From Myxococcota bacterium (lineage in GTDB: Bacteria > Myxococcota_A > Bradymonadia > UBA7976 > UBA1532), in the NCBI GenBank assembly GCA_963169045.1, contig CAUJDF010000029.1:62001-126000 (forward strand): a stretch of 64,000 bases of DNA, given 5' to 3'. Within the stretch, counting starts at the first letter, position 1, and the number at the start of each line of letters is the position of its first letter. This document shows, one piece after another, positions 1 through 64,000 of the stretch. The translations under genes and the position numbers were made by a program. Below the pieces are notes generated by a model. It saw nothing but the letters and a program-made list of their open reading frames with translations, did not search any database and had not been told where the DNA came from.

Positions 1-481
1 GCGCCACGTCGGACTGGAGCACGAGCGCCACCGCGTCGCGGTCGAACGTCGTGGCCTGCAGCCGCGATCCGGCGGCCTGCGCGGCGCTGTCGTTGCCGCC
101 CCACAGGTCCACCTCGTAGCTCACGTCGAGCGTCGCCGATGCGTCGGTGCTCGATGGCGCGTCGCCGCTGCGCCACGTGCGCGACGCGCCCGCCGACGCG
201 CCCACCTGCGGCAGGCGGTCCGCCCCGGCGATGCGCGCCTGCGCCCGCGCCTGGCGGATGCGCGCCGCCGCCGCGCCGAGGTCGTGGTTGGCCTTCACCG
301 CCTCCTCGATCAGCGCGTCGAGCTCGGCGCTGCCGTAGCGACGCCACCAGCCCGGCGCCACCGCCTCCCCCGGGGACGCGGCGTCCCATCCGGCCGGCAC
401 GGGGACCTCGGGGCGCTCGTAGGTCGGCGCCACGCTGCACCCGGCGCACACTGCCATCGCCAGCAAGACCGTCGATCTCAT
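1..481 (-). CDS. Outer membrane factor lipoprotein of RND/ABC efflux (NodT/OprM type), partial
   Basis: The visible N-terminal 160 residues start [22 protein letters not shown]; the lipobox AVCAGC places the acylated cysteine at residue 15. The '[15 protein letters not shown]' style N-terminus, the following WWRRYG and the helix [19 protein letters not shown] are typical of NodT-family outer membrane factors. These form trimeric TolC-like channels that complete tripartite efflux pumps. The start codon ATG overlaps the stop of macB (ATGA), so it is the third gene of a macA-macB-OMF operon. The gene runs off the left window edge, so the C-terminal two thirds are not visible. Confidence 0.85.
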
Positions 482-2403
482 TCGGATGCCAATGCCACCA
501 CCGGGTCCATGTGGGCCGCCTTGCGCGCGGGCAGGTAGCCGAACAACAGACCGGTGGCGAACGCCGACGAGAACGCCAGCAGCGCGGGGCCCGGCTCGAA
601 CACGACCGGCTTGCCGAAGGCCTCGACGAGGGCGCCGATCGCCATGCCGAGGCCCACGCCCACCAGTCCGCCGATGCCGCACACCACGAGCGCCTCGGTG
701 TTGAACTGCAGCAGGATGTTCTTCCGGCGCGCGCCGGTGGCCATGCGCACGCCGATCTCGCGCGTGCGCTCCGTCACGCTCACCAGCATGATGTTCATCA
801 CGCCGATGCCGCCGACGAGCAGCGAGATCGCGGCCACCGATCCCAGCAGCACCGTCAGCGTGTTCTGGGTCTCCTCGGCCGTCTGCAGGATGGACGCGGT
901 GTTGCGGACGTTGAAGTCCTCGACGCCGTGCCGCTGCCGCAGCAGGTCCTCGATGGCCGCCTGCGTCTCGTCGAGCCGCGCGGCGTCCTCGACCTTCACC
1001 GTCAGCGAGTTCAGGTGCTGCTTGCCGAACAAGCGCATGAAGCCCGTCGACAGCGGCACGAACGCGGCGTCGTCCTGGTCGTTGCCCCAGGGCGTCGCGC
1101 CCTTCACGGCCATCACCCCGACCACCTCGAAGGGCACGTTCTTCACGAGCACGTACTGGCCGATGGGATCGCGTCCGTCCGGGAACAGGTTGTCGACCAC
1201 CGTCTGGCCGAGCACGATCACCGGCGCGTAGCCGTCCACGTCGTCCTGCGTGACGAAGCCGCCGCGGGCCACGGGCCAGTCGCGGGCGGCGGCGGCGCCC
1301 GGCCAGACGCCGGTGACGCTGGTCTGGGCGTCGACGTTGCCGAAGCGCAGCGTGGCGCGCGTGCTGCGCTCGGGGGCGACCACGGCGACGTTCGGGAGGG
1401 TGGCGATGGCGGTGGCGTCCGCGGGCACGAGCGTGGCGATGTCGCCGTCGCCGCGGAAGCCGCGCAGGCCCGGCCGCACCGCCAGCACGTTCGTGCCCAT
1501 CGCCTGGATGCTCTGCAGCACGGTCTGCTTGCTGCCCTCGCCGATGGCGAGCATCGCCACCACCGCCGCCACGCCGATGACCACGCCGAGCAGCGTGAGC
1601 GCGCTGCGGAAGAGGTTCGCGCGCAGCGAGCGCAGCGCCATCTTCACCGCCTCGCCGAGGTCGGGCAGCCACGCCGGGTGGCGGTGGCCGCGGCCGTCGG
1701 GCGCGGTGGCGACGAGGCGGCGCTTGGGGCCGGTGTCCTCGAGGATCTTGCCGTCCTTGATGGTGATCACGCGGTCGGCGTGGCCCGCGACCTCGGCGTC
1801 GTGGGTGATCAGCAGGATGGTGCGGCCCTCGGCGTTGAGCTGCTGCAGCAGCGCCAGCACCTCGGCCCCGCTGCGGCTGTCGAGCGCGCCGGTGGGCTCG
1901 TCGGCGAGGATGACCTCGGCGCCGTTCATCAGCGCGCGCGCGATCGACACCCGCTGCTGCTGGCCGCCGGAGAGCTGCGGCGGCCGGTGGTCCGTGCGGT
2001 CGCCGAGGCCGAGGCGCCCGAGCAGCTCGTTCGCCCGCGCCATCCGCGCCCGCTTCGACTTGCCCGCGTAGACCGCCGGCAGCTCCACGTTCTCGGCGGC
2101 GCTCACCGTCGGCAGCAGGTTGTAGCGCTGGAAGATGAACCCGAAGGTGTCGCGGCGCAGCGCGGCCAGGTCGTCCGGGTCGAGCGCGGCCACGTCGCGG
2201 CCGTCGACCGCGTAGGTGCCCGCCGTCGGCCGGTCGAGGCAGCCGAGGATGTTCATCAGCGTCGACTTGCCGGAGCCCGACTGGCCGATGATCGCGACGA
2301 ACTCGCCGCGCTCGATGTCGAGCGACACGCCGTCGAGCGCGCGCACGACCGTCTCGCCGCTCGCGTAGTGGCGGCAGACGTCGCGCAGGTGCAGGAAGGT
2401 CAC
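478..2403 (-). CDS. macB: MacB-like ABC transporter, fused ATPase and permease
   Basis: This 641-residue protein has an N-terminal ABC ATPase with Walker [10 protein letters not shown] (residues 40-48), signature [15 protein letters not shown] and Walker [14 protein letters not shown] MacB/FtsX permease follows: a membrane segment near residue 265 ([17 protein letters not shown]), a large periplasmic domain, then three C-terminal membrane segments, the first in [20 protein letters not shown]. Length and order match MacB, the inner-membrane mechanotransmission pump for macrolides, toxins or lipids. The start is GTG, overlapping the macA stop by 4 bp (GTGA). The substrate cannot be read from the sequence; LolCDE-like functions are less likely given the MacA partner. 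Confidence 0.92.
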
Positions 2404-3551
2404 AGGCGCGGCCCCATCATGCGCCGGCCGCCGCCGCTCCGCTGCCCGCCGCCGCCGGGCCGCCCCGCCTGTTCGGCCACCACCACCTGGTCGCCGACCG
2501 CCAGGCCGTCCTTCACCTCGGCCACGGTGCGGCTCGTCACGCCCACCTTCACGACGCGGGGGACCGGACCCGTCGCCGTGAGGACCTGCGCCTCGTACGC
2601 GCCGTCCTTGGCCGGCTTGAGCGCCGCCATCGGGACCGTCGGCACGTCCTTCGCCTCGCCGAGCACGAAGAAGACCTGCACCGTCATGTCGGTCATCAGC
2701 AGGCCCTCGCGGTTGTCCACGTCGACGAGCACGTTGTAGAGCACGACGTCGTTGACGATCTCCGGCGTCGGCAGCACCTGCCGGACGCTGCCGCGCCAGC
2801 GCCGGTCGGGCATGCCGAGCGTCGTGAAGTACGCGGGCAGGCCCTCCCTGACCTTGGGCACGTCGGCCTCGGCCACCTGCGCCCAGACCGTCATCGTGTC
2901 GAGGTTCGCCACCCGCACGATCACCGGCGCCTGCTGGCTGGCGTTGACCGTCTGGCCCTCGAGCGCGCTCTCCGACACCACCGTGCCGCTCATCGGCGTG
3001 TGGATCTTCGTGTAGCCGAGGTTGGCGACGTTGCCCTCGAGGCTCGCCTCCGCGGACTTGATCTGGGCGCGCGTCGACACGAGCTTCGCCCTCGCCACGG
3101 CGACGGCGGCCTCGTTCTCCTCGACGGCCTGCGCCGAGATCGCCTTGGCCTCGAGCAGCCGGCGGTTGCGGGCCAGCTGCTTGCGCGCGAGGTCGAGCTC
3201 CGCCTCCTGTTGGCCGATGGTGGCGCGCAGGTTGTCGATCATCGCGCGGTCGTTGCGCACCCGCGTCTCGTAGACCGTCGGATCGATCTCGGCGATGAGC
3301 TGGCCCTTCTCGACGCGGTCGCCCACCTCGACGTGGACCTTCTTCAACTGGCCCGACACCTGGGTGCCGACGTCGACGTAGTCCTTCGGTTTGAGCTTGC
3401 CGAGCGAGGTGACCGTACGCTCGACGTCGCCGCGGGCGACGGTGACCGTCGGCGGCGGCGCGACCTTCTCGCCACCGAAGCGGCCCTTCAGGAACCAGAA
3501 CGCCGCGCCCCCGATCGCCAGGAGCACCAGCAGAACCCCGAGCTTCTTCAT
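2400..3551 (-). CDS. macA: MacA-like periplasmic adaptor (HlyD/membrane fusion protein)
   Basis: A 383-residue protein beginning [21 protein letters not shown], a single N-terminal membrane anchor. It has a biotinyl-lipoyl half-motif ([20 protein letters not shown]), a long alpha-helical hairpin (about residues 95-175, [20 protein letters not shown]), the second lipoyl half ([16 protein letters not shown]) and beta-barrel domains. The open frame extends 120 bp upstream, but MKK is chosen because the anchor follows it directly. The C-terminus is Gly/Arg rich. It bridges MacB and the outer membrane factor; the three genes overlap and should be co-transcribed. Confidence 0.9.
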
Positions 3552-3610
3552 GGGCACAGTCTGGTGGGTGAATGTGGAGAGAGCATGAAATTCGTGGTAC
3601 CGAGCCCTTG

Positions 3611-4321
3611 ATGCGACGCCTGTCTCACGTCCTGCTCGCGCTGACGGTCTCTGCCGGCCCCGCCGCCGCACAGTCCGCGCAGGAGCAGGCGGACGCCGCG
3701 TACAAGGTCGGCCTCGCCGCCTTCCGGGCCGAGGACTTCCCGGCGGCGCTCACCGCCTTCGAGCGCGCCTACAAGCTCGACCCGTCGCCGGTGCTCATCT
3801 ACAACCTCGCCCGCACCTACGAGGAGATGGGCCGCGCCGAAGAGGCGATCGAGCACTTCGAGCTCTATCTCGCGCGACAGCCCGACGCGACCGACCGCGA
3901 AGACGTCGAGACGCGCATCCGCGTGACCCGCAAGCTGCTCGAGCGCCGGCAGCCCGCCGACGAGCCGCCGGTCCCCGCGCCGGCGAGCGCCGTCGCCGAG
4001 GCGCCGCCGCGCCCCGAGCCCGACGACGACTGGCGGCGCCCGGTGGCCTACGGCGCGCTCGCCACGGGGGCGCTCGCCGCCGGTCTCGCCGCGCTCTTCT
4101 ATACGCGGGCCAGCGACGCCGCCGACGCGGCGGACGGCCTGCGCGGCGAGCCCGACGCGCGCCGCGGCCTCGAGGACGACTTCGAGCGGGGGCGCCTCGG
4201 CATGTGGCTCTCGGCGGGCAGCGCCGTCGTGCTGGTGGGCCTCGGCGCGACGCTGCTCCTCACCGGCCCCGACACGCCGGCCCCGACGGCCACGCGTGGC
4301 GGCGCGGTGTTCACGTGGTGA
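3611..4321 (+). CDS. Secreted/membrane TPR-repeat protein
   Basis: A 236-residue protein with a signal peptide ending AGPAAAQS. It contains about two tetratricopeptide repeats (residues 27-95: [20 protein letters not shown], then [20 protein letters not shown]). A Pro/Ala linker and two hydrophobic stretches follow ([20 protein letters not shown] and [19 protein letters not shown]). This layout, a short TPR plus a C-terminal membrane part, is common in predatory and deltaproteobacterial genomes and usually has unknown function. The ATG at 3611 is chosen because it begins the signal peptide. The divergent macA start lies only 59 bp away, so the promoters are packed together. The stop overlaps the next gene (GTGA), indicating translational coupling. 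Confidence 0.75.
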
Positions 4322-5499
4322 GCCGGCGCCTCCTCCCGTGGGCCGCCGTCCTGCTCGCCGGCTGCCTCGAGTTCCCGACCGAGCGTCCCTGCCGCGACAA
4401 CGCCGACTGCGACGCCGAGAAGGCCTGCCGCGCCGGCCTGTGCGAGGCGCGCGGCCCGCGGCCGATGCGCGACGCGCTCGTCACGGCCGATGCGGGCGTC
4501 CTCGACGCGCGCGTGCCCGACGCAGTCGCGCCCGACGCGGCGCCCGGCGCCTGCGGCCCGCTCCGCCTCGGCCGCGACCCGGCCTGCGCCGCGTGCCTCG
4601 AGCGCACCGAGGGCACCTGCCAGTCGCTGCGCGACTGCGGCGCCGACGCCACCTGCGCCGCCGCGTGGCGCTGCGCCGAGGGGTGCGCCGATCCCCGCTG
4701 CATCGCCGACTGCAAGGCGCCGCCCGGCGCCGAGATCCTGGGCGTCACCCTGCAGACCTACATCTTCCGCGCCTGCTCGGCCGCCTGCGACCTCGGCACC
4801 TCGTGGGCGTGCGTCGACGCGTTCGCCTGGGGCGGCGCCTCGAGCCGCGTCCTCGACCTGGGCCTCGCGGTGCTGCGCGTCCCCATGAGCGTGCCCTATG
4901 GCGGCGCCACCGTGCGCGCCTGCGACCTGCTCGACCCCGCCTGCGAGCGCCCGCTCGGCGAGACGACCTCGACCGACGAGGGCCTGGCGACGCTCAGCGT
5001 CGACGTCGGCGTGGATCCCCTCGGCTTCACGGGCTTCTTCACGATCGAGGACGACGTGCTCATGCCGACGATCGTCGTCCCCGCGGCGCGCCTCGTCACC
5101 GACGGCGCGTTCCTGCAGCCGGTCGTCGGCGCGGTCGAGGCCCGCCTCACCATCCGCCTCGCGACGGGGCACGACCCCACGCCGGGCAACGCGACGATGC
5201 TCGTCCAGGTGCGCGACTGCCACGACTACCCGGCGCCCGACGTCGTCGTCGACATCACCGCCGGCGCCGACGGCCATCGGGCCGTGTACTTCAACGACAA
5301 CCTGCCCGACCCGGAGCTGACGGCCACCGATCCCAGCGGCCTCGCCGGCTTCGTCGACGTCCCCATCTCGCCCGAGGGCGCCACCGTGACGGTCACCGCC
5401 CGGCGCGCCGGCGACGGCGCCGTCGTCGCCCGCCGCCAGGCGCTGCTGCGCCCGGACCGCCTCACCTTCGTCCACATGGGCCCCGACGGCCGCGACTGA
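4318..5499 (+). CDS. Cysteine-rich outer membrane lipoprotein, function unknown
   Basis: Reading from the GTG that overlaps the previous stop gives a lipoprotein signal (LLPWAAVLLAGC), acylated Cys, then ERPCRDNADCDAEKACRAGLCE, a Cys-spaced motif of the myxobacterial 'C-x-D-x-D-C' surface lipoproteins. A second Cys-rich block (CAACLERTEGTC, CAAAWRCAEGC) precedes a C-terminal region with predicted Ig-like or carboxypeptidase-regulatory beta-sandwich character (DVVVDITAGADGHRAVYF, SGLAGFVDVPISPEGATVTV). 393 residues. The coupled TPR gene suggests the two act together at the envelope. No enzymatic motif was seen. Confidence 0.7.
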   Translation: MSRRLLPWAAVLLAGCLEFPTERPCRDNADCDAEKACRAGLCEARGPRPMRDALVTADAGVLDARVPDAVAPDAAPGACGPLRLGRDPACAACLERTEGTCQSLRDCGADATCAAAWRCAEGCADPRCIADCKAPPGAEILGVTLQTYIFRACSAACDLGTSWACVDAFAWGGASSRVLDLGLAVLRVPMSVPYGGATVRACDLLDPACERPLGETTSTDEGLATLSVDVGVDPLGFTGFFTIEDDVLMPTIVVPAARLVTDGAFLQPVVGAVEARLTIRLATGHDPTPGNATMLVQVRDCHDYPAPDVVVDITAGADGHRAVYFNDNLPDPELTATDPSGLAGFVDVPISPEGATVTVTARRAGDGAVVARRQALLRPDRLTFVHMGPDGRD

Positions 5500-5694
5500 T
5501 CTCCTCTCGGCCCCCTCTGCCGTCCACACGCGTGCAAACGCGACGAAACCTGACCGACTTCGTCGCCCTGCGGGCGCAGCTCGAGGCGCTGCGCCGACGA
5601 CGTGCGGCCGCGGATCGTGGAGACATCGTGGAGAAGCGGTGAAGAAGCGCGCCGGCCGCTTGCGGGCGCGGGCCGCGCCCGCCTGAATGGAGGC

Positions 5695-7104
5695 GTGCGC
5701 CTCGGCATCACCAGCAAGCTCTTCCTCGCCATCCTCGGCACCTGCATCGTGGTGGCGATCGCCATGGGCGTGGCGGTGCGCGTCAGCTTCACGCGCGGCT
5801 TCCTCGGCTACCTGAACGAGCAGGAGACGCAGCGGCTCGAGGCCCTCGTCCCCGAGCTCGGCGAGGTGTATCGCGCCGGCGGCGGCTGGGACCCGCTGCG
5901 CGAAAAGCCGCGCCTGTGGTGGCGCCTGTTGCGTCCGCACGCGCCGATGAGCGCCGCCGAGCTCCTGCGCAACGAGCCGCCGCCGCCGCCCTCGGTCCGG
6001 CCCGAGCCGGCGCCCTCGGACCTCATCGGCCTGCACCTGCGCCTCGCGCTCCTCGACGAGCGGCGCGAGGTCATCGTCGGCAACCCGCGCCTCGGCGACG
6101 ACGCCGTCCTGCATCCCATCCACGTCGACGGCCGCACGGTGGGCTGGCTCGCCGCGGTGCCGTTCCGGCAGGTCACCGGCGCCGCGGACCTGCAGTTCCA
6201 GGAGCGTCAGCTCACCGCGAGCTGGGTCATCGCCGGCTTCTCGGTCCTCCTGGCGGCGCTCGTCGCGTTCGGCCTCGCGCGCACCTTTCTGCGGCCGGTG
6301 AAGCGCCTCGCGGACGCGACGCACCGCCTCGCCGCCGGCGACTATGGCGTGCGCGTGCCGGTCACCTCGCGCGACGAGCTCGGCCGCCTCGCCGAGGACT
6401 TCGACCGCCTCGCCGTCGCCCTCGAGCGCACGGAGCAGACGCGCCGGGCGTTCATGGCAGACATCTCCCACGAGCTGCGCACGCCGCTCGCCGTCCTGCG
6501 CGGCGAGCTCGAGGCCATCGAGGACGGCGTCCGCCCCTTCACGCCGGCCTCGGTCGCCTCGCTGCAGGCCGAGGTCGCCACGCTGAGCAAGCTCGTCGGC
6601 GACCTCTACGAGCTCTCGCTGGCGGATGCCTTTGCGCTCGTATACCGCAAGGAGGTCGTGGACCTCGCCGACGTCCTGCCCTCGGCGCTCGACGCCACGC
6701 GCGAGCGCCTCGCCGAGCGCCACATCGCGCTCGAGGCGGACCTCGGCCCGGCCCCGGTCCTCGCCGACGGACAACGCCTGCGTCAGCTCTTCCTGAACCT
6801 GCTCGAGAACGTCGTGCGCTACACCGATCCCGGCGGCCGGGTGCGCGTCGTCTGCCGCCGCGAGGGCGACCGCGTTCGCGTCGACGTGCAGGATTCGGCG
6901 CCCGGCGTCCCCGAGGCGCTGCTCGGCCGCCTCTTCGAGCGCCTCTACCGCGTCGAGGGCTCGCGCAGCCGCGCCCACGGCGGCGCCGGCCTCGGCCTCG
7001 CCATCTGCCGCAGCATCGTCCTGGCCCACGACGGCGAGATCACCGCGCGACCCTCGCCGCTCGGCGGCCTCTGGATCGCGATGTCCTTCCCGGTGGCCCG
7101 ATGA
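5695..7104 (+). CDS. Sensor histidine kinase (BaeS-like)
   Basis: A 469-residue membrane kinase. TM1 is near residues 8-30 ([20 protein letters not shown]), followed by a periplasmic domain of about 140 residues, TM2 ([19 protein letters not shown]), HAMP ([20 protein letters not shown]), H-box [13 protein letters not shown] with His about residue 259, N-box [12 protein letters not shown] and G2 box GGAGLGLAI. The G1 box reads DSAPGV. BaeS and similar kinases sense envelope stress and phosphorylate an OmpR-type regulator. The GTG start at 5695 is chosen because it precedes the first membrane helix; the open frame continues upstream to 5602, so the start is uncertain. It overlaps the regulator gene by 4 bp. 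Confidence 0.88.
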
Positions 7105-7769
7105 GCGAACGCATCCTGATCGTCGAGGACGAGCCCAAGCTCGCCGCGCTGCTGGCCGACTACCTGCGCGCCGCCGGCTACGAGACGGCGTGCCTGGCCG
7201 ACGGCCTCGCCGTGGCGCCGTCGGTGCGCGCCCACCCGCCGGACCTCGTGCTGCTCGACCTGATGCTGCCGGGCCGCGACGGCCTCGACGTGTGCCGCGA
7301 GCTGCGCACGTTCAGCCAGGTGCCGGTGGTGATGGTCACCGCGCGCGTCGAGGAGATCGACCGCCTGCTCGGCCTCGAGCTCGGCGCCGACGACTACGTC
7401 TGCAAGCCGTTCAGCCCGCGCGAGGTCGTCGCCCGGGTGCGCGCCGTCCTGCGCCGCGCCCACCGCCCGCCCGCCGATGGCGTGCCGGGGCTGGTCATCG
7501 ACGACGACGGCTACCGCGCGATCTACGACGGCCACGCGCTCGACCTCACGCCCGTCGAGTTCCGCCTGCTGCGCGCGCTCGCCGCGCACCCCGGGCGCGT
7601 GTTCTCGCGCGACCAGCTGCTCGACCACCTGTATCCCGACCACCGCGTGGTGACGGACCGCACCGTCGACAGCCACGTGAAGAACCTGCGGCGCAAGCTC
7701 GAGCAGGTGCGGCCGGACCGCGAGCTCATCCGCTCGATCTACGGGGTGGGCTACAAGCTTGAGGAGTGA
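7101..7769 (+). CDS. OmpR/BaeR-family response regulator
   Basis: A 222-residue two-domain regulator. The receiver has an acidic pocket (ILIVEDEP), phospho-acceptor Asp53 in LLDLMLPG and a switch Lys in CKPFSP. The C-terminal winged helix has [12 protein letters not shown], the recognition-helix segment [16 protein letters not shown] and terminal [13 protein letters not shown]. The ATG overlaps the kinase stop (ATGA), so the pair is one transcriptional unit. Targets are unknown. The stop codon lies inside the first copy of a 43-bp tandem repeat. Confidence 0.93.
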
Positions 7770-7894
7770 CGCCCTCGCGTGGTCCAGCATGTGACCGGAG
7801 CATGGCGCGTGACGCCCTCGCGTGGTCCAGCATGGGACCGGAGCATGGCGCGTGACGCCCTCGCGTGGTCCAGCATGTGACCGGACCGTGGCGC
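7766..7894. repeat. Three tandem copies of a 43-bp repeat
   Basis: Copies start at 7766, 7809 and 7852, each opening GTGACGCCCTCGCGTGG and continuing with CCAGCATG. Copies 1 and 2 differ at one base (ATGTGACC versus ATGGGACC); the third diverges after GACCGGA. The first copy contains the stop codon of the response regulator and the last ends just before the convergent CGNR gene. There are no unique spacers, so it is not a CRISPR. Confidence 0.9.
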
Positions 7895-7897
7895 CCG

Positions 7898-8506
7898 CTA
7901 CGGGGAGCGCCGGCCGTTCGCCGCGCGCCACAGCGCCGTCCGCCGCCGTTGCGCGCACCGCTCGACGCTGCACCACGTCCGCGCGCTGGTGCGGTCGAAG
8001 GCGCGGAACCAGGCCTCGCAGTCGGGGGCCTCGCAGCGGCGCACCTGGCCGCGCGGCACGGCGCACAGCACGTCGACGACGTCGAGCGCGAGCGGACGCA
8101 GCAGGGCGTCGGGCCCCGCGCCGTCCAGGGCGTAGCGCCGGAAGAGCCGCCGGTCCTGGAGCGCGATCTCCTCCCGCGGCACGGCGGACGCCAGCGCGGC
8201 GTTGACGCGCGCGAGCAGCGTCTCCACCGTCGCCGGATCGCGCAGCCACCCGCGGAAGGCCTCGCGCAACGCCAGCGCCTCGCGCCGCACGTGCGCCGCG
8301 TCGCCGTGCGTCGGCCAGCGCGCGAACGCCGCGTCCGTCTCCGCCGGCTTCAGCAGGTTCGCCGCCCGCGCCCACGCGACGAGCGCGCCGAAGTCGCCGA
8401 GCCGCTCGACCTCCTTGCCGCGGTCCACCGTCCACGTGTTCACGAAGTCGAGCGCGCGGTGCGCGCCCAGGAACAGGAAGTCGTCGCCCGCCATGGGCGC
8501 GAACAT
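7898..8506 (-). CDS. ABATE/CGNR-type zinc finger regulator
   Basis: A 202-residue protein of the family in which an N-terminal ABATE domain (FLGAHRALDFVNTW) precedes a C-terminal zinc-binding CGNR module. Here the finger is VRRCEAPDCEAWFRAFD followed by WCSVERCAQRR, so C-x4-C pairs are kept but the CGNR signature reads CAQR. Such proteins are putative stress-linked transcription regulators. An alternative start is the ATG five codons downstream (MAGDDF). It is transcribed towards the tandem repeat and the response regulator. Confidence 0.78.
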   Translation of the reverse strand: MFAPMAGDDFLFLGAHRALDFVNTWTVDRGKEVERLGDFGALVAWARAANLLKPAETDAAFARWPTHGDAAHVRREALALREAFRGWLRDPATVETLLARVNAALASAVPREEIALQDRRLFRRYALDGAGPDALLRPLALDVVDVLCAVPRGQVRRCEAPDCEAWFRAFDRTSARTWCSVERCAQRRRTALWRAANGRRSP

Positions 8507-8558
8507 ACCGCCGCCCGCGCGCCTTGTCCCTGGGGATGCCGCGTGTTACGCCCGCCGC

Positions 8559-9563
8559 ATGGCACACCTGCCCGACAACGTCGTCCGCACGAGCGAGCAG
8601 CCCTGGGAGACACCGCCCGCGCCCGTCGCCGGCTTCGGCGGCCGGGTCGTCGAGCTGCCGCCGCTGTTTCCCACCGGCCTCGGCGCGCACCTCGAGGAAC
8701 TGCCGCCGGGCCTCTGTTCCTGTCCGCTGCACTGGCACCTCGCCGAGGAGGAGCACTTCTACGTGCTCGAGGGCACGCTCACCGCCCGCGAGTGGATCGA
8801 CGGGGCCGTCCGCGAGTTCGAGGTGCCCGCCGGCGCGTTCGTGGCCTGGCCCGCCGGCACGCGCGTCGCGCACCAGTTCGTGAACCGCGGCGACCGGACG
8901 GCGCGCTTCATCGCGCTGTCCGACCAGCGGCGGTCCGGCGACGTCTGTTACTACCCGACCACGGGCAAGGTGCTGCTGCGCGGACCGCGCCGGCTCGGCG
9001 TCCTCGCCGTCGACCCCGAGGCGGCCCTGGAGCGCGCGCTCGCCGCCGCGCCCCCGGTGGAGCGCGTGCCGGCGCCGCCGCACGTCGTGCGCGGCGACGC
9101 GGTGCCCGAGCGCGAGCTCGACGGCGTCTTCGGGCGCCCGCTGGCGCGCGTCGCCGGCGCCCGCGCGGTGTTCGCCCACCTCGACCGCTTCCCGCCGGGC
9201 GCGCGCACCCGCCTGCACGCCCACAGCGCCAACGACGAGTGGCTGTGGGTGCTCGCCGGCGAGCTCGTCCTCGAGCAGTGGCGCGGGGCCGCCCGCGAGC
9301 GCGGCGGCCCCGACTTCGCGGGCGCGACGCGCGAGACGTGCACGCTGCGGGCGGGCGACGTCGCCGTCTGGCCGGCGGGCGCGCCGCTCGCCCACCGCGT
9401 GACGAACGCCGGCGCGTCCGACGCGCTCGCGCTCGTCGTCGGCCTCGACCGGCCGGACGACGCGGTCACGTTCCCCGAGACGGGCGAGGTCGCCCTCCCG
9501 GCGCTCGGGCTGCGCGGGCGCTGGCTCGACCTCGCGTATTGGGCGCACGAGCGGGCGCCGTAG
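8559..9563 (+). CDS. Double-cupin domain protein
   Basis: A 334-residue protein with two cupin cores. Domain 1 (about residues 45-115) has CPLHWHLAEEEHFYVLEG, and domain 2 (about residues 205-285) has RLHAHSANDEWLWVLAGE. Each keeps the HxH-x3/4-E-x6-G metal-binding pattern, and each domain ends in a second conserved His (AHQFVNRG; AHRVTNAG). Bicupins of this size include isomerases and dioxygenases, but no subfamily signature was recognised. The ATG at 8559 begins just before the first conserved strand; the frame is open further upstream but overlaps the divergent CGNR gene. Confidence 0.78.
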   Translation: MAHLPDNVVRTSEQPWETPPAPVAGFGGRVVELPPLFPTGLGAHLEELPPGLCSCPLHWHLAEEEHFYVLEGTLTAREWIDGAVREFEVPAGAFVAWPAGTRVAHQFVNRGDRTARFIALSDQRRSGDVCYYPTTGKVLLRGPRRLGVLAVDPEAALERALAAAPPVERVPAPPHVVRGDAVPERELDGVFGRPLARVAGARAVFAHLDRFPPGARTRLHAHSANDEWLWVLAGELVLEQWRGAARERGGPDFAGATRETCTLRAGDVAVWPAGAPLAHRVTNAGASDALALVVGLDRPDDAVTFPETGEVALPALGLRGRWLDLAYWAHERAP

Positions 9564-9588
9564 CCGGCGCGCCCCGCGGGGCCGGATC

Positions 9589-10476
9589 TCAGCGCTGCGC
9601 CGCCAGCGCCGCCGCCGCCGCCTCGAACCGCGCACGGTCCTCGAGCCGCGCCAGCGGCTCCGCCGGCAGCCGCGCCGCGCCGTTGCGCGCGCCCCACACC
9701 GCGCCGGCCATCGCGGCGATCGTGTCGACGTCCCCGCCGAGCGAGACGACGAACGTCATCAGATCCTCGAACGGCGCGCCGAAGTGACGCACGGCGGCAT
9801 ACACCGCGGTCACCGCCGACTCGTGCGCCGCGACGCCGTGCCCGAGCGCGGCGACGACCTCGGCCGGCAGCGCGCGCCCGAGCCGCCGCGCGTCGCCGAG
9901 CCGGCGTCGGTACTCGGCGTCGAGGTCGGCGGTGTCGAGCGCCGCCAGCAGGTCGGCCTCGTCGCGCAGCGCCAGCGCCGTGGCGCGCGCCAGCAGCAGG
10001 CCGCCCTGCAGACCGAGCGGGTGCGCGTGCGTCACGCGCGACGCCTCGATCGTCGCCGCGTCGAGCGCCGCCGCGTCCCCGCGGAAGAAGAGACCGAGCG
10101 GCGCCGCGCGCATGGCCGCGCCGTTGCCGAACGAGCCCTGGGGGAAGACGCGCGTGTTCGCCTCGCGCCACGGCACGCCGTCGCGGATGAGCGCGAGCAC
10201 CTTGCGCGCGCCCGGCCCGTAGCCGCGGTCCCACGAGCAGCGCTCGGCCCACGTGCGCGCCATGTGATCGACGTCAAAGCCGCCGCACGCGACGAGCGAC
10301 TCGGCCGATGCCAGCGCCATCTCGCCGTCGTCGGTGTAGCGCAACACACCGGGCGAGCGCAGGCCGATGGCTCGCCACACCACGCCGGCGAACACACCGC
10401 CCTCGAACGGCGCGCCGAGCGCGTCGCCGAGCGCGAGCCCCAATAGACAACCGCGAAAGCGATCGGAGACAGACAT
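9589..10476 (-). CDS. ADP-ribosylglycohydrolase family protein
   Basis: A 295-residue protein with the family hallmarks: N-terminal RFRGCLLGLALGDALGAPFEG, the metal-binding YTDDGEMALA, the central SFGNGAAMRAAPLGLFF, and C-terminal GGDVDTIAAMAGAVWGARNG. These enzymes use a binuclear Mg centre to remove ADP-ribose from proteins or small molecules. The first acidic motif is DDGEM rather than the usual DDT, a variation seen in part of the family. It stands alone between the convergent cupin gene and the beta-helix lipoprotein gene. Confidence 0.9.
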   Translation of the reverse strand: MSVSDRFRGCLLGLALGDALGAPFEGGVFAGVVWRAIGLRSPGVLRYTDDGEMALASAESLVACGGFDVDHMARTWAERCSWDRGYGPGARKVLALIRDGVPWREANTRVFPQGSFGNGAAMRAAPLGLFFRGDAAALDAATIEASRVTHAHPLGLQGGLLLARATALALRDEADLLAALDTADLDAEYRRRLGDARRLGRALPAEVVAALGHGVAAHESAVTAVYAAVRHFGAPFEDLMTFVVSLGGDVDTIAAMAGAVWGARNGAARLPAEPLARLEDRARFEAAAAALAAQR

Positions 10477-10543
10477 GCCGCGAGGATAGGCGGCGGGCGG
10501 CAGGAAAGGGAAGGGGGCGCCGCCCGCCCGGGCGGCGCCTGCG

Positions 10544-11923
10544 TCAATCGACCTGCGAGCAGCCGACGTCGGGGCGCTGCGAAGGACGCGCGCGACCCTC
10601 GATGTCGTTCAGACGGCTGATCGCGACGCCGGCGCCGACCGCCTGGGAGCGGGGCCGCAGCCGGTAGTCGCCGCGGGTCGCGAAGTCTGAGGCCTGGGCG
10701 TCGTGGATGTCGCCCTGCACCGTGAACTGCGCGCCGCCGCGGTCCCAGATCGGCGAGTTGGTCAGGTTGTTGATGAACCGGACGCCGCTCGCCTGCCGCG
10801 CCTCCATCGCGTGGGGGAAGTCGGCGAGGTAGATGGTGTTGTGCAGGACCCGCGTGTTCGTCGCGTTCTGCAGCTCGATGCCGCCCTCGCCCGACTTCGT
10901 GCGCCAGATGAAGTTGTTGCGGATGACGCCGCCCTCGTGGCTGCGGCCGAGGCCGAAGGCGATGTTGCGGAAGTTGTCGATGAGCACGTTGCGCTCGACG
11001 ACCGTCCCGCGCGCCTCGTTCCACACGAGGATGGCCGGGCCGCTCGTGTACGTCTGGCACGAGATGTCGACGTAGCAGCCGTTGTGCTCGCCCTCGATGT
11101 CGTGGATGTAGTTGTCGCGGATCACCCAGTTCACCGCGCCGTGCAGATCGATGGCGTGGACGTAGTCGCCGCGCACCTTGCCCGGGTTGTAGAAGATCTC
11201 GGAGCAGGCGATGAGGCCGCCGCTCGCGCCGCCCGGCGTGAGCTTCACCTGCTGCGTGCCGGTGTCGTAGAGGCGCACGTTGTAGAGCTGGACGCCGTGG
11301 GTGTCCTGGTCGCCCTTGATGAAGATGGCGTGGGCGCGCGTCCCGGTCACCGACAGGTCGGCGATGGTCACGTTGCGGCCGCGGATCGTGACGCCCTCCG
11401 ACTCCACGTGGTAGCCGTCGCCCTTCAGGACGACGTCGCGGGGGTCGCCGGTGGCGCCGCGCAGGGTCACGCCCGCGCCCACGTCCACGTTGAGCTCGCC
11501 GCCGATGCGGTACTCGCCCGGCGCGAAGAGAACCTCGGTGCCCGGGCCGGCGCTCTCGACGGCGTCGATCCAGTCGTCGCCGGGGCGCACGCGCACGGTG
11601 CGGCCACGCCGCCGGAACAGCGACGACTCGGTGTAGGCCGGGCAGAAGTCGGGATTGCGCAGGGCGCGGTCGCGCGCCGGCTCCTCGACCTCCGGCGTCA
11701 CCGTCGGCGCCTCGACATCGGCGGCGAAGGCGAGCAGGCCGGCCGTCACGACCGGCTTCTTGCGCTTCGCGGTGAAACGTTCGCGCGTCTTCTTGCGGGC
11801 AGAGGACGCCTTTGCAGTCATCGGCTGGCTCTCGAGGACGGGCAGGTCGGCCGTCTGGCCGCTGCAGGCCGTCAGCCAGACCAGGCTCACGGCCGCGAAG
11901 CCCTTCTTGAGGTTCACCGTCAT
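10544..11923 (-). CDS. Right-handed parallel beta-helix lipoprotein
   Basis: A 459-residue secreted protein with a lipobox-like LVWLTAC (Cys20). A Lys/Arg-rich linker follows, then an N-terminal cap WIDAVESAGPGTEVLFAPGEYRI and coils rich in Asn and aliphatic residues (NVTIADLSVTG, VVERNVLIDNF, VIRNNFIWR, RVLHNTIYL), the pattern of pectate-lyase-like or PbH1 helices. The family includes polysaccharide lyases and carbohydrate-binding proteins; no catalytic set could be assigned. The start is supported by AGGAGG seven bases upstream of ATG. A much longer open frame upstream is a shadow of recC. Confidence 0.82.
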   Translation of the reverse strand: MTVNLKKGFAAVSLVWLTACSGQTADLPVLESQPMTAKASSARKKTRERFTAKRKKPVVTAGLLAFAADVEAPTVTPEVEEPARDRALRNPDFCPAYTESSLFRRRGRTVRVRPGDDWIDAVESAGPGTEVLFAPGEYRIGGELNVDVGAGVTLRGATGDPRDVVLKGDGYHVESEGVTIRGRNVTIADLSVTGTRAHAIFIKGDQDTHGVQLYNVRLYDTGTQQVKLTPGGASGGLIACSEIFYNPGKVRGDYVHAIDLHGAVNWVIRDNYIHDIEGEHNGCYVDISCQTYTSGPAILVWNEARGTVVERNVLIDNFRNIAFGLGRSHEGGVIRNNFIWRTKSGEGGIELQNATNTRVLHNTIYLADFPHAMEARQASGVRFINNLTNSPIWDRGGAQFTVQGDIHDAQASDFATRGDYRLRPRSQAVGAGVAISRLNDIEGRARPSQRPDVGCSQVD

Positions 11924-12213
11924 ACAACCTCCTGTCGTGCGCCCGCCCCGTTGCGGGGGCGAGCGTCGGCAAGTCGGTGGCGCCCGCGGGCGCCGGATTG
12001 CCGTCCCCGGACTGCCCGGGTGACGTTGCGGCGGACTGAATACCGTTCGTCCACCGCGGCGTTCCCGGTCCGCCGGCGCACGTGAGACGGCCGCCCGATC
12101 GCCGTGAGACGCCGCGGTGGACGCGACGCGCGGGACGGGAGCGGTGACGGGGGCGAGGATGGCGGTCGCGGGGCCGGTCGGCGGGGCGGCCGGATTCGGG
12201 AGGGTAGCTCTAC

Positions 12214-15200
12214 CTATTCGAAAGGGCGCGACTCGAAGTCGAGGTAGGCGCTCCACACCGCCCGCGCGAGCTCGTCGAAGGCCCGTGCGTCGTAGGGCCG
12301 CGGCGCCGGCACCCCCAGGGCGCGCCGCACGTAGGGGTCGGCGTCCTCGCCCGTGGTGCGCTCGCTCGACAGCCACGCCCGCTCCGCCGCGGCCCGCGCG
12401 CGCCCCCAGTCGTCGGTTCCGCGCAGGGCCTCGGCCCAGGCCAGCGAGGTCTCGGGGAAGAACGGCAGCGGCGCCCGCTGCCCGTCCCGGTAGAGCTGCA
12501 CGAGGCCGCCGAGCACCGACCGCGCCTCCGCCGGCGTCACCGGCGCCACCTCGATCGTCTGCGCGCCGCCGTCGGCCCCCCGCGCCACGAGCCGGCTCGG
12601 CGCGGTGAAGCGCGGATCGCCGAGCCGCAGCGCAAGGTGCCGCAACCACAACGAGATCCGGTGGCGCGCCCGCGCCTTGCCGTACTGCCAGGCGAGCAGG
12701 CCGTTCTCGCGCAGCCCGCCGACGCGCCCGACGAGGCGCAGCCCGCCGACGTCGGCGTCCACCTCCACCGGATCGCGGCGCGGCGCCGCCATGAGCGCGT
12801 CGACGCGCGCCACGAGGGGCCGCGCCTGCGCCACGACGTCGTCGTAGGCCAGCCGCCCCGGCACGCCCGGCGGCAGGCGCCCGCTGGCGCGCACCGGGAC
12901 GAACGCCGCGTCGGGCGCGAGCCCGTCGAGGCCCAGCCGCAGCAGGTCGGCGCCGATGCCGTGCGCCTCGAGCGCGTCCAGCGTGATGGGCTCGCGGTCC
13001 TCGCGGCTCGGATCGGCCTCGTCGAGGAGGATGCCGAGGCGATCGCGCAGCAGGAAGCGCACCGGCCCCTGGAAGAAGCGCACCAGCTCGTCGAGGGTGA
13101 CGACGTCGAGGTCCGGCGGCGGCAGGGCGCCGCCGAGGAAGGCGGGGGCCGTGCCGCGCGGCGCGTGGAGCTTGCGCGCCGCCACCAGGAAGCGCCGGTC
13201 GAAGCTCGGCCGCGGGATGCGCCCGCCGCCCGCCGGCGCGCCGAAGCAGCGCGGGCTGAACGGCTGGAGCGGGTGCTCGACGACGAGGTGCCGCTTCAGG
13301 GCGCGGCCGTCGGGCAGCCGGAAGCCGGCCTCGACGGCGTCGAGGAGCTCGCCCACCGGGACCGCCGGCGGCAGCGCCTCGTTGGTGCGGATGTCGCGGC
13401 CGGTGTAGGTGATGACGACGTGGTCGCGCGCGGCGAGCAGCGCCTCGAGGAAGAGGTAGCGGTCGTCCTCGCGCGCGTTGCGGTCCCCCACGCGCGGCGC
13501 AGACGCCGTCAGGTCGAAGGCGGCGCGCGCCGACGACCGCGGGAAGGTGCCGTCGTCCATGCCGAGCAGGCACACGACGCGGAACGGGACGTTCCGCATG
13601 GGCACCATCGCGCAGAACGTCACCCCGCCGCTGAAGAAGCCCTCGATGGGCGACGGCGCCTCGAGGCTGCCCTGCAGCAGGGCCATCACCGCGTCGAGGT
13701 CCAGCGTGCCGCGGAAGCCCGCCGCCTCCGCCCCGTCCGCCAGGAACACGAGCGTGTCGCGCACCGGCTGCGCGTAGGCGCCCTCGCGGTCGCGCAGCAG
13801 GTCGGCGACGAGCCCCCCCAGGGCGTCACGCCACGCCGCGGGCGTCCGGCGCGCCGGGAGGCGCGTCAGGTGCCCGAACAGGGTCTCGCAGAAGTCGACG
13901 AACCGCCCGAGCAGGTCGGTGATCGAGCCCTCGATCTCGTCGTGGGGCAGCACGCCGCCGTAGAGGCGCCGCCCGTCGCCGGGCATCGCGTGCCCCAGCA
14001 GCAGCCGGTCGAGGCCGTTGCGCCACGTGTTCTCGGCGTACGGCGGCTGGCCGTGGGCGGCGCGGTGCGCCGGGTCGAGGCCCCAGCGGATGCCCGCCGC
14101 CTCGACCCACGCCTCGATCTGCGGCAGGTCGTCGACGCCGATGCGGAAGCGGTCCCGCACCGGCTCCATCGCCAGCAGGTCGAGCACCTCGGACGCCTTG
14201 AGGCGCGCGCCTGCGAGCCGCAACACGCGCAGGAACGCCTCGGCCACCGGGTTCGTGCGCCGCAGCGTGCGGTCCGCGATGCGGAAGGGGATCGCCGGAA
14301 AGCCCGGGTCGTCGCCGTCGCCGCGCCGCCCGTCCGAGAACACCGCCTCGATGAGCGGCGCGTAGGACTCGATGTCCGGCGTCATCACGACCACGTCGCG
14401 CGGCTCGAGGTCGGGGTGCCGCGCGAAGAGGTCGAGCAGCGCGTCGCGCAGGACCTCGACCTGCCGCATCGGGCCGTGGCAGGCGTGCAGCATCAGGGAG
14501 TCGTCGGCGGGGTCGATGTCGGCCGGCGGCTCGTGGCGGTCGCCGGGCACCCCGCGCGAGACCAGGTTGACCACGTCGGACTGCAGCGCGCCGAGCAGCG
14601 TCGGGACGGCGGGGTCGACGAACCGGTCGTCCTCGACGACGCCGTCGAGCCGCTCGACGAGCAGGTGCTGGAAGTCGCGGGCCACGCGCCCGAAGGCGGC
14701 CAGCAGCGGCGGCGCCTCGACCTCGTGCTCCGGGTGGCGCATGCGCGCGATCTCGCCGGGGGAGCGCGTGTCGGCCCAGTACTGCTCGCTCGGCGCGAGC
14801 ACGAACAGGTGGGTGTCGACGTGCCGCGCCAACGCGCCGAACACGTCCAGATAGAAGGGGGGCAGCGTCGCCATCGCGAAGAGGCACAGGCGCGGCCCGA
14901 AGTCGGGCAGCGGCGGCGGCTTCGGCCGCGAGAGCGCCGACTTGAAGCGCAGCGCGAGGTCGGCGATGTGCGGCGTGCGCAGGCGCTGGCGCAGCGCGCG
15001 CCACAGCCGCGGCTGCCACCCGGCCTCGTCCGCCGTCTCCTGCCCGATGTCCCAGCGGCGGACCATGTCCGGCCGGAAGGTCACGTACCGGTCGAACACG
15101 CGCGCGATGCGCTTCGCCAGCTGGATCTGCCGGCGCTCCACCGCGTCCGCCGGCGCGTCGCCGAGCCAGGCGCGCAGGGGCGCGAACTGCGGCTCGCCGA

Positions 15201-15543
15201 GGTGCTGCGGCAGCGTCGCCAGCACGCTCCACTGCAGGCGCTCCGGCGTCCACGCGGCCAGCCCCTCCACCGGCTCGCCGAGCACCGCGGCGAACGCGGA
15301 CAGCACGACCTTCTCGGGGAAGGGGAACTCGACGTTGGCGCACACGCCGAGCCGCTCGGAGAGCACCATCGCCAGCCAGCGCTCCATCGCCTGGCTGTGC
15401 ACCACGATCGTCTCGGGTCGCATCGGATCGCCCGCCGGCCGCCGCAGCAGCTCGACGAGCGCCTCCGCCAGCACCTCGACCCGGTTCGAACGATAGACCC
15501 GCACCCGTCCTCCGACCGCGCCTCGGGGCACGAAGGGTGACAC
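12214..15543 (-). CDS. recC: Exodeoxyribonuclease V gamma subunit, RecC
   Basis: A protein of about 1,100 residues. It matches RecC at the N-terminus (VYRSNRVEVLAEALVELL, then IVVHSQAMERWLAMVLSERL), in PDIESYAPLIEAVF, and in VCLLGMDDGTFPRSSARAAFDL. RecC is the Chi-scanning, inactive-helicase/nuclease subunit of RecBCD, which repairs double-strand breaks. No recB or recD is adjacent: beta-helix and outer-membrane genes flank it. The GTG at 15504 (VRVYRSN) is an alternative, perhaps better, start than the one at 15543. Confidence 0.88.
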   Translation of the reverse strand: MSPFVPRGAVGGRVRVYRSNRVEVLAEALVELLRRPAGDPMRPETIVVHSQAMERWLAMVLSERLGVCANVEFPFPEKVVLSAFAAVLGEPVEGLAAWTPERLQWSVLATLPQHLGEPQFAPLRAWLGDAPADAVERRQIQLAKRIARVFDRYVTFRPDMVRRWDIGQETADEAGWQPRLWRALRQRLRTPHIADLALRFKSALSRPKPPPLPDFGPRLCLFAMATLPPFYLDVFGALARHVDTHLFVLAPSEQYWADTRSPGEIARMRHPEHEVEAPPLLAAFGRVARDFQHLLVERLDGVVEDDRFVDPAVPTLLGALQSDVVNLVSRGVPGDRHEPPADIDPADDSLMLHACHGPMRQVEVLRDALLDLFARHPDLEPRDVVVMTPDIESYAPLIEAVFSDGRRGDGDDPGFPAIPFRIADRTLRRTNPVAEAFLRVLRLAGARLKASEVLDLLAMEPVRDRFRIGVDDLPQIEAWVEAAGIRWGLDPAHRAAHGQPPYAENTWRNGLDRLLLGHAMPGDGRRLYGGVLPHDEIEGSITDLLGRFVDFCETLFGHLTRLPARRTPAAWRDALGGLVADLLRDREGAYAQPVRDTLVFLADGAEAAGFRGTLDLDAVMALLQGSLEAPSPIEGFFSGGVTFCAMVPMRNVPFRVVCLLGMDDGTFPRSSARAAFDLTASAPRVGDRNAREDDRYLFLEALLAARDHVVITYTGRDIRTNEALPPAVPVGELLDAVEAGFRLPDGRALKRHLVVEHPLQPFSPRCFGAPAGGGRIPRPSFDRRFLVAARKLHAPRGTAPAFLGGALPPPDLDVVTLDELVRFFQGPVRFLLRDRLGILLDEADPSREDREPITLDALEAHGIGADLLRLGLDGLAPDAAFVPVRASGRLPPGVPGRLAYDDVVAQARPLVARVDALMAAPRRDPVEVDADVGGLRLVGRVGGLRENGLLAWQYGKARARHRISLWLRHLALRLGDPRFTAPSRLVARGADGGAQTIEVAPVTPAEARSVLGGLVQLYRDGQRAPLPFFPETSLAWAEALRGTDDWGRARAAAERAWLSSERTTGEDADPYVRRALGVPAPRPYDARAFDELARAVWSAYLDFESRPFE

Positions 15544-15616
15544 GAACGACGGGGGCCGGGCTACCGCCTCGGAACGGGCCGGGAGGCCCGTCGACGAGGG
15601 CGAGCGTTCGTATCCG

Positions 15617-16585
15617 TCAATAGGCGATGTCGAGGCCGAGCAGGCCCGTCCACACGTAGTTGTTGCCGCCGTCGTCGACGGGCACGACCGCGCCGCCGTT
15701 GCGGTTGAAGGTGAGCTCGGTCATCGAGTTCTCGCGCCACAACATGTCCGCGCCGGCGATGAGGCGCCACGTGCCGTAGTCCGAGTTCTCCATGCCCAGG
15801 CCCACCGAGCCCTGCAGGCCGGCGCGCACGAACAGCGGGTAGTTGTCGGTGGTGTCGCCGTAGTAGTCGTCCAGGGCCACGCCGGCGAGGATGGGCGCCT
15901 CGATCTGGAACTCGCCCATGCCGGTGTCGCCGAGGTCGAACTGTGGCCGGAAGCCGGCCTCCGCGTAGCTGCCCTGCGAGTCGTCGGGCCCCTCGTCGAG
16001 CTGCATCGCGAACATCGCGTAGGGCTGCAGCCGACCGAGGACGCCGCGGTTGTTCCCGTATCCGGCGCTCAGCGCCACCTCCTGGCGCGTGTCGAAGACG
16101 CCGTTGGGGCTGGTGTACGCGGTGTAGACCGCGCCGAGCCGGAGCCCGGGGCCCACCTCGAAGACGCCGCCGACGTAGGGATTGGCCCGATACCAGATGC
16201 GGGGGCCGTCCGCCTGGGCGCCGAAGGGGGCCGCGCCGCTGACGCGGTTCTCGACGCCGAGCACCAGGTTGAAGCGGACCGCGCTCACGTCCCCCTGGTC
16301 GAAGAGGGTGAAGGCCAGCGCCGGGTCGATCGCGACCGCGTAGTCGTCGAGGCCGCCGGCCACGCCGGCGAAGGCGCCGCGGAAGTAGTCGGTGTTCTGC
16401 ACGTTGACGTTGAGGTTCAGGTGCGCGTTGCCGTCGTTCGACGACTCGGTCTGCTGGAAGCGCCCCGAGTGCTCGATCCACGTGACGTTGTGCCCTTGAT
16501 CGTCGTCGTCGTCATCGTAGTCGGCGGCCAGGCCGGCCGCAGGCACCAACAGCGCCACCGCCGCCAGGAATCTATAGGTCCGCAT
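15617..16585 (-). CDS. Predicted outer-membrane beta-barrel protein
   Basis: A 322-residue protein with a signal peptide (MRTYRFLAAVALLVPAAGLA), an Asp-rich mature N-terminus (DYDDDDDDQG) and repeated amphipathic beta segments alternating with turns (HLNLNVNVQNTDYF, AVRFNLVLGVENRV, GTWRLIAGADMLW). It ends in LLGLDIAY, a C-terminal aromatic residue as needed for BAM-mediated insertion. Function is unknown. ATG at 16585 is preferred to an upstream in-frame ATG because the signal peptide starts there. Downstream lies recC in the same orientation. Confidence 0.7.
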   Translation of the reverse strand: MRTYRFLAAVALLVPAAGLAADYDDDDDDQGHNVTWIEHSGRFQQTESSNDGNAHLNLNVNVQNTDYFRGAFAGVAGGLDDYAVAIDPALAFTLFDQGDVSAVRFNLVLGVENRVSGAAPFGAQADGPRIWYRANPYVGGVFEVGPGLRLGAVYTAYTSPNGVFDTRQEVALSAGYGNNRGVLGRLQPYAMFAMQLDEGPDDSQGSYAEAGFRPQFDLGDTGMGEFQIEAPILAGVALDDYYGDTTDNYPLFVRAGLQGSVGLGMENSDYGTWRLIAGADMLWRENSMTELTFNRNGGAVVPVDDGGNNYVWTGLLGLDIAY

Positions 16586-16864
16586 GTGATGTCCCTCGCT
16601 GTCCTCTCCGAAAGGGCTGATGAACGGCGAGGTCCCGAGGTCGCCTGCCATGGCGGGCAAACACCGATGTCGCTCGGGGGGCGCCCCTGACATGGCCCTC
16701 ATGGGGCATGTGTTCGACTGGCATCGGGCGGAGAATGATGTGAATTAGCCATTGATTTCGCAATGACGGCCTGGGCATCCTTCGCCACGACCTGCGGGGA
16801 GACACACGCAGTGTTCGGGCCGCAATGACGCGTGTACGTCGGTCGGCACCAGGAGGTTCGCTCC

Positions 16865-18148
16865 ATGGAGCTTTCTTCGGGCGCGGAAGCCTTGACCGCC
16901 TGGCATCGGTTCTTCGAGAAGTTGCCTCCGATGGGCGTGCTCCCACGCCCCATCGTCCACCGCGGCGCCGATGCGCCGCCTTGGAACGGCGTCGCCAGGC
17001 GCCCGCCGCCGCCGCGGGTCACCGAAGACGAGCTCCACGAACGGTGCGCGGCCAACGCTCCGTTGGTCGAGGCCGCCGCGCCCCACCTCGAGTGGACGCA
17101 CGCGGCGCTCGGCCCCACCGAGCACGTCATCTCGCTCGTCGACGCCGACGGCATCGTGCTCCACGCGCTCGGCTCCTCCCCCGACGCGCTGCTGGGCAGC
17201 GATCTGCAGCCGGGGTGCGACCGGTCCGAGAAGGCCTGTGGCATGAATGGCGCGGGCACGGCGATCCGGTCCGGGCAGCCGGTCGCCGTGCTCGAGTGTG
17301 ACAGCGGCTGCGACCGCTGGCGCACGGCCACCAGCGTCGCCGCGCCGATCCACGGCCCCGACGGCCGCTGCGTGGGCGCGCTCGATCTGACGACGCGGGC
17401 CTGTGACGGATCGCCCCAGGCGCTGGTGCTGATCGCGCACCTCGCCTTCACCATCGAGCGCGACCTCGCCGTGCGCCTGCGGCGGGACGAAGATGGCGAC
17501 GCCGGCATGTTCGCGCTGCTCTATCACGACCTGCGCACGCCGCTGTCGGCCATCCTGCTGCGCTCTTCGTTGCTCGGCATCGCCGCCGGGCCCGACGCGC
17601 GCGCGGCCACGGAGCACGTGCGCGGCATCCAGACGGCGGTGCGCAGCGCCGAGCGCATGGTCCGCAACCTGCACGACCTGGTGGCCGTCGACAACGGCAC
17701 GCTGCGCCTGCGCGCCGAGCCGCACCGGCTTCGCGAGGCCGTCGACGACACGCTCGACGTGGTGCGGCCGATGGCCGACGAGGGCGGCGTCTTCCTGCGG
17801 GTCGACGTGCCGCCCGATCTGCTCGTGCTCGCCGACACCGAGCGCGTGCAGCGCGTGCTCGGCAACCTGATCGAGAACGCCCTGAAGTTCACCGAGATCG
17901 GGGGGACGATCGAGATCCGCGCGCGCCGCTGCGCCGAGGAGGTCGAGGTCGTCGTGCGCGACACCGGCTGCGGCATCGCCCCTTGCGACCTGAAGCACAT
18001 CTTCGAGCGGGGCTGGAGCGGCCGCGGCAGCACCGGCCTCGGCCTGTGGATCGTCCACCGCCTCGTCGAGGCCCACGGGGGCCGCGTCCACGTCGAGAGC
18101 CGCATCGGCGGCGGCACCACCGTCACCTTCACGCTCCCCGCCGCCTGA
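16865..18148 (+). CDS. Soluble GAF-domain sensor histidine kinase
   Basis: A 427-residue protein without membrane segments. Residues about 45-190 resemble the GAF domain of AcoR/DhaR-type activators (GTAIRSGQPVAVLECDSGCD, then SVAAPIHGPDGRCVGALDLT). The kinase core follows, with H-box LLYHDLRTPLSAI, N-box LGNLIENALKFTE, G1 DTGCGI and G2 GRGSTGLGLWIV. It probably senses a cytoplasmic ligand and feeds an unlinked response regulator, as none is adjacent. The start at 16865 has AGGAGG eight bases upstream. The trehalose operon begins 57 bp downstream on the same strand, so co-transcription is possible. Confidence 0.86.
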   Translation: MELSSGAEALTAWHRFFEKLPPMGVLPRPIVHRGADAPPWNGVARRPPPPRVTEDELHERCAANAPLVEAAAPHLEWTHAALGPTEHVISLVDADGIVLHALGSSPDALLGSDLQPGCDRSEKACGMNGAGTAIRSGQPVAVLECDSGCDRWRTATSVAAPIHGPDGRCVGALDLTTRACDGSPQALVLIAHLAFTIERDLAVRLRRDEDGDAGMFALLYHDLRTPLSAILLRSSLLGIAAGPDARAATEHVRGIQTAVRSAERMVRNLHDLVAVDNGTLRLRAEPHRLREAVDDTLDVVRPMADEGGVFLRVDVPPDLLVLADTERVQRVLGNLIENALKFTEIGGTIEIRARRCAEEVEVVVRDTGCGIAPCDLKHIFERGWSGRGSTGLGLWIVHRLVEAHGGRVHVESRIGGGTTVTFTLPAA

Positions 18149-18205
18149 AGAAACCCCGATCGCCCCTCGGTGCTCCACGCTGGAGTACGCGGGAGGAGGC
18201 GCTCG

Positions 18206-20309
<2,104 letters not shown>

Positions 20310-20320
<11 letters not shown>

Positions 20321-22970
20321 GCTGCGCTGCACCTACCGCGTTCAGATGCACGCCGGCTTCGGCTTCGAGGACGCGGCGAAGATCGCCGACTACCTCGCGG
20401 CGCTCGGCGTCAGCCATCTCTACAGCTCGCCCTATCTGCAAGCGACGAAGGGAAGCACGCACGGCTACGACGTCGTCGACCACCACCGCGTGAACGCCGA
20501 GCTCGGCGGCCCCGACGCCCATCGGCGGCTGTGCGACGCGCTCGGCCGCTGCCGCCTCGGCCAGGTGCTCGACGTGGTGCCGAACCACATGGCGATCACC
20601 GGCCCCGAGAACACGTGGTGGTGGGACGTGCTCGAGAGCGGGCCCTCGAGCCGCTACGCGAGCTACTTCGACGTCGACTGGGACCTGCCCGAGGAGCGTC
20701 TGCGCGACAAGGTGCTGCTGCCGGTGCTCGGCGACCACTACGGCCGCGTGCTCGAAGCCGGCGAGCTGAAGCTCGCGCACGAGGGCGGCGTGTTCACCGT
20801 GCGCTACCACGACAAGGTGTTCCCCGTGGAGCCGCGCTCGCTCGGGCCGCTGCTGCGCAAGGCCGCCGAGTGGTCGCACTCCGAGGCGCTGGCGTTCGTC
20901 GCCGACCACTACGCCGAGCTGACGTCGCCCATGGTGAGCGAGCGCGAGGCGGCGGTGCGGCGCCACCGCGACAAGCAGGTGCTGCAGGCGGAGCTGGCAC
21001 GGCTCTGCGCGGCGCATCCCGAGGTGTGCGCGGCCATCGATGCCGCGGTCTCGGGCGCGAACGCCGATCCCGACGTCCTCGACGCCATCCTCGATCGGCA
21101 GAACTACCGACTCGCCTATTGGCGCGCCGCGGAGCGCGATCTCGGCTACCGCCGCTTCTTCGACATCGACACGCTCGCCGGGCTGCGCACGGAGCGCGAG
21201 GATGTGTTCCGCGACACGCACGCCCTCGTGCTGGGCTGGCTGCGCGAGGGCGTCCTCGACGGGCTGCGCGTCGACCATCCCGACGGACTGCGCGACCCCG
21301 AGGCCTACTTCCATCGCATCCGGGCAGCGTCCGAGGAGGGGGGCGGGGGCGGGTGGATCGTCGTCGAGAAGATCCTCGAGCCCGGCGAGCGCCTGCGGCA
21401 GGCGTGGCCCGTCCATGGCACCACCGGCTACGACTTCATGAACCGGCTCGGCGGCCTGTTCGTCGATCCCAACGGCGAGGCGCCCTTCACCGAGCTGTAC
21501 GCGGAGCTGACCGGCGAGCAGCGGCCGTACCACGTCGTCTGCGCCGAGAAGAAGGCGATGGCGCTGCGCGAGCTCCTCGGCAGCGATCTGACGCGCCTGA
21601 CGACCCAGTTCCTGCGGGTGTGCGAGCGCCACCGGCGGCACCGCGACTACACGCGGACGGATCTGCGCGCGTGCCTGACCGCGACGGTGGCGTGCTTCCC
21701 GATCTATCGCACATACGTGCGGGCCGACGAGCGCGTCGTCACCGAGGACGACGTGCGCGCCGTCGACGAGGCGGTGAAGGCGGCCAAGGAGTTCGCGCCG
21801 GACGTCGAGCCGGGCCTGTTCGACTTCCTGCGCGATCTGTTGCTGCTGCGCGTCCGCGGCGACGAAGAGACCGAGCTCGTGATGCGCTTCCAGCAGCTCA
21901 CCGGGCCGACGATGGCGAAGGGCGCCGAGGACACGGCGTTCTACGTCTACAACCGGTTCGTGGCGCTGAACGACGTCGGCGGCGATCCCGGCTGTTTCGG
22001 CACCGGCCTCGACACCTTCCACGCGCGCAACGCCGAGATGCGGCGGCGCTGGCCGCGCACGATGCTGACCACCTCGACCCACGACACGAAGCGCAGCGAG
22101 GACGTGCGCGCCCGTCTGTTCCTGCTCTCGGAGATGCCCGCGGCGTGGCGCGGCGCGGTGCAGCGCTGGATGGCGCGCAGCGAGCGCTGGCGCAGCGACG
22201 ACATGCCCGATCGCGACACCGCGTATCTGTTCTGGCAGACGCTCGTCGGCGCGTGGCCGATCGACGCCGGTCGCATGGCCGCCTACATGGAGAAGGCGAC
22301 GCGCGAGGCCAAGGTCCGCACCTCGTGGACGCACCCGAACGCCGAGTACGACGCGGCGGTAAAGGCGTTCGTCGAGGGCGCCATGGCCGACCGCGAGCTC
22401 ATGGCGGACGTCGAGGCCTTCGTGCGGCCGCTGGTGGCGCCCGGCCGCGTCACCTCGCTTTCGCAGACGCTGCTGAAGCTCACGTCGCCCGGGGTGCCGG
22501 ACATCTATCAGGGCACGGAGCTCTGGGATCTGTCGCTCGTCGATCCCGACAACAGACGGCCCGTCGACTTCGATCTGCGCCGACGCCTGTTGCGCGAGAT
22601 GGAGGGTCTGTCGCCGGTGCAGGTGATGGCGCGGGCCGACGAGGGGCTGCCGAAGCTGTGGGTGATCCACCGGGCGCTGCAGGTCCGGGCGCGGCGCGAG
22701 CGAGCCTTCGGCCCCGAGGGCCGCTACGACCCGATCGAGGGGCGCGGACCCAAGGCCGCGCACGTCGTGGCGTTCGGCCGAGGCGAAGAGGTGGTCGCCG
22801 TCGCGCCGCGGCTCGTCGTGGGGCTCGGCGACGACTGGCAGGGCACGACGCTGCCGCTGCCCCCCGGGGCCTGGCGCGACGCGATGACCGGCGAGCGGTT
22901 CGAGGGCGAGGTGCCCCTGCCGGCGCTGCTGCGCCGCTTCCCCGTGGCGTTGCTGGAGATCGAGGCATGA
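20310..22970 (+). CDS. treY: Maltooligosyl trehalose synthase TreY
   Basis: An 886-residue GH13_26 enzyme. It begins [20 protein letters not shown] and carries [21 protein letters not shown], region I DVVPNHMA, region [12 protein letters not shown] (nucleophile Asp), region [11 protein letters not shown] and the late [16 protein letters not shown]. It isomerises the reducing-end alpha-1,4 bond of maltooligosaccharides to alpha,alpha-1,1, giving maltooligosyltrehalose. It lies between glgX and treZ with overlaps of 11 and 4 bp, the classic TreXYZ arrangement. Confidence 0.95.
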
Positions 22971-24709
22971 CGACGTTCCGCGTCTGGGCGCCGAAGGCGA
23001 AGCGGATGGAGGTCGAGGTCGCCGGGGCGCGCCTCGCGATGCAGCGCGACGACGGCGGCTGGTGGACGGCGGAGGCGGCGCAGGTCCACCACGGCGTCGA
23101 CTACGCGTATGCCATCGACGGCGCGCAGAAGGCGCTGCCCGATCCGCGCGCGCCGTGGCTGCCGTACGGCGTTGACGGCCCTTCGCGCGTCATCGATCAC
23201 GACTACTTTCCGTGGAGCGATCTCGACTGGCAGCCCCCGCCGCTCTCGTCGGCGGTCGTCTACGAGATGCACGTGGGCACGTTCACGCCCGAGGGCACGT
23301 TCTCGTCGGCCATCGAGCGCCTCGATCACCTGGTCGAGCTCGGCGTGACCCACGTCGAGCTGCTGCCGGTCAACAGCTTCCCCGGACGCCACGGCTGGGG
23401 CTACGACGGCGTCGGGTTGTACGCGCCGCACGGGCCGTACGGCGGCCCCGAGGGCCTCAAGGGCCTGATCGACGCCGCCCACGCCCGCAACCTGGCCGTG
23501 ATCATCGACGTGGTCTACAACCACCTCGGCCCGCACGGGAACCACCTCGCCCGGTTCGGTCCCTACTTCACCGACCGCTATCACACCCCGTGGGGACCGG
23601 CGGTGAACCTCGACGGCGCCGGCTCGGACGAGGTGCGTCGGTTCCTCATCGACAACGCGCTGATGTGGCTGCGCGACTACCACGCGGACGCGCTGCGGCT
23701 CGACGCGGTGCATGCGTTCTTCGACCGGTCCGCGACGCACTTCCTCGAGGCCCTCGCGCGGGCGGTCGACGGCCTCGAGGCGCACGTCGGGCGGCACATG
23801 GCGCTCATCGCCGAGAGCGCGCTCAACGACCCGCGCGTGGTGCGGCCGTACGAGGCCGGCGGGCTGGGCGTCGACGCGCAGTGGAGCGACGACTTCCATC
23901 ACGCCCTGCACGCGGTCCTGACCGGGGAGACGTCCGGTTACTACGAGGACTTCGGGCGCGTCGAGCACCTGGCGCGCGCCCTCGAGCACGCGTTCGTGTA
24001 CGAGGGCGACTACTCGCCGTCGTTCGGGCGGCGGCACGGCGCGCCGACCACTGGCCTGTCGGGCCACCGCTTCCTCGGGTACCTGCAGACGCACGATCAG
24101 GTGGGCAATCGCGCGCGCGGCGAGCGCCTGTCGCAGCTCGTCGACGTGCCGCGCCTGAAGGTCGGCGCGGCGCTCGTGCTGACGTCGCCGTTCGTGCCGA
24201 TGCTCTTCCAGGGCGAGGAGTGGGGTGCCGGCACACCGTGGCAGTACTTCACCGACCACCCCGACGCGCAGCTCGCCGAGGCCGTGCGCCAGGGGCGGCG
24301 GCGGGAGTTCGCGGCGTTCGGCTGGAAGCCGGAGGACGTGCCCGACCCGCAGGACCCGGCCACCTTCCGGCGTTCGCAGCTCAACTGGTCCGAGCTCGGC
24401 CAGGAGCCGCACCGCGCGTTGTTCGAGTGGCACCGCGAGTTGATCGCGCTGCGCCGGCGAATGCCCTCGCTGGCCGACGGCCGGCTCGACCGGGTGCGCG
24501 TGCGCTTCGACGAGGCGCAGCGCTGGCTGGTCGTCGAGCGCGGCCCCGTCACCGTCGTGTGCAATCTCGGCGAGGCGCCGTGCGCCGTCCCCGTCGGCGC
24601 CGGCCGCCCGCAGATCCTGCATCTCGCGAGCGATCGCGACCTGCGACCCGTCGGCGACGCGATCCAGATGCCGCGCACGTCGATCGCCGTCCTCGGCCCC
24701 CCCGTTTGA
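22967..24709 (+). CDS. treZ: Maltooligosyltrehalose trehalohydrolase TreZ
   Basis: A 580-residue GH13_10 enzyme. The N-terminal E-set/CBM48 ([19 protein letters not shown]) is followed by the barrel with DVVYNHLGPHGN, DALRLDAVHAF (nucleophile Asp), IAESALND (acid Glu) and LQTHDQVGNRARG. It hydrolyses the alpha-1,4 bond next to the terminal trehalosyl unit and releases trehalose. The ATG overlaps the treY stop (ATGA). With GlgX and TreY it makes trehalose, a compatible solute, from glycogen. Confidence 0.95.
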   Translation: MTTFRVWAPKAKRMEVEVAGARLAMQRDDGGWWTAEAAQVHHGVDYAYAIDGAQKALPDPRAPWLPYGVDGPSRVIDHDYFPWSDLDWQPPPLSSAVVYEMHVGTFTPEGTFSSAIERLDHLVELGVTHVELLPVNSFPGRHGWGYDGVGLYAPHGPYGGPEGLKGLIDAAHARNLAVIIDVVYNHLGPHGNHLARFGPYFTDRYHTPWGPAVNLDGAGSDEVRRFLIDNALMWLRDYHADALRLDAVHAFFDRSATHFLEALARAVDGLEAHVGRHMALIAESALNDPRVVRPYEAGGLGVDAQWSDDFHHALHAVLTGETSGYYEDFGRVEHLARALEHAFVYEGDYSPSFGRRHGAPTTGLSGHRFLGYLQTHDQVGNRARGERLSQLVDVPRLKVGAALVLTSPFVPMLFQGEEWGAGTPWQYFTDHPDAQLAEAVRQGRRREFAAFGWKPEDVPDPQDPATFRRSQLNWSELGQEPHRALFEWHRELIALRRRMPSLADGRLDRVRVRFDEAQRWLVVERGPVTVVCNLGEAPCAVPVGAGRPQILHLASDRDLRPVGDAIQMPRTSIAVLGPPV

Positions 24710-24820
24710 GGCAGGCCGAAAAGATCCGGCGTTGTTCCCGGTAGACCGAAAGTGGTATCGGAGGGCCGCCCCGCCCCGAGGGGAGGGCGGGACACTCTCG
24801 CGACGATAAGGGGAGACACG

Positions 24821-26266
24821 ATGAAGTGGCTGGGAGTGCTCACCATCGCCGGCGCGCTGTGCGCCGGCTGCGAGCCGTCGGAGGACCAGCTCGACGGCGG
24901 TGCGGGCCAGGGCGGCAACACGGACGGCGGCGTCGGCGGTGAAGGCGGGGCCGGTGGCGCCGGCGGTGAGGGCGGTGCCGGTGGCGCGGGCGGCGAAGGT
25001 GGCGCAGGTGGTGCCGGTGGCGTCGGTGGGGCTGGCGGCGTCGGCGGGGCTGGTGGCGCGGGCGGTGCGGGTGGTGCCGGTGGTGCCGGTGGTGCCGGTG
25101 GCATGGGCGGCGCCGGCGGGGGCGGCGGCGCGGGCGGCGCGGGCGGCGCCGGTGGCCCGCTGACGTGCACGACCGGCGAGCTCTTCGCGGGCAACCCGCT
25201 CCACGACGACCCCATGCTGCGGCCCGAGAGCGGCAGCCCGCTGCGCTCCGATCCCCCGCTGCACTACCGCACGCTGCTGTTCGACGGCGACACCCTGTAC
25301 ACGCACGTCGGCCAGGAGGTCTGGTACGTCGACCTCGCCGAGGCCAACCCGGTGCAGCGCCGCCTCGTGGGGCAGGAGATCCGCGACCGCACCGCCGACT
25401 TCAAGGACGGGCCCTGCGCAGACGCGCGCCTCGGCAACACCCACGGTCTGGCGCTGCTGCCCGACCACAGCCTCGTCGTGGCGGACTTCAACGCCAACGC
25501 GCTCGTGCACGTCACCGATCCGCGCGGCCCGAACTGCGCGATGAACTACCTCGCCGGCACCCACGAGGACATCGAGGGGCTGGGCGGCGAGGTGCCCAAC
25601 CAGGGCGACGTCGACGGTCCGGGCCTGCAGGCGCAGTTCGCGGGCGTGAAGTGGGTCACCGCGGCGCCCGACGGCACGGTCTACTTCGTCGACGAGGGCA
25701 ACGGGAAGATCAAGAAGATCAGCATCGGCGGCGACAACCCCGTCTCCACCGTCGCTCGCATCGGACCGGCCACGGGTGGTTCCGAGGGCGCCCAGGTCGT
25801 GTCGATGATCTGGCACGAGGGCAAGCTCTACACGGCGATCACCGGTGGCGACTCGTTCATCCACGAGTGGGATCCGGCGACGGGCGAGGCCCGCCAGATC
25901 ATCGGCGGCCGCGGCGACGTCTTCGACCCGGACCTGCTCGACTCGTCGTCGTCGGCGGAGCCGCAGGCGCTCGTCGCGGTGGGCGGCGAGCTGCTCGTCG
26001 GCAGCCTCCGCGGCGTGCTCTGGGCGGTGAACATCGCGGACGGCAGCGTGCGCCGCGTGGCGGGCAGCGGCCTGCGCGCCTTCGACTTCCCGCCCGCCGA
26101 CTACGATCCGAGCGTGCCCCACCCGGTCGCCGAGCTCCACCTGCCGTCCCTCAGCCAGGCGGCCACCCAGAGCACCGGCATCTTCCTCGGGTTCCGGCAG
26201 GGCCATGTGTATTGGGCCGCCCGCGCCCCCGGCGACACCTATGTGATGGACATCAGCTGCGAGTGA
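24821..26266 (+). CDS. Lipoprotein with Gly-rich repeat linker and beta-propeller-like domain
   Basis: A 481-residue protein. It has a signal peptide with lipobox ALCAGC, an acidic patch, then residues of about 27-112 made almost only of GGAGG units with occasional V, E and M. The C-terminal part has NHL/SMP-30-like strands (NTHGLALLPDHSLVVADFNA, WVTAAPDGTVYFVDEGNGKI, LVAVGGELLVGSLRGVLWAV) suggesting a beta-propeller. GGAGG-linker lipoproteins are abundant in Myxococcota. The start has GGGGAGA upstream of ATG. The 3' end overlaps the convergent methyltransferase gene by 14 bp. Confidence 0.75.
   Translation: MKWLGVLTIAGALCAGCEPSEDQLDGGAGQGGNTDGGVGGEGGAGGAGGEGGAGGAGGEGGAGGAGGVGGAGGVGGAGGAGGAGGAGGAGGAGGMGGAGGGGGAGGAGGAGGPLTCTTGELFAGNPLHDDPMLRPESGSPLRSDPPLHYRTLLFDGDTLYTHVGQEVWYVDLAEANPVQRRLVGQEIRDRTADFKDGPCADARLGNTHGLALLPDHSLVVADFNANALVHVTDPRGPNCAMNYLAGTHEDIEGLGGEVPNQGDVDGPGLQAQFAGVKWVTAAPDGTVYFVDEGNGKIKKISIGGDNPVSTVARIGPATGGSEGAQVVSMIWHEGKLYTAITGGDSFIHEWDPATGEARQIIGGRGDVFDPDLLDSSSSAEPQALVAVGGELLVGSLRGVLWAVNIADGSVRRVAGSGLRAFDFPPADYDPSVPHPVAELHLPSLSQAATQSTGIFLGFRQGHVYWAARAPGDTYVMDISCE
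24896..25162 (+). repeat. GGTGCCGGTGGC-type minisatellite encoding the Gly-rich linker
   Basis: The stretch is built of imperfect 9- and 12-base units such as GGTGCCGGTGGC, GGCGGTGCGGGT and GGCGTCGGTGGG, encoding GGAGG. Third-position differences between units mix GGT and GGC. Such tracts are prone to slippage, so the linker length may vary between strains. Confidence 0.8.
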
Positions 26267-26870
26267 CTCGCCGCCGCCGTCGGAGCAGGCAGTAGACGAA
26301 CGCCTGCTCCGATCCCCAGGGCGTGACGTGCGTCTCTTCGATGGCACGCAAGCGCTCGAAACCCTTCCCGAATTCGGCGGTGAGCGCCTCGGCGTCCCAG
26401 CGGACGACCGGCAGGCCGCTGCACTTCTCCGGTCCCCGCGGGCCGAACGTGGCGATCACGACGTGGCCGCCGGGCGCGAGCGCGCGCTCGACCTGCGCGA
26501 CGTAGACGGCGCGATCGGCGGCTTCGGTGAGGAAGTGGAAGACGGCGCGGTCGTGCCACACCGTGCAGGACGGCAGCCCGGCGGTGCGCACGTCGCCGAC
26601 GATCCAGCGCGCGCGGTCGCCGACGCGCGCGCGCGCCAGCTCGAGCGCCCTCGCCGACAGGTCGAGCACGGTGACGTTCCCGTGGCCCCGCGCGAGCAGG
26701 TCGTCGACGAGCGTCGAGGCGCCGCCGCCGACGTCGAGGATGGGGGCGTCGGGCGTGGGCGCAGCGGCCTCGATCAGCTCGAGGGACCGGACGAGGTGCG
26801 GCGCGTACCAGCTGACGGCGTCCGCCGGCTTCTCGGTGTACACGCGCTCCCAGTGTCGGGCTCCGCCCAT
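26253..26870 (-). CDS. Class I SAM-dependent methyltransferase
   Basis: A 205-residue protein. Motif I is ILDVGGGASTLVDDLL; the second strand ends in VTVLDLSARALELARARV (acidic ribose-binding Asp), motif III is WIVGDVRTAGL, and the post-motif strands are FHFLTEAADRAVYVAQVERAL then PGGHVVIATFG. These are typical of methyltransferases acting on small molecules. Substrate is unknown. It lies 12 bp downstream of the CAP-domain gene on the same strand, so the two may be co-transcribed. Confidence 0.85.
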   Translation of the reverse strand: MGGARHWERVYTEKPADAVSWYAPHLVRSLELIEAAAPTPDAPILDVGGGASTLVDDLLARGHGNVTVLDLSARALELARARVGDRARWIVGDVRTAGLPSCTVWHDRAVFHFLTEAADRAVYVAQVERALAPGGHVVIATFGPRGPEKCSGLPVVRWDAEALTAEFGKGFERLRAIEETHVTPWGSEQAFVYCLLRRRRRVTRS

Positions 26871-26882
26871 GGCTGCCGCTCC

Positions 26883-27422
26883 TCAATACACGATCTGCGT
26901 GAGCACGTTGCCGCGCGGGTCGTAGTTGCACGACACGAGCGTCCACTGCTTGCCCTGCCGCGCGCAGCGCACCCGCGCGCAGCCGACCTTCGTCGTCGCG
27001 CGCCAGACGACCTGCGTGTAGTGGCCGGCGCCGTCACCGACGCCCTGGTAGGGTCCGCCGCCGCCGGTGTATTGCGGCTTCTCGGCGCCCCAGAGCGCCA
27101 CGGCGTTGGCCGCCGGGGCGTCGCCCGTCCACGCGGCGAGGTTCTCGCCGTACGGCGAGTCGCCGTGCGTGAGGGTGCACGAGGCGGCGAGCGTGGCGAG
27201 GTGCCTGCGCGCCACCTCCTCGAGGCGGGCGTCCCAGGTCATCGGCCCGACGCCCACCTCGGCGCGCAGCGCGTTGTGGGCATCGACGATCGCCCGCCTG
27301 TCGGCCGCGCTCAGCGCCGCCGCGTCCGCCGGCCGCCGCGTCGCCGCGTCTCGCTTCACGTTCGGCGCGGCGTCGGCGACCGCCACGCCCGTCAGCAGGA
27401 AGAGCAGGACAGCCGCGCGCAT
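26883..27422 (-). CDS. Secreted CAP/SCP (PR-1-like) domain protein
   Basis: A 179-residue protein with a signal peptide (MRAAVLLFLLTGVAVADA) and a complete CAP domain: VDAHNALRAEVGVGPMTW, HGDSPYGENLA, the CAP1-like GHYTQVVWRATTKVGCARV and CAP2-like LVSCNYDPRGN. The Glu and His residues expected at the CAP cavity are present. In bacteria CAP proteins are secreted, of varied or unknown activity. This is the last backbone gene before the accessory region. Confidence 0.88.
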   Translation of the reverse strand: MRAAVLLFLLTGVAVADAAPNVKRDAATRRPADAAALSAADRRAIVDAHNALRAEVGVGPMTWDARLEEVARRHLATLAASCTLTHGDSPYGENLAAWTGDAPAANAVALWGAEKPQYTGGGGPYQGVGDGAGHYTQVVWRATTKVGCARVRCARQGKQWTLVSCNYDPRGNVLTQIVY

Positions 27423-27431
27423 GACGCCTCC

Positions 27432-27460
27432 TCAGACTCAGACGTTGAACCGGAGTCTGA
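27432..27460. repeat. Hairpin/dyad upstream of the CAP gene
   Basis: TCAGACTC (27432-27439) and GAGTCTGA (27453-27460) form a perfect 8-bp inverted repeat with a 13-nt spacer, 10 bp upstream of the CAP start. It has no T-tract. It could be an operator or an unconventional bidirectional terminator between this gene and merTP. Confidence 0.5.
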
Positions 27461-27473
27461 GCGCACTGTGATT

Positions 27474-28121
27474 TCAACGGGTTGCGGTCGGATTCCCCAT
27501 TTTCTCCCCATTCTGGCGCTCGGGCGGCTGGACCCGGCGTGGACTTGGCGCGAGCGTGAACCCCACGGACTCGCCCGCACGCATCACGTCTCCGTCGGAG
27601 ATCGTCATTCCGGTACGCACGGATACAACGGCGGTCTTGTGGTCGTAGTCGACGGTCGCCGAAGCCACCCCGGCGATCTTCATCAACTCCGCTTCGAGCA
27701 ACCCCGTGCAGGCGCGGCAGTGCATCCCGCGGACCTCGTACTGTCGAACCTTTGCCGCGGCGTCGGCAGCGACGACATCATCGGCGAGGATCATGCCGGA
27801 CCAGGACGGGAAGGTCGCGAAGACGAGGACCACGAGGGCGCTCAGCCAGAGCGCGGCCCGGCCGATCCTTCGGAGGCGCGGGTCCGCCTCCACGCACCGC
27901 CCGTCGGCGGTGCAAGCCCGCTGCGGGCGGTAGGCGAAGTAGAAGGCCGCCGCCAACAACACCCCGGTCGTGATCAGCAGCGGCGTCCGGTACGCCTCGA
28001 ACGCAGCGGCCACCCCGCCGGCCGAGGCTCCGAGCCCAACGAGCAGCAGCGGAAGCCAACAACACGCCGAGCTGAGGATCGCGCCCAGGACGGCACCGCC
28101 GGCAAGCACGCCCTTCTTCAC
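27474..28121 (-). CDS. merTP: MerT-MerP fusion: mercuric ion permease plus Hg-binding domain
   Basis: A 215-residue membrane protein. The MerT part has three predicted helices; the first carries the vicinal cysteines in SSACCWLPLLLVGLG, a later loop has RACTADGRC. A C-terminal HMA domain reads YEVRGMHCRACTGLLEAEL, the MerP-type GMxCxxC site. It moves Hg(II) into the cytoplasm. The start is GTG, overlapping the thioredoxin-like gene by 4 bp. The last 14 or so residues (ERQNGEKMGNPTATR) are encoded by the att-like repeat and probably are not conserved. No merA is present in the window. Confidence 0.87.
   Translation of the reverse strand: MKKGVLAGGAVLGAILSSACCWLPLLLVGLGASAGGVAAAFEAYRTPLLITTGVLLAAAFYFAYRPQRACTADGRCVEADPRLRRIGRAALWLSALVVLVFATFPSWSGMILADDVVAADAAAKVRQYEVRGMHCRACTGLLEAELMKIAGVASATVDYDHKTAVVSVRTGMTISDGDVMRAGESVGFTLAPSPRRVQPPERQNGEKMGNPTATR
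27494..27512. repeat. Left candidate attachment repeat
   Basis: Reads TCCCCATTTTCTCCCCATT and matches 57969-57988 with a single-base length difference; flanking bases (GG before, CTGG/GTGG after) extend the similarity. Each copy contains the half-units CCCCATT twice. It lies inside the 3' end of merTP, which therefore reads through the repeat. Confidence 0.55.
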
Positions 28122-28444
28122 GCCGGCCTCGTCCCCGCCGCTCGGTCCACAGCCGAGAGGATGTCGGCGACCGACGGCGCGCCTCGGAGTCCTTGGTCGC
28201 TGAGGTAGACCCGACAGCAGTCGTCGGATGTGCCGCCTCCATGTCCGGTGACCTCCTCGCCGTTCACGAAGATGGTGGGCGACCCGTAGCCGGTCGCGTG
28301 ATCCGGCAGGGCGTCGATGCCGATCCGCCACTCCTTCCATTCGACCGGCAGCCCGGCCGCACGCAGCGCCTCGCGAAGGGCTTCTCGTGCGGCGTTGACG
28401 TTGGGACAGTCCTTGTCCCAGGTCAGCTCGATCTCGATGTTCAT
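28118..28444 (-). CDS. Thioredoxin-fold small protein of the mer operon
   Basis: A 108-residue protein with LTWDKDCPNVNAAREALREA, a single-Cys N-terminal site (DCPN), and YGSPTIFVNGEEV, the cis-Pro segment of thioredoxin folds, then DDCCRVYLSDQGLRGAPS. Similar small proteins occur beside mercury or arsenic genes. It lies between merR and merTP with 4-bp overlaps on both sides. A thiol-relay or Hg-binding role is inferred from position and the three cysteines, not shown. Confidence 0.72.
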   Translation of the reverse strand: MNIEIELTWDKDCPNVNAAREALREALRAAGLPVEWKEWRIGIDALPDHATGYGSPTIFVNGEEVTGHGGGTSDDCCRVYLSDQGLRGAPSVADILSAVDRAAGTRPA

Positions 28445-28848
28445 CGTGGTTCTCCTTCGAGCGCACGTAGGATGGGGCATTCGTCGGTCGCCCGCTCCGC
28501 CTGACACGCCTCCACCAATCCCCTGAGGGCGCGCTTGAGACTGAGAAGATCCGCGATGCGCGCTTCGACCTCGGCGATCTTGGCCTCCGCGCTTTCCCGC
28601 ACCGCGCCGCAGGCCTCTTCGGGCTGCACGCGCAGGTCGAGAAGCTCCCGGATCTCCCTGAGTGAGAAGCCCAGGTCCTTGGCGCGCCGTATGAAGGTGA
28701 GTCGACGAACCGCGGTCGACGGATACTGCCGATAGCCAGATGGGCGCCGTGGCGGTTCGGGGAGCAGCCCCTTGCGCTCGTAATAGCGGATCGTCTCGAC
28801 TCCGACTCCCGCCGCCTTGGCCACCTGCCCGATCGTCATCGACTCCAC
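28441..28848 (-). CDS. merR: Mercury-responsive regulator MerR
   Basis: A 135-residue MerR-family activator. The winged HTH is MTIGQVAKAAGVGVETIRYYERKG, with RRPSGYRQYP following. Cys80, Cys115 and Cys124 (EEACGAV, LVEACQAE, TDECPIL) have the same spacing (35 and 9) as the three Hg-binding cysteines of transposon MerR, so it should sense Hg(II). It is the first gene of the merR-thioredoxin-like-merTP operon, so it autoregulates from the promoter just upstream. The second Met (codon 4) is an alternative start. Confidence 0.92.
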   Translation of the reverse strand: MESMTIGQVAKAAGVGVETIRYYERKGLLPEPPRRPSGYRQYPSTAVRRLTFIRRAKDLGFSLREIRELLDLRVQPEEACGAVRESAEAKIAEVEARIADLLSLKRALRGLVEACQAERATDECPILRALEGEPR

Positions 28849-28867
28849 CGCTGGACCTCCACGCGAA

Positions 28868-28898
28868 GAATACGGTCCGTACCAAGGTACGGAGTCAA
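28868..28898 (-). promoter_or_regulatory. mer operator/promoter
   Basis: On the minus strand TTGACT (28898-28893) is followed by the dyad CCGTAC-CTTG-GTACGG (28892-28877) and GTATTC (28873-28868), giving a 19-bp spacer (20 bp if TATTCT is used). Both the over-long spacer and the dyad are nearly identical to transposon mer operators, where MerR untwists the DNA. It sits 20 bp upstream of merR. Confidence 0.9.
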
Positions 28899-29004
28899 GG
28901 GCGCACTTCGCGGTCGGGGACCTTGGAGTCAGTCGAGGCGAGGGCCGGCCGGACTCATAGCTGGCGACCGCTCGACGGCCACTCGGCGGCTCGGCACTCC
29001 GCCG

Positions 29005-29058
29005 GTTTCCTTTTTGCCCCGCCTTTCCTCGCTGGGAAAGGTGGCGTATAAAGGAAAC
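29005..29058. promoter_or_regulatory. Concentric inverted repeat upstream of the AbiEi-like gene
   Basis: GTTTCCTTT (29005-29013) pairs with AAAGGAAAC (29050-29058), and inside it CCTTTCC (29022-29028) pairs with GGAAAGG (29035-29041). Both repeats share the centre 29031.5, and half of the intervening bases also match. The dyad ends directly at the ATG, so it must overlap the promoter or ribosome-binding region. AbiEi antitoxins repress their own operons by binding inverted repeats, which fits this element. Confidence 0.75.
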
Positions 29059-30096
29059 ATGCCGTCCGTGGAGTCCACCGCAACCCGTGAAATCCCCCAG
29101 CTCCTCCAGGGCTGGCTAAGTGCCCCGGTCGAGATCGTCGCGGAGACGGAGGGCGTCCGCGTGGACCTCGCGGTTCGGGGGCGGGGGCTGACCATCCTGG
29201 CCGAGGTCAAGCGCGCTGACGACGTGGCGCTGGTCGAGCAGGCGGCCCATGACCTCGAAGCCTGTACGAAGGGGCGGACCGACGCAATCGGCGTCCTCGT
29301 CGTCCCCTACATGGGGCCGAAGGCCAGAGAGTACGCCCGTGGTCGTGACCTCTCGTGGTTCGACCTCTCCGGCAACGCCGACATCCGCGGGCCGGGGCTT
29401 CGTATCCTCATCGACGGGAAGCCGAATCGCTTCGCCTCGCCCGGCCGACCGAGCACGGCCTTCTCGGACAAGGCGGCGCGCCTCAGCCGGGTGATGCTCG
29501 CCGAGCCCGAGCGGTGGTGGCGGCAGCACGAGCTGGTCGAGGAGACCGGCCTCAGCGCCGGCTACGTGAGCAAGGTCGTCTCTCGTCTTCGCGAGGACGG
29601 CCTCGTGGACGACGACCAGGCGGATGGTTCACTGCGTCCGCTCTCACCCGAACTCCTCCTCGACGCCTGGGCACAGGTCTACGACTTCCGCCGGCACGAC
29701 ATCACTCGGTATCACGCGGTCGGACGCACAGGCCCCGCCGTCGCAGAGGCGCTGGCCGAGCGCCTCGCCGAGCAAGGCGAGCTTCGTTGGGCCGCAACGG
29801 GGCTCACCGCGGCCTGGAGGATGGGGGGGTTCGCCGACCACCGGCTGGTGACCTTCTACGTGTCGATGCCGCTGACCGACCTCGATCCTCTGGGCCTTCG
29901 TCCCGTCGAGCGGGGCGAGAACGTCTGGCTGGTCGTCCCGCGGGACGAAGGCGTGTTCTACAAAGCAGAGGACACCTCGGGCCTTCGGTGCGTCCATCCC
30001 GTGCAGGTCTACCTCGACCTGCTCGGGCACCCCGAGCGGGCAAGCGAGGCCGCGCAGAACATTCGGGAGCACCATCTGCCCTGGAGCCGCGGATGA
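29059..30096 (+). CDS. AbiEi-like type IV antitoxin with nuclease-like N-terminus and winged helix
   Basis: A 345-residue protein. Residues about 25-110 show a PD-(D/E)XK-like pattern: VDLAVRGRG, then ILAEVKRADD (D...E-x-K), then a helix and strand, and LSWFDLSGNADI. A winged helix follows at about 150-190 (HELVEETGLSAGYVSKVVSRL). The C-terminal domain is of AbiEi type (DITRYHAVGRTGPAVAEAL). It overlaps the nucleotidyltransferase toxin gene by ATGA, antitoxin first, as in AbiE systems. ATG 29059 is used; GGAAAC precedes it only weakly. A catalytic role of the N-terminal fold is not shown. Confidence 0.78.
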   Translation: MPSVESTATREIPQLLQGWLSAPVEIVAETEGVRVDLAVRGRGLTILAEVKRADDVALVEQAAHDLEACTKGRTDAIGVLVVPYMGPKAREYARGRDLSWFDLSGNADIRGPGLRILIDGKPNRFASPGRPSTAFSDKAARLSRVMLAEPERWWRQHELVEETGLSAGYVSKVVSRLREDGLVDDDQADGSLRPLSPELLLDAWAQVYDFRRHDITRYHAVGRTGPAVAEALAERLAEQGELRWAATGLTAAWRMGGFADHRLVTFYVSMPLTDLDPLGLRPVERGENVWLVVPRDEGVFYKAEDTSGLRCVHPVQVYLDLLGHPERASEAAQNIREHHLPWSRG

Positions 30097-30929
30097 CAAA
30101 GCCCACCACCGCCGCAGGCTACGACATGGGGCTGGCCGGGGACGCCCGGCGGGTCTGCCTGTACGTCGCGACCATCCTCGGCGACCTCGCCGACGACCTC
30201 GTGGTCGTGGGCGGCCTCGTGCCGTACCTCGTCATCGACCAGGGGACGGCGACTGAACCGCACGTCGGGACCCGCGATCTGGATCTGGGCCTCTCGCTCG
30301 CCGTCCTCGACGACGAGCGGTATCGAGAGATCAGCAGTCGCCTGCGCGACCGTGGCTTCGAGCCTGGAACGAAGGACGAAGGGAAGATCACGAGGCAGAC
30401 GTGGGGTCTTCCCGGCACCCGGATCACCATCGACTTCCTGATCCCTCGCTCCGCAGGCGGTCCAGCGCCGGGGCGCCTCCAGAACCTGGAGGGAGACTTC
30501 GCCGCCATCGTGACCCCGGCATTGCCGTTGGCCTTCGAGGACTTCGAGCAGGTGGTCATCGACGACGTGACCCCGCCCGGCGAGCGGGCGAAGCGGACCG
30601 TTAGGGTCTGTGGTCCTGCGGCGTTCGTCGTGATGAAGGCCCACGCCCTGCGGTTGCGCGGCGAGAACAAGGACGCCTACGACCTCGTGTACCTGTTGAA
30701 GCACTACGACGACGGGACCACCGCGGTCGTGGCCGAACGGCTGCGTGGCCTGGCCACCTCCGACGAGGTGGAGCAGGCCGTGGCCATCCTCGACGAGGAC
30801 TTCGCGAGCCCCGACCATCTCGGCGCGACGCGGTGTGCCGAGTTCCTCACCGGACGCCGGGATGCCGCCGTGCAGGCGGACGCCTTCGGCTACGTGCAGG
30901 AGTTCCTGCGGCGCGTTCGACGACCATGA
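30093..30929 (+). CDS. AbiEii-like nucleotidyltransferase toxin
   Basis: A 278-residue protein of the nucleotidyltransferase AbiEii/AbiGii family: VVVGGLVPYLVIDQG (GG helix start), then HVGTRDLDLGLSLAV with the DxD metal site, ITIDFLIPRS with the third acidic residue, and KAHALRLRGENKDAYDLVYLL. AbiE toxins stop growth by nucleotide transfer, probably to tRNA, and limit phage. It is translationally coupled to the upstream antitoxin. Its stop lies 13 bp from the convergent integrase stop. Confidence 0.85.
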   Translation: MTKPTTAAGYDMGLAGDARRVCLYVATILGDLADDLVVVGGLVPYLVIDQGTATEPHVGTRDLDLGLSLAVLDDERYREISSRLRDRGFEPGTKDEGKITRQTWGLPGTRITIDFLIPRSAGGPAPGRLQNLEGDFAAIVTPALPLAFEDFEQVVIDDVTPPGERAKRTVRVCGPAAFVVMKAHALRLRGENKDAYDLVYLLKHYDDGTTAVVAERLRGLATSDEVEQAVAILDEDFASPDHLGATRCAEFLTGRRDAAVQADAFGYVQEFLRRVRRP

Positions 30930-30941
30930 AGACGCGCCGGG

Positions 30942-32078
30942 TCAGGCGTCGTCGTTGCCGTCGTCGTTGGGCCGAGGTTCTCGGCGGCGGGCAGCCCCGA
31001 GGCCGGCTTCGAGCGCGTCGTGCAGGTCGCCCGGGGCGACGGTCGAGTAGTGGCGGACCGCGGTAACCGCCGCGTGCCCCATCACCTTGGCGTAGCGGTC
31101 GAGCGGCACGCCCCCGTTGCGCAGGCGGTCGGCCACCGCACGCCGGATGTCGTGGAAGGTGAACCGGCGGACGCCAGCGGCGTCCTGGGCTTTGTAGAAG
31201 CGGTGACGCCAGTAGTGGTAGACGCGATCGACGGAGCAGGGGAACAGGGGGGCGTCGGGTGCGGTGGCCAGCTCCACGAGCTGCTTCATCAACTCCGGCG
31301 TGACGGGGACGCGCCTCGCCGACTCCGGGGTCTTCGGGACGAAGAGGTCGCGCTCCTGGATCACCACCAGCAGCTCGTCGGGGAGGAGGTCGCAGCCCCG
31401 TGTGGTCGCCGCCTCGGCGAACCGCATCCCCGTCACCCACAGGAGTTGAAGCATCACGTCGAGCGGGGCCTCCGCGTGCTCGATGGTCGCCGCCATGTCC
31501 TCGGCGTACAGCACCTCGTGCTGCGGGGCCGGCACGCGGAAGCTCGGGACCTTGGGCGGGTCGGAGACGAGCCCCTGCACCTCGGCCCAGCGCAGGATGG
31601 TCCGGGCGCCGATGAGCGCGTTCTCGATCGTCTGCGGCGAGTGCTTGCGCACGTCTCGAAGCCAGCCGAGGTACTGCTCGAAGGTGGCCTTGTCGAACTC
31701 CGCCACGGTCATCGAGGCGTTGGTCGCCTCGACGAAGGCCCGCAGCTTGCGCGCCCGGAAGATACGGTTCTCCTTCGTGCGCGGGCGCTTCGACATCGTC
31801 GGCACCATCTCGATGTACCGATCGATCACCGTCACGAGGCTGGCGGTCCCGTCCACCGGCGTCGGCGTGGCGCGGTGCTTCTCGACCCACGCGAAGAAGG
31901 CGTACTCGGCCGAGCGGTTCGAGCTGTGCCAGCCGAGGGACCACTCGCCCATCATGCCCTTCTTGCGGCACCGGACGGTCCAGTACGACTCCTCGACGCC
32001 GTCCACGGTGCGCTTCGCTCCGCGGGGCCGGGCGGTGTACTCGTAGGCCCGGAACTCGGTCCTGCGTCGCCGGGCCAT
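30942..32078 (-). CDS. Tyrosine recombinase/integrase
   Basis: A 378-residue integrase. A SAM-like core-binding domain (about residues 80-165) precedes the catalytic domain with Arg219 (WVTGMRFAEA), His309 and Arg312 (FHDIRRAVADRL), His335 (VMGHAAVTAV) and nucleophile Tyr344 (RHYS). It probably integrates and excises the element at the bracketing repeats. The start has AAGGAGG upstream, and its ATG overlaps the stop of the excisionase-like gene (ATGA). The open frame continues upstream inside that gene and is not used. Confidence 0.92.
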   Translation of the reverse strand: MARRRRTEFRAYEYTARPRGAKRTVDGVEESYWTVRCRKKGMMGEWSLGWHSSNRSAEYAFFAWVEKHRATPTPVDGTASLVTVIDRYIEMVPTMSKRPRTKENRIFRARKLRAFVEATNASMTVAEFDKATFEQYLGWLRDVRKHSPQTIENALIGARTILRWAEVQGLVSDPPKVPSFRVPAPQHEVLYAEDMAATIEHAEAPLDVMLQLLWVTGMRFAEAATTRGCDLLPDELLVVIQERDLFVPKTPESARRVPVTPELMKQLVELATAPDAPLFPCSVDRVYHYWRHRFYKAQDAAGVRRFTFHDIRRAVADRLRNGGVPLDRYAKVMGHAAVTAVRHYSTVAPGDLHDALEAGLGAARRREPRPNDDGNDDA

Positions 32079-32389
32079 CACGCCACCTCCTTGGCCTTCT
32101 CGCGGAGGCGGTCGAGCACGTCGCCCCACCGATAGATGAGCCGGCCGTTCGGGTGCCACAGGGCCGGCACCTCCCGAAGCCACCGCCGGGTGACGGAGGA
32201 GCGGCCACCGAGGAGCCGGACGACCTCCTCGGCGGACAGGAGGGCGTCGGCCGAGACGGTGTGCCGCAGCACGGTGATGTGGGGGCCGCGGTCGGCGCGG
32301 TCGAACGGCGGGATCTGGATGAAGCCGTCGCTCTCGTTCTCCTGCTGGTCGGGCGGCGACGGCGCGATGGGTGCGGCTGAGCTGCGCAC
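32078..32389 (-). CDS. Excisionase-like HTH protein
   Basis: A 103-residue protein. The N-terminal 40 residues are disordered and acidic. Then LLSAEEVVRLLGGRSSVTRRW, VPALWHPNGRLIYRWGDVLD forms the winged-helix 'helix-turn-helix 17/excisionase' pattern. The GTG start is chosen because AAGGAGG lies seven bases upstream. It is coupled to the integrase, and one copy of the repeated promoter-like motif lies 34 bp upstream. A recombination-directionality factor role is inferred from the partner gene. Confidence 0.72.
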   Translation of the reverse strand: MRSSAAPIAPSPPDQQENESDGFIQIPPFDRADRGPHITVLRHTVSADALLSAEEVVRLLGGRSSVTRRWLREVPALWHPNGRLIYRWGDVLDRLREKAKEVA

Positions 32390-32422
32390 GGTGTGACCTC
32401 CTTGGTCATCGGGTTCAGCTCG

Positions 32423-32453
32423 ACTACTCGTCGCCGTCAGAATCTGAGCCCCC
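32423..32453 (-). promoter_or_regulatory. Repeated promoter-like motif, copy a (xis-int)
   Basis: On the minus strand GGGGGCTCAG, 14 bp, GAGTAGT. It faces the xis-int operon, whose GTG is 34 bp downstream. Shared with five other places in the element. Confidence 0.65.
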
Positions 32454-32649
32454 TCGCAGAACCGCACCGGCGCTGCCGGTCTTTCAGGGGATCCGGGCTC
32501 GGGTGGGGAAGAGCAGCAGGGCGAGACCGTTCCGATCCCGAGGCTCGTTTTGTGTCTGACTTTGGATCCGGCGATCACGGTCGCGGCGGGGACCCGGCGG
32601 GTTTTTCAACGCGGTTCTGCTGGATCGACGCAGCGCCCCCTCCCACCCC

Positions 32650-32762
32650 GAGAACCGGATTCTTGCCGGCGAGAACCGCGCAGGAGAACCGCCGGACGCC
32701 GGAGAACTGGTTCTCGATGGCCGAGAACCCCGACGGCTAGAGTTCTCGACGGCGGCGAGAAT
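32650..32762. repeat. GAGAAC hexamer array upstream of the serine recombinase
   Basis: GAGAAC occurs at 32650, 32671, 32684, 32702 and 32723, its complement GTTCTC at 32710 and 32742, and GAGAAT at 32757. GAGAACTGGTTCTC (32702-32715) is an exact palindromic pair. Several copies are embedded in CCGGCGAGAACCGC-like contexts. It could be the resolvase binding (res) site or an operator; it is not a CRISPR, as spacing is irregular and units are short. Confidence 0.65.
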
Positions 32763-32825
32763 CTCCGCGACCAGGGCTTAGCCGGTCGGCGTCGCCAGTA
32801 GTTCTGCCCGACGGAGGAGGACGAC

Positions 32826-33455
32826 GTGACCACCAGCCAGGCGGCCAGGGCCGCGCTCTACGCCCGCGTCAGCACCAGCAACCACGGGCAGGATGTCGGC
32901 CTTCAACTCGACGAGCTTCGGCAGGTTGCCGGACAGCGGGGCTGGCACATCGTGGAGGAGTTCGTCGACGAGGGCGTCAGCGGCTCCGCCGAGTCCCGGC
33001 CGGCCTTGGATCGGATGCTGGAGCAGGCCCGCCGGGGCAAGCTCGACCTCGTGGTCGTCTGGAAGCTCGACCGCCTCGGGCGGAGCCTCCAGCACCTCCT
33101 CCAGGTGCTCGACGAGTTGCAGCACCAAGGCGTCGGGTTCGTCTCGGTGCGGGACGCCGGCATCGACACGACCAGCCCGTCGGGGCGCCTGCTGCTCCAC
33201 CTGCTGGGCGCCTTCGCCGAGTTCGAGAGGTCGATGATCCGGGAGCGCGTCGTGGCCGGGGTCCGTCGCGCACAGTCGAAGGGCAAGCACTGCGGGCGCC
33301 CTCGGGTCGAGTTGGACCTCCGCCCCGCCACGTCAATGCTCGACGCCGGCTACGGCCTCAAGGCGGTCGCATCGAGCCTCGGCATCAGCAGGACCACGCT
33401 CCGCCGTAGGCTGGAGGAAGCCGGCGAGTGGCCGCGCCCTCATCACGCGGCCTGA
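32826..33455 (+). CDS. Serine recombinase (resolvase/invertase family)
   Basis: A 209-residue protein with catalytic Ser16 in LYARVSTSNHGQDVGLQ, then VSGSAESRPALDRML, LVVVWKLDRLGRSLQ, the E-helix GAFAEFERSMIRERV, and a C-terminal helix-turn-helix (GLKAVASSLGISRTTLRRRL). Length is that of Tn3 resolvases and DNA invertases, not large integrases. GTG start with GGAGGAGG upstream. It ends 13 bp inside the convergent antitoxin gene. It may resolve dimers of an excised element or invert DNA; the GAGAAC array is its likely site. Confidence 0.92.
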   Translation: MTTSQAARAALYARVSTSNHGQDVGLQLDELRQVAGQRGWHIVEEFVDEGVSGSAESRPALDRMLEQARRGKLDLVVVWKLDRLGRSLQHLLQVLDELQHQGVGFVSVRDAGIDTTSPSGRLLLHLLGAFAEFERSMIRERVVAGVRRAQSKGKHCGRPRVELDLRPATSMLDAGYGLKAVASSLGISRTTLRRRLEEAGEWPRPHHAA

Positions 33456-33934
33456 TTCCAGCCCCCATCAGACGGGCTGAACTTCACCGGGCCGGCCTCG
33501 CCCTCGTCGTGGAGGCGCGGGAACACGTCTTCGGCGAAGGTCGCGGACTCCGGTGCGAGCTTCTGGTGGATGAGCAGGCGTAGAAGGCGCTCGGCGACCT
33601 TCCCCATCTTCTGCTTGCCGTTCTCCCAACGGGAGAGCGTCTTGGCGTCCACGCCCATCACGTTGGCCATGTCCTCGGCCGACTTGTCGAGCAGCTTGCG
33701 GAGGAACCGGACCTCTTCGGGGAGGAGGGGCCGGTCCGCCTCGACGATGTTGAGCGCCAACAGCCGGTGCAGCCCCTCCGGGTCGGGGATGGTCACCGTC
33801 TCCTCGCCGCAGGCGGAGCACCGTTCGATGGGGACGCCGACGAGGACCACCGGGTACGGCAGCCCGGCCACCTCGTACTCGTGGATGCCCTGGAGGACCT
33901 CCATCTCAGCCTTGCCGCACTCGTAGCACTTCAT
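33443..33934 (-). CDS. MqsA/YgiT-type zinc finger plus HTH antitoxin
   Basis: A 163-residue protein. The zinc site is CYEC (Cys3, Cys6) and CSAC (Cys39, Cys42), as in YgiT/MqsA. An XRE-type HTH follows (SAEDMANVMGVDAKTLSRWENG). It is second in a toxin-first operon, 11 bp after the DUF4258 gene, the MqsRA order. The ATG at 33934 is favoured by AAGGAG six bases upstream; an ATG five codons earlier is possible. It probably binds the palindrome at 34261-34275. Confidence 0.84.
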   Translation of the reverse strand: MKCYECGKAEMEVLQGIHEYEVAGLPYPVVLVGVPIERCSACGEETVTIPDPEGLHRLLALNIVEADRPLLPEEVRFLRKLLDKSAEDMANVMGVDAKTLSRWENGKQKMGKVAERLLRLLIHQKLAPESATFAEDVFPRLHDEGEAGPVKFSPSDGGWNQAA

Positions 33935-33945
33935 GTCGTTCTCCT

Positions 33946-34257
33946 TCATCGTCGCCGGTACACCGTGTGGGCCTGGAGGCGGTCCTCGCTCACGATGACG
34001 ACGACCACGTTGACGCCACGCCGGTGGGGCGGCGCGTTGCCGGCCCGCTCCACGACGCGGTAGCGCCACTCGCCGTTCCGCACGTAGGGCGGGCAGACCA
34101 TCTCGGGGTTGCGCAGCATCCGCACGATGTCCAGCGCATCCAGCCCCCGCTGCTTCATGCGGGTCAGGCAGTGGGACCGGAAGGCGACGCCGGTGGGCGC
34201 CAGGGCGATCCGCTGGATCACCCGTTCGGCGTCGGCCATCGTGAGTGGATGCTCCAT
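33946..34257 (-). CDS. DUF4258 toxin-like protein (MqsR-like position)
   Basis: A 103-residue protein with SHCLTRMKQRGLDALDIVRML, WRYRVVER and VVVIVSEDRLQAHTVYRRR, the DUF4258 pattern (small RelE/MqsR-like fold). With the YgiT-type antitoxin directly downstream it is a probable mRNA-interferase-type toxin; enzymatic action is inferred. The upstream palindrome leaves only three bases before this ATG, so the transcript may be leaderless or start at the ATG at 34239 (MADAERV). Confidence 0.75.
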   Translation of the reverse strand: MEHPLTMADAERVIQRIALAPTGVAFRSHCLTRMKQRGLDALDIVRMLRNPEMVCPPYVRNGEWRYRVVERAGNAPPHRRGVNVVVVIVSEDRLQAHTVYRRR

Positions 34258-34260
34258 CAG

Positions 34261-34275
34261 GTGACATAATGTCAC
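34261..34275. promoter_or_regulatory. Palindromic operator GTGACATAATGTCAC
   Basis: A perfect 7-1-7 palindrome three bases upstream of the toxin ATG. Its centre contains CATAAT, a plausible -10 on the plus strand, and ACATTAT on the minus strand. It fits autoregulation by the antitoxin. Confidence 0.75.
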
Positions 34276-34473
34276 CTTGGGCCGGGGCGGGCAAGGTCCG
34301 GTTCGCGACGGGGTCCACAACCCCCTCCGCCGTCGGCCGCCCGGGACGGGTCCACAACCCGTGTCCGGCAGGGTGGCCGGAACCACCTGCTTGTGGCCAG
34401 CGGCAGAGGTCGTGCTCCGGGGCGAGGACCGACCGGCGAGACCAGCCGCCGGTCGGCCGCATGCAAATCCTCT

Positions 34474-34959
34474 CTACTTGGCGCGGCTCGCCCGGAGGTT
34501 GGCCTGGTCCGCCTCCATGAGCTTCTCCAGGGGGCGGTATCGCTCGACCTCGTCGGGGGTCAGGGACTCCCACAGGCTGAGGTCGAGGTCCGCGACCGAC
34601 AGGACGAGCTGTGCAGTTCGCGGCATGTGGCGGAAGAGCTTCCAGGCGAGGTCGACCAGACCGAGTACCGGGAGGGCTTCGAGTTCCTCGCGCCCCATCC
34701 GTTGGTCGGCCGAGGTGTAGCGCAGCAGGCTGCCGACGTGGAAGTTGACGTGGTTCTGGAGGGCGCGCTCCTCGTCGTCGGGGTCGCCTACCGGGACTGC
34801 GTCGACGACCACCCGGAAGCCGGGCTTGTTGTCGTCCCGGTGCGCGACGCACTTGATCTGGTGCCGGCGCGCCCAGCACACGAACATCTCGCTCACGAGA
34901 TGGAGATCGTCCTCGACCGCCGCGTCGGTCTCGGTGGAGGTCACGTAGTACATCTTCAT
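34474..34959 (-). CDS. Protein of unknown function, 161 aa
   Basis: Begins MKMYYVTSTETDAAVEDDLH. It contains CWARRHQIKCVAHRDDNKPG and a Leu-rich central part (LVDLAWKLFRHMPRTAQLVL), with no recognised domain and no membrane segment. It is preceded 67 bp upstream by copy b of the repeated promoter-like motif, so it belongs with the element's co-regulated genes. The gap to the downstream toxin gene is 216 bp. Confidence 0.7.
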   Translation of the reverse strand: MKMYYVTSTETDAAVEDDLHLVSEMFVCWARRHQIKCVAHRDDNKPGFRVVVDAVPVGDPDDEERALQNHVNFHVGSLLRYTSADQRMGREELEALPVLGLVDLAWKLFRHMPRTAQLVLSVADLDLSLWESLTPDEVERYRPLEKLMEADQANLRASRAK

Positions 34960-35025
34960 CTATGTTCTGCCTTCGCAGCCCTGGATTCTTCCTGCCGGAC
35001 GGGGCTGCCATCGTCTGGCGCCCGT

Positions 35026-35056
35026 ACTACTCTTCGTGCGCCGTACCTGAGCCCCC
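35026..35056 (-). promoter_or_regulatory. Repeated promoter-like motif, copy b
   Basis: Minus strand GGGGGCTCAG, 14 bp, GAGTAGT, 67 bp upstream of the 161-aa unknown gene. Lies between that gene and the end of ParB-methyltransferase 1. Confidence 0.65.
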
Positions 35057-35161
35057 ACCCGGCAGATTCTTCGTCGCGTCTGGCCTTTGGCAGCTCCTCC
35101 GGCGAGCGATCCCCGTCGCCTGATGAGGCACCGAGGGCGTGAGGGCGAGCACGTGGCACAC

Positions 35162-36925
35162 CTACGCCGCGTCTCGGTCGGAGGCATTCTCGTCGGCCGA
35201 CATGCTCAGCCGGAGGTCGGGCAGTTCGTCCGGCGGCGTGATGGCCGCGAGACGGGTGCGCGCCCCCGCCGCGTGCTCGGCGTGCAGTTCGACGCCGACA
35301 CCGCGGCGCCCGAGTCCCACCGCGACCTCGACGGTGGTGCCCGAGCCGACGAAGGGATCGAGGACGGTGCAGGGGACCGGCGCACCTGCATTGCAGGAGC
35401 AGGAGGGGGACCATCCGGTCGTGGTGAACCACTGCATGTTCTTCCACTTCTTGACGCCCCCCACGTCCACGTACCCGGGCTTGTCTGCGTGAACGACGCG
35501 GCGGTATGGCGCCTCACAGGCGGGGCAGCAGCCACCAGCAGAGGTGGCGGCTGTGATGCACCGCCGCACCAGTTCCGGGGGGAAGGGCGCAGCGTGGCCT
35601 CCCCGGTCGCCTCGTGTCGCGCTGAGTCGCCACACGTCCGTGCCCCTACACAGTCCACCGTGATCCGACATCTGCATCAGGGGCCAGTCGTCGTAGTAGC
35701 AGCCGCCCCCCTTCGGGGTGATTACGAACACCACCTCGGTCGTGTCGCGGATACGGGTCCTCGGGGACGAGGGCCGGGGGTTGGGCTTCTCCCAGGTGAT
35801 CCGGTTGCGCACGGTCCAGCCGTCGTCGATGAGGGCGAGGGCCACCTGGTCGGGCACCAGCGGGAGGCTCCCCTTGGAGGGGGTGTCGGCCAGGTTCAAC
35901 CACACGCTGCCGTCCGGCCGCAGCACCCGGCGAATCTCGCGGAGAACTCCCACGAGGTGCTCGACGTACATGTCGACGGTCGGTTCCTGTCCGAGTTCCC
36001 CCCACCACGCACCGCACCGGCACTGCTTGTCGGAGTTCCACTCGTGGGAGCAGTCGGCGTCGCCTCCCCAAGCGACCGGGTTGGTCCCGAAGTCGCGGAG
36101 CCGGTAGTAGGGCGGGCTGGTCACGCAGGCGTGGACACTGCCATCCGCCAGCTCGCGGAGCCGGTCCAGAACATGCCCGTCAAGAACCTGGTAGCGGTCG
36201 GACACCGGAAGCCGCTGGGTGGGCGGATGCGACGCCGTCTGCGTCGCACGGTTCGCACTGCGCCCGTGCCGGCGGATACGAAGGGCATCACGAAGCGCAT
36301 CGGGATCTCCGGCCGACGCGGCGAGCACTGCGGTGCGATCCTCCCTGTCGAGGACCGCCAGCTTCTTCGCGTCGGCCAGGTTCTTGATCTTGCCCGCCAG
36401 CATCGCGTCCAGAACGTCTGAGGCCTGCGCCTGGATGCGCTTCGCCTGGCGAACGGACTCACCGCTGACGCCGACGCGCTTGCCGGCGAGGGCCGTCGCT
36501 TCGCCCTTCCGACCCTGCCCAACGGCTTGGGTAGGGTCGGCCTTGCCCGCCAACATTCGCTTGCGGGCCAAGTTGGCCTCGAACGGGTGCAGCCGTACCG
36601 CGAGCGCGGCTCTCTGGGCAGTGGTGAGGTGCCGCCGCATCAGGTTGCGCGACAACAGGAGCGCGAGCGCCTCGTCCTCGTTGCCCTCGAAGACGGTGTA
36701 CTTCACCGGGACGCCGAGGGCGCGGCAGGCCGCGTAGACGGACCGTCCGTCGAGGATGCGGCCCTCGTAGAGCAGGATGGGCACGGCCTGACCGTTGGCG
36801 CGGATGTCATCCTTGAGGTTCTTGCACTCCTGCTCGCTCGGAGCCGGGAACAGGCCCGCCAGCGGGTGAGGGACGAGGTCGTCCGTGGTGACGAGGTGCG
36901 TGGTGCTGTCGGGTGCCGTGACCAT
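35162..36925 (-). CDS. ParB-like domain fused to beta-class DNA methyltransferase (copy 1)
   Basis: A 587-residue protein. The ParB/Srx N-domain has VPILLYEGRILDGRSVYAACRA (about 48-70) and SRNLMRRHLTTAQRAALAV (92-110), followed by an HTH-like stretch RVGVSGESVRQAKRIQ. The methyltransferase part has motif IV TSPPYY (269-274) before motif I LDPFVGSGTT near residue 530, the permuted beta order; Cys pairs (CCPACE, CSCN) suggest a metal site. TSPPY fits N4-cytosine or N6-adenine activity. It has a paralogue at 41692-43551. No cognate nuclease is adjacent, so it is an orphan methylase of the element. Confidence 0.88.
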   Translation of the reverse strand: MVTAPDSTTHLVTTDDLVPHPLAGLFPAPSEQECKNLKDDIRANGQAVPILLYEGRILDGRSVYAACRALGVPVKYTVFEGNEDEALALLLSRNLMRRHLTTAQRAALAVRLHPFEANLARKRMLAGKADPTQAVGQGRKGEATALAGKRVGVSGESVRQAKRIQAQASDVLDAMLAGKIKNLADAKKLAVLDREDRTAVLAASAGDPDALRDALRIRRHGRSANRATQTASHPPTQRLPVSDRYQVLDGHVLDRLRELADGSVHACVTSPPYYRLRDFGTNPVAWGGDADCSHEWNSDKQCRCGAWWGELGQEPTVDMYVEHLVGVLREIRRVLRPDGSVWLNLADTPSKGSLPLVPDQVALALIDDGWTVRNRITWEKPNPRPSSPRTRIRDTTEVVFVITPKGGGCYYDDWPLMQMSDHGGLCRGTDVWRLSATRGDRGGHAAPFPPELVRRCITAATSAGGCCPACEAPYRRVVHADKPGYVDVGGVKKWKNMQWFTTTGWSPSCSCNAGAPVPCTVLDPFVGSGTTVEVAVGLGRRGVGVELHAEHAAGARTRLAAITPPDELPDLRLSMSADENASDRDAA

Positions 36926-36996
36926 CTGGCGATGTCGCCCTCAGGCCCGCGAGGTCGAGGAGCGAAGCCGGGGCCGAGGTAGCCACGCTCGGCCCC

Positions 36997-37028
36997 ACTA
37001 CTCTTCGCCCGCTCCACTCTGAGCCCCC
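36997..37028 (-). promoter_or_regulatory. Repeated promoter-like motif, copy c (ParB-methyltransferase 1)
   Basis: Minus strand GGGGGCTCAG, 15 bp, GAGTAGT, 72 bp upstream of the ATG. Confidence 0.65.
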
Positions 37029-37049
37029 CGGCGTTGGACCCCCGGTATC

Positions 37050-37080
37050 GGGGGCTCAGAGCCGAGCGGCGAAGAGTAGT
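37050..37080 (+). promoter_or_regulatory. Repeated promoter-like motif, copy d (99-aa gene)
   Basis: Plus strand GGGGGCTCAG, 14 bp, GAGTAGT, 79 bp upstream of the 99-aa gene start at 37159. Confidence 0.65.
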
Positions 37081-37158
37081 GCTGGTGCGAGCCAGTTCTG
37101 TTCACGCCCCTTGGTCGGGTTCGCCGCACGGGCCGAGGGGATGCAAAGGAGGTTGGTC

Positions 37159-37458
37159 ATGGCGACCAGCAAGAACCTGGCGGACCAGATCCGCCGCAAC
37201 GGCAACCGCTACGTCACCCCGGACGGCCGAGAGCACTCCACACGCCTGGAGGCGGCCTTCCACATGGGGCACAGGGCGGGGGCTTCCTTCGTGCTCCCGT
37301 GCATCGTCCGCGCTCTGGAATGCGCGGGGGCCGACTCGGTGAACATCGCCGACGCGCTCACCGATCAGGGCTACGACGACGACACCACGATCGCGTGGCT
37401 CGTCGAGGCGGGGCACGAGGACATCGCCGATGCCCTCACGGGGGAGGATGGCGAGTAG
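37159..37458 (+). CDS. Protein of unknown function, 99 aa
   Basis: Begins MATSKNLADQIRRNGNRYVT and is acidic at the C-terminus (DIADALTGEDGE). No domain recognised. The start has AAGGAGG seven bases upstream; an in-frame ATG 48 bp earlier lacks one. Its promoter motif pairs with that of ParB-methyltransferase 1, so the two divergent genes should respond together. Confidence 0.72.
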   Translation: MATSKNLADQIRRNGNRYVTPDGREHSTRLEAAFHMGHRAGASFVLPCIVRALECAGADSVNIADALTDQGYDDDTTIAWLVEAGHEDIADALTGEDGE

Positions 37459-37788
37459 GCGGCCGGGGACGGTTCCGCCGTGGCGGGCACAGCTCTCCGT
37501 GGCGGAACCGAACCCACCCCAACCGTGCCCTTTCGCGCAGCGCCGCCGACGCTTTCGTGCAGGTATGGACGCACACCGTCGGCGGCCGGATCGGGGGTTC
37601 TGCGACCGTTGACCGTTTCGGTCACCGGCCTCGACCGACCCCTCGCGTTTTGCGCGTCGGTTCGGGTCGACGCCGACGGCAAGCTCCTCCCGTCGTTCGG
37701 GAGGAGCAGGCACCGTTTCCGGCCGTCGTCGGCGGCGTCGCGAATCCTTCTATACCGCCAGAGAAGTAGGGACGCAGGAGGACCGACA
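37459..37788. other. 330-bp hairpin-rich gap upstream of the reverse transcriptase operon
   Basis: No gene is supported. Four inverted repeats follow each other: CGGTTCCGCC/GGCGGAACCG (37470-37479 and 37501-37510), GCCGCCGACG/CGTCGGCGGC (37542-37551 and 37577-37586), GACCG-TTT-CGGTC (37611-37623), and GCTCCTCCCG-TCGTT-CGGGAGGAGC (37683-37707). None has a T-tract. It may encode a structured RNA, or be a transfer/replication or regulatory site. Confidence 0.6.
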
Positions 37789-38003
37789 TGAGCACGGACA
37801 AGACGACGCGCACGACGTTGACGAAGGGGACCAGCCTGACCGCGGCCGAGGTCGCGGATCGGTTCCGCGTGACCGCGCAGAGCGTGAGGGCGTGGGCACG
37901 AGCGGGGCGCATCCCCGCCTACAGGGTCGGCAGTCAGCTCCGCTTCGACCTCCACGAGGTGGAGGCCGCCCTCCGTCTCCAGGCGGACGGTCGTGACCGC
38001 TAG
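37789..38003 (+). CDS. Small excisionase-type HTH protein
   Basis: A 71-residue protein with SLTAAEVADRFRVTAQSVRA, WARAGRIPAYRVGSQLRFD, the HTH_17/MerR-like DNA-binding module seen in excisionases and small regulators. AGGAGG precedes the ATG. It overlaps the next gene by 11 bp and so is the first gene of the HTH-unknown-reverse transcriptase operon. It could regulate this operon. Confidence 0.8.
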
Positions 38004-39294
38004 GCGCGCCAGCAAGGGCGGATGGGCACGGCGCGAACTGCGACGCCGCGTCGATGCCCTTCACCGACGACGGGAGCGGGTCACGCCCACCGAGTTCAAC
38101 GAGGTCGTCGAACGGCAGGGTGGGATCCACGGTGACCTGCGCACCGCCCTGCCCCTCACCCTGGCCTTCGATGTCTGCGAAGAACTTCGTCGTCGAGGGC
38201 GCGGCAAGGTCGTCACCGCCGAGATGTCCGAGCAGATGCGCATCGAGGCGATGAAGGAGGCCAAGTGGGCCGCCTCGGTGGACGACAGCCCGAAGGCGTG
38301 CGCAGTCTTCGCCGTGGACATGGCGCTGCACTGGTCGACCCGTCCCCTCGGGTTCGACATCCCGCCGCCCGGCGCCTACGTGCGAGGGGAGGGCCGGCCG
38401 TCCTACTTCGACGCGCTCCAGAACTGCTGGGTGTGGCCGGTAGCCAAGCCCAAGGCCGCCGACGAGGACGACGACGACCTCGCCGTGCAGGTGGTGGACG
38501 GGGGCGACGACATCGTCGAGTGCCTCCCCGAGGAATCGGACTCGACAACGCCGGTGCCCCTCGCCCTCAAGGACCTGGCTCGCATCCGGCGTCTCATCCC
38601 CGACGTGGCGTCCGTGCGCGCTTCCGCCAGGTTGCCGGCGACCTGGTCCCCGCAGCACAACCACACCATCTACACCTGCGACGTGATCCGGCTCCCCGTC
38701 GAGGCGCTGGCCCTCGTCAAGCAGGTGGTGATGGACACCACGTCGGCGGTGACGCGGGACTACTCGCTGGCCCGAAAGAACCCGGCCGCCCTGTGCATCG
38801 GCGCCGGGTGGGGCGGGACCGCGCAGGCGTTGTCCGCGCTCTTGCCCCTGCACTGGGTCTACCACCAGCCGTGGCCGTACCACGACGCGGCGCTACCACC
38901 CCTGCCGTGGGAGGTCGTCGTACTCAACGTGCCCTCCAAGCACCACTGGTCGGTGGCCGAGATGATGCGGAACCCGGGGGAGGTGCCGCACCGGACTCGG
39001 CAGCGGGTGCTCCGAGGTCACGACGGCCCCGGTGGACAGCACGTCAAGGTGCTCGTCGAGGCCGCCCTCGACCAGGTGGCCCCGGACACGCTGCTGGTCC
39101 TGCTCGCCGACCAGAAGACGTACCAGCAGGCGGTGGGGCTGCTGCGCACCAGCCCGAAGGTGCTCCCCACGACAGATCTCGGGATGGACACGCAGGCGCG
39201 GCCGGTGTGGATCGGCTACGACAAGCAGCCGTGGGCACCGCACGGCCTCCCGCGGCCCTCGGGGCGACTCCTGACCTTCTGGAGGGGCCGGTGA
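37993..39294 (+). CDS. Protein of unknown function, 433 aa, in the RT operon
   Basis: GTG start overlapping the HTH gene; the stop overlaps the RT start (GTGA). The first 110 residues are basic and helical. An acidic linker (DEDDDDLAVQVVDGGDD) follows. The C-terminal 220 residues show a Rossmann-like rhythm: ALCIGAGWGGTAQAL, PWEVVVLNVPSK, VAPDTLLVLLADQ and GRLLTFWRGR. This could be a diverged methyltransferase fold, but NPPY-type residues are not convincing and no family was recognised. Strict coupling to the RT suggests a joint function. Confidence 0.68.
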   Translation: MTARRASKGGWARRELRRRVDALHRRRERVTPTEFNEVVERQGGIHGDLRTALPLTLAFDVCEELRRRGRGKVVTAEMSEQMRIEAMKEAKWAASVDDSPKACAVFAVDMALHWSTRPLGFDIPPPGAYVRGEGRPSYFDALQNCWVWPVAKPKAADEDDDDLAVQVVDGGDDIVECLPEESDSTTPVPLALKDLARIRRLIPDVASVRASARLPATWSPQHNHTIYTCDVIRLPVEALALVKQVVMDTTSAVTRDYSLARKNPAALCIGAGWGGTAQALSALLPLHWVYHQPWPYHDAALPPLPWEVVVLNVPSKHHWSVAEMMRNPGEVPHRTRQRVLRGHDGPGGQHVKVLVEAALDQVAPDTLLVLLADQKTYQQAVGLLRTSPKVLPTTDLGMDTQARPVWIGYDKQPWAPHGLPRPSGRLLTFWRGR

Positions 39295-41741
39295 AGCACC
39301 CTCGGGCCCGCAAGCAGAAGCCGTTCGACCCCAAGCCGGCCTGGCTCCGGTGGAAGGCGCAGCCGTGGGACACTGCTCTCCTGCCCGAGCAACTCGACTA
39401 CATCGCCCGCGAGATGCTCTCCGGCGACCCCCTGTCCGTGCTCGGGATCACCCACGCCGGAAGTCCAGACCGGGTAGACCAGAACGGCGAGACGAAGGCC
39501 GCCTACAGGGACCTTATCGGCGACGTGAGCGCCTTCCAGCCGCTGGCCGACCTGCTCTCGAACCCCACGGGGAAGATGGCCTGGCTCGCGAGCACGAGGA
39601 CCTCGCTCAAGCAGAAGGCGAAGGTGCGCAACATCGACACCCCCTCGGAGAAGAAGCGCCTCGCACAGCAGGCGCGGATGCTCCTGTCCCTCATCCCCCT
39701 GGTCTACGAGCGCGACGCCCTCGACCCCGGCGTCGTCGGCTTCCGCAACCGCCGCGAGTTCGAGCAGTTCGCCAAGCGCGAGGACGGCATCACCATCCAG
39801 GACGTGTTCGCCGTCAGCTTGATGACCCTCATCCGGGAGCACGGCCCCTTCGTCCTGCTCGTCGACCTGCACGACGCCTACGGCAACCTCCCACACAAGG
39901 CGATCAAGGTCGCCCTCAAGGAGTTGCTCGGCCTCACCGGCCCGCAGGCGAGGGAAGTGGTCGAGCTGGCCCGGGTGCGCACCCGACTCGGGGACGGCCG
40001 CCTCCACAAGCCCAAGGAGTACGGCATCGAGCAGGGGGCACCCATCGCCCCGTTGCTCTTCAACCTGGTGCAGACGGTGATCGCCCGGCGCCTGCGCAAG
40101 CAGGGGTACGAGTCCGGCTGCTTCGGCGACGACATCGGGATCGCCGCCAACACCGTGGCCGAGGCCAAGACGGCGTTCACCGTGTACCGGGGGATCCTCG
40201 ACGACCTCGGCTTCGACGTGGAGAAGGCCCTCCGCGACCTGGACGACAAGGCCGAGAAGGCGTCCCGCATCTACGACGCCCGGTGCGAGCCGGTGCCGCT
40301 CATCAAGACGTACATGGTGACCACCCGCGAGATCGGCCTCACGACCGACAAGGCGTGCGAGCTGCTCTCCCGCTTGCCCCCGGATGCGAGCCTCAACGAG
40401 GCCCGCAGACGGAACAAGTGGAAGGCGGTCACCAAGGCGTACCTCCGCAGGCTCCTCCGGGATTTCCGCGAAGGTCCAACTGCCTCGGCGCGGCTTCGAG
40501 CCGAGGGCGTGATGGTGATGGGGGATGTGCTTGCGCAACCCCCGAACCTGAACGTGCCTGCACGTGCGCAAGCACGTCCTGACGATCCTGATCCCCCGGC
40601 GTCAGCCGAGGGTGATGGTGACCCAGAAGGAGTGCCCTCGAAGAAGGCCCCCTGTTCCCCAGGGGAGTCCTCCTACAGGGGTACTCGATCCACCGCGATG
40701 CCCCTGGGCAATGGTGATTCCTCCTGCTTGCAGGCGGAAGAGGTAGAGGGTTGCGACTCTCTCTCTCCCTACCCGGAATCTGCTTCGGCAGAGTCCCCGG
40801 AGTTGGAGCGCCAGCTCGGCGCGGGCGAGACGGCCAACGACCGGCCTTCGGCTGGTCGGCCACACGACGGCAGGGTGACCACTCCACGGGGTGGCCCCGA
40901 CGCTGGTTGTCCCACCAGCGGAGACGAGGGGGAGGCCGCAGGGCATCAGGCCTCCCCCTCGCCGTCCGTCTCCATCATCCCCTTGAAGGTCGAGCACCTT
41001 CTGAACCTTACCGAGGGTCGCCGACTGCGAGCCGGCGACAACTACCGGCCGGGCGCCCACTCGAAGAAGGGCACGGCTCGGCAGCGGGTCTTCGTCGACC
41101 TTCGTGAAGCCGGACCTCTTCCGCCCGCTTGGCGGATGCCGTGGGCCGTCAAGCAGCTCGTCCGCGCAACCAGCGCGGCGGGGCGATCCGAGTTCCTGGT
41201 CCACCCGGCGGGGCCGTGGCACAGCGCGTTCACCGACCTCGACGGCGACGGTTACCGCGTGTCCACCCGCGAGAGCGCCGACGGCATCGTCGTGACCGTC
41301 TGGCCCCGGGCCACCGGCGAGCGCGGGCACAAGGTCGCGGAGCCGCCGCCAGCCGCCGACCTCGTCGTCACCCTTCACCGAACCCCCGACGACGTTCGCT
41401 GCTGGCTGGTCGAGCTGGTGTCCCGCGACGCCGTGGACCGCGAGGTCGTCACGGTGCGCTCGCGCAACCCCCTGATCGGGAAGATCGAGGTCGTCGCACA
41501 TGTCGTCGAGGATCGGCAGCTGGCCACGCTGGCGGTCCGGGACACCGGAGGTATCCGCCGCCTTCTACAGCACGAGGTGCGCGCCCGGCAGGTGGACCTG
41601 TGGAAGGCGCTCCAGGTGTTGAAGGCGTGGGAGCCGTCGCAGGTGTCGCCGAACTGGATGCTTCTCAGCAGGCGGCGTTCTCGCCCACGTCCTACTCGAT
41701 CCCGATGCGCTTCTTCGCAAGATCCAGGTAGCCGGCGTTGA
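39291..41741 (+). CDS. Divergent reverse transcriptase with FGDD active site and C-terminal extension
   Basis: An 816-residue protein. RT motifs: LIPLVYERDALDPGVVGFRN (135-152, like the SYGFR region of bacterial RTs), motif A LVDLHDAYGNLP (190-201), motif B GIEQGAPIAPLLF (245-257), motif C CFGDD (277-281) and motif D LDDLGFDVEKAL. The catalytic box is FGDD, not YADD. Residues about 400-530 are a low-complexity linker. The last 280 residues (from VEHLLNLTEGRRLRAGDNYR) are unassigned. GTG start with GGAGG six bases upstream. No HNH or intron RNA domain was seen, so it is not an obvious group II intron. The 3' end overlaps the convergent ParB-methyltransferase by 50 bp. Confidence 0.82.
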   Translation: MKHPRARKQKPFDPKPAWLRWKAQPWDTALLPEQLDYIAREMLSGDPLSVLGITHAGSPDRVDQNGETKAAYRDLIGDVSAFQPLADLLSNPTGKMAWLASTRTSLKQKAKVRNIDTPSEKKRLAQQARMLLSLIPLVYERDALDPGVVGFRNRREFEQFAKREDGITIQDVFAVSLMTLIREHGPFVLLVDLHDAYGNLPHKAIKVALKELLGLTGPQAREVVELARVRTRLGDGRLHKPKEYGIEQGAPIAPLLFNLVQTVIARRLRKQGYESGCFGDDIGIAANTVAEAKTAFTVYRGILDDLGFDVEKALRDLDDKAEKASRIYDARCEPVPLIKTYMVTTREIGLTTDKACELLSRLPPDASLNEARRRNKWKAVTKAYLRRLLRDFREGPTASARLRAEGVMVMGDVLAQPPNLNVPARAQARPDDPDPPASAEGDGDPEGVPSKKAPCSPGESSYRGTRSTAMPLGNGDSSCLQAEEVEGCDSLSPYPESASAESPELERQLGAGETANDRPSAGRPHDGRVTTPRGGPDAGCPTSGDEGEAAGHQASPSPSVSIIPLKVEHLLNLTEGRRLRAGDNYRPGAHSKKGTARQRVFVDLREAGPLPPAWRMPWAVKQLVRATSAAGRSEFLVHPAGPWHSAFTDLDGDGYRVSTRESADGIVVTVWPRATGERGHKVAEPPPAADLVVTLHRTPDDVRCWLVELVSRDAVDREVVTVRSRNPLIGKIEVVAHVVEDRQLATLAVRDTGGIRRLLQHEVRARQVDLWKALQVLKAWEPSQVSPNWMLLSRRRSRPRPTRSRCASSQDPGSRR

Positions 41742-43551
41742 GATCGATGCCGATGAAGCTCCGCCCGTGTTTCCGGGCGACCATGCCGGTCGTCGCCGCC
41801 CCGGAGAACGGGTCCAGCACCGTGCAGGGAACGACCTCGGCGGTGTCGCAGTCGCAGGGGGGCTGCCAGCCGGTCGTCTCGACCTCGGACACCCCGAAGC
41901 CCTTGCCGGCCGTCCCGGCGGCTCCCACGCCTACCTGCCGGCCGGGGCGTCCGGTGCGGCTGGCGTCGCCGTAGGCTGCCGAGTGCGCGGACCGACCGCT
42001 TGGCCCCACCGGATCGCCTCGCCGCACTTGGCGGGTCCACGGCGTTCCACAGGCGGCACAGGCCCCGGTCGCCGACGTGCCGGCCAGGATCATCGGCTCG
42101 ACGAGGGCCTCGGGCATGGCCGCGATGTGCCCATCCCCGGACTGCGTGGGCATGGTCCAGACGCTTCGCCGGTTGCGCCCCCGTTCATTGGGCCGGGGGT
42201 TGATGCCGTGGGGCCGGGTGTGGCCGTCACCTCGTCCACCCACGCCGCGCTGCCGTCCACGGCGGTCGGTCTTCGGGTGCCCGTCCACGAAGGGTTCCAG
42301 CACCGCCGCGCCGTCGTAGTAGTACGTGCCGTCGCCGTCCGGGTGAGCGAGCTGGAAGACGAACTCGTGCGCCCTCGTGGGGCGGTCGGTGACCGGCTCG
42401 GGCATCGGGTTGGTCTTTGCGAACACCACGTCCTGCCGCACCCACCAGCCCGCGCTCTGGAGCGCGAGGGCGACCCGGTGGGGCACGAGGGCCAGGTCCT
42501 TCGGCTTCAAGGCACCGTGCGCGTTCGACGGGACCACGTAGTTGTCGCCGAGCACCAGCCAGGCGGTGCCGTCGTGGCGGAGGACCCTTCGGATCGCGTC
42601 GAAGACGGCGACCAGGTGCTCGACGTACATCTGCACGGTGGGTTCGCCGCCGAGGTGCCCGGACCAACCGTCGCTCCAGGCCACCGGGGGGCCGCCGTAG
42701 TCGCGGAGCGAACCCCAGTAGGGCGGACTGGTGATCACTGAGTGCGCGGTGCCCTCGTCGAGCTGGCGCAGGGCGTCGAGGACGTGCTGGCCGTAGAGCA
42801 GGGTGACCCCGGGTGCTCGGACAACGGTTGGCGTCGGGGCCTCGTCGACCCGGGCGGCGTGCTCTTCCGATCGGATGGCCCTGACCGCGTCGTACACCTT
42901 GCCGCCGTGCGCCCGCAGGTGCTCGGTGACAGCGGGTCGTTGCTGCCGCGGGATGTGGGCCAGACGCTGCGCCTCGGGCAGCGAGCGGACCAGCCCGTCG
43001 GACATGGCGTCCACCACGTCGGGGGCGTGCTCGGCGATGCGGGCGGCCTGGCGGACCGTCTCCTTGCTGATCCCGACCCGACGGCCTGCCAGTTCGGTCG
43101 CCTCGCCGTTAGCGGGACCCTCCGCAGAATCTTGCGTAGGGTCAGCGACGCCGGCCTCCATCCGCCGACGGGCGCGTTCTGCTTCCACGGGCAAGAGGCG
43201 GAGCGCGAGGGCCGCCCGCTGCGGGGTTGTCAGGTGCCGGCGCGCAACGTTGAGCGAGACGACGTAGTTCAGTGCGTCGTCCTCGGTGCCGCCGAACTCC
43301 TCGAACCGGGGTTCGACGCCGGCGGCCCGGCAAGCACGCAGGCGGTTGCGGCCGTCGAGCACCTGGCCCTCGAAGAGCACGATCGGTACACGGAGGCCGT
43401 GCTCGCGGATGTCGTCGACCAGGGCATCGAACTCGGGGCCGTGGATCAGGGGTAACAGGTCGGCGAACCCGTGGTGTGGCCAAGCCCGGGTAGCAACTAC
43501 TTCCGGTTTACCCGTTCCCGTCACGCCCTGGCCTTCTCCACCAGCATTCAC
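41692..43551 (-). CDS. ParB-like domain fused to beta-class DNA methyltransferase (copy 2)
   Basis: A 619-residue paralogue of the protein at 35162-36925. It shares VPIVLFEGQVLDGRNRLRACRA, SLNVARRHLTTPQRAALALRL and RVGISKETVRQAARIAE. The methyltransferase part has motif IV TSPPYW and motif I LDPFSGAATTGMVA (AAT instead of GT) near the C-terminus, plus CAACG and CDCD cysteines. GTG 43551 is preferred because GGAGGGG lies six bases upstream; GTG 43566 is possible. The divergence between copies is large, so they probably have different target sequences or ages. Confidence 0.87.
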   Translation of the reverse strand: MNAGGEGQGVTGTGKPEVVATRAWPHHGFADLLPLIHGPEFDALVDDIREHGLRVPIVLFEGQVLDGRNRLRACRAAGVEPRFEEFGGTEDDALNYVVSLNVARRHLTTPQRAALALRLLPVEAERARRRMEAGVADPTQDSAEGPANGEATELAGRRVGISKETVRQAARIAEHAPDVVDAMSDGLVRSLPEAQRLAHIPRQQRPAVTEHLRAHGGKVYDAVRAIRSEEHAARVDEAPTPTVVRAPGVTLLYGQHVLDALRQLDEGTAHSVITSPPYWGSLRDYGGPPVAWSDGWSGHLGGEPTVQMYVEHLVAVFDAIRRVLRHDGTAWLVLGDNYVVPSNAHGALKPKDLALVPHRVALALQSAGWWVRQDVVFAKTNPMPEPVTDRPTRAHEFVFQLAHPDGDGTYYYDGAAVLEPFVDGHPKTDRRGRQRGVGGRGDGHTRPHGINPRPNERGRNRRSVWTMPTQSGDGHIAAMPEALVEPMILAGTSATGACAACGTPWTRQVRRGDPVGPSGRSAHSAAYGDASRTGRPGRQVGVGAAGTAGKGFGVSEVETTGWQPPCDCDTAEVVPCTVLDPFSGAATTGMVARKHGRSFIGIDLNAGYLDLAKKRIGIE

Positions 43552-43648
43552 GCTCCACCCCTCCACCCGTAGCCGATTCCCGAACCGGACTCCAGGTCGA
43601 GCACCTCGGCCATCGAGTCGAACGCTGCCGTTGACGCCCCGCCCACGT

Positions 43649-43659
43649 TATGTAACATA
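43649..43659. promoter_or_regulatory. Palindrome TATGTAACATA upstream of the RM operon
   Basis: A perfect 5-1-5 palindrome followed by GGTCACGTCAC, 24 bp before the GTG of the small regulator-like gene. A probable operator or -10 area for the operon. Confidence 0.5.
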
Positions 43660-43682
43660 GGTCACGTCACACGGAGGCGGCG

Positions 43683-43883
43683 GTGAGTAGAGGAAGCAGC
43701 GGTCGTGTCGTGGTGGAGATCGAACCGAAGCTCAAGCGCGAACTCTACGCGACGCTAGCGAAGGAAGGGCTGACGTTGAAGGACTGGTTCATCGCGTCAG
43801 CCCAGAAGTACATCGCGTCGAGGCAGCAACTCGACCTGTTCGGTGCTGACGGGGACGAGCGTGCGGAAGGAGCTTCCCGGTGA
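43683..43883 (+). CDS. Small ribbon-helix-helix-like protein
   Basis: A 66-residue protein with VVVEIEPKLKRELYATLAKE, GLTLKDWFIASAQKYIA: a beta strand then two helices, as in RHH/CopG or ParG-like regulators. GTG start with GGAGG upstream. It overlaps the first methyltransferase by GTGA. Position suggests a controller of the restriction-modification genes; a partition role is an alternative. Confidence 0.65.
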   Translation: MSRGSSGRVVVEIEPKLKRELYATLAKEGLTLKDWFIASAQKYIASRQQLDLFGADGDERAEGASR

Positions 43884-45043
43884 GCCAGATGTTGTTCCCG
43901 CTGTCCAACAACTCTACACCCGACTACTCGGCGATGGGGGAACTGGACTGGACGTTCGAGGCTGCGGAGACCCGAAGGGGCGCGCATGGTGCCCATCCGT
44001 ACCCAGCGAAGTTCATCCCCCAGATCCCGCGGGCGCTCATTGAGCGCCTCCATCCAGGGGACGACTCCTACGTGTTGGACCCCTTTTGCGGGAGCGGCAC
44101 CACATTGGTGGAGGCGGCCTTGGCGGGGAAGCCGACTGTCGGCATCGACCTCCACCCCCTCGCGTGTTTGATCACGAAGGTCAAGACGAGGCCGAGTCCG
44201 CCTGGGCTGCTCCGGGCAGCCAGAGATGTCTTGGCGCGGGTTGAGGCTGGAGTGAAGCATCCCGTACCCGACATTCCTCGTGTCGACCACTGGTTCAAGC
44301 CAGAGGTGCAACAAGCACTGGCTTCCCTGACCTACGAGATTCGTGCGGTTGAGGACATCTCCACACGGGACGCTTTGAAGGTGGCCCTATCGTCTATCAT
44401 TGTTCGCGTCTCCAATCAGGAGAGCGACACGCGGTACGCAGCAATCGAGAACGGCGTCACCGAGAAAGATGTCTACGAACTCTTCGCCCGCGCCGTATCG
44501 AATCTCGATTCGGCTCTCACATCGACTTGGCCGCCTCTGGTGCGGGTCCCTCCATCGATCATCGTGAATCAGAACGTGCTCACGGTTAGGCCGCAGGACT
44601 TGCCGCGCCCGATTTCCCTCGCGGTGACCTCGCCGCCGTACCCGAACGCCTACGAATACTGGCTGTATCACAAGTACCGGATGTACTGGCTGGGGATGGA
44701 CCCCATTCCCGTGCGGGAACGGGAAATCGGTGCGCGCCCGCACTACTTCCGCCGCAAGCCAGCGACAGCACAGGATTTCGAGGACCAGATGTCGCAGGTG
44801 TTCCAACTCCTCAACGAGGTGCTGGTTCCCGGTGGGCACGCCTGCTTTCAGGTCGGCGACTCGAAGATCCACGGCGAGATCATTGACAACGCGGCGCTGC
44901 TCCAGCGGGCAGCCGCCACCGCTGGCTTCTCCACTGAGGCAACCTTCGCCCGCAAGATCCCGCTCCACCGGAAGGCCTTCAACCCAACCAACTCTCGGAT
45001 TCGTAAGGAGACGATCATCGTGTTCCGACGGGAGGCGCCGTGA
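43880..45043 (+). CDS. Beta-class DNA methyltransferase 1 of RM module
   Basis: A 387-residue methylase. Motif I YVLDPFCGSGTTLVEAAL (65-82) comes before motif IV TSPPYPNAYEYWL near residue 249. An N-terminal ETRRGAHGAHPYPAKFIPQI is common in such enzymes. TSPPY indicates exocyclic amino methylation, probably N4-cytosine. GTG start overlapping the RHH gene; its stop overlaps methyltransferase 2. Base composition is visibly less GC-rich than the backbone. Confidence 0.9.
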   Translation: MSQMLFPLSNNSTPDYSAMGELDWTFEAAETRRGAHGAHPYPAKFIPQIPRALIERLHPGDDSYVLDPFCGSGTTLVEAALAGKPTVGIDLHPLACLITKVKTRPSPPGLLRAARDVLARVEAGVKHPVPDIPRVDHWFKPEVQQALASLTYEIRAVEDISTRDALKVALSSIIVRVSNQESDTRYAAIENGVTEKDVYELFARAVSNLDSALTSTWPPLVRVPPSIIVNQNVLTVRPQDLPRPISLAVTSPPYPNAYEYWLYHKYRMYWLGMDPIPVREREIGARPHYFRRKPATAQDFEDQMSQVFQLLNEVLVPGGHACFQVGDSKIHGEIIDNAALLQRAAATAGFSTEATFARKIPLHRKAFNPTNSRIRKETIIVFRREAP

Positions 45044-46602
45044 ACACCGTTCTGGAATGGCGTTCTTATCGGTACTTCGACTACGAGCGCGACTTCGCCC
45101 GACGCGAGGTGCTGGGGCTGCTCAACCAAGAGCCCGAGGTGCATGATGACGGACTCGTGCTGTCGGGCGATGCCCCTCTGGCCGACCTCGAACGGCTCAC
45201 TTACTTCGGCCGGATCCGCGTTGCCGAAAGGTCCGAGCTGGTGCCGCTCCAGGCTAGGTTGGAACGGTCGGCCTCGAACGGCAGTGCGCGTCAGGCGACC
45301 CGATACTCGGCTCACGGGTTGCATGAGTACAAGGGGAAGTTCAACCCGCAAGTCGTTCGCGCCATCGGAAACATGCTGGGCTTGGAGGGGGGGGCCGCGG
45401 TCTTGGATCCGTTCTGCGGAAGCGGCACAACATTGTTGGAGTCGGCTCACGTCGGCTGGGACTGCCTCGGCACAGATCGGAATCCCCTCGCAGCACTGAT
45501 CGCGAATGCGAAGGTACGCGCCCTACGCCTCGCGCACGGCCCACTGGCTGACTATGCCGAGGCCCTCGACCGTATCCTGTCGCCGTGGCGCTCCGGGCTC
45601 TCACACCGAGAGCCCGTTCCAGCCGGGCAGTTGCGGCAAATGCTTGGCCCCGACTGGCTGGATGAACTGCCGGGCGCCGGCTACCTGAACGAGTGGTTTC
45701 CACCGTCCGTCCTTGCGCAGTGCGTGGTTCTGTTCAGGAGCCTTGACGAGGTGTTCAGCGAGAGGCCTGATGACCGACGGGTTTTCGAGGTGGTTCTCAG
45801 CGACCAGCTTCGCTCGGCGTCGTGGCAGGAGCCGGCCGATCTCCGCATTCGTCGCCGGAAGGAGCCGGGCGAGAACTACCCACTCATCGGCATGTTCCTA
45901 GACGCCTTGGAGCGCGTGGTTCCGCGTGTCGTCGCTGCCCGACGCGAGCTTGGGGAGGTTCGGGGCAATCAGCGGGCGGTTCTCGCCGACATCCGCGCAA
46001 CTTCGCCGTTGGAGGCGGGCGGCTTGGCCCGAGAGTTCGACGCGGTCATCACCAGCCCCCCTTACGCCACCGCGCTCCCGTACATCGACACTCAGCGATT
46101 GAGCCTCGTGCTTCTCGGCCTCGTCCATCCCGGCGATATCCGTGGCACGGAGGCCGCACTCGTGGGAGCACGTGACATCGCTACGAGCGAGCGTCGACAA
46201 CTGGAGAACGACCTCGTGAGGGTCGGGTCGAAGATCCTGCCGAAGACCGTGACTGACCTGTGCGGCGACCTGTTGGCGGCGGCAGGACTTCCCGGCAACG
46301 GATTCCGTCGCCAGAACAAGCCCGCTCTGATCTATCGGTACTTTCGGGATATGGCCGAGTGCCTGACCAACATCAGGGCGGCGTTGTCACCTGGCGCGCC
46401 GGCAGCATTGGTCGTGGGCACGAATCGGACGACGTTGGCAGGACGCGAGTTCGTCATCGACACACCGGAGTTGCTCGGGGACGTGGCTGTCCACGTTGGA
46501 TTCACGCTGGAGGCGCTTGTGCCGATGAACACGTACCCCCGGTACGACTTGCACCAGAAGAACTCCATCAACGAGGAGACGTTGGTGCTGTTGCGGGCTT
46601 AG
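45040..46602 (+). CDS. Beta-class DNA methyltransferase 2 of RM module
   Basis: A 520-residue methylase with a different N-terminal part (residues 1-85), then RYSAHGLHEYKGKFNPQVVR, motif I VLDPFCGSGTTLLESA (120-135), a long insert that probably recognises the target, motif IV TSPPYATALPYIDTQR (about 336) and a C-terminal HQKNSINEETLVLLR. Translationally coupled to methyltransferase 1. Two methylases beside one nuclease is the pattern for an asymmetric site in which each strand is modified separately. Confidence 0.88.
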   Translation: MNTVLEWRSYRYFDYERDFARREVLGLLNQEPEVHDDGLVLSGDAPLADLERLTYFGRIRVAERSELVPLQARLERSASNGSARQATRYSAHGLHEYKGKFNPQVVRAIGNMLGLEGGAAVLDPFCGSGTTLLESAHVGWDCLGTDRNPLAALIANAKVRALRLAHGPLADYAEALDRILSPWRSGLSHREPVPAGQLRQMLGPDWLDELPGAGYLNEWFPPSVLAQCVVLFRSLDEVFSERPDDRRVFEVVLSDQLRSASWQEPADLRIRRRKEPGENYPLIGMFLDALERVVPRVVAARRELGEVRGNQRAVLADIRATSPLEAGGLAREFDAVITSPPYATALPYIDTQRLSLVLLGLVHPGDIRGTEAALVGARDIATSERRQLENDLVRVGSKILPKTVTDLCGDLLAAAGLPGNGFRRQNKPALIYRYFRDMAECLTNIRAALSPGAPAALVVGTNRTTLAGREFVIDTPELLGDVAVHVGFTLEALVPMNTYPRYDLHQKNSINEETLVLLRA

Positions 46603-46622
46603 TTGGTGCTCCACCGCCCGGG

Positions 46623-48011
46623 CTACGGCAACCAGGCTGCACGTTGGGCCGCCGACAACCAGCACGCGCCCCTTCCGACGGTTTCGCGACGGGTGACGGC
46701 CTCGTTGAACGCCTCGGACGCCGCTGAGTGCGCTGAGGACGATGGTTCGAGATAGGTCAGCGACCACGTCGGGCGACCAGGTGTTGGCCACTCCAGCAGT
46801 GCGAAGTTTCCGGCTGCCGGCACGGCCCATCCGAGAGCTTCTGCCGCGGATTGAAGCTCAAGTTCAACGACCGGAATTGTGAGTCGCACGTTCCGATGGC
46901 TGGTCTCGTCGGGGTGGAATCCGTAGCCGATGAGGCTGGCGGACTCTGCCCTATAGGGTCCTACCGACCCGTTGTCGGCCACGAAACGAATCGAGAGGGG
47001 CAGCTCGACCCGGGGCTTTGGTGGCGTTCCGTCCAACCCGAACCGGAACACTCGAAGGACATCGCTACTCATCGGGATTGTTAGATTCGCGGTGCCCGGC
47101 CCTCCTAACGCCCGGCGAGCCGTGTCACGATTGAGCCGCACGATGAGGCCCACCATGCCGTCCGGCAGTGCCTGGCCTGACAGCGCCTCGATGCCGGACA
47201 TCGCCCCGCCCTCCGCGCCAGGAGCGAAGCGGAAAATGTCCGGGTAGTCCGGGCGGTCCTCCACGGGGCGGGAGACATCGTAGGTTGCCGCCGCCTCCGC
47301 GACACCCCCCGCGACTCCACGCGGCCCCGCTTCGGGCGGAGCAACGAGCGGTTGTAGTCCGGGGCCAGTGTAGCGCCGCCCGCGACCTGCTCCAGAAGCG
47401 GCTGATTCTCGCGCTCGCCGCTGTTCTTCTGCGACGGAGGCTTCCGTCAGAACTCCCGCTGCTACAAGCCCTGCTACATCGTCTGGCGCGGTCACCGGAT
47501 GGAAGCCCGGTCGAACTGGGGCAACGAACCAAGCATCGACGGCCTGGGCGATGGTGGCCAGCAGGTCGCTGTCGTCGCCCTCCGACGAATCAAGCACCAA
47601 CCCCGCTTCCACGTGGAGGCCAGAGATCCCCGACCGAGTGAGGTTGGCCGAGCCGACGTAGGCGACGCTTCTGCCTCCGACGAGGCGGACGTGTATCGTC
47701 TTGGGGTGGAAGTAGCCGCTGGTGTAGGTCACGACACCGAGTTGCGCGGTGGACCGGGGAAGGCCGAGCGCGACAGCGAGCGCATCAACATCTTCGTCCG
47801 TGGTTCCGCCGTCATTGGACCCAACGACCGCCCGTACCAGGCTATCGGTGTCGCGCAACCGTTCGAGTGCGGGCGCAATCCATCTCAGGGCGTCTCGACT
47901 AAAGAAGCCCGTCTGAAAGCGCAGTTCCTCGACGCCGTCGCGGACAATCGCGTCCAGCCATGTGCCCACCGCTTCGCCCGCATCACGACGCCCCGAGTCC
48001 AGATAGCGCAA
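46623..48011 (-). CDS. PLD-fold restriction endonuclease (BfiI/NgoFVII-like)
   Basis: A 462-residue protein. The N-terminal PLD domain has one HxK motif, GYFHPKTIHVRLV (His102, Lys104), then YVGSANLTRSG (Ser121, Asn123) and Glu135 in LHVEAGLVL; this single-motif set resembles metal-independent restriction enzymes of BfiI type. The C-terminal 250 residues presumably bind DNA. The start is TTG, supported by GGAGGAGG eight bases upstream; no better ATG exists nearby. It converges on methyltransferase 2 with a 20-bp gap. Weak initiation could keep nuclease levels low. Confidence 0.8.
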   Translation of the reverse strand: MRYLDSGRRDAGEAVGTWLDAIVRDGVEELRFQTGFFSRDALRWIAPALERLRDTDSLVRAVVGSNDGGTTDEDVDALAVALGLPRSTAQLGVVTYTSGYFHPKTIHVRLVGGRSVAYVGSANLTRSGISGLHVEAGLVLDSSEGDDSDLLATIAQAVDAWFVAPVRPGFHPVTAPDDVAGLVAAGVLTEASVAEEQRRARESAASGAGRGRRYTGPGLQPLVAPPEAGPRGVAGGVAEAAATYDVSRPVEDRPDYPDIFRFAPGAEGGAMSGIEALSGQALPDGMVGLIVRLNRDTARRALGGPGTANLTIPMSSDVLRVFRFGLDGTPPKPRVELPLSIRFVADNGSVGPYRAESASLIGYGFHPDETSHRNVRLTIPVVELELQSAAEALGWAVPAAGNFALLEWPTPGRPTWSLTYLEPSSSAHSAASEAFNEAVTRRETVGRGACWLSAAQRAAWLP

Positions 48012-48100
48012 GTCGTCGGCCTCCTCCGTCCGAGCCCCTCGGTGAAGAGGCTACTAAGCGTGAGGCGCTTTGCCCAGCCGTCATCGGTGGAAACTGTAGG

Positions 48101-48132
48101 GGGGGCTCAGACTGCCCTCATTCGCCAGTAGT
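48101..48132 (+). promoter_or_regulatory. Repeated promoter-like motif, copy e
   Basis: Plus strand GGGGGCTCAG, 15 bp, CAGTAGT, 30 bp before the ATG of the 205-aa gene and divergent from the PLD nuclease. Confidence 0.65.
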
Positions 48133-48161
48133 CGGGGCGGACACACCTGACGGAGGCGACG

Positions 48162-48779
48162 ATGTCCCTGATCAAGGCCCGAGCGGCCGAACCCTACGCC
48201 GACGACGCCGAGTACCTCGCCGAGGTGATCGACCTGCTCGTCGCCGAGGCGAAGAGCTTGTCGAAGGCGTTGAACAGCAGGACCCAGAAGAAGGAACGAC
48301 GCCGGGGGCTCCGCGTCGTCGATGACGCGGGTGGCACCGCCACGCCGCCGGACGAGGCCCAGGAACAGCGTGACCACCTCGCCCGCCGCATCGAGGCGTC
48401 GCGAGAGGTGGCCCGCCTGCCGCGCCTGGAGCGCCTCGCCGAGGAGCTGGCTCTCACGCCCGTGGAGGTGCTCGCCCTGCGGCTGGCGGTCGCGGTCGCG
48501 CTCGGCAAGGAGTTCGAGGAGGCCCTGGTCGTCGTCGCGCCCGAGGTGTGCAACGGCACCCCAAGCCCCGAGACGGTCGCCAGGCTCGCTCGGCTGGATC
48601 TGCACGGGCGCTTCGATCTGCGGCGACGCCTCGGCGCCTCGGGCACGCTCCAGGCGGCCGGGCTCGTCGAGGTCGACCTGCCTTTCGGTGAGGGCGCGGC
48701 TGGCTTCTGGTCGGCGGACATCCGGCTGCGAGAGGCCGCCCTTGCACGGGTCGTGGGCGGGGAGTTGGTGGGGCGATGA
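48162..48779 (+). CDS. Protein of unknown function, 205 aa, resembling an AAA+ N-terminal helical domain
   Basis: Residues 70-205 (HLARRIEASREVARLPRLER, LAEELALTPVEVLALRLAVA, then GRFDLRRRLGASGTLQAAGL) recall the winged-helix-variant N-terminal part of some large AAA+ ATPases, in which the phrase 'left/right segment then LV.L' precedes the ATPase. Here no ATPase follows, so it would be a stand-alone domain. The resemblance is by eye. GGAGG precedes the ATG and motif copy e lies 30 bp upstream. It overlaps the next gene by 4 bp. Confidence 0.68.
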   Translation: MSLIKARAAEPYADDAEYLAEVIDLLVAEAKSLSKALNSRTQKKERRRGLRVVDDAGGTATPPDEAQEQRDHLARRIEASREVARLPRLERLAEELALTPVEVLALRLAVAVALGKEFEEALVVVAPEVCNGTPSPETVARLARLDLHGRFDLRRRLGASGTLQAAGLVEVDLPFGEGAAGFWSADIRLREAALARVVGGELVGR

Positions 48780-49081
48780 ACGACAAGGACAGGGAAGCGA
48801 GGATCGAGGCGTTGGACCGGGCGATCGACGCCCTGTTGGCCGTGCGCGCCGAGCTGGAGGGCGTGGGGGAGGCCGCGTTGCCGGACCTGGCCTTCGACGT
48901 GGCCCTCGGGCAGTGCCCGGACTACCAGGACGCCCGAGCCGCGTTCGCCGCCGCCCTCGAAGAGCTGTTCGGCAAGGTGACCGAGGATCGGGACGCCGTG
49001 CTGGTGGTCGAGGGCGTCGCGAACCTCGTGGTGTGGCGTGCGGCCGAGGTCGCGTGGCGCATGGGGCTGCGGGGGCGTTGA
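48776..49081 (+). CDS. Protein of unknown function, 101 aa
   Basis: Begins MNDKDREARIEALDRAIDAL and is mostly helical and acidic (DVALGQCPDYQDARAAFAAA, ELFGKVTEDRDAVLVVEGVA). No family recognised. The ATG overlaps the previous stop, so the two form one unit. Its stop lies 6 bp from the convergent XRE regulator stop. Confidence 0.68.
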   Translation: MNDKDREARIEALDRAIDALLAVRAELEGVGEAALPDLAFDVALGQCPDYQDARAAFAAALEELFGKVTEDRDAVLVVEGVANLVVWRAAEVAWRMGLRGR

Positions 49082-49087
49082 CGTGGG

Positions 49088-49432
49088 CTACGCGCCCAAC
49101 TCGCGCACGAGGCGGAGCACCAGCTCCCGTCGCGGGCCAGTCAAGCCGGAGAAGCCCCGGAGCAGCTCCAGCTCGTCGGGACCGTGCTCCGGCTCAGGCA
49201 GCGTCCGGTCCACGTCGAGGAGGTCGCCGAGCCCGATCTCCAAGGCGTCGGCGATGGCGGCCAACGTTGAGAGGGAAAGGGCGCGGTGCCCCGTCTCCCA
49301 GCGCGAGAGGGTCACGGGCTCGATGCCGATGACCTCGGCGAGGCGCTCCTGCGTGAACCCACGCGCTGAGCGGGCGGCGGCAACTCGCTGGCCGACCTCT
49401 CGAAGCAGTTCTTGATCACGTGTCCGGGGCAT
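49088..49432 (-). CDS. XRE-family transcriptional regulator
   Basis: A 114-residue protein with an N-terminal HTH (LREVGQRVAAARSARGFTQ, ERLAEVIGIEPVTLSRWETG, HRALSLSTLAAIADALEIGL). The C-terminal 45 residues (ELLRGFSGLTGPRRELVLRL) are helical. GGAGG precedes ATG 49432. No partner toxin is adjacent, so it is more likely a repressor of element genes than an antitoxin. Confidence 0.82.
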   Translation of the reverse strand: MPRTRDQELLREVGQRVAAARSARGFTQERLAEVIGIEPVTLSRWETGHRALSLSTLAAIADALEIGLGDLLDVDRTLPEPEHGPDELELLRGFSGLTGPRRELVLRLVRELGA

Positions 49433-49568
49433 CTGGTCCTCCGGGACACGTTCAGGCACCACGGTGGCGTCGACCACGAACAGCAAGGTCAAGTCGTCGA
49501 CTTGATCTTGATGCTGTTCCCGCCGAATCTCGGGGGGAGACCACCCCCGGAGGCACACGAGGAGTCGA

Positions 49569-51152
49569 ATGATCGTCTGGAGCACAGCAGTCAGGAGCCT
49601 TGCGCTCGTGGCCCTCGCAGGCCTCGTGCTCGGCGCGTGCAGCGACGGCAGCTCGTCGTCGGGGTCCCTCTCGGCGACCGGCCCGGACGCGACGCCGGAC
49701 CTCGACGCGGCCGGGAGCATCGACGGGTTCGCCGACGAGGCCGACGCTGGTGCGGTCGAGGACGGTGAGGTCGACGCGGGCGACGCGAGTAGCGCGCAGG
49801 ACGTGGTCGATGTGGGTACGGCCGACGATGTTGGCGCCGACATGGCCGACGCCGGCGGGGCCGCCGACAGCGGCACTCCCGACGCCAACCCAGACGCCGA
49901 CCTCGACTCGGCCACCGAGCCCGACGTGGTCGACGACGCCGACGTGGTTGACGCCGGCCCAGACGTGAGCATCGACGCCGACGCGGCCGAGCCGGACGTT
50001 GGCGAGGACATCGACGCTGGGCCGGATGCGTGCGTGCCCTCGTGCAGCGGGGTCGCCTGCGGTGACGACGGGTGTGGGGGTTCGTGCGGCGGCTGCGGGT
50101 TCAACGAGGTCTGTGTCGACAGCGTGTGCGCGGACTCGTGCGAGTTCGACATCCAGTGCGAGGCCGAGTTCGTGTGTCTCGACGGCCACTGCGCCTACCC
50201 CGACGGCTGCGTGCCCTCGTGCAGCGGGATCATCTGCGGTGACGACGGCTGCGGCGGTTCATGCGGCGACTGCGGTGGCTGGGGCGTCTGCACTCCCGAA
50301 GGGGCCTGCAAGGAGTGCCTGGCCCACGCCGACTGCGAGGACGGCAGCGTGTTCAGCGGGCCGGATGCTACGTGGTGCAGTGTCGATGGGGCCTGCGTCG
50401 AGTGCGAGGGTGACGCTCAGTGTGACGGGGCTGAACCGTTCTGCTTCGAGCAGGAGTGCGTCGAGTGCTTGAACAACGCGGACTGCGGGGACGGGCTGCT
50501 CTGCAATGCCGACGGGGCCTGCGTCGAGTGCGTCGTCGACGCGCAGTGCGGTGAGGCTGAGCCGATCTGCTTCAACCACGCCTGCGTCGAGTGCGAGGAC
50601 GATGGGGACTGCGAGGCCGGCTTCGTCTGTGCGGGGGTCACGAAGACATGCGAGGTGAAGACCTACGGCTTCACGACGTTGGTGGGCTGGAGCGATCCCC
50701 ACGTCGTGCGTGGCCACATCGTCGACCTCTCGATTGCGGTCGACAACGGGGACTTCGATGGTGATGGGGCGCCCGACCCCTACTTCACCGAGGCCGACTG
50801 CTACGAGGGCAACCCCGAAGGCTGTGGGATCAACCTCGTCGAGGTGGCGCCCACCGAGTTCCTGTGGAAGGAGGACCCGGCCCCGAACCTCTACGAGGTG
50901 GCCGTCCATGTGGAGCCGGGCGAGTGGCCAGGGGTGCTGATCGACGTGGAGGTCCATGTCGAGTTCGACGAGGACGGCTTCAACGAGGACGGGATTTTGG
51001 TCCACGTCGAGCTGGAGCTGAACCAGACCCTCTCCGAAGGTGACCTGTGGTGCGCGGTCATCGTCGACCCCGTCGCGAAGACCCTCACCCCCTGCGTGGA
51101 CGGCGACGGCGACCCCAAGGTCACGCCGGGCTACCCGATTCCTGGAGAGTAG
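49569..51152 (+). CDS. Cys-rich deltaproteobacterial-type surface lipoprotein
   Basis: A 527-residue protein. Lipobox LVLGAC; an Asp/Ala-rich linker (residues 30-150, many DA/DAG units); then repeats CVPSCSGVACGDDGCGGSCG and CVPSCSGIICGDDGCGGSCG and several CVECxxDAQCG modules. A C-terminal domain (from YGFTTLVGWSDPHVVRGHIV) has DFDGDGAPDPYF, a possible calcium-binding loop. Such architecture is common in Bradymonadales and Myxococcota chromosomes. It sits among mobile genes but looks native to the lineage. Four bases separate it from the next gene. Confidence 0.75.
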   Translation: MIVWSTAVRSLALVALAGLVLGACSDGSSSSGSLSATGPDATPDLDAAGSIDGFADEADAGAVEDGEVDAGDASSAQDVVDVGTADDVGADMADAGGAADSGTPDANPDADLDSATEPDVVDDADVVDAGPDVSIDADAAEPDVGEDIDAGPDACVPSCSGVACGDDGCGGSCGGCGFNEVCVDSVCADSCEFDIQCEAEFVCLDGHCAYPDGCVPSCSGIICGDDGCGGSCGDCGGWGVCTPEGACKECLAHADCEDGSVFSGPDATWCSVDGACVECEGDAQCDGAEPFCFEQECVECLNNADCGDGLLCNADGACVECVVDAQCGEAEPICFNHACVECEDDGDCEAGFVCAGVTKTCEVKTYGFTTLVGWSDPHVVRGHIVDLSIAVDNGDFDGDGAPDPYFTEADCYEGNPEGCGINLVEVAPTEFLWKEDPAPNLYEVAVHVEPGEWPGVLIDVEVHVEFDEDGFNEDGILVHVELELNQTLSEGDLWCAVIVDPVAKTLTPCVDGDGDPKVTPGYPIPGE

Positions 51153-51155
51153 GGA

Positions 51156-51653
51156 GTGGGGCCGACGGAGTCGTTCATCCTGCTCGTTCTTGCCGCCGTC
51201 GCCGTTGGTCTGGCGCTGAGGTGGCTCGTGTGGCGGAGGTTCCCGGTGCAGGACACCGATCCACGTGAGAGCGAAGCGGCGGCCGGGGTGACCGTCGGTG
51301 CCCATGGCTCGTTCAGCCGCGCCACCTACCGGGCGTTGCTCTCCAGCCACAGACCCGCGTATCGAGCGGCCAGGAACCTGAGCATCGCCGCGAAGTTGAT
51401 GGTGATCGTCGGGTCCGGCGTACTGGTGTGGGGGCTGTTGTGGATGGACGCGGGCTACGCCAGGAAGGAGATGGCGGCTCCGCTCTTCTTGGTCGCCGGC
51501 TTCGCCTCGTTGGTCGGCGGCCTCATCTTTGCGGCCATCGCCTCCATCCTGCGCGCCGTTCTGGACCGGACCGCCTTCACGGCTCCTGGCCTGGAGGACG
51601 CGGACCGAGTGCGGCTGGCCTACGAGGCGGGCGGCGAGGACCCGCCGCTGTAG
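51156..51653 (+). CDS. Small membrane protein of unknown function
   Basis: A 165-residue protein with TM segments at about 5-27 (SFILLVLAAVAVGLALRWLV), 79-97 (KLMVIVGSGVLVWGLLWMD) and 107-133 (APLFLVAGFASLVGGLIFAA). GTG start. It follows the Cys-rich lipoprotein closely, suggesting a shared envelope role. The 3' end overlaps the convergent gene by 34 bp. Confidence 0.65.
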   Translation: MGPTESFILLVLAAVAVGLALRWLVWRRFPVQDTDPRESEAAAGVTVGAHGSFSRATYRALLSSHRPAYRAARNLSIAAKLMVIVGSGVLVWGLLWMDAGYARKEMAAPLFLVAGFASLVGGLIFAAIASILRAVLDRTAFTAPGLEDADRVRLAYEAGGEDPPL

Positions 51654-52063
51654 TCGTCCGCGTGTTCCGTCTGGCGGACGTAGATGACCTCGCACCAGCC
51701 CTCGCCGAGGTAGACGTAGGCGTCGCCCTCGCAGAGCGTGCAGTTCTCGCGCTCGTCTTCGTGCCCCGTGCCGTCACCGCACCACCAGCATTCGCGCTCG
51801 CCGGACGAGGTGAACGACGCCACCCTCCGCCAGCCAGGCGGGGGCTCCGGGTAGCCGAACAGGCAGTCGATGATCGCCGTCCGCACCTCGTCGTCGTGGT
51901 CGAGCCCGAGGTCCGCGAGGGCCGCGTAGTGGGGTTGGCCCTCGTACCAGTAGCGGAGAACGCCGTCCCACTCGTCGGGGAAGTCGGGATGGGCCTCGTG
52001 CAGCTCACCGCCGCCGAGCAGGAACACGCACGCCACGCGCTCGCGATCGAGGTCGATGTCCAT
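51620..52063 (-). CDS. Cys-containing protein of unknown function, 147 aa
   Basis: Contains ECWWCGDGTGHE and CTLCEGDAYVYLGEGWCEV, two CxxC pairs that may bind zinc. The N-terminal half (FDEWDGVLRYWYEGQPHYA-like, here DEWDGVLRYWYEG) is acidic. The ATG follows GGAGGAGGGG and overlaps the upstream stop by one base (TGATG). It is the last gene of the ardC operon. Confidence 0.68.
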   Translation of the reverse strand: MDIDLDRERVACVFLLGGGELHEAHPDFPDEWDGVLRYWYEGQPHYAALADLGLDHDDEVRTAIIDCLFGYPEPPPGWRRVASFTSSGERECWWCGDGTGHEDERENCTLCEGDAYVYLGEGWCEVIYVRQTEHADDYSGGSSPPAS

Positions 52064-52368
52064 CACCCCTCCTCCCGCAGGTCGACAAGGTCAGCAAGGC
52101 GAACGTCGGAGGAGACGGCCCCCCACCGGCGGTACGGCACGTCGAGCCACGCCACCACCTCCAAGATGTCGGTCGCCTCGTCGAACCCACCGGCGGCGAG
52201 CAGCTCTTCGCGGGTGACGCACACCGCGCCCCGGTTGGGGTCGCCGCCGGGACGCTTGACGACGGCGACGACGCGCACGGTGTAGCCGGTCAGGTACGGG
52301 TGCTCCACGCCCCGGTACTCGCCCACCTTGCCGATGATGCTGTTGGTGTTGGTGTCGCGGTCGTTCAT
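52063..52368 (-). CDS. Protein of unknown function, 101 aa
   Basis: Begins MNDRDTNTNSIIGKVGEYRG and has beta-rich TGYTVRVVAVVKRPGGDPN followed by EEATD-like and LDVPYRRWG segments. No family recognised. The start overlaps the ardC stop by 4 bp, and the stop overlaps the next start. Second gene of the ardC operon. Confidence 0.65.
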   Translation of the reverse strand: MNDRDTNTNSIIGKVGEYRGVEHPYLTGYTVRVVAVVKRPGGDPNRGAVCVTREELLAAGGFDEATDILEVVAWLDVPYRRWGAVSSDVRLADLVDLREEG

Positions 52369-53318
52369 CGCGGTGCCTCCTGGGGCATCCCAGGGGCGTT
52401 CTCGGCCTCGTCGTCATCGAGCCCGGCCGCCACCCCCGTGAGGAGGTCCGCGGCCTCCTGCGCGTGCCTCGCGGCCGTGAAGATGGCCCTCTTGTCGCCG
52501 CGAAGGACCCGGATCCAGGAGCCGATGTACTCGGCGTGCTGGAGCTGCCCGGGGATACCGAGGTCGGCGCAGAGGAAGGCGGCGGCGAGTTCTGCCACCA
52601 ACTCCTCCGCGGCGTAGGCTTCGGAGCCGAAGCGCCCTGCGAGGTCGCGAGCGAGGCGGCTCTCGTGTCCCGTCCAGTGGGCCAGCTCGTGGAGTGCCGT
52701 GGCGTAGTAGTCGCCGGGCTGCTGGAACCGACCGGGCGCGGGCAGGCGGATCATGTCCGCCGACGGCGAGTAGCAGGCGCGGTCGCCACCGTGGCGGATG
52801 TCGGCCCAGGTCGCCTCAATCAGGGCAACGGCCGCATCGTGCTCGTCGAGTCGCGTGCCTGAGTCGAGATCGTCGACGCAGGGCGCGTGCTCGCTGGCCT
52901 CGGGCCACTCGATCTGCTCGGCATTGAACACCGTGTAGGAGCGCAGCAGAGGAACCCGCCGGCCATGGTCCTCCTGCTCGCCATCCTCCGACGGCGCCTC
53001 GGCCTGGATGAACTTCCAGTAGACGACCCTGGTGCCCTTCTCGCCCCGACGAACGCGACCCCCGAGCCGCTTCGCCTGGTTGAAGGTGTACCAGCGCGCC
53101 GAGGCGAAGCCGGCCATCCCGGTCAGGATGGTGTTGACGCCGCGGTAGACGTGCCCGGAGGCGCCGTTGCGCGGGCGCCCGGACTCGCCGTCACGTCGCC
53201 ACGGGCAGACCCACGGCGCGGTGCCCTGCTCCAAGGCGGCTACGATGCGGTTGGTGACCTCCGCGTAGAGGTCGTTGCGCACTTCGTAGGTGCGGTGCTT
53301 GTGGGTCTTCCTCGCCAT
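52365..53318 (-). CDS. ardC: ArdC-type antirestriction/ssDNA-binding zincin protein
   Basis: A 317-residue protein. The N-terminal ArdC domain has YAEVTNRIVAALEQGTAPWV, CPWRRDG, RGVNTILTGMAGFASARWYT and RRGEKGTRVVYWKF. The C-terminal metallopeptidase-like part has LHELAHWTGHESRL (His210, Glu211, His214) and EELVAELAAAFL (third ligand Glu). ArdC proteins are carried by conjugative plasmids and elements and protect incoming DNA against type I restriction. Motif copy f lies 24 bp upstream. Confidence 0.9.
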   Translation of the reverse strand: MARKTHKHRTYEVRNDLYAEVTNRIVAALEQGTAPWVCPWRRDGESGRPRNGASGHVYRGVNTILTGMAGFASARWYTFNQAKRLGGRVRRGEKGTRVVYWKFIQAEAPSEDGEQEDHGRRVPLLRSYTVFNAEQIEWPEASEHAPCVDDLDSGTRLDEHDAAVALIEATWADIRHGGDRACYSPSADMIRLPAPGRFQQPGDYYATALHELAHWTGHESRLARDLAGRFGSEAYAAEELVAELAAAFLCADLGIPGQLQHAEYIGSWIRVLRGDKRAIFTAARHAQEAADLLTGVAAGLDDDEAENAPGMPQEAPR

Positions 53319-53341
53319 CCACCAGTCCTCCTTCGAGGAGA

Positions 53342-53370
53342 ACTACTGGTCTGGCCTGGGAGCTGAGCCC
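53342..53370 (-). promoter_or_regulatory. Repeated promoter-like motif, copy f (ardC)
   Basis: Minus strand GGGCTCAG, 14 bp, CAGTAGT, 24 bp before the ardC ATG. The ribosome-binding GAAGGAGG begins only about ten bases after AGTAGT, which places AGTAGT near the transcription start and supports a -10-like role. Confidence 0.6.
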
Positions 53371-53431
53371 GAAGTCTGCTACACCAATCAGGTTTGGGCT
53401 GGAGGAGTCTACCAACGGGCGAGGTTCGAGG

Positions 53432-54058
53432 ATGTCCGCATTCCGGGACGCGGTGAGACTGCTCTTCATCTTGGTGAAGGGGGCAGAGCAACTGCCGCAG
53501 GAACAAGAGGATGGCCCGGTTGCCATCTTCAAGGGCGAGGCGCGGTTGCACGCCTTCGACTTCTGGATCCGCTATCCCGACTACCTCGCGGACGAGCTGT
53601 TGAACCTCTTCGACAAGGTTGGGGATCGGGGGCTCCTGGACGAAGTCGAGGCCATCTTCCGCGAAGAGGAGCCCGAGATCCGTCGGATCCAAATGATCCG
53701 CTACAAGTTTGGAGCCTGGGAGCGCATAGACACGGCGGTGAGCATCCTTGCGGCCCGAAGGCTGGTCAAACGGGTCGAACATCGAGTCGGCGTGAAGGTC
53801 GTCGAAACCGACTTCCCGGTCTTCAAACCGGCTTTCGACCTGGTGAAGACCATCGAGCGGGAGTTCCCGGCGCTGCGGTGGTACGCACAGCGGACTGCGC
53901 TTGTCGCCCAGATCGCCGGCACGGACGGCGGTGCGGCGTTGAAGGAGCGGCAGTACAAGCGGATGGAGTACGAAGCTACGCCGCTCGGTAGCGCCATCCC
54001 CTCCATCAAGGAGTCCGTGCGCGCACGCTTCCTCGAACGTCGTCGGAAGGTGGCATGA
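53432..54058 (+). CDS. Probable middle component of an ABC three-component-like defence system
   Basis: A 208-residue protein: RDAVRLLFILVKGAEQLPQE, RLHAFDFWIRYPDYLADELL (resembling the 'LDFLLRYP' winged-helix segment of ABC-3C middle components), IRYKFGAWERIDTAVSILAA and a C-terminal LKERQYKRMEYEATPLGSAI. It overlaps the ATPase gene by ATGA. Family assignment is from remembered pattern and context, not from an alignment. Confidence 0.62.
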   Translation: MSAFRDAVRLLFILVKGAEQLPQEQEDGPVAIFKGEARLHAFDFWIRYPDYLADELLNLFDKVGDRGLLDEVEAIFREEEPEIRRIQMIRYKFGAWERIDTAVSILAARRLVKRVEHRVGVKVVETDFPVFKPAFDLVKTIEREFPALRWYAQRTALVAQIAGTDGGAALKERQYKRMEYEATPLGSAIPSIKESVRARFLERRRKVA

Positions 54059-56013
54059 AGAGCGGTAGCACCGAAGAACGGCCCTCTGGCTGGATTTCTG
54101 AGGTTGCGAACAAGGCGGACCTCGACGAGGCCGAGGTCCGCGAGTTGCTCGCCCGATTGGGTGTTCGTGCTGCTCCCGTCAAGGCGGCCCCGGCCAGGCT
54201 CGGGCTCACGCGGGTCATGTTCTCCGGCGTCAAGGTCGTCGAGGACAAGCCGTCCGAGTTCGAGTTCGACTGGGACGGGCTCGGGCCGGGGCTGTGGGCC
54301 TTGGCGACGGATCGAAACCTGCGCGGGAAGAGTTCGGTCATCGAGGTGGTCAAGTGGCTCCTTCGCGGGAGTGCTCCGGGGAACCTGCAAGAGGACGTTC
54401 GATCGTGGATCCGACGAGCCCGACTGGAGTTCACGCTGAGCGGGACCGGGTACGTCGTCGACCTCAACCAGGTCGACGGTCGCTGCTTCGGCACCATGAC
54501 CAGACAGATCGACCACGAGCGGTTCACCACGATCGCCGAGTTCAAGTCGGAGGCCGAGTTCCGCGACACGATGTGCTCGTTCTTCACCGAGAAGCTCGAC
54601 CTTGGCGTCGTTACAGCCTGGAGGGAGAAGAGCGGCACCGTCGTCCACGACTGGACCGCTCTGTCCGGCGCCCTGGCCATCGGCACCGACTACAGCTCGT
54701 TGCTCGGCGACACGTTCAAGGATGGGCTCGCGAGCCGCTTGTTGCAGATGTACTTGGGGCTCCCTTGGGTGCCTACGCTGTCGGCGGCACGAACCGGGAT
54801 TCAACGCCTTCGAGCGGATGAGGCGTCGCGCCAAAAGGACATCGAAACCCGTCAGCGCGAGCAGCAGGAACGGGTCACCAAGCGCCGCGAAGAACTGGCG
54901 TCCAAAGAAGCCGAACTGTCCCAGATGCCGGACCCGGCCGCGCTCCGATCTGCCCGGGCCGATGCGGGTGCGGAGCTGACCGCTGCCCGCGCCAAGGAGC
55001 GCAAGCTCGAAGACGCCCTTAAAGAAGCTGCCGCCGAGCACCGCTTGGCCGAAGCCGCGTACCACTCCGATCGGCGCGAACTGGTCCAGGTGCAGGAGGC
55101 GGGCGAGGCCGAGGCCGTGTTCAGACTTCTCGATCCCGACTCGTGCCCCAGGTGCGAGACCGCGATCACGGACGAACGGCGGAAGAAGGAGCGTCGAGAT
55201 CACGAGTGCTCGGTCTGTGGCGAGCACGTTTCGGCTGACGACGAACGAGACGCGCTGCTGGCGGCACTGGAGCAAGCCGTGAAGGCGTCACGCGCAGCAC
55301 GGAAGAAGGCTGCTGGCCGAGTTCGACAACTTGAAGACGAGTTGAAGGCACTGGCGAGCACGGTGGGGCAGCTCGACGCCCGATGCACAGACCTCGAACT
55401 CCAGTTGTCCGGCTACGAGAAGAGGCTCGCGCTGGAGGCCGAGGTCATGATGCTCCGGGGGCGCCTCCAGGAGGCCCTCAGCGAAGGCTCGGCCGACGAT
55501 GATGGCGACCCGAATGCTCGCGAGATGGCGGTGTTGGTCGCCGTCGAGAAGGTAACGACCGCCAAGGTCCGGGGGCTCAGGGAGCACCTCTTGTCGGCGG
55601 TGAGCAACCGCCTGGTGTCGCTGGCGAAGAGCTTTGGAATGCCCCAGATCTCGGCCGCCGACCTCAAGGGCAACGCGAACCTCCCCATCACCAAGGGAGG
55701 GGCGAAGACCTCGTACTCCAAGCTGACCGAGGGGGAGAAGCTGCGCGTCAAGGTGGCCACCATCCTGGCCATGATCTCCGTGGCGGAGGAACACGGCGTC
55801 GGGCGCCATCCTGGCCTGCTCTTGGTCGATTCCCCCAAGGCCCAGGAGGTGACCGACGAGGACTTCGATCACTTGATCGCCGGGCTGGAACAGGCCGTGG
55901 CGGACCTTCCGCACATCCAGGTGGTGGTGGCGTCGACGCCTGCGGCGGCCCTGCGCGAGAGGATACCCGAGGCGAACATGCGCTGCGCCGAGGGCGACGA
56001 CTACCTGTGGTAG
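54055..56013 (+). CDS. SMC/Rad50-like ABC ATPase with zinc-hook motif
   Basis: A 652-residue protein. A variant Walker A lies at 85-95 (ATDRNLRGKSS). Coiled-coil arms span about 250-350 and 395-475. Between them sits a four-Cys site, SCPRC (364-367) and CSVCG (385-388), placed like a zinc hook. The C-terminal ATPase lobe has signature-like SKLTEGEKLRVK (555-566), Walker B GLLLVDSPKAQE (587-598) and a D-loop-like segment. This matches ABC ATPases of three-component or Lamassu-type defence systems. It should detect aberrant or phage DNA and activate the nuclease encoded next. Confidence 0.8.
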   Translation: MKSGSTEERPSGWISEVANKADLDEAEVRELLARLGVRAAPVKAAPARLGLTRVMFSGVKVVEDKPSEFEFDWDGLGPGLWALATDRNLRGKSSVIEVVKWLLRGSAPGNLQEDVRSWIRRARLEFTLSGTGYVVDLNQVDGRCFGTMTRQIDHERFTTIAEFKSEAEFRDTMCSFFTEKLDLGVVTAWREKSGTVVHDWTALSGALAIGTDYSSLLGDTFKDGLASRLLQMYLGLPWVPTLSAARTGIQRLRADEASRQKDIETRQREQQERVTKRREELASKEAELSQMPDPAALRSARADAGAELTAARAKERKLEDALKEAAAEHRLAEAAYHSDRRELVQVQEAGEAEAVFRLLDPDSCPRCETAITDERRKKERRDHECSVCGEHVSADDERDALLAALEQAVKASRAARKKAAGRVRQLEDELKALASTVGQLDARCTDLELQLSGYEKRLALEAEVMMLRGRLQEALSEGSADDDGDPNAREMAVLVAVEKVTTAKVRGLREHLLSAVSNRLVSLAKSFGMPQISAADLKGNANLPITKGGAKTSYSKLTEGEKLRVKVATILAMISVAEEHGVGRHPGLLLVDSPKAQEVTDEDFDHLIAGLEQAVADLPHIQVVVASTPAAALRERIPEANMRCAEGDDYLW

Positions 56014-56024
56014 GAGCCGGCTCG

Positions 56025-57866
56025 ATGCACCCGATGGAACGTCGGCTTGTTCGCGCACTGGAGGCGGGCGAGGCAGTCTCGCTCGCCACCATCGGGGGGG
56101 TCGGGGCCGTGGCCGACAACGCGCAGCACCTTGCTCGTTCACCGATGCTTCCCGAAGTCGTCCGGCTCCTTGTCTACGGGATGGGCTCGGCTACCGGGGA
56201 AGAACTGGAGAGCTTGGAGCAGGTCCTCGTCGGGCTCCTCGGTGGGGTCGAGGACGACCTCGTCCTCCACGAAGTAGTGGACGTGCTGGACGACACGTGC
56301 GGCAGGCGCCCACGACTGGATGAGGCGCTCCTTGGGATGTTCCTGCGGATCGTGCAGGATCCATCTTTGCCCGCTACGACAAGGGCGTTCGCCCTCGACG
56401 GAGCCTTCCGCCGTGCAGTCACCGCGCTCGCCTTGCGGTACAAGTTCCTCGGCGCCCTCGTCTCCATCACCGCGACCGACGACCCGGCTTTTCTGCGGCT
56501 GGCCATGAAGATCATTGGCGTCAGCCACACCCACTGGCGCTCGGAGGGGCTCGTGGAGCACCTCCATCGACTCGCCAGCATCGACGAGGCGGCGGAGGAA
56601 GCGTGCTACGAGATCGCGCTCGCCGAGATGCACGAGGGTCTCGTAGCCGCTGATCGGGACGAAGCGATCCACCGCTTCGAGTCGTCAGGCAAGATGTTCG
56701 GCAAGGTCCTCGACCGTCGACCTGACCGGCCGGACGCCTGCTTGTATGCCGAGGCGTTGGGCGCGGTGCTGCGCTTCGCCGAGGGAGCCTCAACCGAGGA
56801 GGTAGAGGATCTTGCGGACGAGGTCTCCCGCAGGGCGGCCGAGATCCTCCTCTGGCACGTAGGGGAGGGCGATCCACCGTGGCTGGGGGCGCGACTCGCG
56901 GAGGCGGCCACGTGGCGGACGCTGAGTGCGCGTCTGGCGACCGTCGCGGCACGCCTCGACGAGTCCGCCTGGTACGAGCCTGCTGCTGTAATCGAGCAGG
57001 AGTTGCTCGCGGCCTACACCGCCTCGCGCACGCTGCTGTTCAGCGACCGTGATGGGGCAATTGAGACCATCTTGGCCCCGCGGATCGAGGCGGGCGCCGC
57101 GAGCAAACGGACCCTGCTGGAGCAGTGGCTCGCTAGAAATCCTGAATCAGTTCACGCGGCGACCGCCGCCCGTTTGCTCGCGGTACTGGACCTGGGCGAG
57201 TCCACCAGTGATGCCGCTCTGCCAACGCCCCTGGAGCGCCTACTGCGGCTACAAGGCGCCGCGGGCTTCCCGCACGAGACGGCCATCTTCGAGCGTTGTA
57301 TTCGCCTCCTCAAGGAGGTCGGCGACTACCACCTGGATGGGGTTCAGGATCTGTTCGACCCGATTCTCTTCCTGACCCTGCGCTTCCTGAGCTTGCGCAT
57401 GGACCTGTCCAAGGCGACGGCGGTGCAGGTGGGCTACCTGTTCCACGAGCCCGGCGCGTCGCCCCCTCACGAGCGTCGCCTCCAAGAAGACTATCAGGAC
57501 TACATGGCGGGCCTCATTCCTGGCCTCATCGACACGGAGCGGTCGAACGTTGCGGGCGGCCGTGCCGACGTGGTCTTCGCCGGTGCCCCGCATCGACTGG
57601 TCGTGGAGGTCAAGCGCGAGCTGCGGGACGCCTCGTTCGACTCGATCTTCGGCCAGTACCAAGGACAGGCGACCGAGTACCAGAACACGAACATCCGGCT
57701 CGGGCTGCTCCTGGTCCTCGACCTCACCGACAAGCCTGGCGGGGCGGCCCACATCACCGAACAGGTGGAGGCGCGACTCGTCCGAAGGGCGGGTGAGCAC
57801 CAGGACCGCGGGCTGGTTGCGGTTCGGGTGCCCGGCAACCGGCGACGGCCGAGCGGCGTCGCGTGA
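56025..57866 (+). CDS. Helical-repeat protein with C-terminal PD-(D/E)XK nuclease, defence effector
   Basis: A 613-residue protein. Most of it is helical repeats (residues 20-480, e.g. ACYEIALAEMHEGLVAADRD). The C-terminus holds GGRADVVFAG (Asp about 514), RLVVEVKRELRD (ExK at about 528-530) and FGQYQGQATEYQNTNIRLGL, the complete PD-(D/E)XK set with the following Gln/Tyr helix. It starts 11 bp after the ATPase gene (GGAG upstream); a GTG at 56007 is the alternative. Expected role is DNA cutting when the ATPase is triggered. Last gene before the right repeat. Confidence 0.78.
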   Translation: MHPMERRLVRALEAGEAVSLATIGGVGAVADNAQHLARSPMLPEVVRLLVYGMGSATGEELESLEQVLVGLLGGVEDDLVLHEVVDVLDDTCGRRPRLDEALLGMFLRIVQDPSLPATTRAFALDGAFRRAVTALALRYKFLGALVSITATDDPAFLRLAMKIIGVSHTHWRSEGLVEHLHRLASIDEAAEEACYEIALAEMHEGLVAADRDEAIHRFESSGKMFGKVLDRRPDRPDACLYAEALGAVLRFAEGASTEEVEDLADEVSRRAAEILLWHVGEGDPPWLGARLAEAATWRTLSARLATVAARLDESAWYEPAAVIEQELLAAYTASRTLLFSDRDGAIETILAPRIEAGAASKRTLLEQWLARNPESVHAATAARLLAVLDLGESTSDAALPTPLERLLRLQGAAGFPHETAIFERCIRLLKEVGDYHLDGVQDLFDPILFLTLRFLSLRMDLSKATAVQVGYLFHEPGASPPHERRLQEDYQDYMAGLIPGLIDTERSNVAGGRADVVFAGAPHRLVVEVKRELRDASFDSIFGQYQGQATEYQNTNIRLGLLLVLDLTDKPGGAAHITEQVEARLVRRAGEHQDRGLVAVRVPGNRRRPSGVA

Positions 57867-57968
57867 CGCGGGTGGGGCCGCCAGGGTGTGCGGTCGAAGT
57901 GGACACCCGTCTCGGTGCGGGCAGGGCAGTCGACAGGCCGGGCAGGTTAACTTTCATTGTCTCGGCTC

Positions 57969-57988
57969 TCCCCATTTCTCTCCCCATT
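57969..57988. repeat. Right candidate attachment repeat
   Basis: TCCCCATTTCTCTCCCCATT, a direct-orientation match to 27494-27512, in the gap between the nuclease gene and ychF. Confidence 0.55.
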
Positions 57989-58094
57989 GTGGGGACGAAT
58001 CGGGCCGATTCGGGCCGAAATCTGGTCGAGCGGTCGAGAGGGTGGTCGCGCAACGTCTTGAAATTACTGTGCTCGTCACTTCCCCGGAATCCGC

Positions 58095-59183
58095 CTAAAC
58101 ATTGAACCGGAAGTGCAGCACGTCGCCGTCCTGGACGACGTACTCCTTGCCTTCGACGCGCAGCTTGCCGGCGGCCTTCAAGCCGGCCTCGCCGCCGGCG
58201 GCCTCGAGGTCGGGGATGGTGTAGACCTCGGCGCGGATGAAGCCGCGCTCGAAGTCGGAGTGGATGATGCCGGCGCACTGGGGGGCCTTGGCGCCCTTGG
58301 GGAACGTCCAGGCGCGGATCTCCTTCTCGCCGGCCGTGAAGTAGGTCTGCATGCCGAGCAGGCGGTAGGCCTCGCGGGCGAGGGCGTTGAGGCCCGGCTC
58401 CGTCAGCCCGAGGGCCGAGAGGAAATCGGCGCGGTCCTCGGGCGGCAGCTCCGCCACCTCGGACTCGATCTTGCCCGACAGGACCACCATGCCGGCGCCC
58501 TCGGCCTTCGCGCGCTCGGCGACCCGGGCCGTCCAGGCGTTGCCGGTGGCCGCGTCGCTCTCCGGCACGTTGCAGACGTAGAGCACGGGCTTGGCGGTGA
58601 TGAGGCCCGCCTCGCGCAGGATCTTCTCCTGGTGGACGTCCCACTGGCCGGCGCGCGCCGGCTTGCCCTGCTCGATGAGCGTCAACGCCTTCTGGAGCAC
58701 CTCGACCTTGGCCTGCGACTCCTTGTCGCCGCCGCGGGCCTTCTTGCCGAGCCGGTCGACCTGGCGGCTCAGCGAGTCGAGATCGGCGAGGCCGAGCTCG
58801 ATGTCGATGGTCTCGATGTCGCGGAGGGGATCGACGCCGCCGTCGACGTGCACGACGTCCGGGTCGTCGAAGCAGCGCACCACGTGCAGGATGGCGTCGA
58901 CGCTGCGGATGTGGCCGAGGAACTGGTTGCCGAGGCCCTCGCCCTTGCTCGCGCCGCGCACGAGGCCGGCGATGTCGACGACCTCGACGACGGCGGGGAT
59001 GACCCGCTGCGTGGCGATCACCTTCTGGATGCGCTGGAGGCGCGGGTCGGGGACGGTGACCACCCCCACGTTGGGCTCGATCGTGCAGAACGGATAGTTC
59101 GCGCTCTCGGCGCCCGCGGCCGTGAGGGCGTTGAAGATGGTCGACTTGCCGACGTTGGGCAGCCCGACGATGCCTGCCTGCAT
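58095..59183 (-). CDS. ychF: Redox-regulated ATPase/GTPase YchF (OLA1 family)
   Basis: A 362-residue TRAFAC-class P-loop protein. G1 GLPNVGKSTIFNAL; a G3 region VVDIAGLVRGASKGEGLGNQ with the hydrophobic residue typical of HAS-type NTPases; SGKIESEVAELPPEDR; and the C-terminal TGS domain (RAWTFPKGAKAPQCAGIIHS, VVQDGDVLHFRFNV). YchF binds ribosomes, prefers ATP and acts in stress control. It is universal housekeeping and marks the return to backbone. Confidence 0.97.
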   Translation of the reverse strand: MQAGIVGLPNVGKSTIFNALTAAGAESANYPFCTIEPNVGVVTVPDPRLQRIQKVIATQRVIPAVVEVVDIAGLVRGASKGEGLGNQFLGHIRSVDAILHVVRCFDDPDVVHVDGGVDPLRDIETIDIELGLADLDSLSRQVDRLGKKARGGDKESQAKVEVLQKALTLIEQGKPARAGQWDVHQEKILREAGLITAKPVLYVCNVPESDAATGNAWTARVAERAKAEGAGMVVLSGKIESEVAELPPEDRADFLSALGLTEPGLNALAREAYRLLGMQTYFTAGEKEIRAWTFPKGAKAPQCAGIIHSDFERGFIRAEVYTIPDLEAAGGEAGLKAAGKLRVEGKEYVVQDGDVLHFRFNV

Positions 59184-59256
59184 GGCGCCTCCGGATTCGT
59201 ACTTGCGGGGGACTGAGTACGGACGCGAGCGCCCGAACGCAAGTGATGTCGCGCGA

Positions 59257-59442
59257 CTACCGCTTCTTCCCGTCGTAGTCGCCCGAGCCGAAGAACTCCC
59301 AATAGGCGAGGCTCGTCGCCAGGAAGCCCAGGATCACCCAGAAGATCTCGCCGCGCCACAGCTCGAGGAGCGTCCAGCCGCCGGCGAGCGCGACGGCGAG
59401 GAGGCGGAGGGGGAGGGGACGGAAGATCTCCTTGGCGTTCAT
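59257..59442 (-). CDS. Small membrane protein, 61 aa
   Basis: Begins MNAKEIFRPLPLRLLAVALA and has one or two helices (LRLLAVALAGGWTLLELW; IFWVILGFLATSLAYWEFFG) and a polar tail GDYDGKKR. Function unknown. It lies just upstream of ychF on the same strand and its 5' end overlaps the possible start of the divergent kinase. Confidence 0.6.
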   Translation of the reverse strand: MNAKEIFRPLPLRLLAVALAGGWTLLELWRGEIFWVILGFLATSLAYWEFFGSGDYDGKKR

Positions 59443-62400
59443 CGACGGCAGTCTGGCGCGTGGCGGCGGCGACGGCAACGGCTTGACGCGCCCGGACCTG
59501 GGGGGAGATGGTCCTGCTGTCTTGGAGCTCCTCAACGCCATCTGCGGGGTCATGGCCGACGCCGCCGTCGTCGCCGATCGTGCGCAGCGCTGCGTCCTCG
59601 CCAACGCGGCGGCGGCGCGCCTCTTCGGGCGTCCCGCCGAGACGTTCGCCGGCCTGCCGGTCGACACGCTCCCGTGGCCGTCCGACGAGGTGATCGAGGC
59701 GCTCGCCCGCGGCGAGCGCCTCGACCGCGATCTCGCAGGCGGCGGCGCCGTGCGCGTCCGACCCGAGATCGTGCCCGGGCATCACCTCGTGGTGATCGGC
59801 TCGTCGGCGGGCGAGACGCTCGACCGGCTCATCCGCGCCCACGAGGACGCCGCCTGGACGGAGCGGCTGCACGAGGTCACCGCGGCGCTCTCGCGGGCGG
59901 GCAGCGTCGTCGAGGCGGCCTCGGCGGTCGCGCGCCTCGCGATGCAGGCCGTCGGCGCGCAGGCGGCGGCGTTGGCGCTCCTCTCGCCGGACGGCGAGTC
60001 GCTGCGCATGGTGGCGTCGTTCGGCCTGGACGGCGAGATCCGAGCGGCCTTCGAGCGCGTGCCGCTCGCGACCGACAGCCCCGCCACCGAGGCGGCGCGC
60101 GCGCGGACGCCCGTGTTCGTCGAGTCCGAGGAGGCGTACCGGAGGCGCTACGCCCGCAGCGGCCTGCCGGGCTGGCCCGGCGGGTCCCGGGCCGCGGTGC
60201 CCCTCGGTCTCCGCGACGGAGTGCTCGGCACGCTGGCGTTCGGCTTCGCGGACTGGCGCCCGGTGCCGGCGGCGACGCGACGCTACCTCGAGCTCGTGGC
60301 CGCCCACTGCGCGCTGGCGGTGGAGCGCGCCCGCCTGCTCGACGGCGAGCGCGAGGCGCACCGCCGGCTCCGGCTGCTCTCCGACGCCGCCGAGGCGCTG
60401 CGTGCGCCGGGGCTGCCGCTCGCCGAGCTGCTCGAGCGCATCGTGCGGCAGGTGGCCGCCGCGACGGGCGATCTCGTCCTGTTGCGGCTCGTCTCCGACG
60501 ACGGCGCGTGGCTCGAGCCGGTGGCCTTCCACCACCCCGATCCCGAAGCGCTGGCCGAGGGGGCCCGTCTCCTCGACGCGTTGGCCGAGCCGCCCGACGC
60601 CCGCGGAAGGGAGAGGGCGATCCTCTTCCTGCCGGAGGTCCGCCCGGCGGAGATCGCACGGCGCGTGCCCGCGCGCCTGCACGGCTGGCTCGAGCGGCAC
60701 CCCGTCTACGGCCTGATCGGGCTCGCGCTGGCGGTGAACGGCCGCCCCGTCGGCGGGCTGACGGTCGCGCGGCCCCGCCCCGGCGCGCCCTACCGGGACG
60801 AGGACCGGCGCCTCGTCGAGGGGCTCGGCGAGATCGCCGCCGCGGCCATCGAGAACGCCCGCCTCCGCGAGCAGAACGAGCGGGCGCGGGCGCAGGCCGA
60901 GCGCGGCGCCGAGCGCGCCGCGCGCCTGGCCGAGACGACCGCGGCCCTCGCGCGAGCGGTGACCGAGGACGAGGTCGGCCGCGTCACCGTCGAGAGCGGC
61001 CGGGCGGCGCTCGGCGGCGCGAGCTGCGCGCTGTTCCTGCTCGAGGAGGGAGACGCCGCGCTGCGCATGGCGGCGTACGACGGCGTGGCGACGCCGGTGA
61101 CGTCGGCCTTCCGCCGGGTCCCGAACGACGGATCGCTGCCGGCGAGCGCCGCGGTCCGCGAAGGGGAGCCGACGTTCTTCGAGGACGAGCGGGCCCTGGA
61201 GGCGCGCTTCCCGTCGACGGCGGTGCGGGAGAGCCTCGGTCCGCTGGCGGTCGCCACCGTGCCGCTGCGCACGGCTGACCGCGCGCTCGGCGCGCTCAGC
61301 GTCCGCTTCGCCGGGCATCGTCGCTTCGAGGCGCCCGATCGCGAGCTGCTGGTGGCGCTGGCGTCACAATGCGCGCAGGCCCTCGAGCGCGTGCGGTTGC
61401 TGGCCGGCCTCGAGCGCGAGCTGGTCGTCCGCCGCCGTGCCGAGGCCGATCTCGCGCGCAGCCAGCGCCTCTTCGAGAGCATGGCCGAGGCCAGCCCGGA
61501 CATCGTCTACCTGTTCGACGTGCAGCAGCGCTGCAACGTGTATGTCAACCGAGGGATCGAGCGCATCCTCGGCGTCCCGGCCTCCGTCGCGAGCGACTAT
61601 AGCGAGCGCCAGCTCGTCGAGACGATGCACCCCGACGACGTCCTCGGCGTCGCCGTGGCGAGCTCGCATTTGCCCGGGCTGTCCGACGACGACATCGTCG
61701 AGATCGAGTATCGCGCCCGTCACGCTGCGGGCGGCTGGCGCTGGCTGCGGGCGCGGGCGCGTGTCTTCTCGCGAACCGCGTCCGGCGAGGTGCACCTCGT
61801 CCTCGGCGTCTCGCGCGACGTGACCGAGCAGAAGCAGGCCGAGGCGGAGCGCCTCGAGCTGCTCGCCCGCGAGCGCGCCGCCCGCGAGGCCGCCGAGTCG
61901 GCGAACCGCACCAAAGACGAGTTCCTGGCGATGCTCGGCCACGAGCTGCGCAATCCGCTCGCGCCGATGGTCACCGCCCTCGAGCTGATGCGCCTCGAGG
62001 GCGGCGAGGCCTTCGCCGCCGAGCGCCAGGTCATCCAGCGCCAGGTGGCCCACCTGTCGCGGCTCGTCGACGACCTGCTCGACGTGTCGCGGATCATGCG
62101 CGGCAAGGTCGACCTGCGGCTGCGGCCCGTCGACCTGGCGGACGTCGTCGACAAGGCGGTGGAGATGGCCAGCCCGCTCTTCGAGCGGCGCGGACATCGC
62201 CTCGCCCTCGCCGTGCCGCGCGGGCGCCTCGTGGTCGACGCCGACGAGGAGCGCCTGGCGCAGGTGTTCGCCAACCTGCTGACGAACGCCGCGCGTTACA
62301 CCGAGCCCGGGGGCGACGTGGAGGTGACCGCCGCCGCGGACGGCGACGAGGCGGTCGTGCGGGTGCGCGACACCGGCATCGGCCTGCCGCCGGCCCTCGT

Positions 62401-63019
62401 GCCCCGCATCTTCGATCTGTTCGTGCAGGGCGACCGCGGCCCGGAGCGCTCGGGCGGCGGCCTGGGCCTCGGGCTGGCGATCGCGCGCCGCTTCACCGAG
62501 CTCCACGGCGGCCACATCACCGCCGCCAGCGAGGGGCTCGGCCGCGGCAGCGAGTTCACCGTGCGCCTGCCGCGGTCCGGCGCGCGGGTCGAGGCCCGCC
62601 CCGAGCCCGACTCGAAGCCGCCGCTGCCCGCCGCTGCCCTCCGCGTGCTCATCGTCGACGACAACGCCGACGCCGCGGATCTGCTCGGGATCACGCTGCG
62701 CCGCCGCGGCTACGCCGTGGCCGTGGCCCACGACGGCCCACAGGCGCTCGCGCTCGCGTCGAGCTTCGGCGCCGACGTGGCCCTCGTCGACATCGGGCTG
62801 CCGGTCATGGACGGCCACGACCTCGCGCGGGCCCTGCGCGCCCGCCTCGGCGACCGCTCGCCGGCGCTCGTGGCGGTCACCGGCTACGGGCAGGCGTCGG
62901 ACCGCCGGCGCTCCGCCGAGGCCGGCTTCGCGGCGCACCTCGTCAAGCCCGTACGCATCGAAGAGCTCTGCGCCGTCATCGAGGCCGTCGCCGACGCCCG
63001 CACGAACGACGCCACCTGA
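59432..63019 (+). CDS. Hybrid sensor histidine kinase, PAS-GAF-GAF-GAF-PAS-HisKA-HATPase-REC
   Basis: About 1,190 residues, soluble. PAS 1 lies near 30-120, GAF domains near 140-305, 320-480 and 500-655, and PAS 2 near 665-795 with its PAC (GEVHLVLGVSRDVTEQKQAE). Kinase: LAMLGHELRNPLAPM with His about 837, N-box FANLLTNAARYTEPGG, G1 RVRDTGIGLPP, G2 GGGLGLGLAIARRF. Receiver: LIVDDNADAADLL, Asp about 1120 in LVDIGLPVMDGH, HLVKPVRIEE. The start is uncertain: the frame opens with TTG at 59432; ATG 59550 is a later option that would shorten PAS 1. Confidence 0.9.
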   Translation: MAFIDGSLARGGGDGNGLTRPDLGGDGPAVLELLNAICGVMADAAVVADRAQRCVLANAAAARLFGRPAETFAGLPVDTLPWPSDEVIEALARGERLDRDLAGGGAVRVRPEIVPGHHLVVIGSSAGETLDRLIRAHEDAAWTERLHEVTAALSRAGSVVEAASAVARLAMQAVGAQAAALALLSPDGESLRMVASFGLDGEIRAAFERVPLATDSPATEAARARTPVFVESEEAYRRRYARSGLPGWPGGSRAAVPLGLRDGVLGTLAFGFADWRPVPAATRRYLELVAAHCALAVERARLLDGEREAHRRLRLLSDAAEALRAPGLPLAELLERIVRQVAAATGDLVLLRLVSDDGAWLEPVAFHHPDPEALAEGARLLDALAEPPDARGRERAILFLPEVRPAEIARRVPARLHGWLERHPVYGLIGLALAVNGRPVGGLTVARPRPGAPYRDEDRRLVEGLGEIAAAAIENARLREQNERARAQAERGAERAARLAETTAALARAVTEDEVGRVTVESGRAALGGASCALFLLEEGDAALRMAAYDGVATPVTSAFRRVPNDGSLPASAAVREGEPTFFEDERALEARFPSTAVRESLGPLAVATVPLRTADRALGALSVRFAGHRRFEAPDRELLVALASQCAQALERVRLLAGLERELVVRRRAEADLARSQRLFESMAEASPDIVYLFDVQQRCNVYVNRGIERILGVPASVASDYSERQLVETMHPDDVLGVAVASSHLPGLSDDDIVEIEYRARHAAGGWRWLRARARVFSRTASGEVHLVLGVSRDVTEQKQAEAERLELLARERAAREAAESANRTKDEFLAMLGHELRNPLAPMVTALELMRLEGGEAFAAERQVIQRQVAHLSRLVDDLLDVSRIMRGKVDLRLRPVDLADVVDKAVEMASPLFERRGHRLALAVPRGRLVVDADEERLAQVFANLLTNAARYTEPGGDVEVTAAADGDEAVVRVRDTGIGLPPALVPRIFDLFVQGDRGPERSGGGLGLGLAIARRFTELHGGHITAASEGLGRGSEFTVRLPRSGARVEARPEPDSKPPLPAAALRVLIVDDNADAADLLGITLRRRGYAVAVAHDGPQALALASSFGADVALVDIGLPVMDGHDLARALRARLGDRSPALVAVTGYGQASDRRRSAEAGFAAHLVKPVRIEELCAVIEAVADARTNDAT

Positions 63020-63020
63020 C

Positions 63021-64000
63021 TCACCGATCGAGGCGGCCCGGGGCCTCGGCCAGCGTCCAGGCCATGATCGCCATCGCGGCGACGCCCTCGGCCAGCAGCG
63101 CCGGGTCGACCTTGTCGAGGGTGTCGGCGGGCGAGTGATGGAAGTCGAAGTAGTGGCGCTCGTCGACGACGAGCATCATGCCCGGCACGCCGGCGCGCTT
63201 GAGCGGGATGATGTCGGCGCCGGACGCGCCGGGCCACACGCGCGTGGCGCCGAGCGGCTGCAGCGCGGGCATCAGCGCCTTCAGCCGCTCCACCGCCGCC
63301 GCCTCCTTCGCCCCGTCGACCATCTCGAGGCCGAACCCCAGCGGCCGAAAGGCGCCCATGTCACTCTCGATCGCCGCGACATGATTGGGCAATTCGGCGG
63401 CGTGGGCCTCGGCGTATGCCTTCGCGCCGGCGAGGCCGTTCTCCTCGTTCGTCCAGAGCACGGCGCGGACGGTGCGGCGCGGCGGCGTCCCGAGCGCGCG
63501 CAGGAGGCGCAGGGCCTCGATCGTCATCACCACGCCGGCCCCGTCGTCGTGGGCGCCCTGACCGACGTCCCAGGAGTCGATGTGCGCGCCGATCACCACG
63601 ATCTCATCGGGCCGCTCGCGGCCGCGCAGCTCGGCGATCACGTTGGCCGACGGCGCAGTCCCCGCGTCGCGCGCGCCGAGCTTCAACCGCACCACGGGCT
63701 TGCGGCCCGCGTCGTAAAGCCGGTGCAGGAGCGCCGCGTCCTCGATCGTGATCGCCGCCGCCGGCACTCTGCGCGGTGCGTCGGCGTCGCTCGTGGCGCC
63801 CGTGTGCGGGGTGTGCAGCGAGCGCTCCGTCAGGGAACGCAAGAGAAATGCGACCGCGCCGACCTCCGCCGCGAGGCGCGGACCGTCGTAGCGGTAGCCG
63901 ACGACGGCGCCGTACCCCGAGGCGTTCTTCGCCTCGTCGTAGGGCGGCATCGGCGCGTCGATCAACAGGATCCGGCCCTTGGCCGCCGGCCCGAGCGCGC
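63021..64000 (-). CDS. M28-family metallopeptidase, partial
   Basis: The visible 326 residues include a protease-associated domain remnant (GYGAVVGYRYDGPRLAAEVG) and the M28 catalytic part: GAHIDSWDVGQGAHDDGAGV (zinc His and bridging Asp), WTNEENGLAG (catalytic Glu plus zinc Glu), AIESDMGAF (zinc Asp) and FDFHHSPADTLDKV (zinc His). These are aminopeptidases or carboxypeptidases, normally secreted or periplasmic. The N-terminus, including any signal peptide, lies beyond the window end. Confidence 0.9.
   Translation of the reverse strand, partial: ALGPAAKGRILLIDAPMPPYDEAKNASGYGAVVGYRYDGPRLAAEVGAVAFLLRSLTERSLHTPHTGATSDADAPRRVPAAAITIEDAALLHRLYDAGRKPVVRLKLGARDAGTAPSANVIAELRGRERPDEIVVIGAHIDSWDVGQGAHDDGAGVVMTIEALRLLRALGTPPRRTVRAVLWTNEENGLAGAKAYAEAHAAELPNHVAAIESDMGAFRPLGFGLEMVDGAKEAAAVERLKALMPALQPLGATRVWPGASGADIIPLKRAGVPGMMLVVDERHYFDFHHSPADTLDKVDPALLAEGVAAMAIMAWTLAEAPGRLDR

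Follow-up and report, generated by a model that had tools for sequence, protein, structure and literature searches.

An AbiE-type toxin-antitoxin locus with a putative four-half-site operator and a predicted nuclease-fold domain in its antitoxin

The gene pair and its toxin

In the 64,000-nucleotide stretch of Myxococcota DNA analysed here (the window), an antitoxin gene is followed on the same strand by a toxin gene, both reading frames being open and the two overlapping in an ATGA at 30093-30096 (Table 1). The antitoxin matches the Pfam family AbiEi_2 (PF09952) at residues 196-339 (E 8e-9, 36.4 bits against a cut-off of 21) and the toxin matches AbiEii (PF08843; E 2.4e-8, 34.7 bits against a cut-off of 22.5). 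Pfam also gives a sub-threshold match to NucS_C at antitoxin residues 41-104 and weak winged-helix matches (MarR_2/DUF7343) at residues 155-187. No NCBIfam model reached its cut-off for either protein, and PADLOC gave only weak matches for the pair.

Table 1. Positions of the genes, protein domains and promoter features (window coordinates)
Feature	Position	Strand	Details
Antitoxin gene	29059-30096	+	345 aa, AbiEi_2/COG4861 type; ATG 29059
Toxin gene	30093-30929	+	278 aa, AbiEii (PF08843) nucleotidyltransferase
N-terminal domain, PD-(D/E)XK fold predicted	29059-29418	+	residues 1-120; D36, E49, K51 present
Winged helix, MarR-like	29446-29679	+	residues 130-207; recognition helix about 167-179
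C-terminal AbiEi_2 domain, likely antitoxic part	29644-30075	+	residues 196-339, PF09952
54-bp concentric dyad, putative abiE operator	29005-29058	.	repeat geometry, conservation, single genomic occurrence
Outer left half-site TTTCC	29006-29010	+	direct reading; four-site scan
Inner left half-site TTTCC	29024-29028	+	-35 position; TTGAC in the TTGAC clade
Inner right half-site GGAAA	29035-29039	-	direct reading; four-site scan
Outer right half-site GGAAA	29053-29057	-	1 nt before ATG
-10-like TATAAA (inferred)	29047-29052	+	17 nt after -35 position; 6 nt before A of ATG

PF09952 corresponds to COG4861 according to a table in PMC7251935, and it is by their PF09952 and PF08843 matches that the window proteins are placed in COG4861 and COG4849. 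The domains, the gene order and overlap, nucleotidyltransferase motifs I-IV and inverted repeats over the promoter are all present; judged from its sequence, the locus is an AbiE-type toxin-antitoxin system with two cistrons in one operon, within the COG4861/COG4849 branch. The available text of PMC3985639 names this pairing and that of PMC7319586 places Rv0837c in COG4861. By PF09952 and PF08843 the window pair falls in the same class as Rv0837c-Rv0836c (MenAT2).

PF09952 was found once in the bacterium's own genome (9.0 Mb in 109 contigs), and of the 377 genomes searched in the phylum, 67 contain antitoxin relatives. The distance from antitoxin end to toxin start lies between -23 and +18 nt in 39 of the 50 rows with a toxin relative, a count that includes the window's locus twice (L001 left in), and is -4, i.e. 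ATGA, in 11. Elsewhere L001 (the same locus as L004) and L005 (the same as L002) were dropped, as were L014, L022 and L032, in which no start was called; the short proteins L003, L041, L042, L049 and L103 were left out of the long-protein alignments. Plasmid relatives were sampled as regions from 15 of 37, 9 of 18 and 3 of 26 records. The search of viral contigs for relatives gave none with P0001 alone or with A4, two with A1 and one with A3; an AbiE pair of the same family lies on an IMG/VR viral contig (L102, 1934-3815), with TTCAC/TTTAC half-sites before its ATG.

The toxin retains its motif residues intact in the window, i.e. G40, T60-x-D62-x-D64, D114, K182, R189 and K193-D194-x-x-D197. 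Across 37 aligned toxin rows (35 of them distinct, the window's toxin being counted three times) G40, D62, D64, D114, K182, R189, K193, D194 and D197 are present throughout, and position 60, which we take to be the counterpart of the phosphorylated Ser78 of MenT3, is Thr in 32 and Ser in 5. These residues fit the DUF1814 nucleotidyltransferase motifs I-IV as defined in the accessible part of PMC3985639, and MenT relatives extend tRNA acceptor stems according to the portion of PMC10435456 available; by analogy, the window toxin may be a MenT-like nucleotidyltransferase acting on tRNA ends. For Rv0836c (MenT2), the one toxin paired with a COG4861 protein that is discussed in the literature examined, overexpression is described as without detectable effect, which speaks against the toxin-antitoxin reading.

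Inspection by eye of three relatives found the toxin reduced or replaced: in L002, where operator and antitoxin are kept, just a short toxin-like start follows (after 4041), and in L006 (after 2520) and L031 (after 2499) another gene stands in the toxin's place. Repression may therefore serve something besides toxin control, the antitoxins of all three being possible orphan repressors.

The promoter dyad

The arms of the dyad (29005-29028 and 29035-29058) are 24 nt each, 83% complementary and 6 nt apart, and its last base directly adjoins the ATG. The initial annotation had read the locus as an AbiE-type pair, which the Pfam matches over cut-off bear out, preceded by two inverted repeats that share a centre at 29031.5 and end at the start codon. 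Both repeats are indeed there, and inner and outer repeat prove to be one and the same 5-mer (TTTCC TTTCC/GGAAA GGAAA, spaced 18-11-18 nt), with all four half-sites letter-perfect in the window. Within each arm the two copies of the word are direct repeats, and among relatives the rest of the arms drifts while the word recurs.

Of 34 close relatives (full-length, E <= 1e-40, window among them), 16 reach a four-site score of >=27/30 at this fixed geometry and eight, window included, reach the full 30, whereas none of 6800 dinucleotide-shuffled upstream regions scored >=27. The score falls below 27 in the other 18, L038 being no better than its own shuffles (p 0.54); in these either the half-sites have diverged, or the geometry or start codon is mis-called. 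The word varies by clade (TTTCC in the window's clade, elsewhere TTTAC, TTCAC, TTGAC or TTGAA) while the 18-11-18 geometry is kept, the pattern to be anticipated were a single protein to read all four. At least four exact copies of some TTNNN word lie near the start in 29 of 80 relatives, where 2.9 would be expected. The four-site pattern, allowing at most 3 mismatches in 20, was found once in the 9.0-Mb genome, and because of this single occurrence the operator looks dedicated.

The dyad is thus probably a four-half-site operator through which the antitoxin represses its own operon. Negative autoregulation, which the initial annotation had suggested, is the likely use of such a promoter dyad by analogy with two antitoxins for which others have shown it: AbiEi, which binds two 23-bp inverted repeats cooperatively (PMC3985639, text available in part), and Rv2827c, which binds four sites with negative cooperativity (PMC7319586, likewise in part). 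The partial accounts in these two papers also allow the layouts to be compared. As in AbiE of Streptococcus agalactiae (COG5340-COG2253; PMC3985639), a gene for a winged helix-turn-helix (wHTH) antitoxin precedes a DUF1814 toxin gene, and inverted repeats, in that system with autorepression, cover -35, -10 and +1. By contrast, S. agalactiae AbiE has two 23-bp repeats (23-3-23) and a ribosome-binding site, whereas in the window the word occurs twice per arm and leads directly into the start codon. In Mycobacterium tuberculosis, Rv2827c-Rv2826c (MenAT4; PMC7319586) likewise has four repeats upstream of a DUF1814 toxin operon, there bound by the antitoxin; however, the MenAT4 antitoxin belongs to COG5340 and the repeats are of 23 bp, arranged as tandem pairs (13-bp and 4-bp gaps) in 131 bp, compared with four 5-bp words in 52 bp in the window.

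Promoter elements were considered in 31 loci, L037 (mis-registered) and L038 and L039 (score under 18) being left out. Among the offsets compared, TTGACA is matched best at the inner left half-site, and the six bases ahead of the last half-site, 17 nt further on, read TATTTA in 11 loci, TATAAA in 4, TATATA in 2 and variants in the rest, i.e. TAT[TA][TA]A in 17 of the 31. On average TATAAT is matched best 2 bases further on, the -10 position being accurate to 2 nt. A strict sigma-70 scan gave no promoter in the window. A transcript starting 7 nt past such a -10-like box would have its 5' end at or beside the ATG, i.e. a leaderless mRNA is predicted. In 26 of the 31 loci the last half-site and the ATG are separated by 0-4 nt; in the other five, where the operator sits 11-23 nt upstream, the best matches to AGGAGG are 5, 4, 4, 4 and 2 of 6, as against 2-4 elsewhere, a hint, though not proof. 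No Shine-Dalgarno-like stretch was seen by eye before the ATG in TTGAC-clade sequences; the GGAAAC of the window could serve as a weak one.

Domains of the antitoxin

In the VIA comparison of the full-length antitoxin most rows concern the wHTH and few cover the N-terminal domain, which for that reason was folded separately. The model of residues 1-142 alone, from a 5-row alignment, has a pLDDT of 78.8 and a pTM of 0.74. The top five PDB chains returned for it by Foldseek are all archaeal EndoMS/NucS (2vld_A, E 1.6e-4), and in VIA it matches PaqCI (Z 10.3, rmsd 3.0, 112 residues), AF1548 (1y88; Z 10.0), NucS (8.8) and EndoMS (8.7), with XisH, Cdn1 and Can2 close behind; the VIA matches include the PD-(D/E)XK effectors Can2, Card1 and NucC. 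A sequence search found no solved structure of the antitoxin family. The domain is predicted, on the strength of this model, to have the alpha-beta core of the restriction-endonuclease (PD-(D/E)XK) fold, in agreement with the PD-(D/E)XK-like N-terminus that the initial annotation had noticed. That annotation had also held the protein to be unlike minimal AbiEi, and a predicted nuclease-fold domain does stand ahead of the wHTH; such an extra domain is, though, usual in the family, among 93 rows chosen at >=310 aa, and not peculiar to this locus. In a single archaeal relative (L003, 222 aa, start as called) the protein begins at the winged helix and has no N-terminal domain. The two-domain AbiEi of COG5340 consists of an N-terminal wHTH and one C-terminal domain, an arrangement from which the window antitoxin departs, with its wHTH at residues 130-207; in the text available of PMC3985639, the wHTH of S. 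agalactiae AbiEi is N-terminal and a nuclease-fold domain is not described, whereas the wHTH of the window antitoxin is central.

The VDLAV...AEVK stretch picked out at the outset comprises D36 and E49-V-K51, all three acidic and lysine residues being kept in the window protein; from the motif and the modelled strands 37-41 and 44-50, these would be the catalytic positions. Their conservation is poor. D36 is present in 72, E49 in 56 and K51 in 48 of 93 relatives, the full triad in 36 (window included), and the triad changed at least 23 times on the 93-row tree; in a smaller set it is found in 33 of 80 relatives (window included), with 21 changes, and is kept in 11 of the 15 plasmid loci of that set. 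The nearest relative, L002 (68-69% identical), has G-V-N instead of E-V-K, with operator and antitoxin kept. The constant part of the domain is a D-L-S/T-G-N motif (D102-x-x-G105-N106), which in the model sits at a strand end and turn: D102 occurs in 93, G105 in 92 and N106 in 86 of the 93.

The D...E-x-K expected of an active PD-(D/E)XK enzyme family is thus not conserved across the 93 relatives, and a catalytic nuclease as the function of the family is rejected on this ground. The DNA-acting catalytic role that had been proposed is not supported, given the free variation of D36, E49 and K51, the very finding that the initial annotation had named as counting against it. The window copy, having all three residues, may itself be active. 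For the family, we infer that a nuclease-fold domain has been reused for a non-catalytic task, such as contact with protein or nucleic acid, or sensing via D-L-S/T-G-N. NucS/EndoMS, PaqCI and Can2 are nucleases with a fold like that predicted for residues 1-120; by contrast with these, the antitoxin family has no conserved catalytic residues and is fused to a wHTH and AbiEi_2. The available part of PMC10584680 concerns a different EndoMS-like family, in which the active site is invariant and some members are labelled AbiEi.

Residues 130-207 resemble MarR-like winged helices (VIA, Z about 10); the model puts the recognition helix at 167-179, and residue 166 stands at its N-terminal end. In shuffle-corrected mutual information with operator base 3, this residue ranks first among 345 columns in 31 loci, and again among 325 columns in the 42 usable of 80 loci, a ranking that ignores shared ancestry. 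Among the 44 usable of 93 loci, base 3 is G with Asp166 (11 of 11) and Asn166 (1 of 1), and T or C with Ser, Thr or Pro166 (31 of 32), the one exception being L110, a Streptomyces plasmid locus with Ser166 and TTGCC; in the 31-locus set there are two Ser166 loci with G, and Gly166 goes with G in 3 of 3. Usable loci are those with at least 3 exact copies of a TTNNN word that agree at base 3, a rule set after the alignments were seen and failed by 38 of the 80 and 49 of the 93 loci. On trees built without the columns under study, independent contrasts number 2 (starred) and 4 at most; none is discordant and a sign test is not significant. The 13 loci added between the 80 and 93 sets brought one exception (L110) and zero further contrasts. 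With 2-4 independent contrasts, shared ancestry alone could explain the link between residue 166 and base 3.

A full operator code was dropped, only base 3 having a recognition-helix residue as its top column; the top columns for bases 4 and 5 lie elsewhere and therefore no code is claimed for them. The Streptomyces plasmid loci L107-L112 and L114 have TTGCC words in most cases, with Ser166, contrary to the base-3 rule, and one of them, L110, satisfies the word-count rule; they are annotated as hypothetical or helix-turn-helix proteins, and a hypothetical gene is next, in the toxin's place.

Proposed mechanism, alternatives and genomic setting

The explanation that best accommodates these observations, and which we regard as probable, is an autorepressing AbiE-type operon with a four-site operator, a leaderless start, a MenT-like toxin and a repurposed nuclease fold. 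The central winged helix of the antitoxin would read the 5-bp word, and the four words, at 18-11-18 nt, would span the promoter from the -35 position through the spacer and the -10-like box up to the ATG; as the sites cover promoter and start, several antitoxin protomers, perhaps as an oligomer, would shut the promoter. Repression would set the level of antitoxin plus toxin, and a short supply of antitoxin would release promoter and toxin together, from an mRNA starting without a leader at or beside the A of the ATG. The C-terminal domain would carry antitoxicity, the toxin would block translation by extending tRNA ends, and the N-terminal domain would make a non-catalytic contact with protein or nucleic acid, or sense a signal; cutting fits less well than sensing, or than contact between protomers across sites 18 nt apart.

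It may alternatively be that the antitoxin is an active enzyme cutting DNA or RNA, perhaps phage DNA, with the wHTH directing or restraining the N-terminal domain. The predicted fold, the presence of D36, E49 and K51 in the window protein and of the full triad in 36 of 93 relatives, and the restriction or helicase genes that adjoin several plasmid relatives are in its favour; however, the >=23 changes of the triad, its loss in L002 where operator and antitoxin are retained, the position elsewhere of the best-conserved residues of the domain (D102, G105, N106) and the absence of the domain from L003 make such an enzyme unlikely. A sharper form of the preferred autorepression model, in which the N-terminal domain senses a ligand or signal, with D-L-S/T-G-N as the sensing site, and upon infection frees the antitoxin from its DNA or its toxin, is possible, if somewhat doubtful: the constancy of D102, G105 and N106 against a variable nuclease site and the structural matches to the effectors Can2, Card1 and NucC are consistent with it, but the motif may be purely structural, given its place at a strand end and turn. 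In Can2 and Card1, the ligand is sensed by a separate domain.

That the dyad acts chiefly as an RNA hairpin at the 5' end, serving as attenuator or terminator and not as an operator bound by protein, would account for a long inverted repeat upstream of the ATG, but is highly improbable, since the -10-like box lies within the right arm, leaving most of the dyad untranscribed, and the word is repeated directly in each arm and recurs while other arm parts drift. An ordinary diverged AbiE locus, inactive and with repeats that are mere remnants, is suggested by the toxin remnant or replacement in L002, L006 and L031; against this, the window has intact toxin motifs, two open frames and four letter-perfect half-sites, so that inactivity is very unlikely here.

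For autorepressing operons of this kind, a wider proposal can be put forward tentatively, namely that COG4861 antitoxins are three-domain repressors, in which a PD-(D/E)XK fold has turned into a non-cutting sensor round the invariant D-L-S/T-G-N motif, acting on an operator of four 5-bp words at a leaderless start codon through an evolvable code whereby residue 166 picks base 3, with Asp selecting G, and Ser, Thr or Pro selecting T or C. In the text available of PMC3985639, PMC7319586 and PMC11375011, COG4861 proteins appear as putative regulators or antitoxins and an N-terminal nuclease fold or operator goes unmentioned. No description of either in the COG4861 branch was recognised in the literature searched, though one may exist elsewhere. 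The detail that appears new is the four-site operator at a predicted leaderless start, with clade-specific words, together with the nuclease fold carrying a different conserved motif. In the literature as far as examined, biochemical work on the COG4861/COG4849 half of the AbiE family is almost absent, and the locus offers a testable architecture: a nuclease-fold domain that has lost its active site in most members and kept another motif, and a fourfold operator with words that vary by clade. Natural antitoxin-operator pairs with different words make a DNA-recognition code testable by a one-residue swap, and searching for the operator may bring unannotated members to light, e.g. the Streptomyces plasmid copies.

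The genes around the operon may in part belong to a mobile element. Upstream lie, on the opposite strand, genes for a MerR-family regulator (28441-28848, closely preceded at 28876-28893 by the 8-bp inverted repeat TCCGTACC/GGTACGGA) and a MerT/HMA-domain protein (27474-28466), a mercury-resistance-like cluster to judge by its genes, transcribed away from the AbiE operon. Downstream, a tyrosine recombinase gene (Phage_integrase; 30942-32183, minus strand) faces the toxin gene and ends 12 nt past its last base, adjoined by a serine resolvase/invertase gene (32826-33455, plus strand); no tRNA gene that could be an integration site was found in the window. Together, the mercury-like cluster, integrase and resolvase suggest a mobile island. 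Further on, at 33443-34386 on the minus strand, there may be a second toxin-antitoxin pair, composed of an MqsA-like antitoxin, whose match falls just short of the cut-off, and a DUF4258 protein, also below its cut-off. The same strand carries a gene for a DNA methylase (N6_N4_Mtase; 35162-36925) with, by eye, a ParB-like N-terminus. Six plasmid copies of the AbiE locus (L074, L077, L078, L082, L085 and L115) adjoin genes for a TrlF-like ATPase, DUF4297, a DEAD/DEAH helicase, a restriction endonuclease or other ATP-binding proteins, surroundings that look like defence-island settings.

Follow-up and report, generated by a model that had tools for sequence, protein, structure and literature searches.

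A sliding fold scan of a reverse transcriptase (RT) operon and its three known relatives placed the strongest folded region common to all four within the RT gene itself, in a linker between the RT/thumb part and the C-terminal domain. Selection on the RNA structure of this linker, beyond protein and codon constraint, is well supported in all four loci. The operon lies in a 64,000-nucleotide stretch of DNA (the window) from a 9.0-Mb Myxococcota genome (G000). The first-pass annotation had pointed to the hairpin-rich gap directly upstream of the operon as a candidate template or cofactor RNA of the RT. A structured RNA for the RT does look right, but the conserved one is found inside the RT gene, not in the gap.

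The operon runs on the plus strand from an HTH protein gene through p433 to the RT, with overlaps of a few bases at both junctions (Table 1). The RT is made up of an N-terminal part, the RT domain, the linker and the C-terminal domain, and its RT motif reads FGDD in the window and YLDD in the relatives. AlphaFold models built from 4 sequences had low confidence (mean pLDDT 55 and 48). By the order of its structural elements in the model, the C-terminal domain is possibly RNase H-like. No Pfam match was obtained for p433; its low-confidence predicted fold resembles NSUN4/Trm-type methyltransferases, and p433 is tentatively assigned as methyltransferase-like. The gene preceding the gap, p106, is unrelated to the operon and has no counterpart in the three related loci.

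Table 1. Positions of the features discussed. Coordinates are those of the window unless another locus is named.
Feature	Locus	Coordinates	Strand	Remarks
Island	window	29014-57863		ychF-type gene follows at 58098
ParB-like/DNA methylase paralogue	window	35165-36925	-	flanks RT operon
Near-perfect inverted repeat, 86 nt	window	36996-37081		between divergent ParB-like/N6-N4 methyltransferase gene (-) and p106 (+)
p106	window	37138-37458	+	no family match
Hairpin-rich gap	window	37459-37788	+	between p106 and HTH gene
Hairpin 1	window	37465-37515	+	directly 3' of p106 stop codon; inner perfect 10-bp stem 37470-37510
Block common to window and L016	window	37508-37538	+	AACCC[AG]CCCCAAC[CG]GTG[CA]CC[CG]TT..GCGC
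Long-range stem in gap fold	window	37536-37551 with 37727-37742		
Hairpin 2	window	37542-37586	+	perfect 10-bp stem
Hairpin 3	window	37606-37628	+	includes the previously described stem 37611-37623
Fifth hairpin	window	37631-37671	+	imperfect
Hairpin 4	window	37683-37707	+	perfect 10-bp stem, 5-nt loop
Promoter-like/leader block common to window and L016	window	37749-37787	+	CTATA..CC..AGAGTAGG.GACGCA.GGAGGAC; adjoins HTH start
HTH_17/excisionase-like DNA-binding protein	window	37788-38003	+	operon gene 1; Pfam HTH_17, E = 8.4e-12
p433, methyltransferase-like Rossmann protein (tentative)	window	37993-39294	+	occurs only together with this RT
RT, 816 aa	window	39291-41741	+	Pfam RVT_1, E = 3.5e-8; alignment and structure model
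Linker, in-frame hairpin array	window	40476-41021	+	same position structured in all four loci
Linker hairpin, 11-bp stem	window	40526-40575	+	
Terminal linker hairpin, 13-bp stem	window	40925-40961	+	ends exactly at start of conserved C-terminal domain
ParB-like/DNA methylase paralogue	window	41695-43566	-	flanks RT operon
Linker, in-frame hairpin array	L014	8873-10441	-	
Linker, in-frame hairpin array	L015	1902-2398	-	
Linker, in-frame hairpin array	L016	10640-11180		
tRNA gene	L016	1001-1073		upstream of RT operon
Distant integrase match	L016	1663-2160		upstream of RT operon

The three relatives, L014 (genome G009), L015 (G061) and L016 (G002), are all from Myxococcota. Their RT domains are about 30% identical and the RTs are mutually equidistant. 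No further family member was detected in scans of genome contigs, viral contigs, plasmids and phages (tblastn). The RT profile and, independently, the p433 profile returned the same 4 of 379 Myxococcota genomes as their only strong matches, and the two proteins therefore appear to form an obligate pair. The third gene of the operon varies: an HTH gene is present in the window and L016, a diverged HTH gene in L015, and a gene for an RHH-like protein, assigned by eye, in L014.

The island around the operon looks like a mobile, defence-rich element, because it carries a tyrosine integrase, a serine resolvase, several DNA methyltransferases, TA-like genes and ArdC. An AbiEi-like regulator, an MqsA-like antitoxin and a PLD-like protein are encoded there too. 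Parts of the two flanking ParB-like/DNA methylase paralogues are about 66-69% identical in DNA. The 86-nt inverted repeat is the strongest palindrome of the region (-75 kcal/mol on the plus strand and -83 on the minus strand) and is single copy in the genome. In L016, the tRNA gene and the distant integrase match suggest integration at a tRNA site. In L015, a type I restriction HsdR-like gene, recognized by eye from the sequence, lies directly downstream of the RT, again a defence context.

We chose the linker boundaries by visual inspection of the protein alignment and the initial sliding scan; the choice preceded the shuffle tests but used the same sequences, and the z-scores are therefore somewhat flattered. 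With local folding on the plus strand they were, for dinucleotide and synonymous-codon shuffles respectively, -5.1 and -3.4 for the window (-3.4 to -4.1 across runs of the latter), -6.5 and -7.4 for L014, -6.6 and -5.3 for L015, and -5.2 and -5.2 for L016. The flanking RT and C-terminal domains gave +0.6 to -2.3 on the same strand. None of 100 synonymous shuffles reached the observed value for the window, L015 or L016. When the L014 linker was divided into thirds, 3, 0 and 0 of 100 shuffles did so, and its last third, beside the C-terminal domain, was the most structured (z = -6.0). Structure is present but weaker on the minus strand; almost all tests favoured the plus strand, with the clearest difference in L014 and L016. 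The linkers of the four loci have no common sequence motif, so no consensus RNA fold could be drawn. A repeat check found the linker hairpins to be single copy in G000 and G009.

Judged by its reading frame, the linker is translated. The RT frame has no stop codon within it at any locus, and the other frames have 7 and 5 (window), 17 and 25 (L014), 1 and 16 (L015), and 2 and 10 (L016). GC3 drops within the linker at every locus and rises again downstream of it. Each of the four loci has a strong hairpin whose end falls 0 to about 7 nt short of the C-terminal domain; these boundary hairpins come from the few perfect hairpins of each RT gene (stem of at least 8, loop up to 20), and the domain boundary in L015 was set from the protein alignment.

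The linker hairpins might instead be speed bumps in the mRNA that slow the ribosome between domains, or a hypervariable sequence produced by slippage or self-primed copying, with no role in RT binding. The linkers are of low complexity, low GC3 and variable length (about 500 to 1,570 nt), and the L014 linker contains a diverged 56-nt internal repeat, all of which fit this explanation. It accounts less well for the hairpin fixed at the C-terminal boundary in every locus and for the advantage of the sense strand. The degree of structure also argues against it: at certain other RT loci in the phylum, which we take to be group II intron RNA, the same fold statistic runs from -4 to -7, and the linkers equal them. 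We consider this explanation unlikely, but a serious one.

In the gap itself, all four inverted repeats described by the first-pass annotation are present, three of them with perfect 10-bp stems. An imperfect fifth had been overlooked, which brings the gap to three perfect 10-bp stems and two imperfect ones. The hairpins are genuine, and for this genome they clearly exceed random expectation. The 64 kb contain 19 perfect stems of 10 bp or longer (loops of 3-40 nt), three of them inside the 330-bp gap; when the gap was dinucleotide-shuffled 2,000 times, no shuffle had three such hairpins. The fold of the whole gap gave z = -5.35 to -6.0 on the plus strand and -3.35 to -4.1 on the minus strand, compared to means of -0.31 (sd 1.18) in 31 control windows of 330 nt and -0.34 (sd 1.2) in 319 of 200 nt. 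Hairpin 1 forms 21 pairs in all, three of them G-U, with -37.1 kcal/mol on the plus strand vs. -29.1 on the minus strand. Its 14-bp main stem contains two G-U pairs on the plus strand, and this partial reliance on G-U pairing favours an RNA reading. Within the genome the gap occurs once. It has a 30-nt match in other genomes, which we read as a fortuitous resemblance to coding sequence and discarded.

The gap had also been described as noncoding and as free of a terminator-like T-tract. No such T-tract was found, and we found no strong coding signal: GC3 periodicity fades near 37440 and returns in the HTH gene. However, the p106 frame by chance meets no stop codon across the gap (0 vs. 1 in each other plus-strand frame), so that coding there is unlikely rather than formally excluded. 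No match to the sigma-70 consensus or to a promoter or terminator consensus was found in the gap.

Conservation of the gap sequence is limited to one pair of loci. The global similarity of the window and L016 gaps was 417, compared to 279 +/- 24 in shuffles (maximum of 300, 354). The two share a block near hairpin 1 and a promoter-like block at the HTH start, and the CCCCAAC of the former lies 271 nt from the HTH ATG in the window and 272 nt in L016. Other pairs of gaps, including those with L014 and L015, had no similarity above chance. The L014 gap also has a CCCCAAC motif, which we discounted because the similarity of the window and L014 gaps is not beyond chance. Since the RTs are equidistant while only the window and L016 share the HTH protein (57% identity), conservation of the gap appears to track the HTH gene and not the RT.

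The stems of the gap are mostly not kept in homologous loci. In a comparison of four members with one alignable gap (L016), too few for proper covariation, 35 of 68 window pairs (51%) can form in L016, vs. 20 to 35 (29-51%) with slid partners. A second pair count gave higher numbers, but it took its structure from one of the two sequences compared, which makes its slid control not comparable. A two-sequence RNAalifold consensus of the window and L016 was set aside, because the window pairs do not exceed the slid controls in L016. The long-range stem of the window gap has no equivalent found in L016. The homologous gaps are weakly folded (z = -1.8 to -3.1 in L014, about -1 in L015, and -0.3 to -2.2 in L016).

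These results bear on the idea that the gap encodes a discrete noncoding RNA which serves the RT as template or cofactor. DRT2, DRT9 and DRT10 are RTs that need a neighbouring noncoding RNA (PMC12039810, PMC12483538, PMC12632851), and those of DRT9 and DRT10 are positioned upstream, as the gap is here (PMC12483538, PMC12632851). The strong sense-strand fold, the G-U pairs of hairpin 1, the blocks conserved in register with L016, and the position upstream of an accessory gene and RT, as in DRT10 (PMC12632851), all speak for this idea. However, the stems in L016 are not kept beyond the slid controls, z is weak in all three homologous gaps, similarity follows the HTH gene rather than the RT, and the gap has no Rfam match. 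We judge such an RNA improbable as the principal explanation of the gap. That the gap hairpins are DNA-level sites, either operators or cruciform sites of the HTH protein or sites for the recombinases of the element, is more doubtful again: the adjoining excisionase-like HTH gene, the integrase and resolvase in the same island, and the repeated words ACCGTTG/ACCGTTTC with the inverted repeats favour it, but the gap folds better on the sense than on the minus strand, the integrase and resolvase genes are 4-7 kb distant, and no repeated operator common to the loci was identified. An oriT, also raised earlier for the gap, is without support, with no relaxase family match among the window proteins scanned.

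The explanation that we prefer, at close to an even chance but below it, is that the gap serves a rare RT operon as control region and 5' leader and that the RNA of the RT is more likely the linker array. Hairpin 1 would act as a terminator without a T-tract, or as a barrier, limiting read-through from p106. The later hairpins, the blocks common to the window and L016, and the promoter-like block would govern expression in response to the HTH protein. In this genome the gap would probably be transcribed as a structured leader, with an appreciable probability of a discrete RNA product as well. Counting against a control region, the gap is unusually structured on the sense strand, beyond plain regulatory needs, and no promoter or terminator consensus was matched. 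The linker hairpin array would be the RNA partner of the RT, which would bind it in cis. Its terminal hairpin beside the C-terminal domain would mark a boundary, and the array would be used as a scaffold or template; it may be copied by the RT, and it may serve in defence.

The operon resembles several known RT systems in part. Like the DRT10 and DRT9 (UG17 and UG28) defence RTs, it has a structured noncoding region upstream of its first gene and a location in a defence-rich island, and, like DRT10, an accessory gene before the RT. Unlike them, it has no SLATT gene, its accessory proteins being HTH and methyltransferase-like; the upstream region is strongly structured in the window only, with no conserved stem-loops, and the conserved structured RNA is within the RT gene. 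PADLOC gave as best match for the RT a CRISPR-associated RT (7e-9), Drt9 at 3.1e-6 over the palm only, and no full-length match to a UG class. Retrons also have an RT with structured RNA near the gene; in contrast to them, NAxxH is absent from all four RTs, and a VTG string occurs in L014 only, after the palm and outside the expected place. The long-range stem of the window gap is a candidate for the a1/a2 repeats of an upstream msr-msd, but a conserved one was not found among the relatives. By fold and by sequence, the solved structures nearest to this RT are G2L4 and GsI-IIC, from the group II intron and group II-like (G2L) RTs, and, as in group II introns, structured RNA and RT reading frame are physically joined. 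However, a maturase or HNH domain is lacking, and the RNA is within the reading frame rather than the frame within the RNA. No Rfam match to group II intron RNA (domains V/VI) was obtained in the window at 30-46 kb or in L014-L016. A diversity-generating retroelement does not fit: window self-comparison revealed no template/variable repeat pair differing at adenines around the RT, and the gap and the linker each occur once in the genome. More speculatively, and rather doubtful at present, the operon may represent a new class of RT system, with its cognate RNA lying within the frame that encodes the RT, a translated and rapidly evolving array as cis template or scaffold, and an obligate methyltransferase-like partner.

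A hairpin-rich gap adjoining an RT is by itself no evidence of a cofactor RNA. The linker RNA, common to all four known loci, is a more interesting lead than the gap hairpins. In known bacterial RT systems the noncoding RNAs are encoded beside the RT gene, and the novelty here lies in where the RNA sits. If this is true, a folded RNA would be written into the RT coding sequence, with the amino-acid meaning kept and the hairpins selected on top, and RT and RNA would be coupled by a different arrangement.
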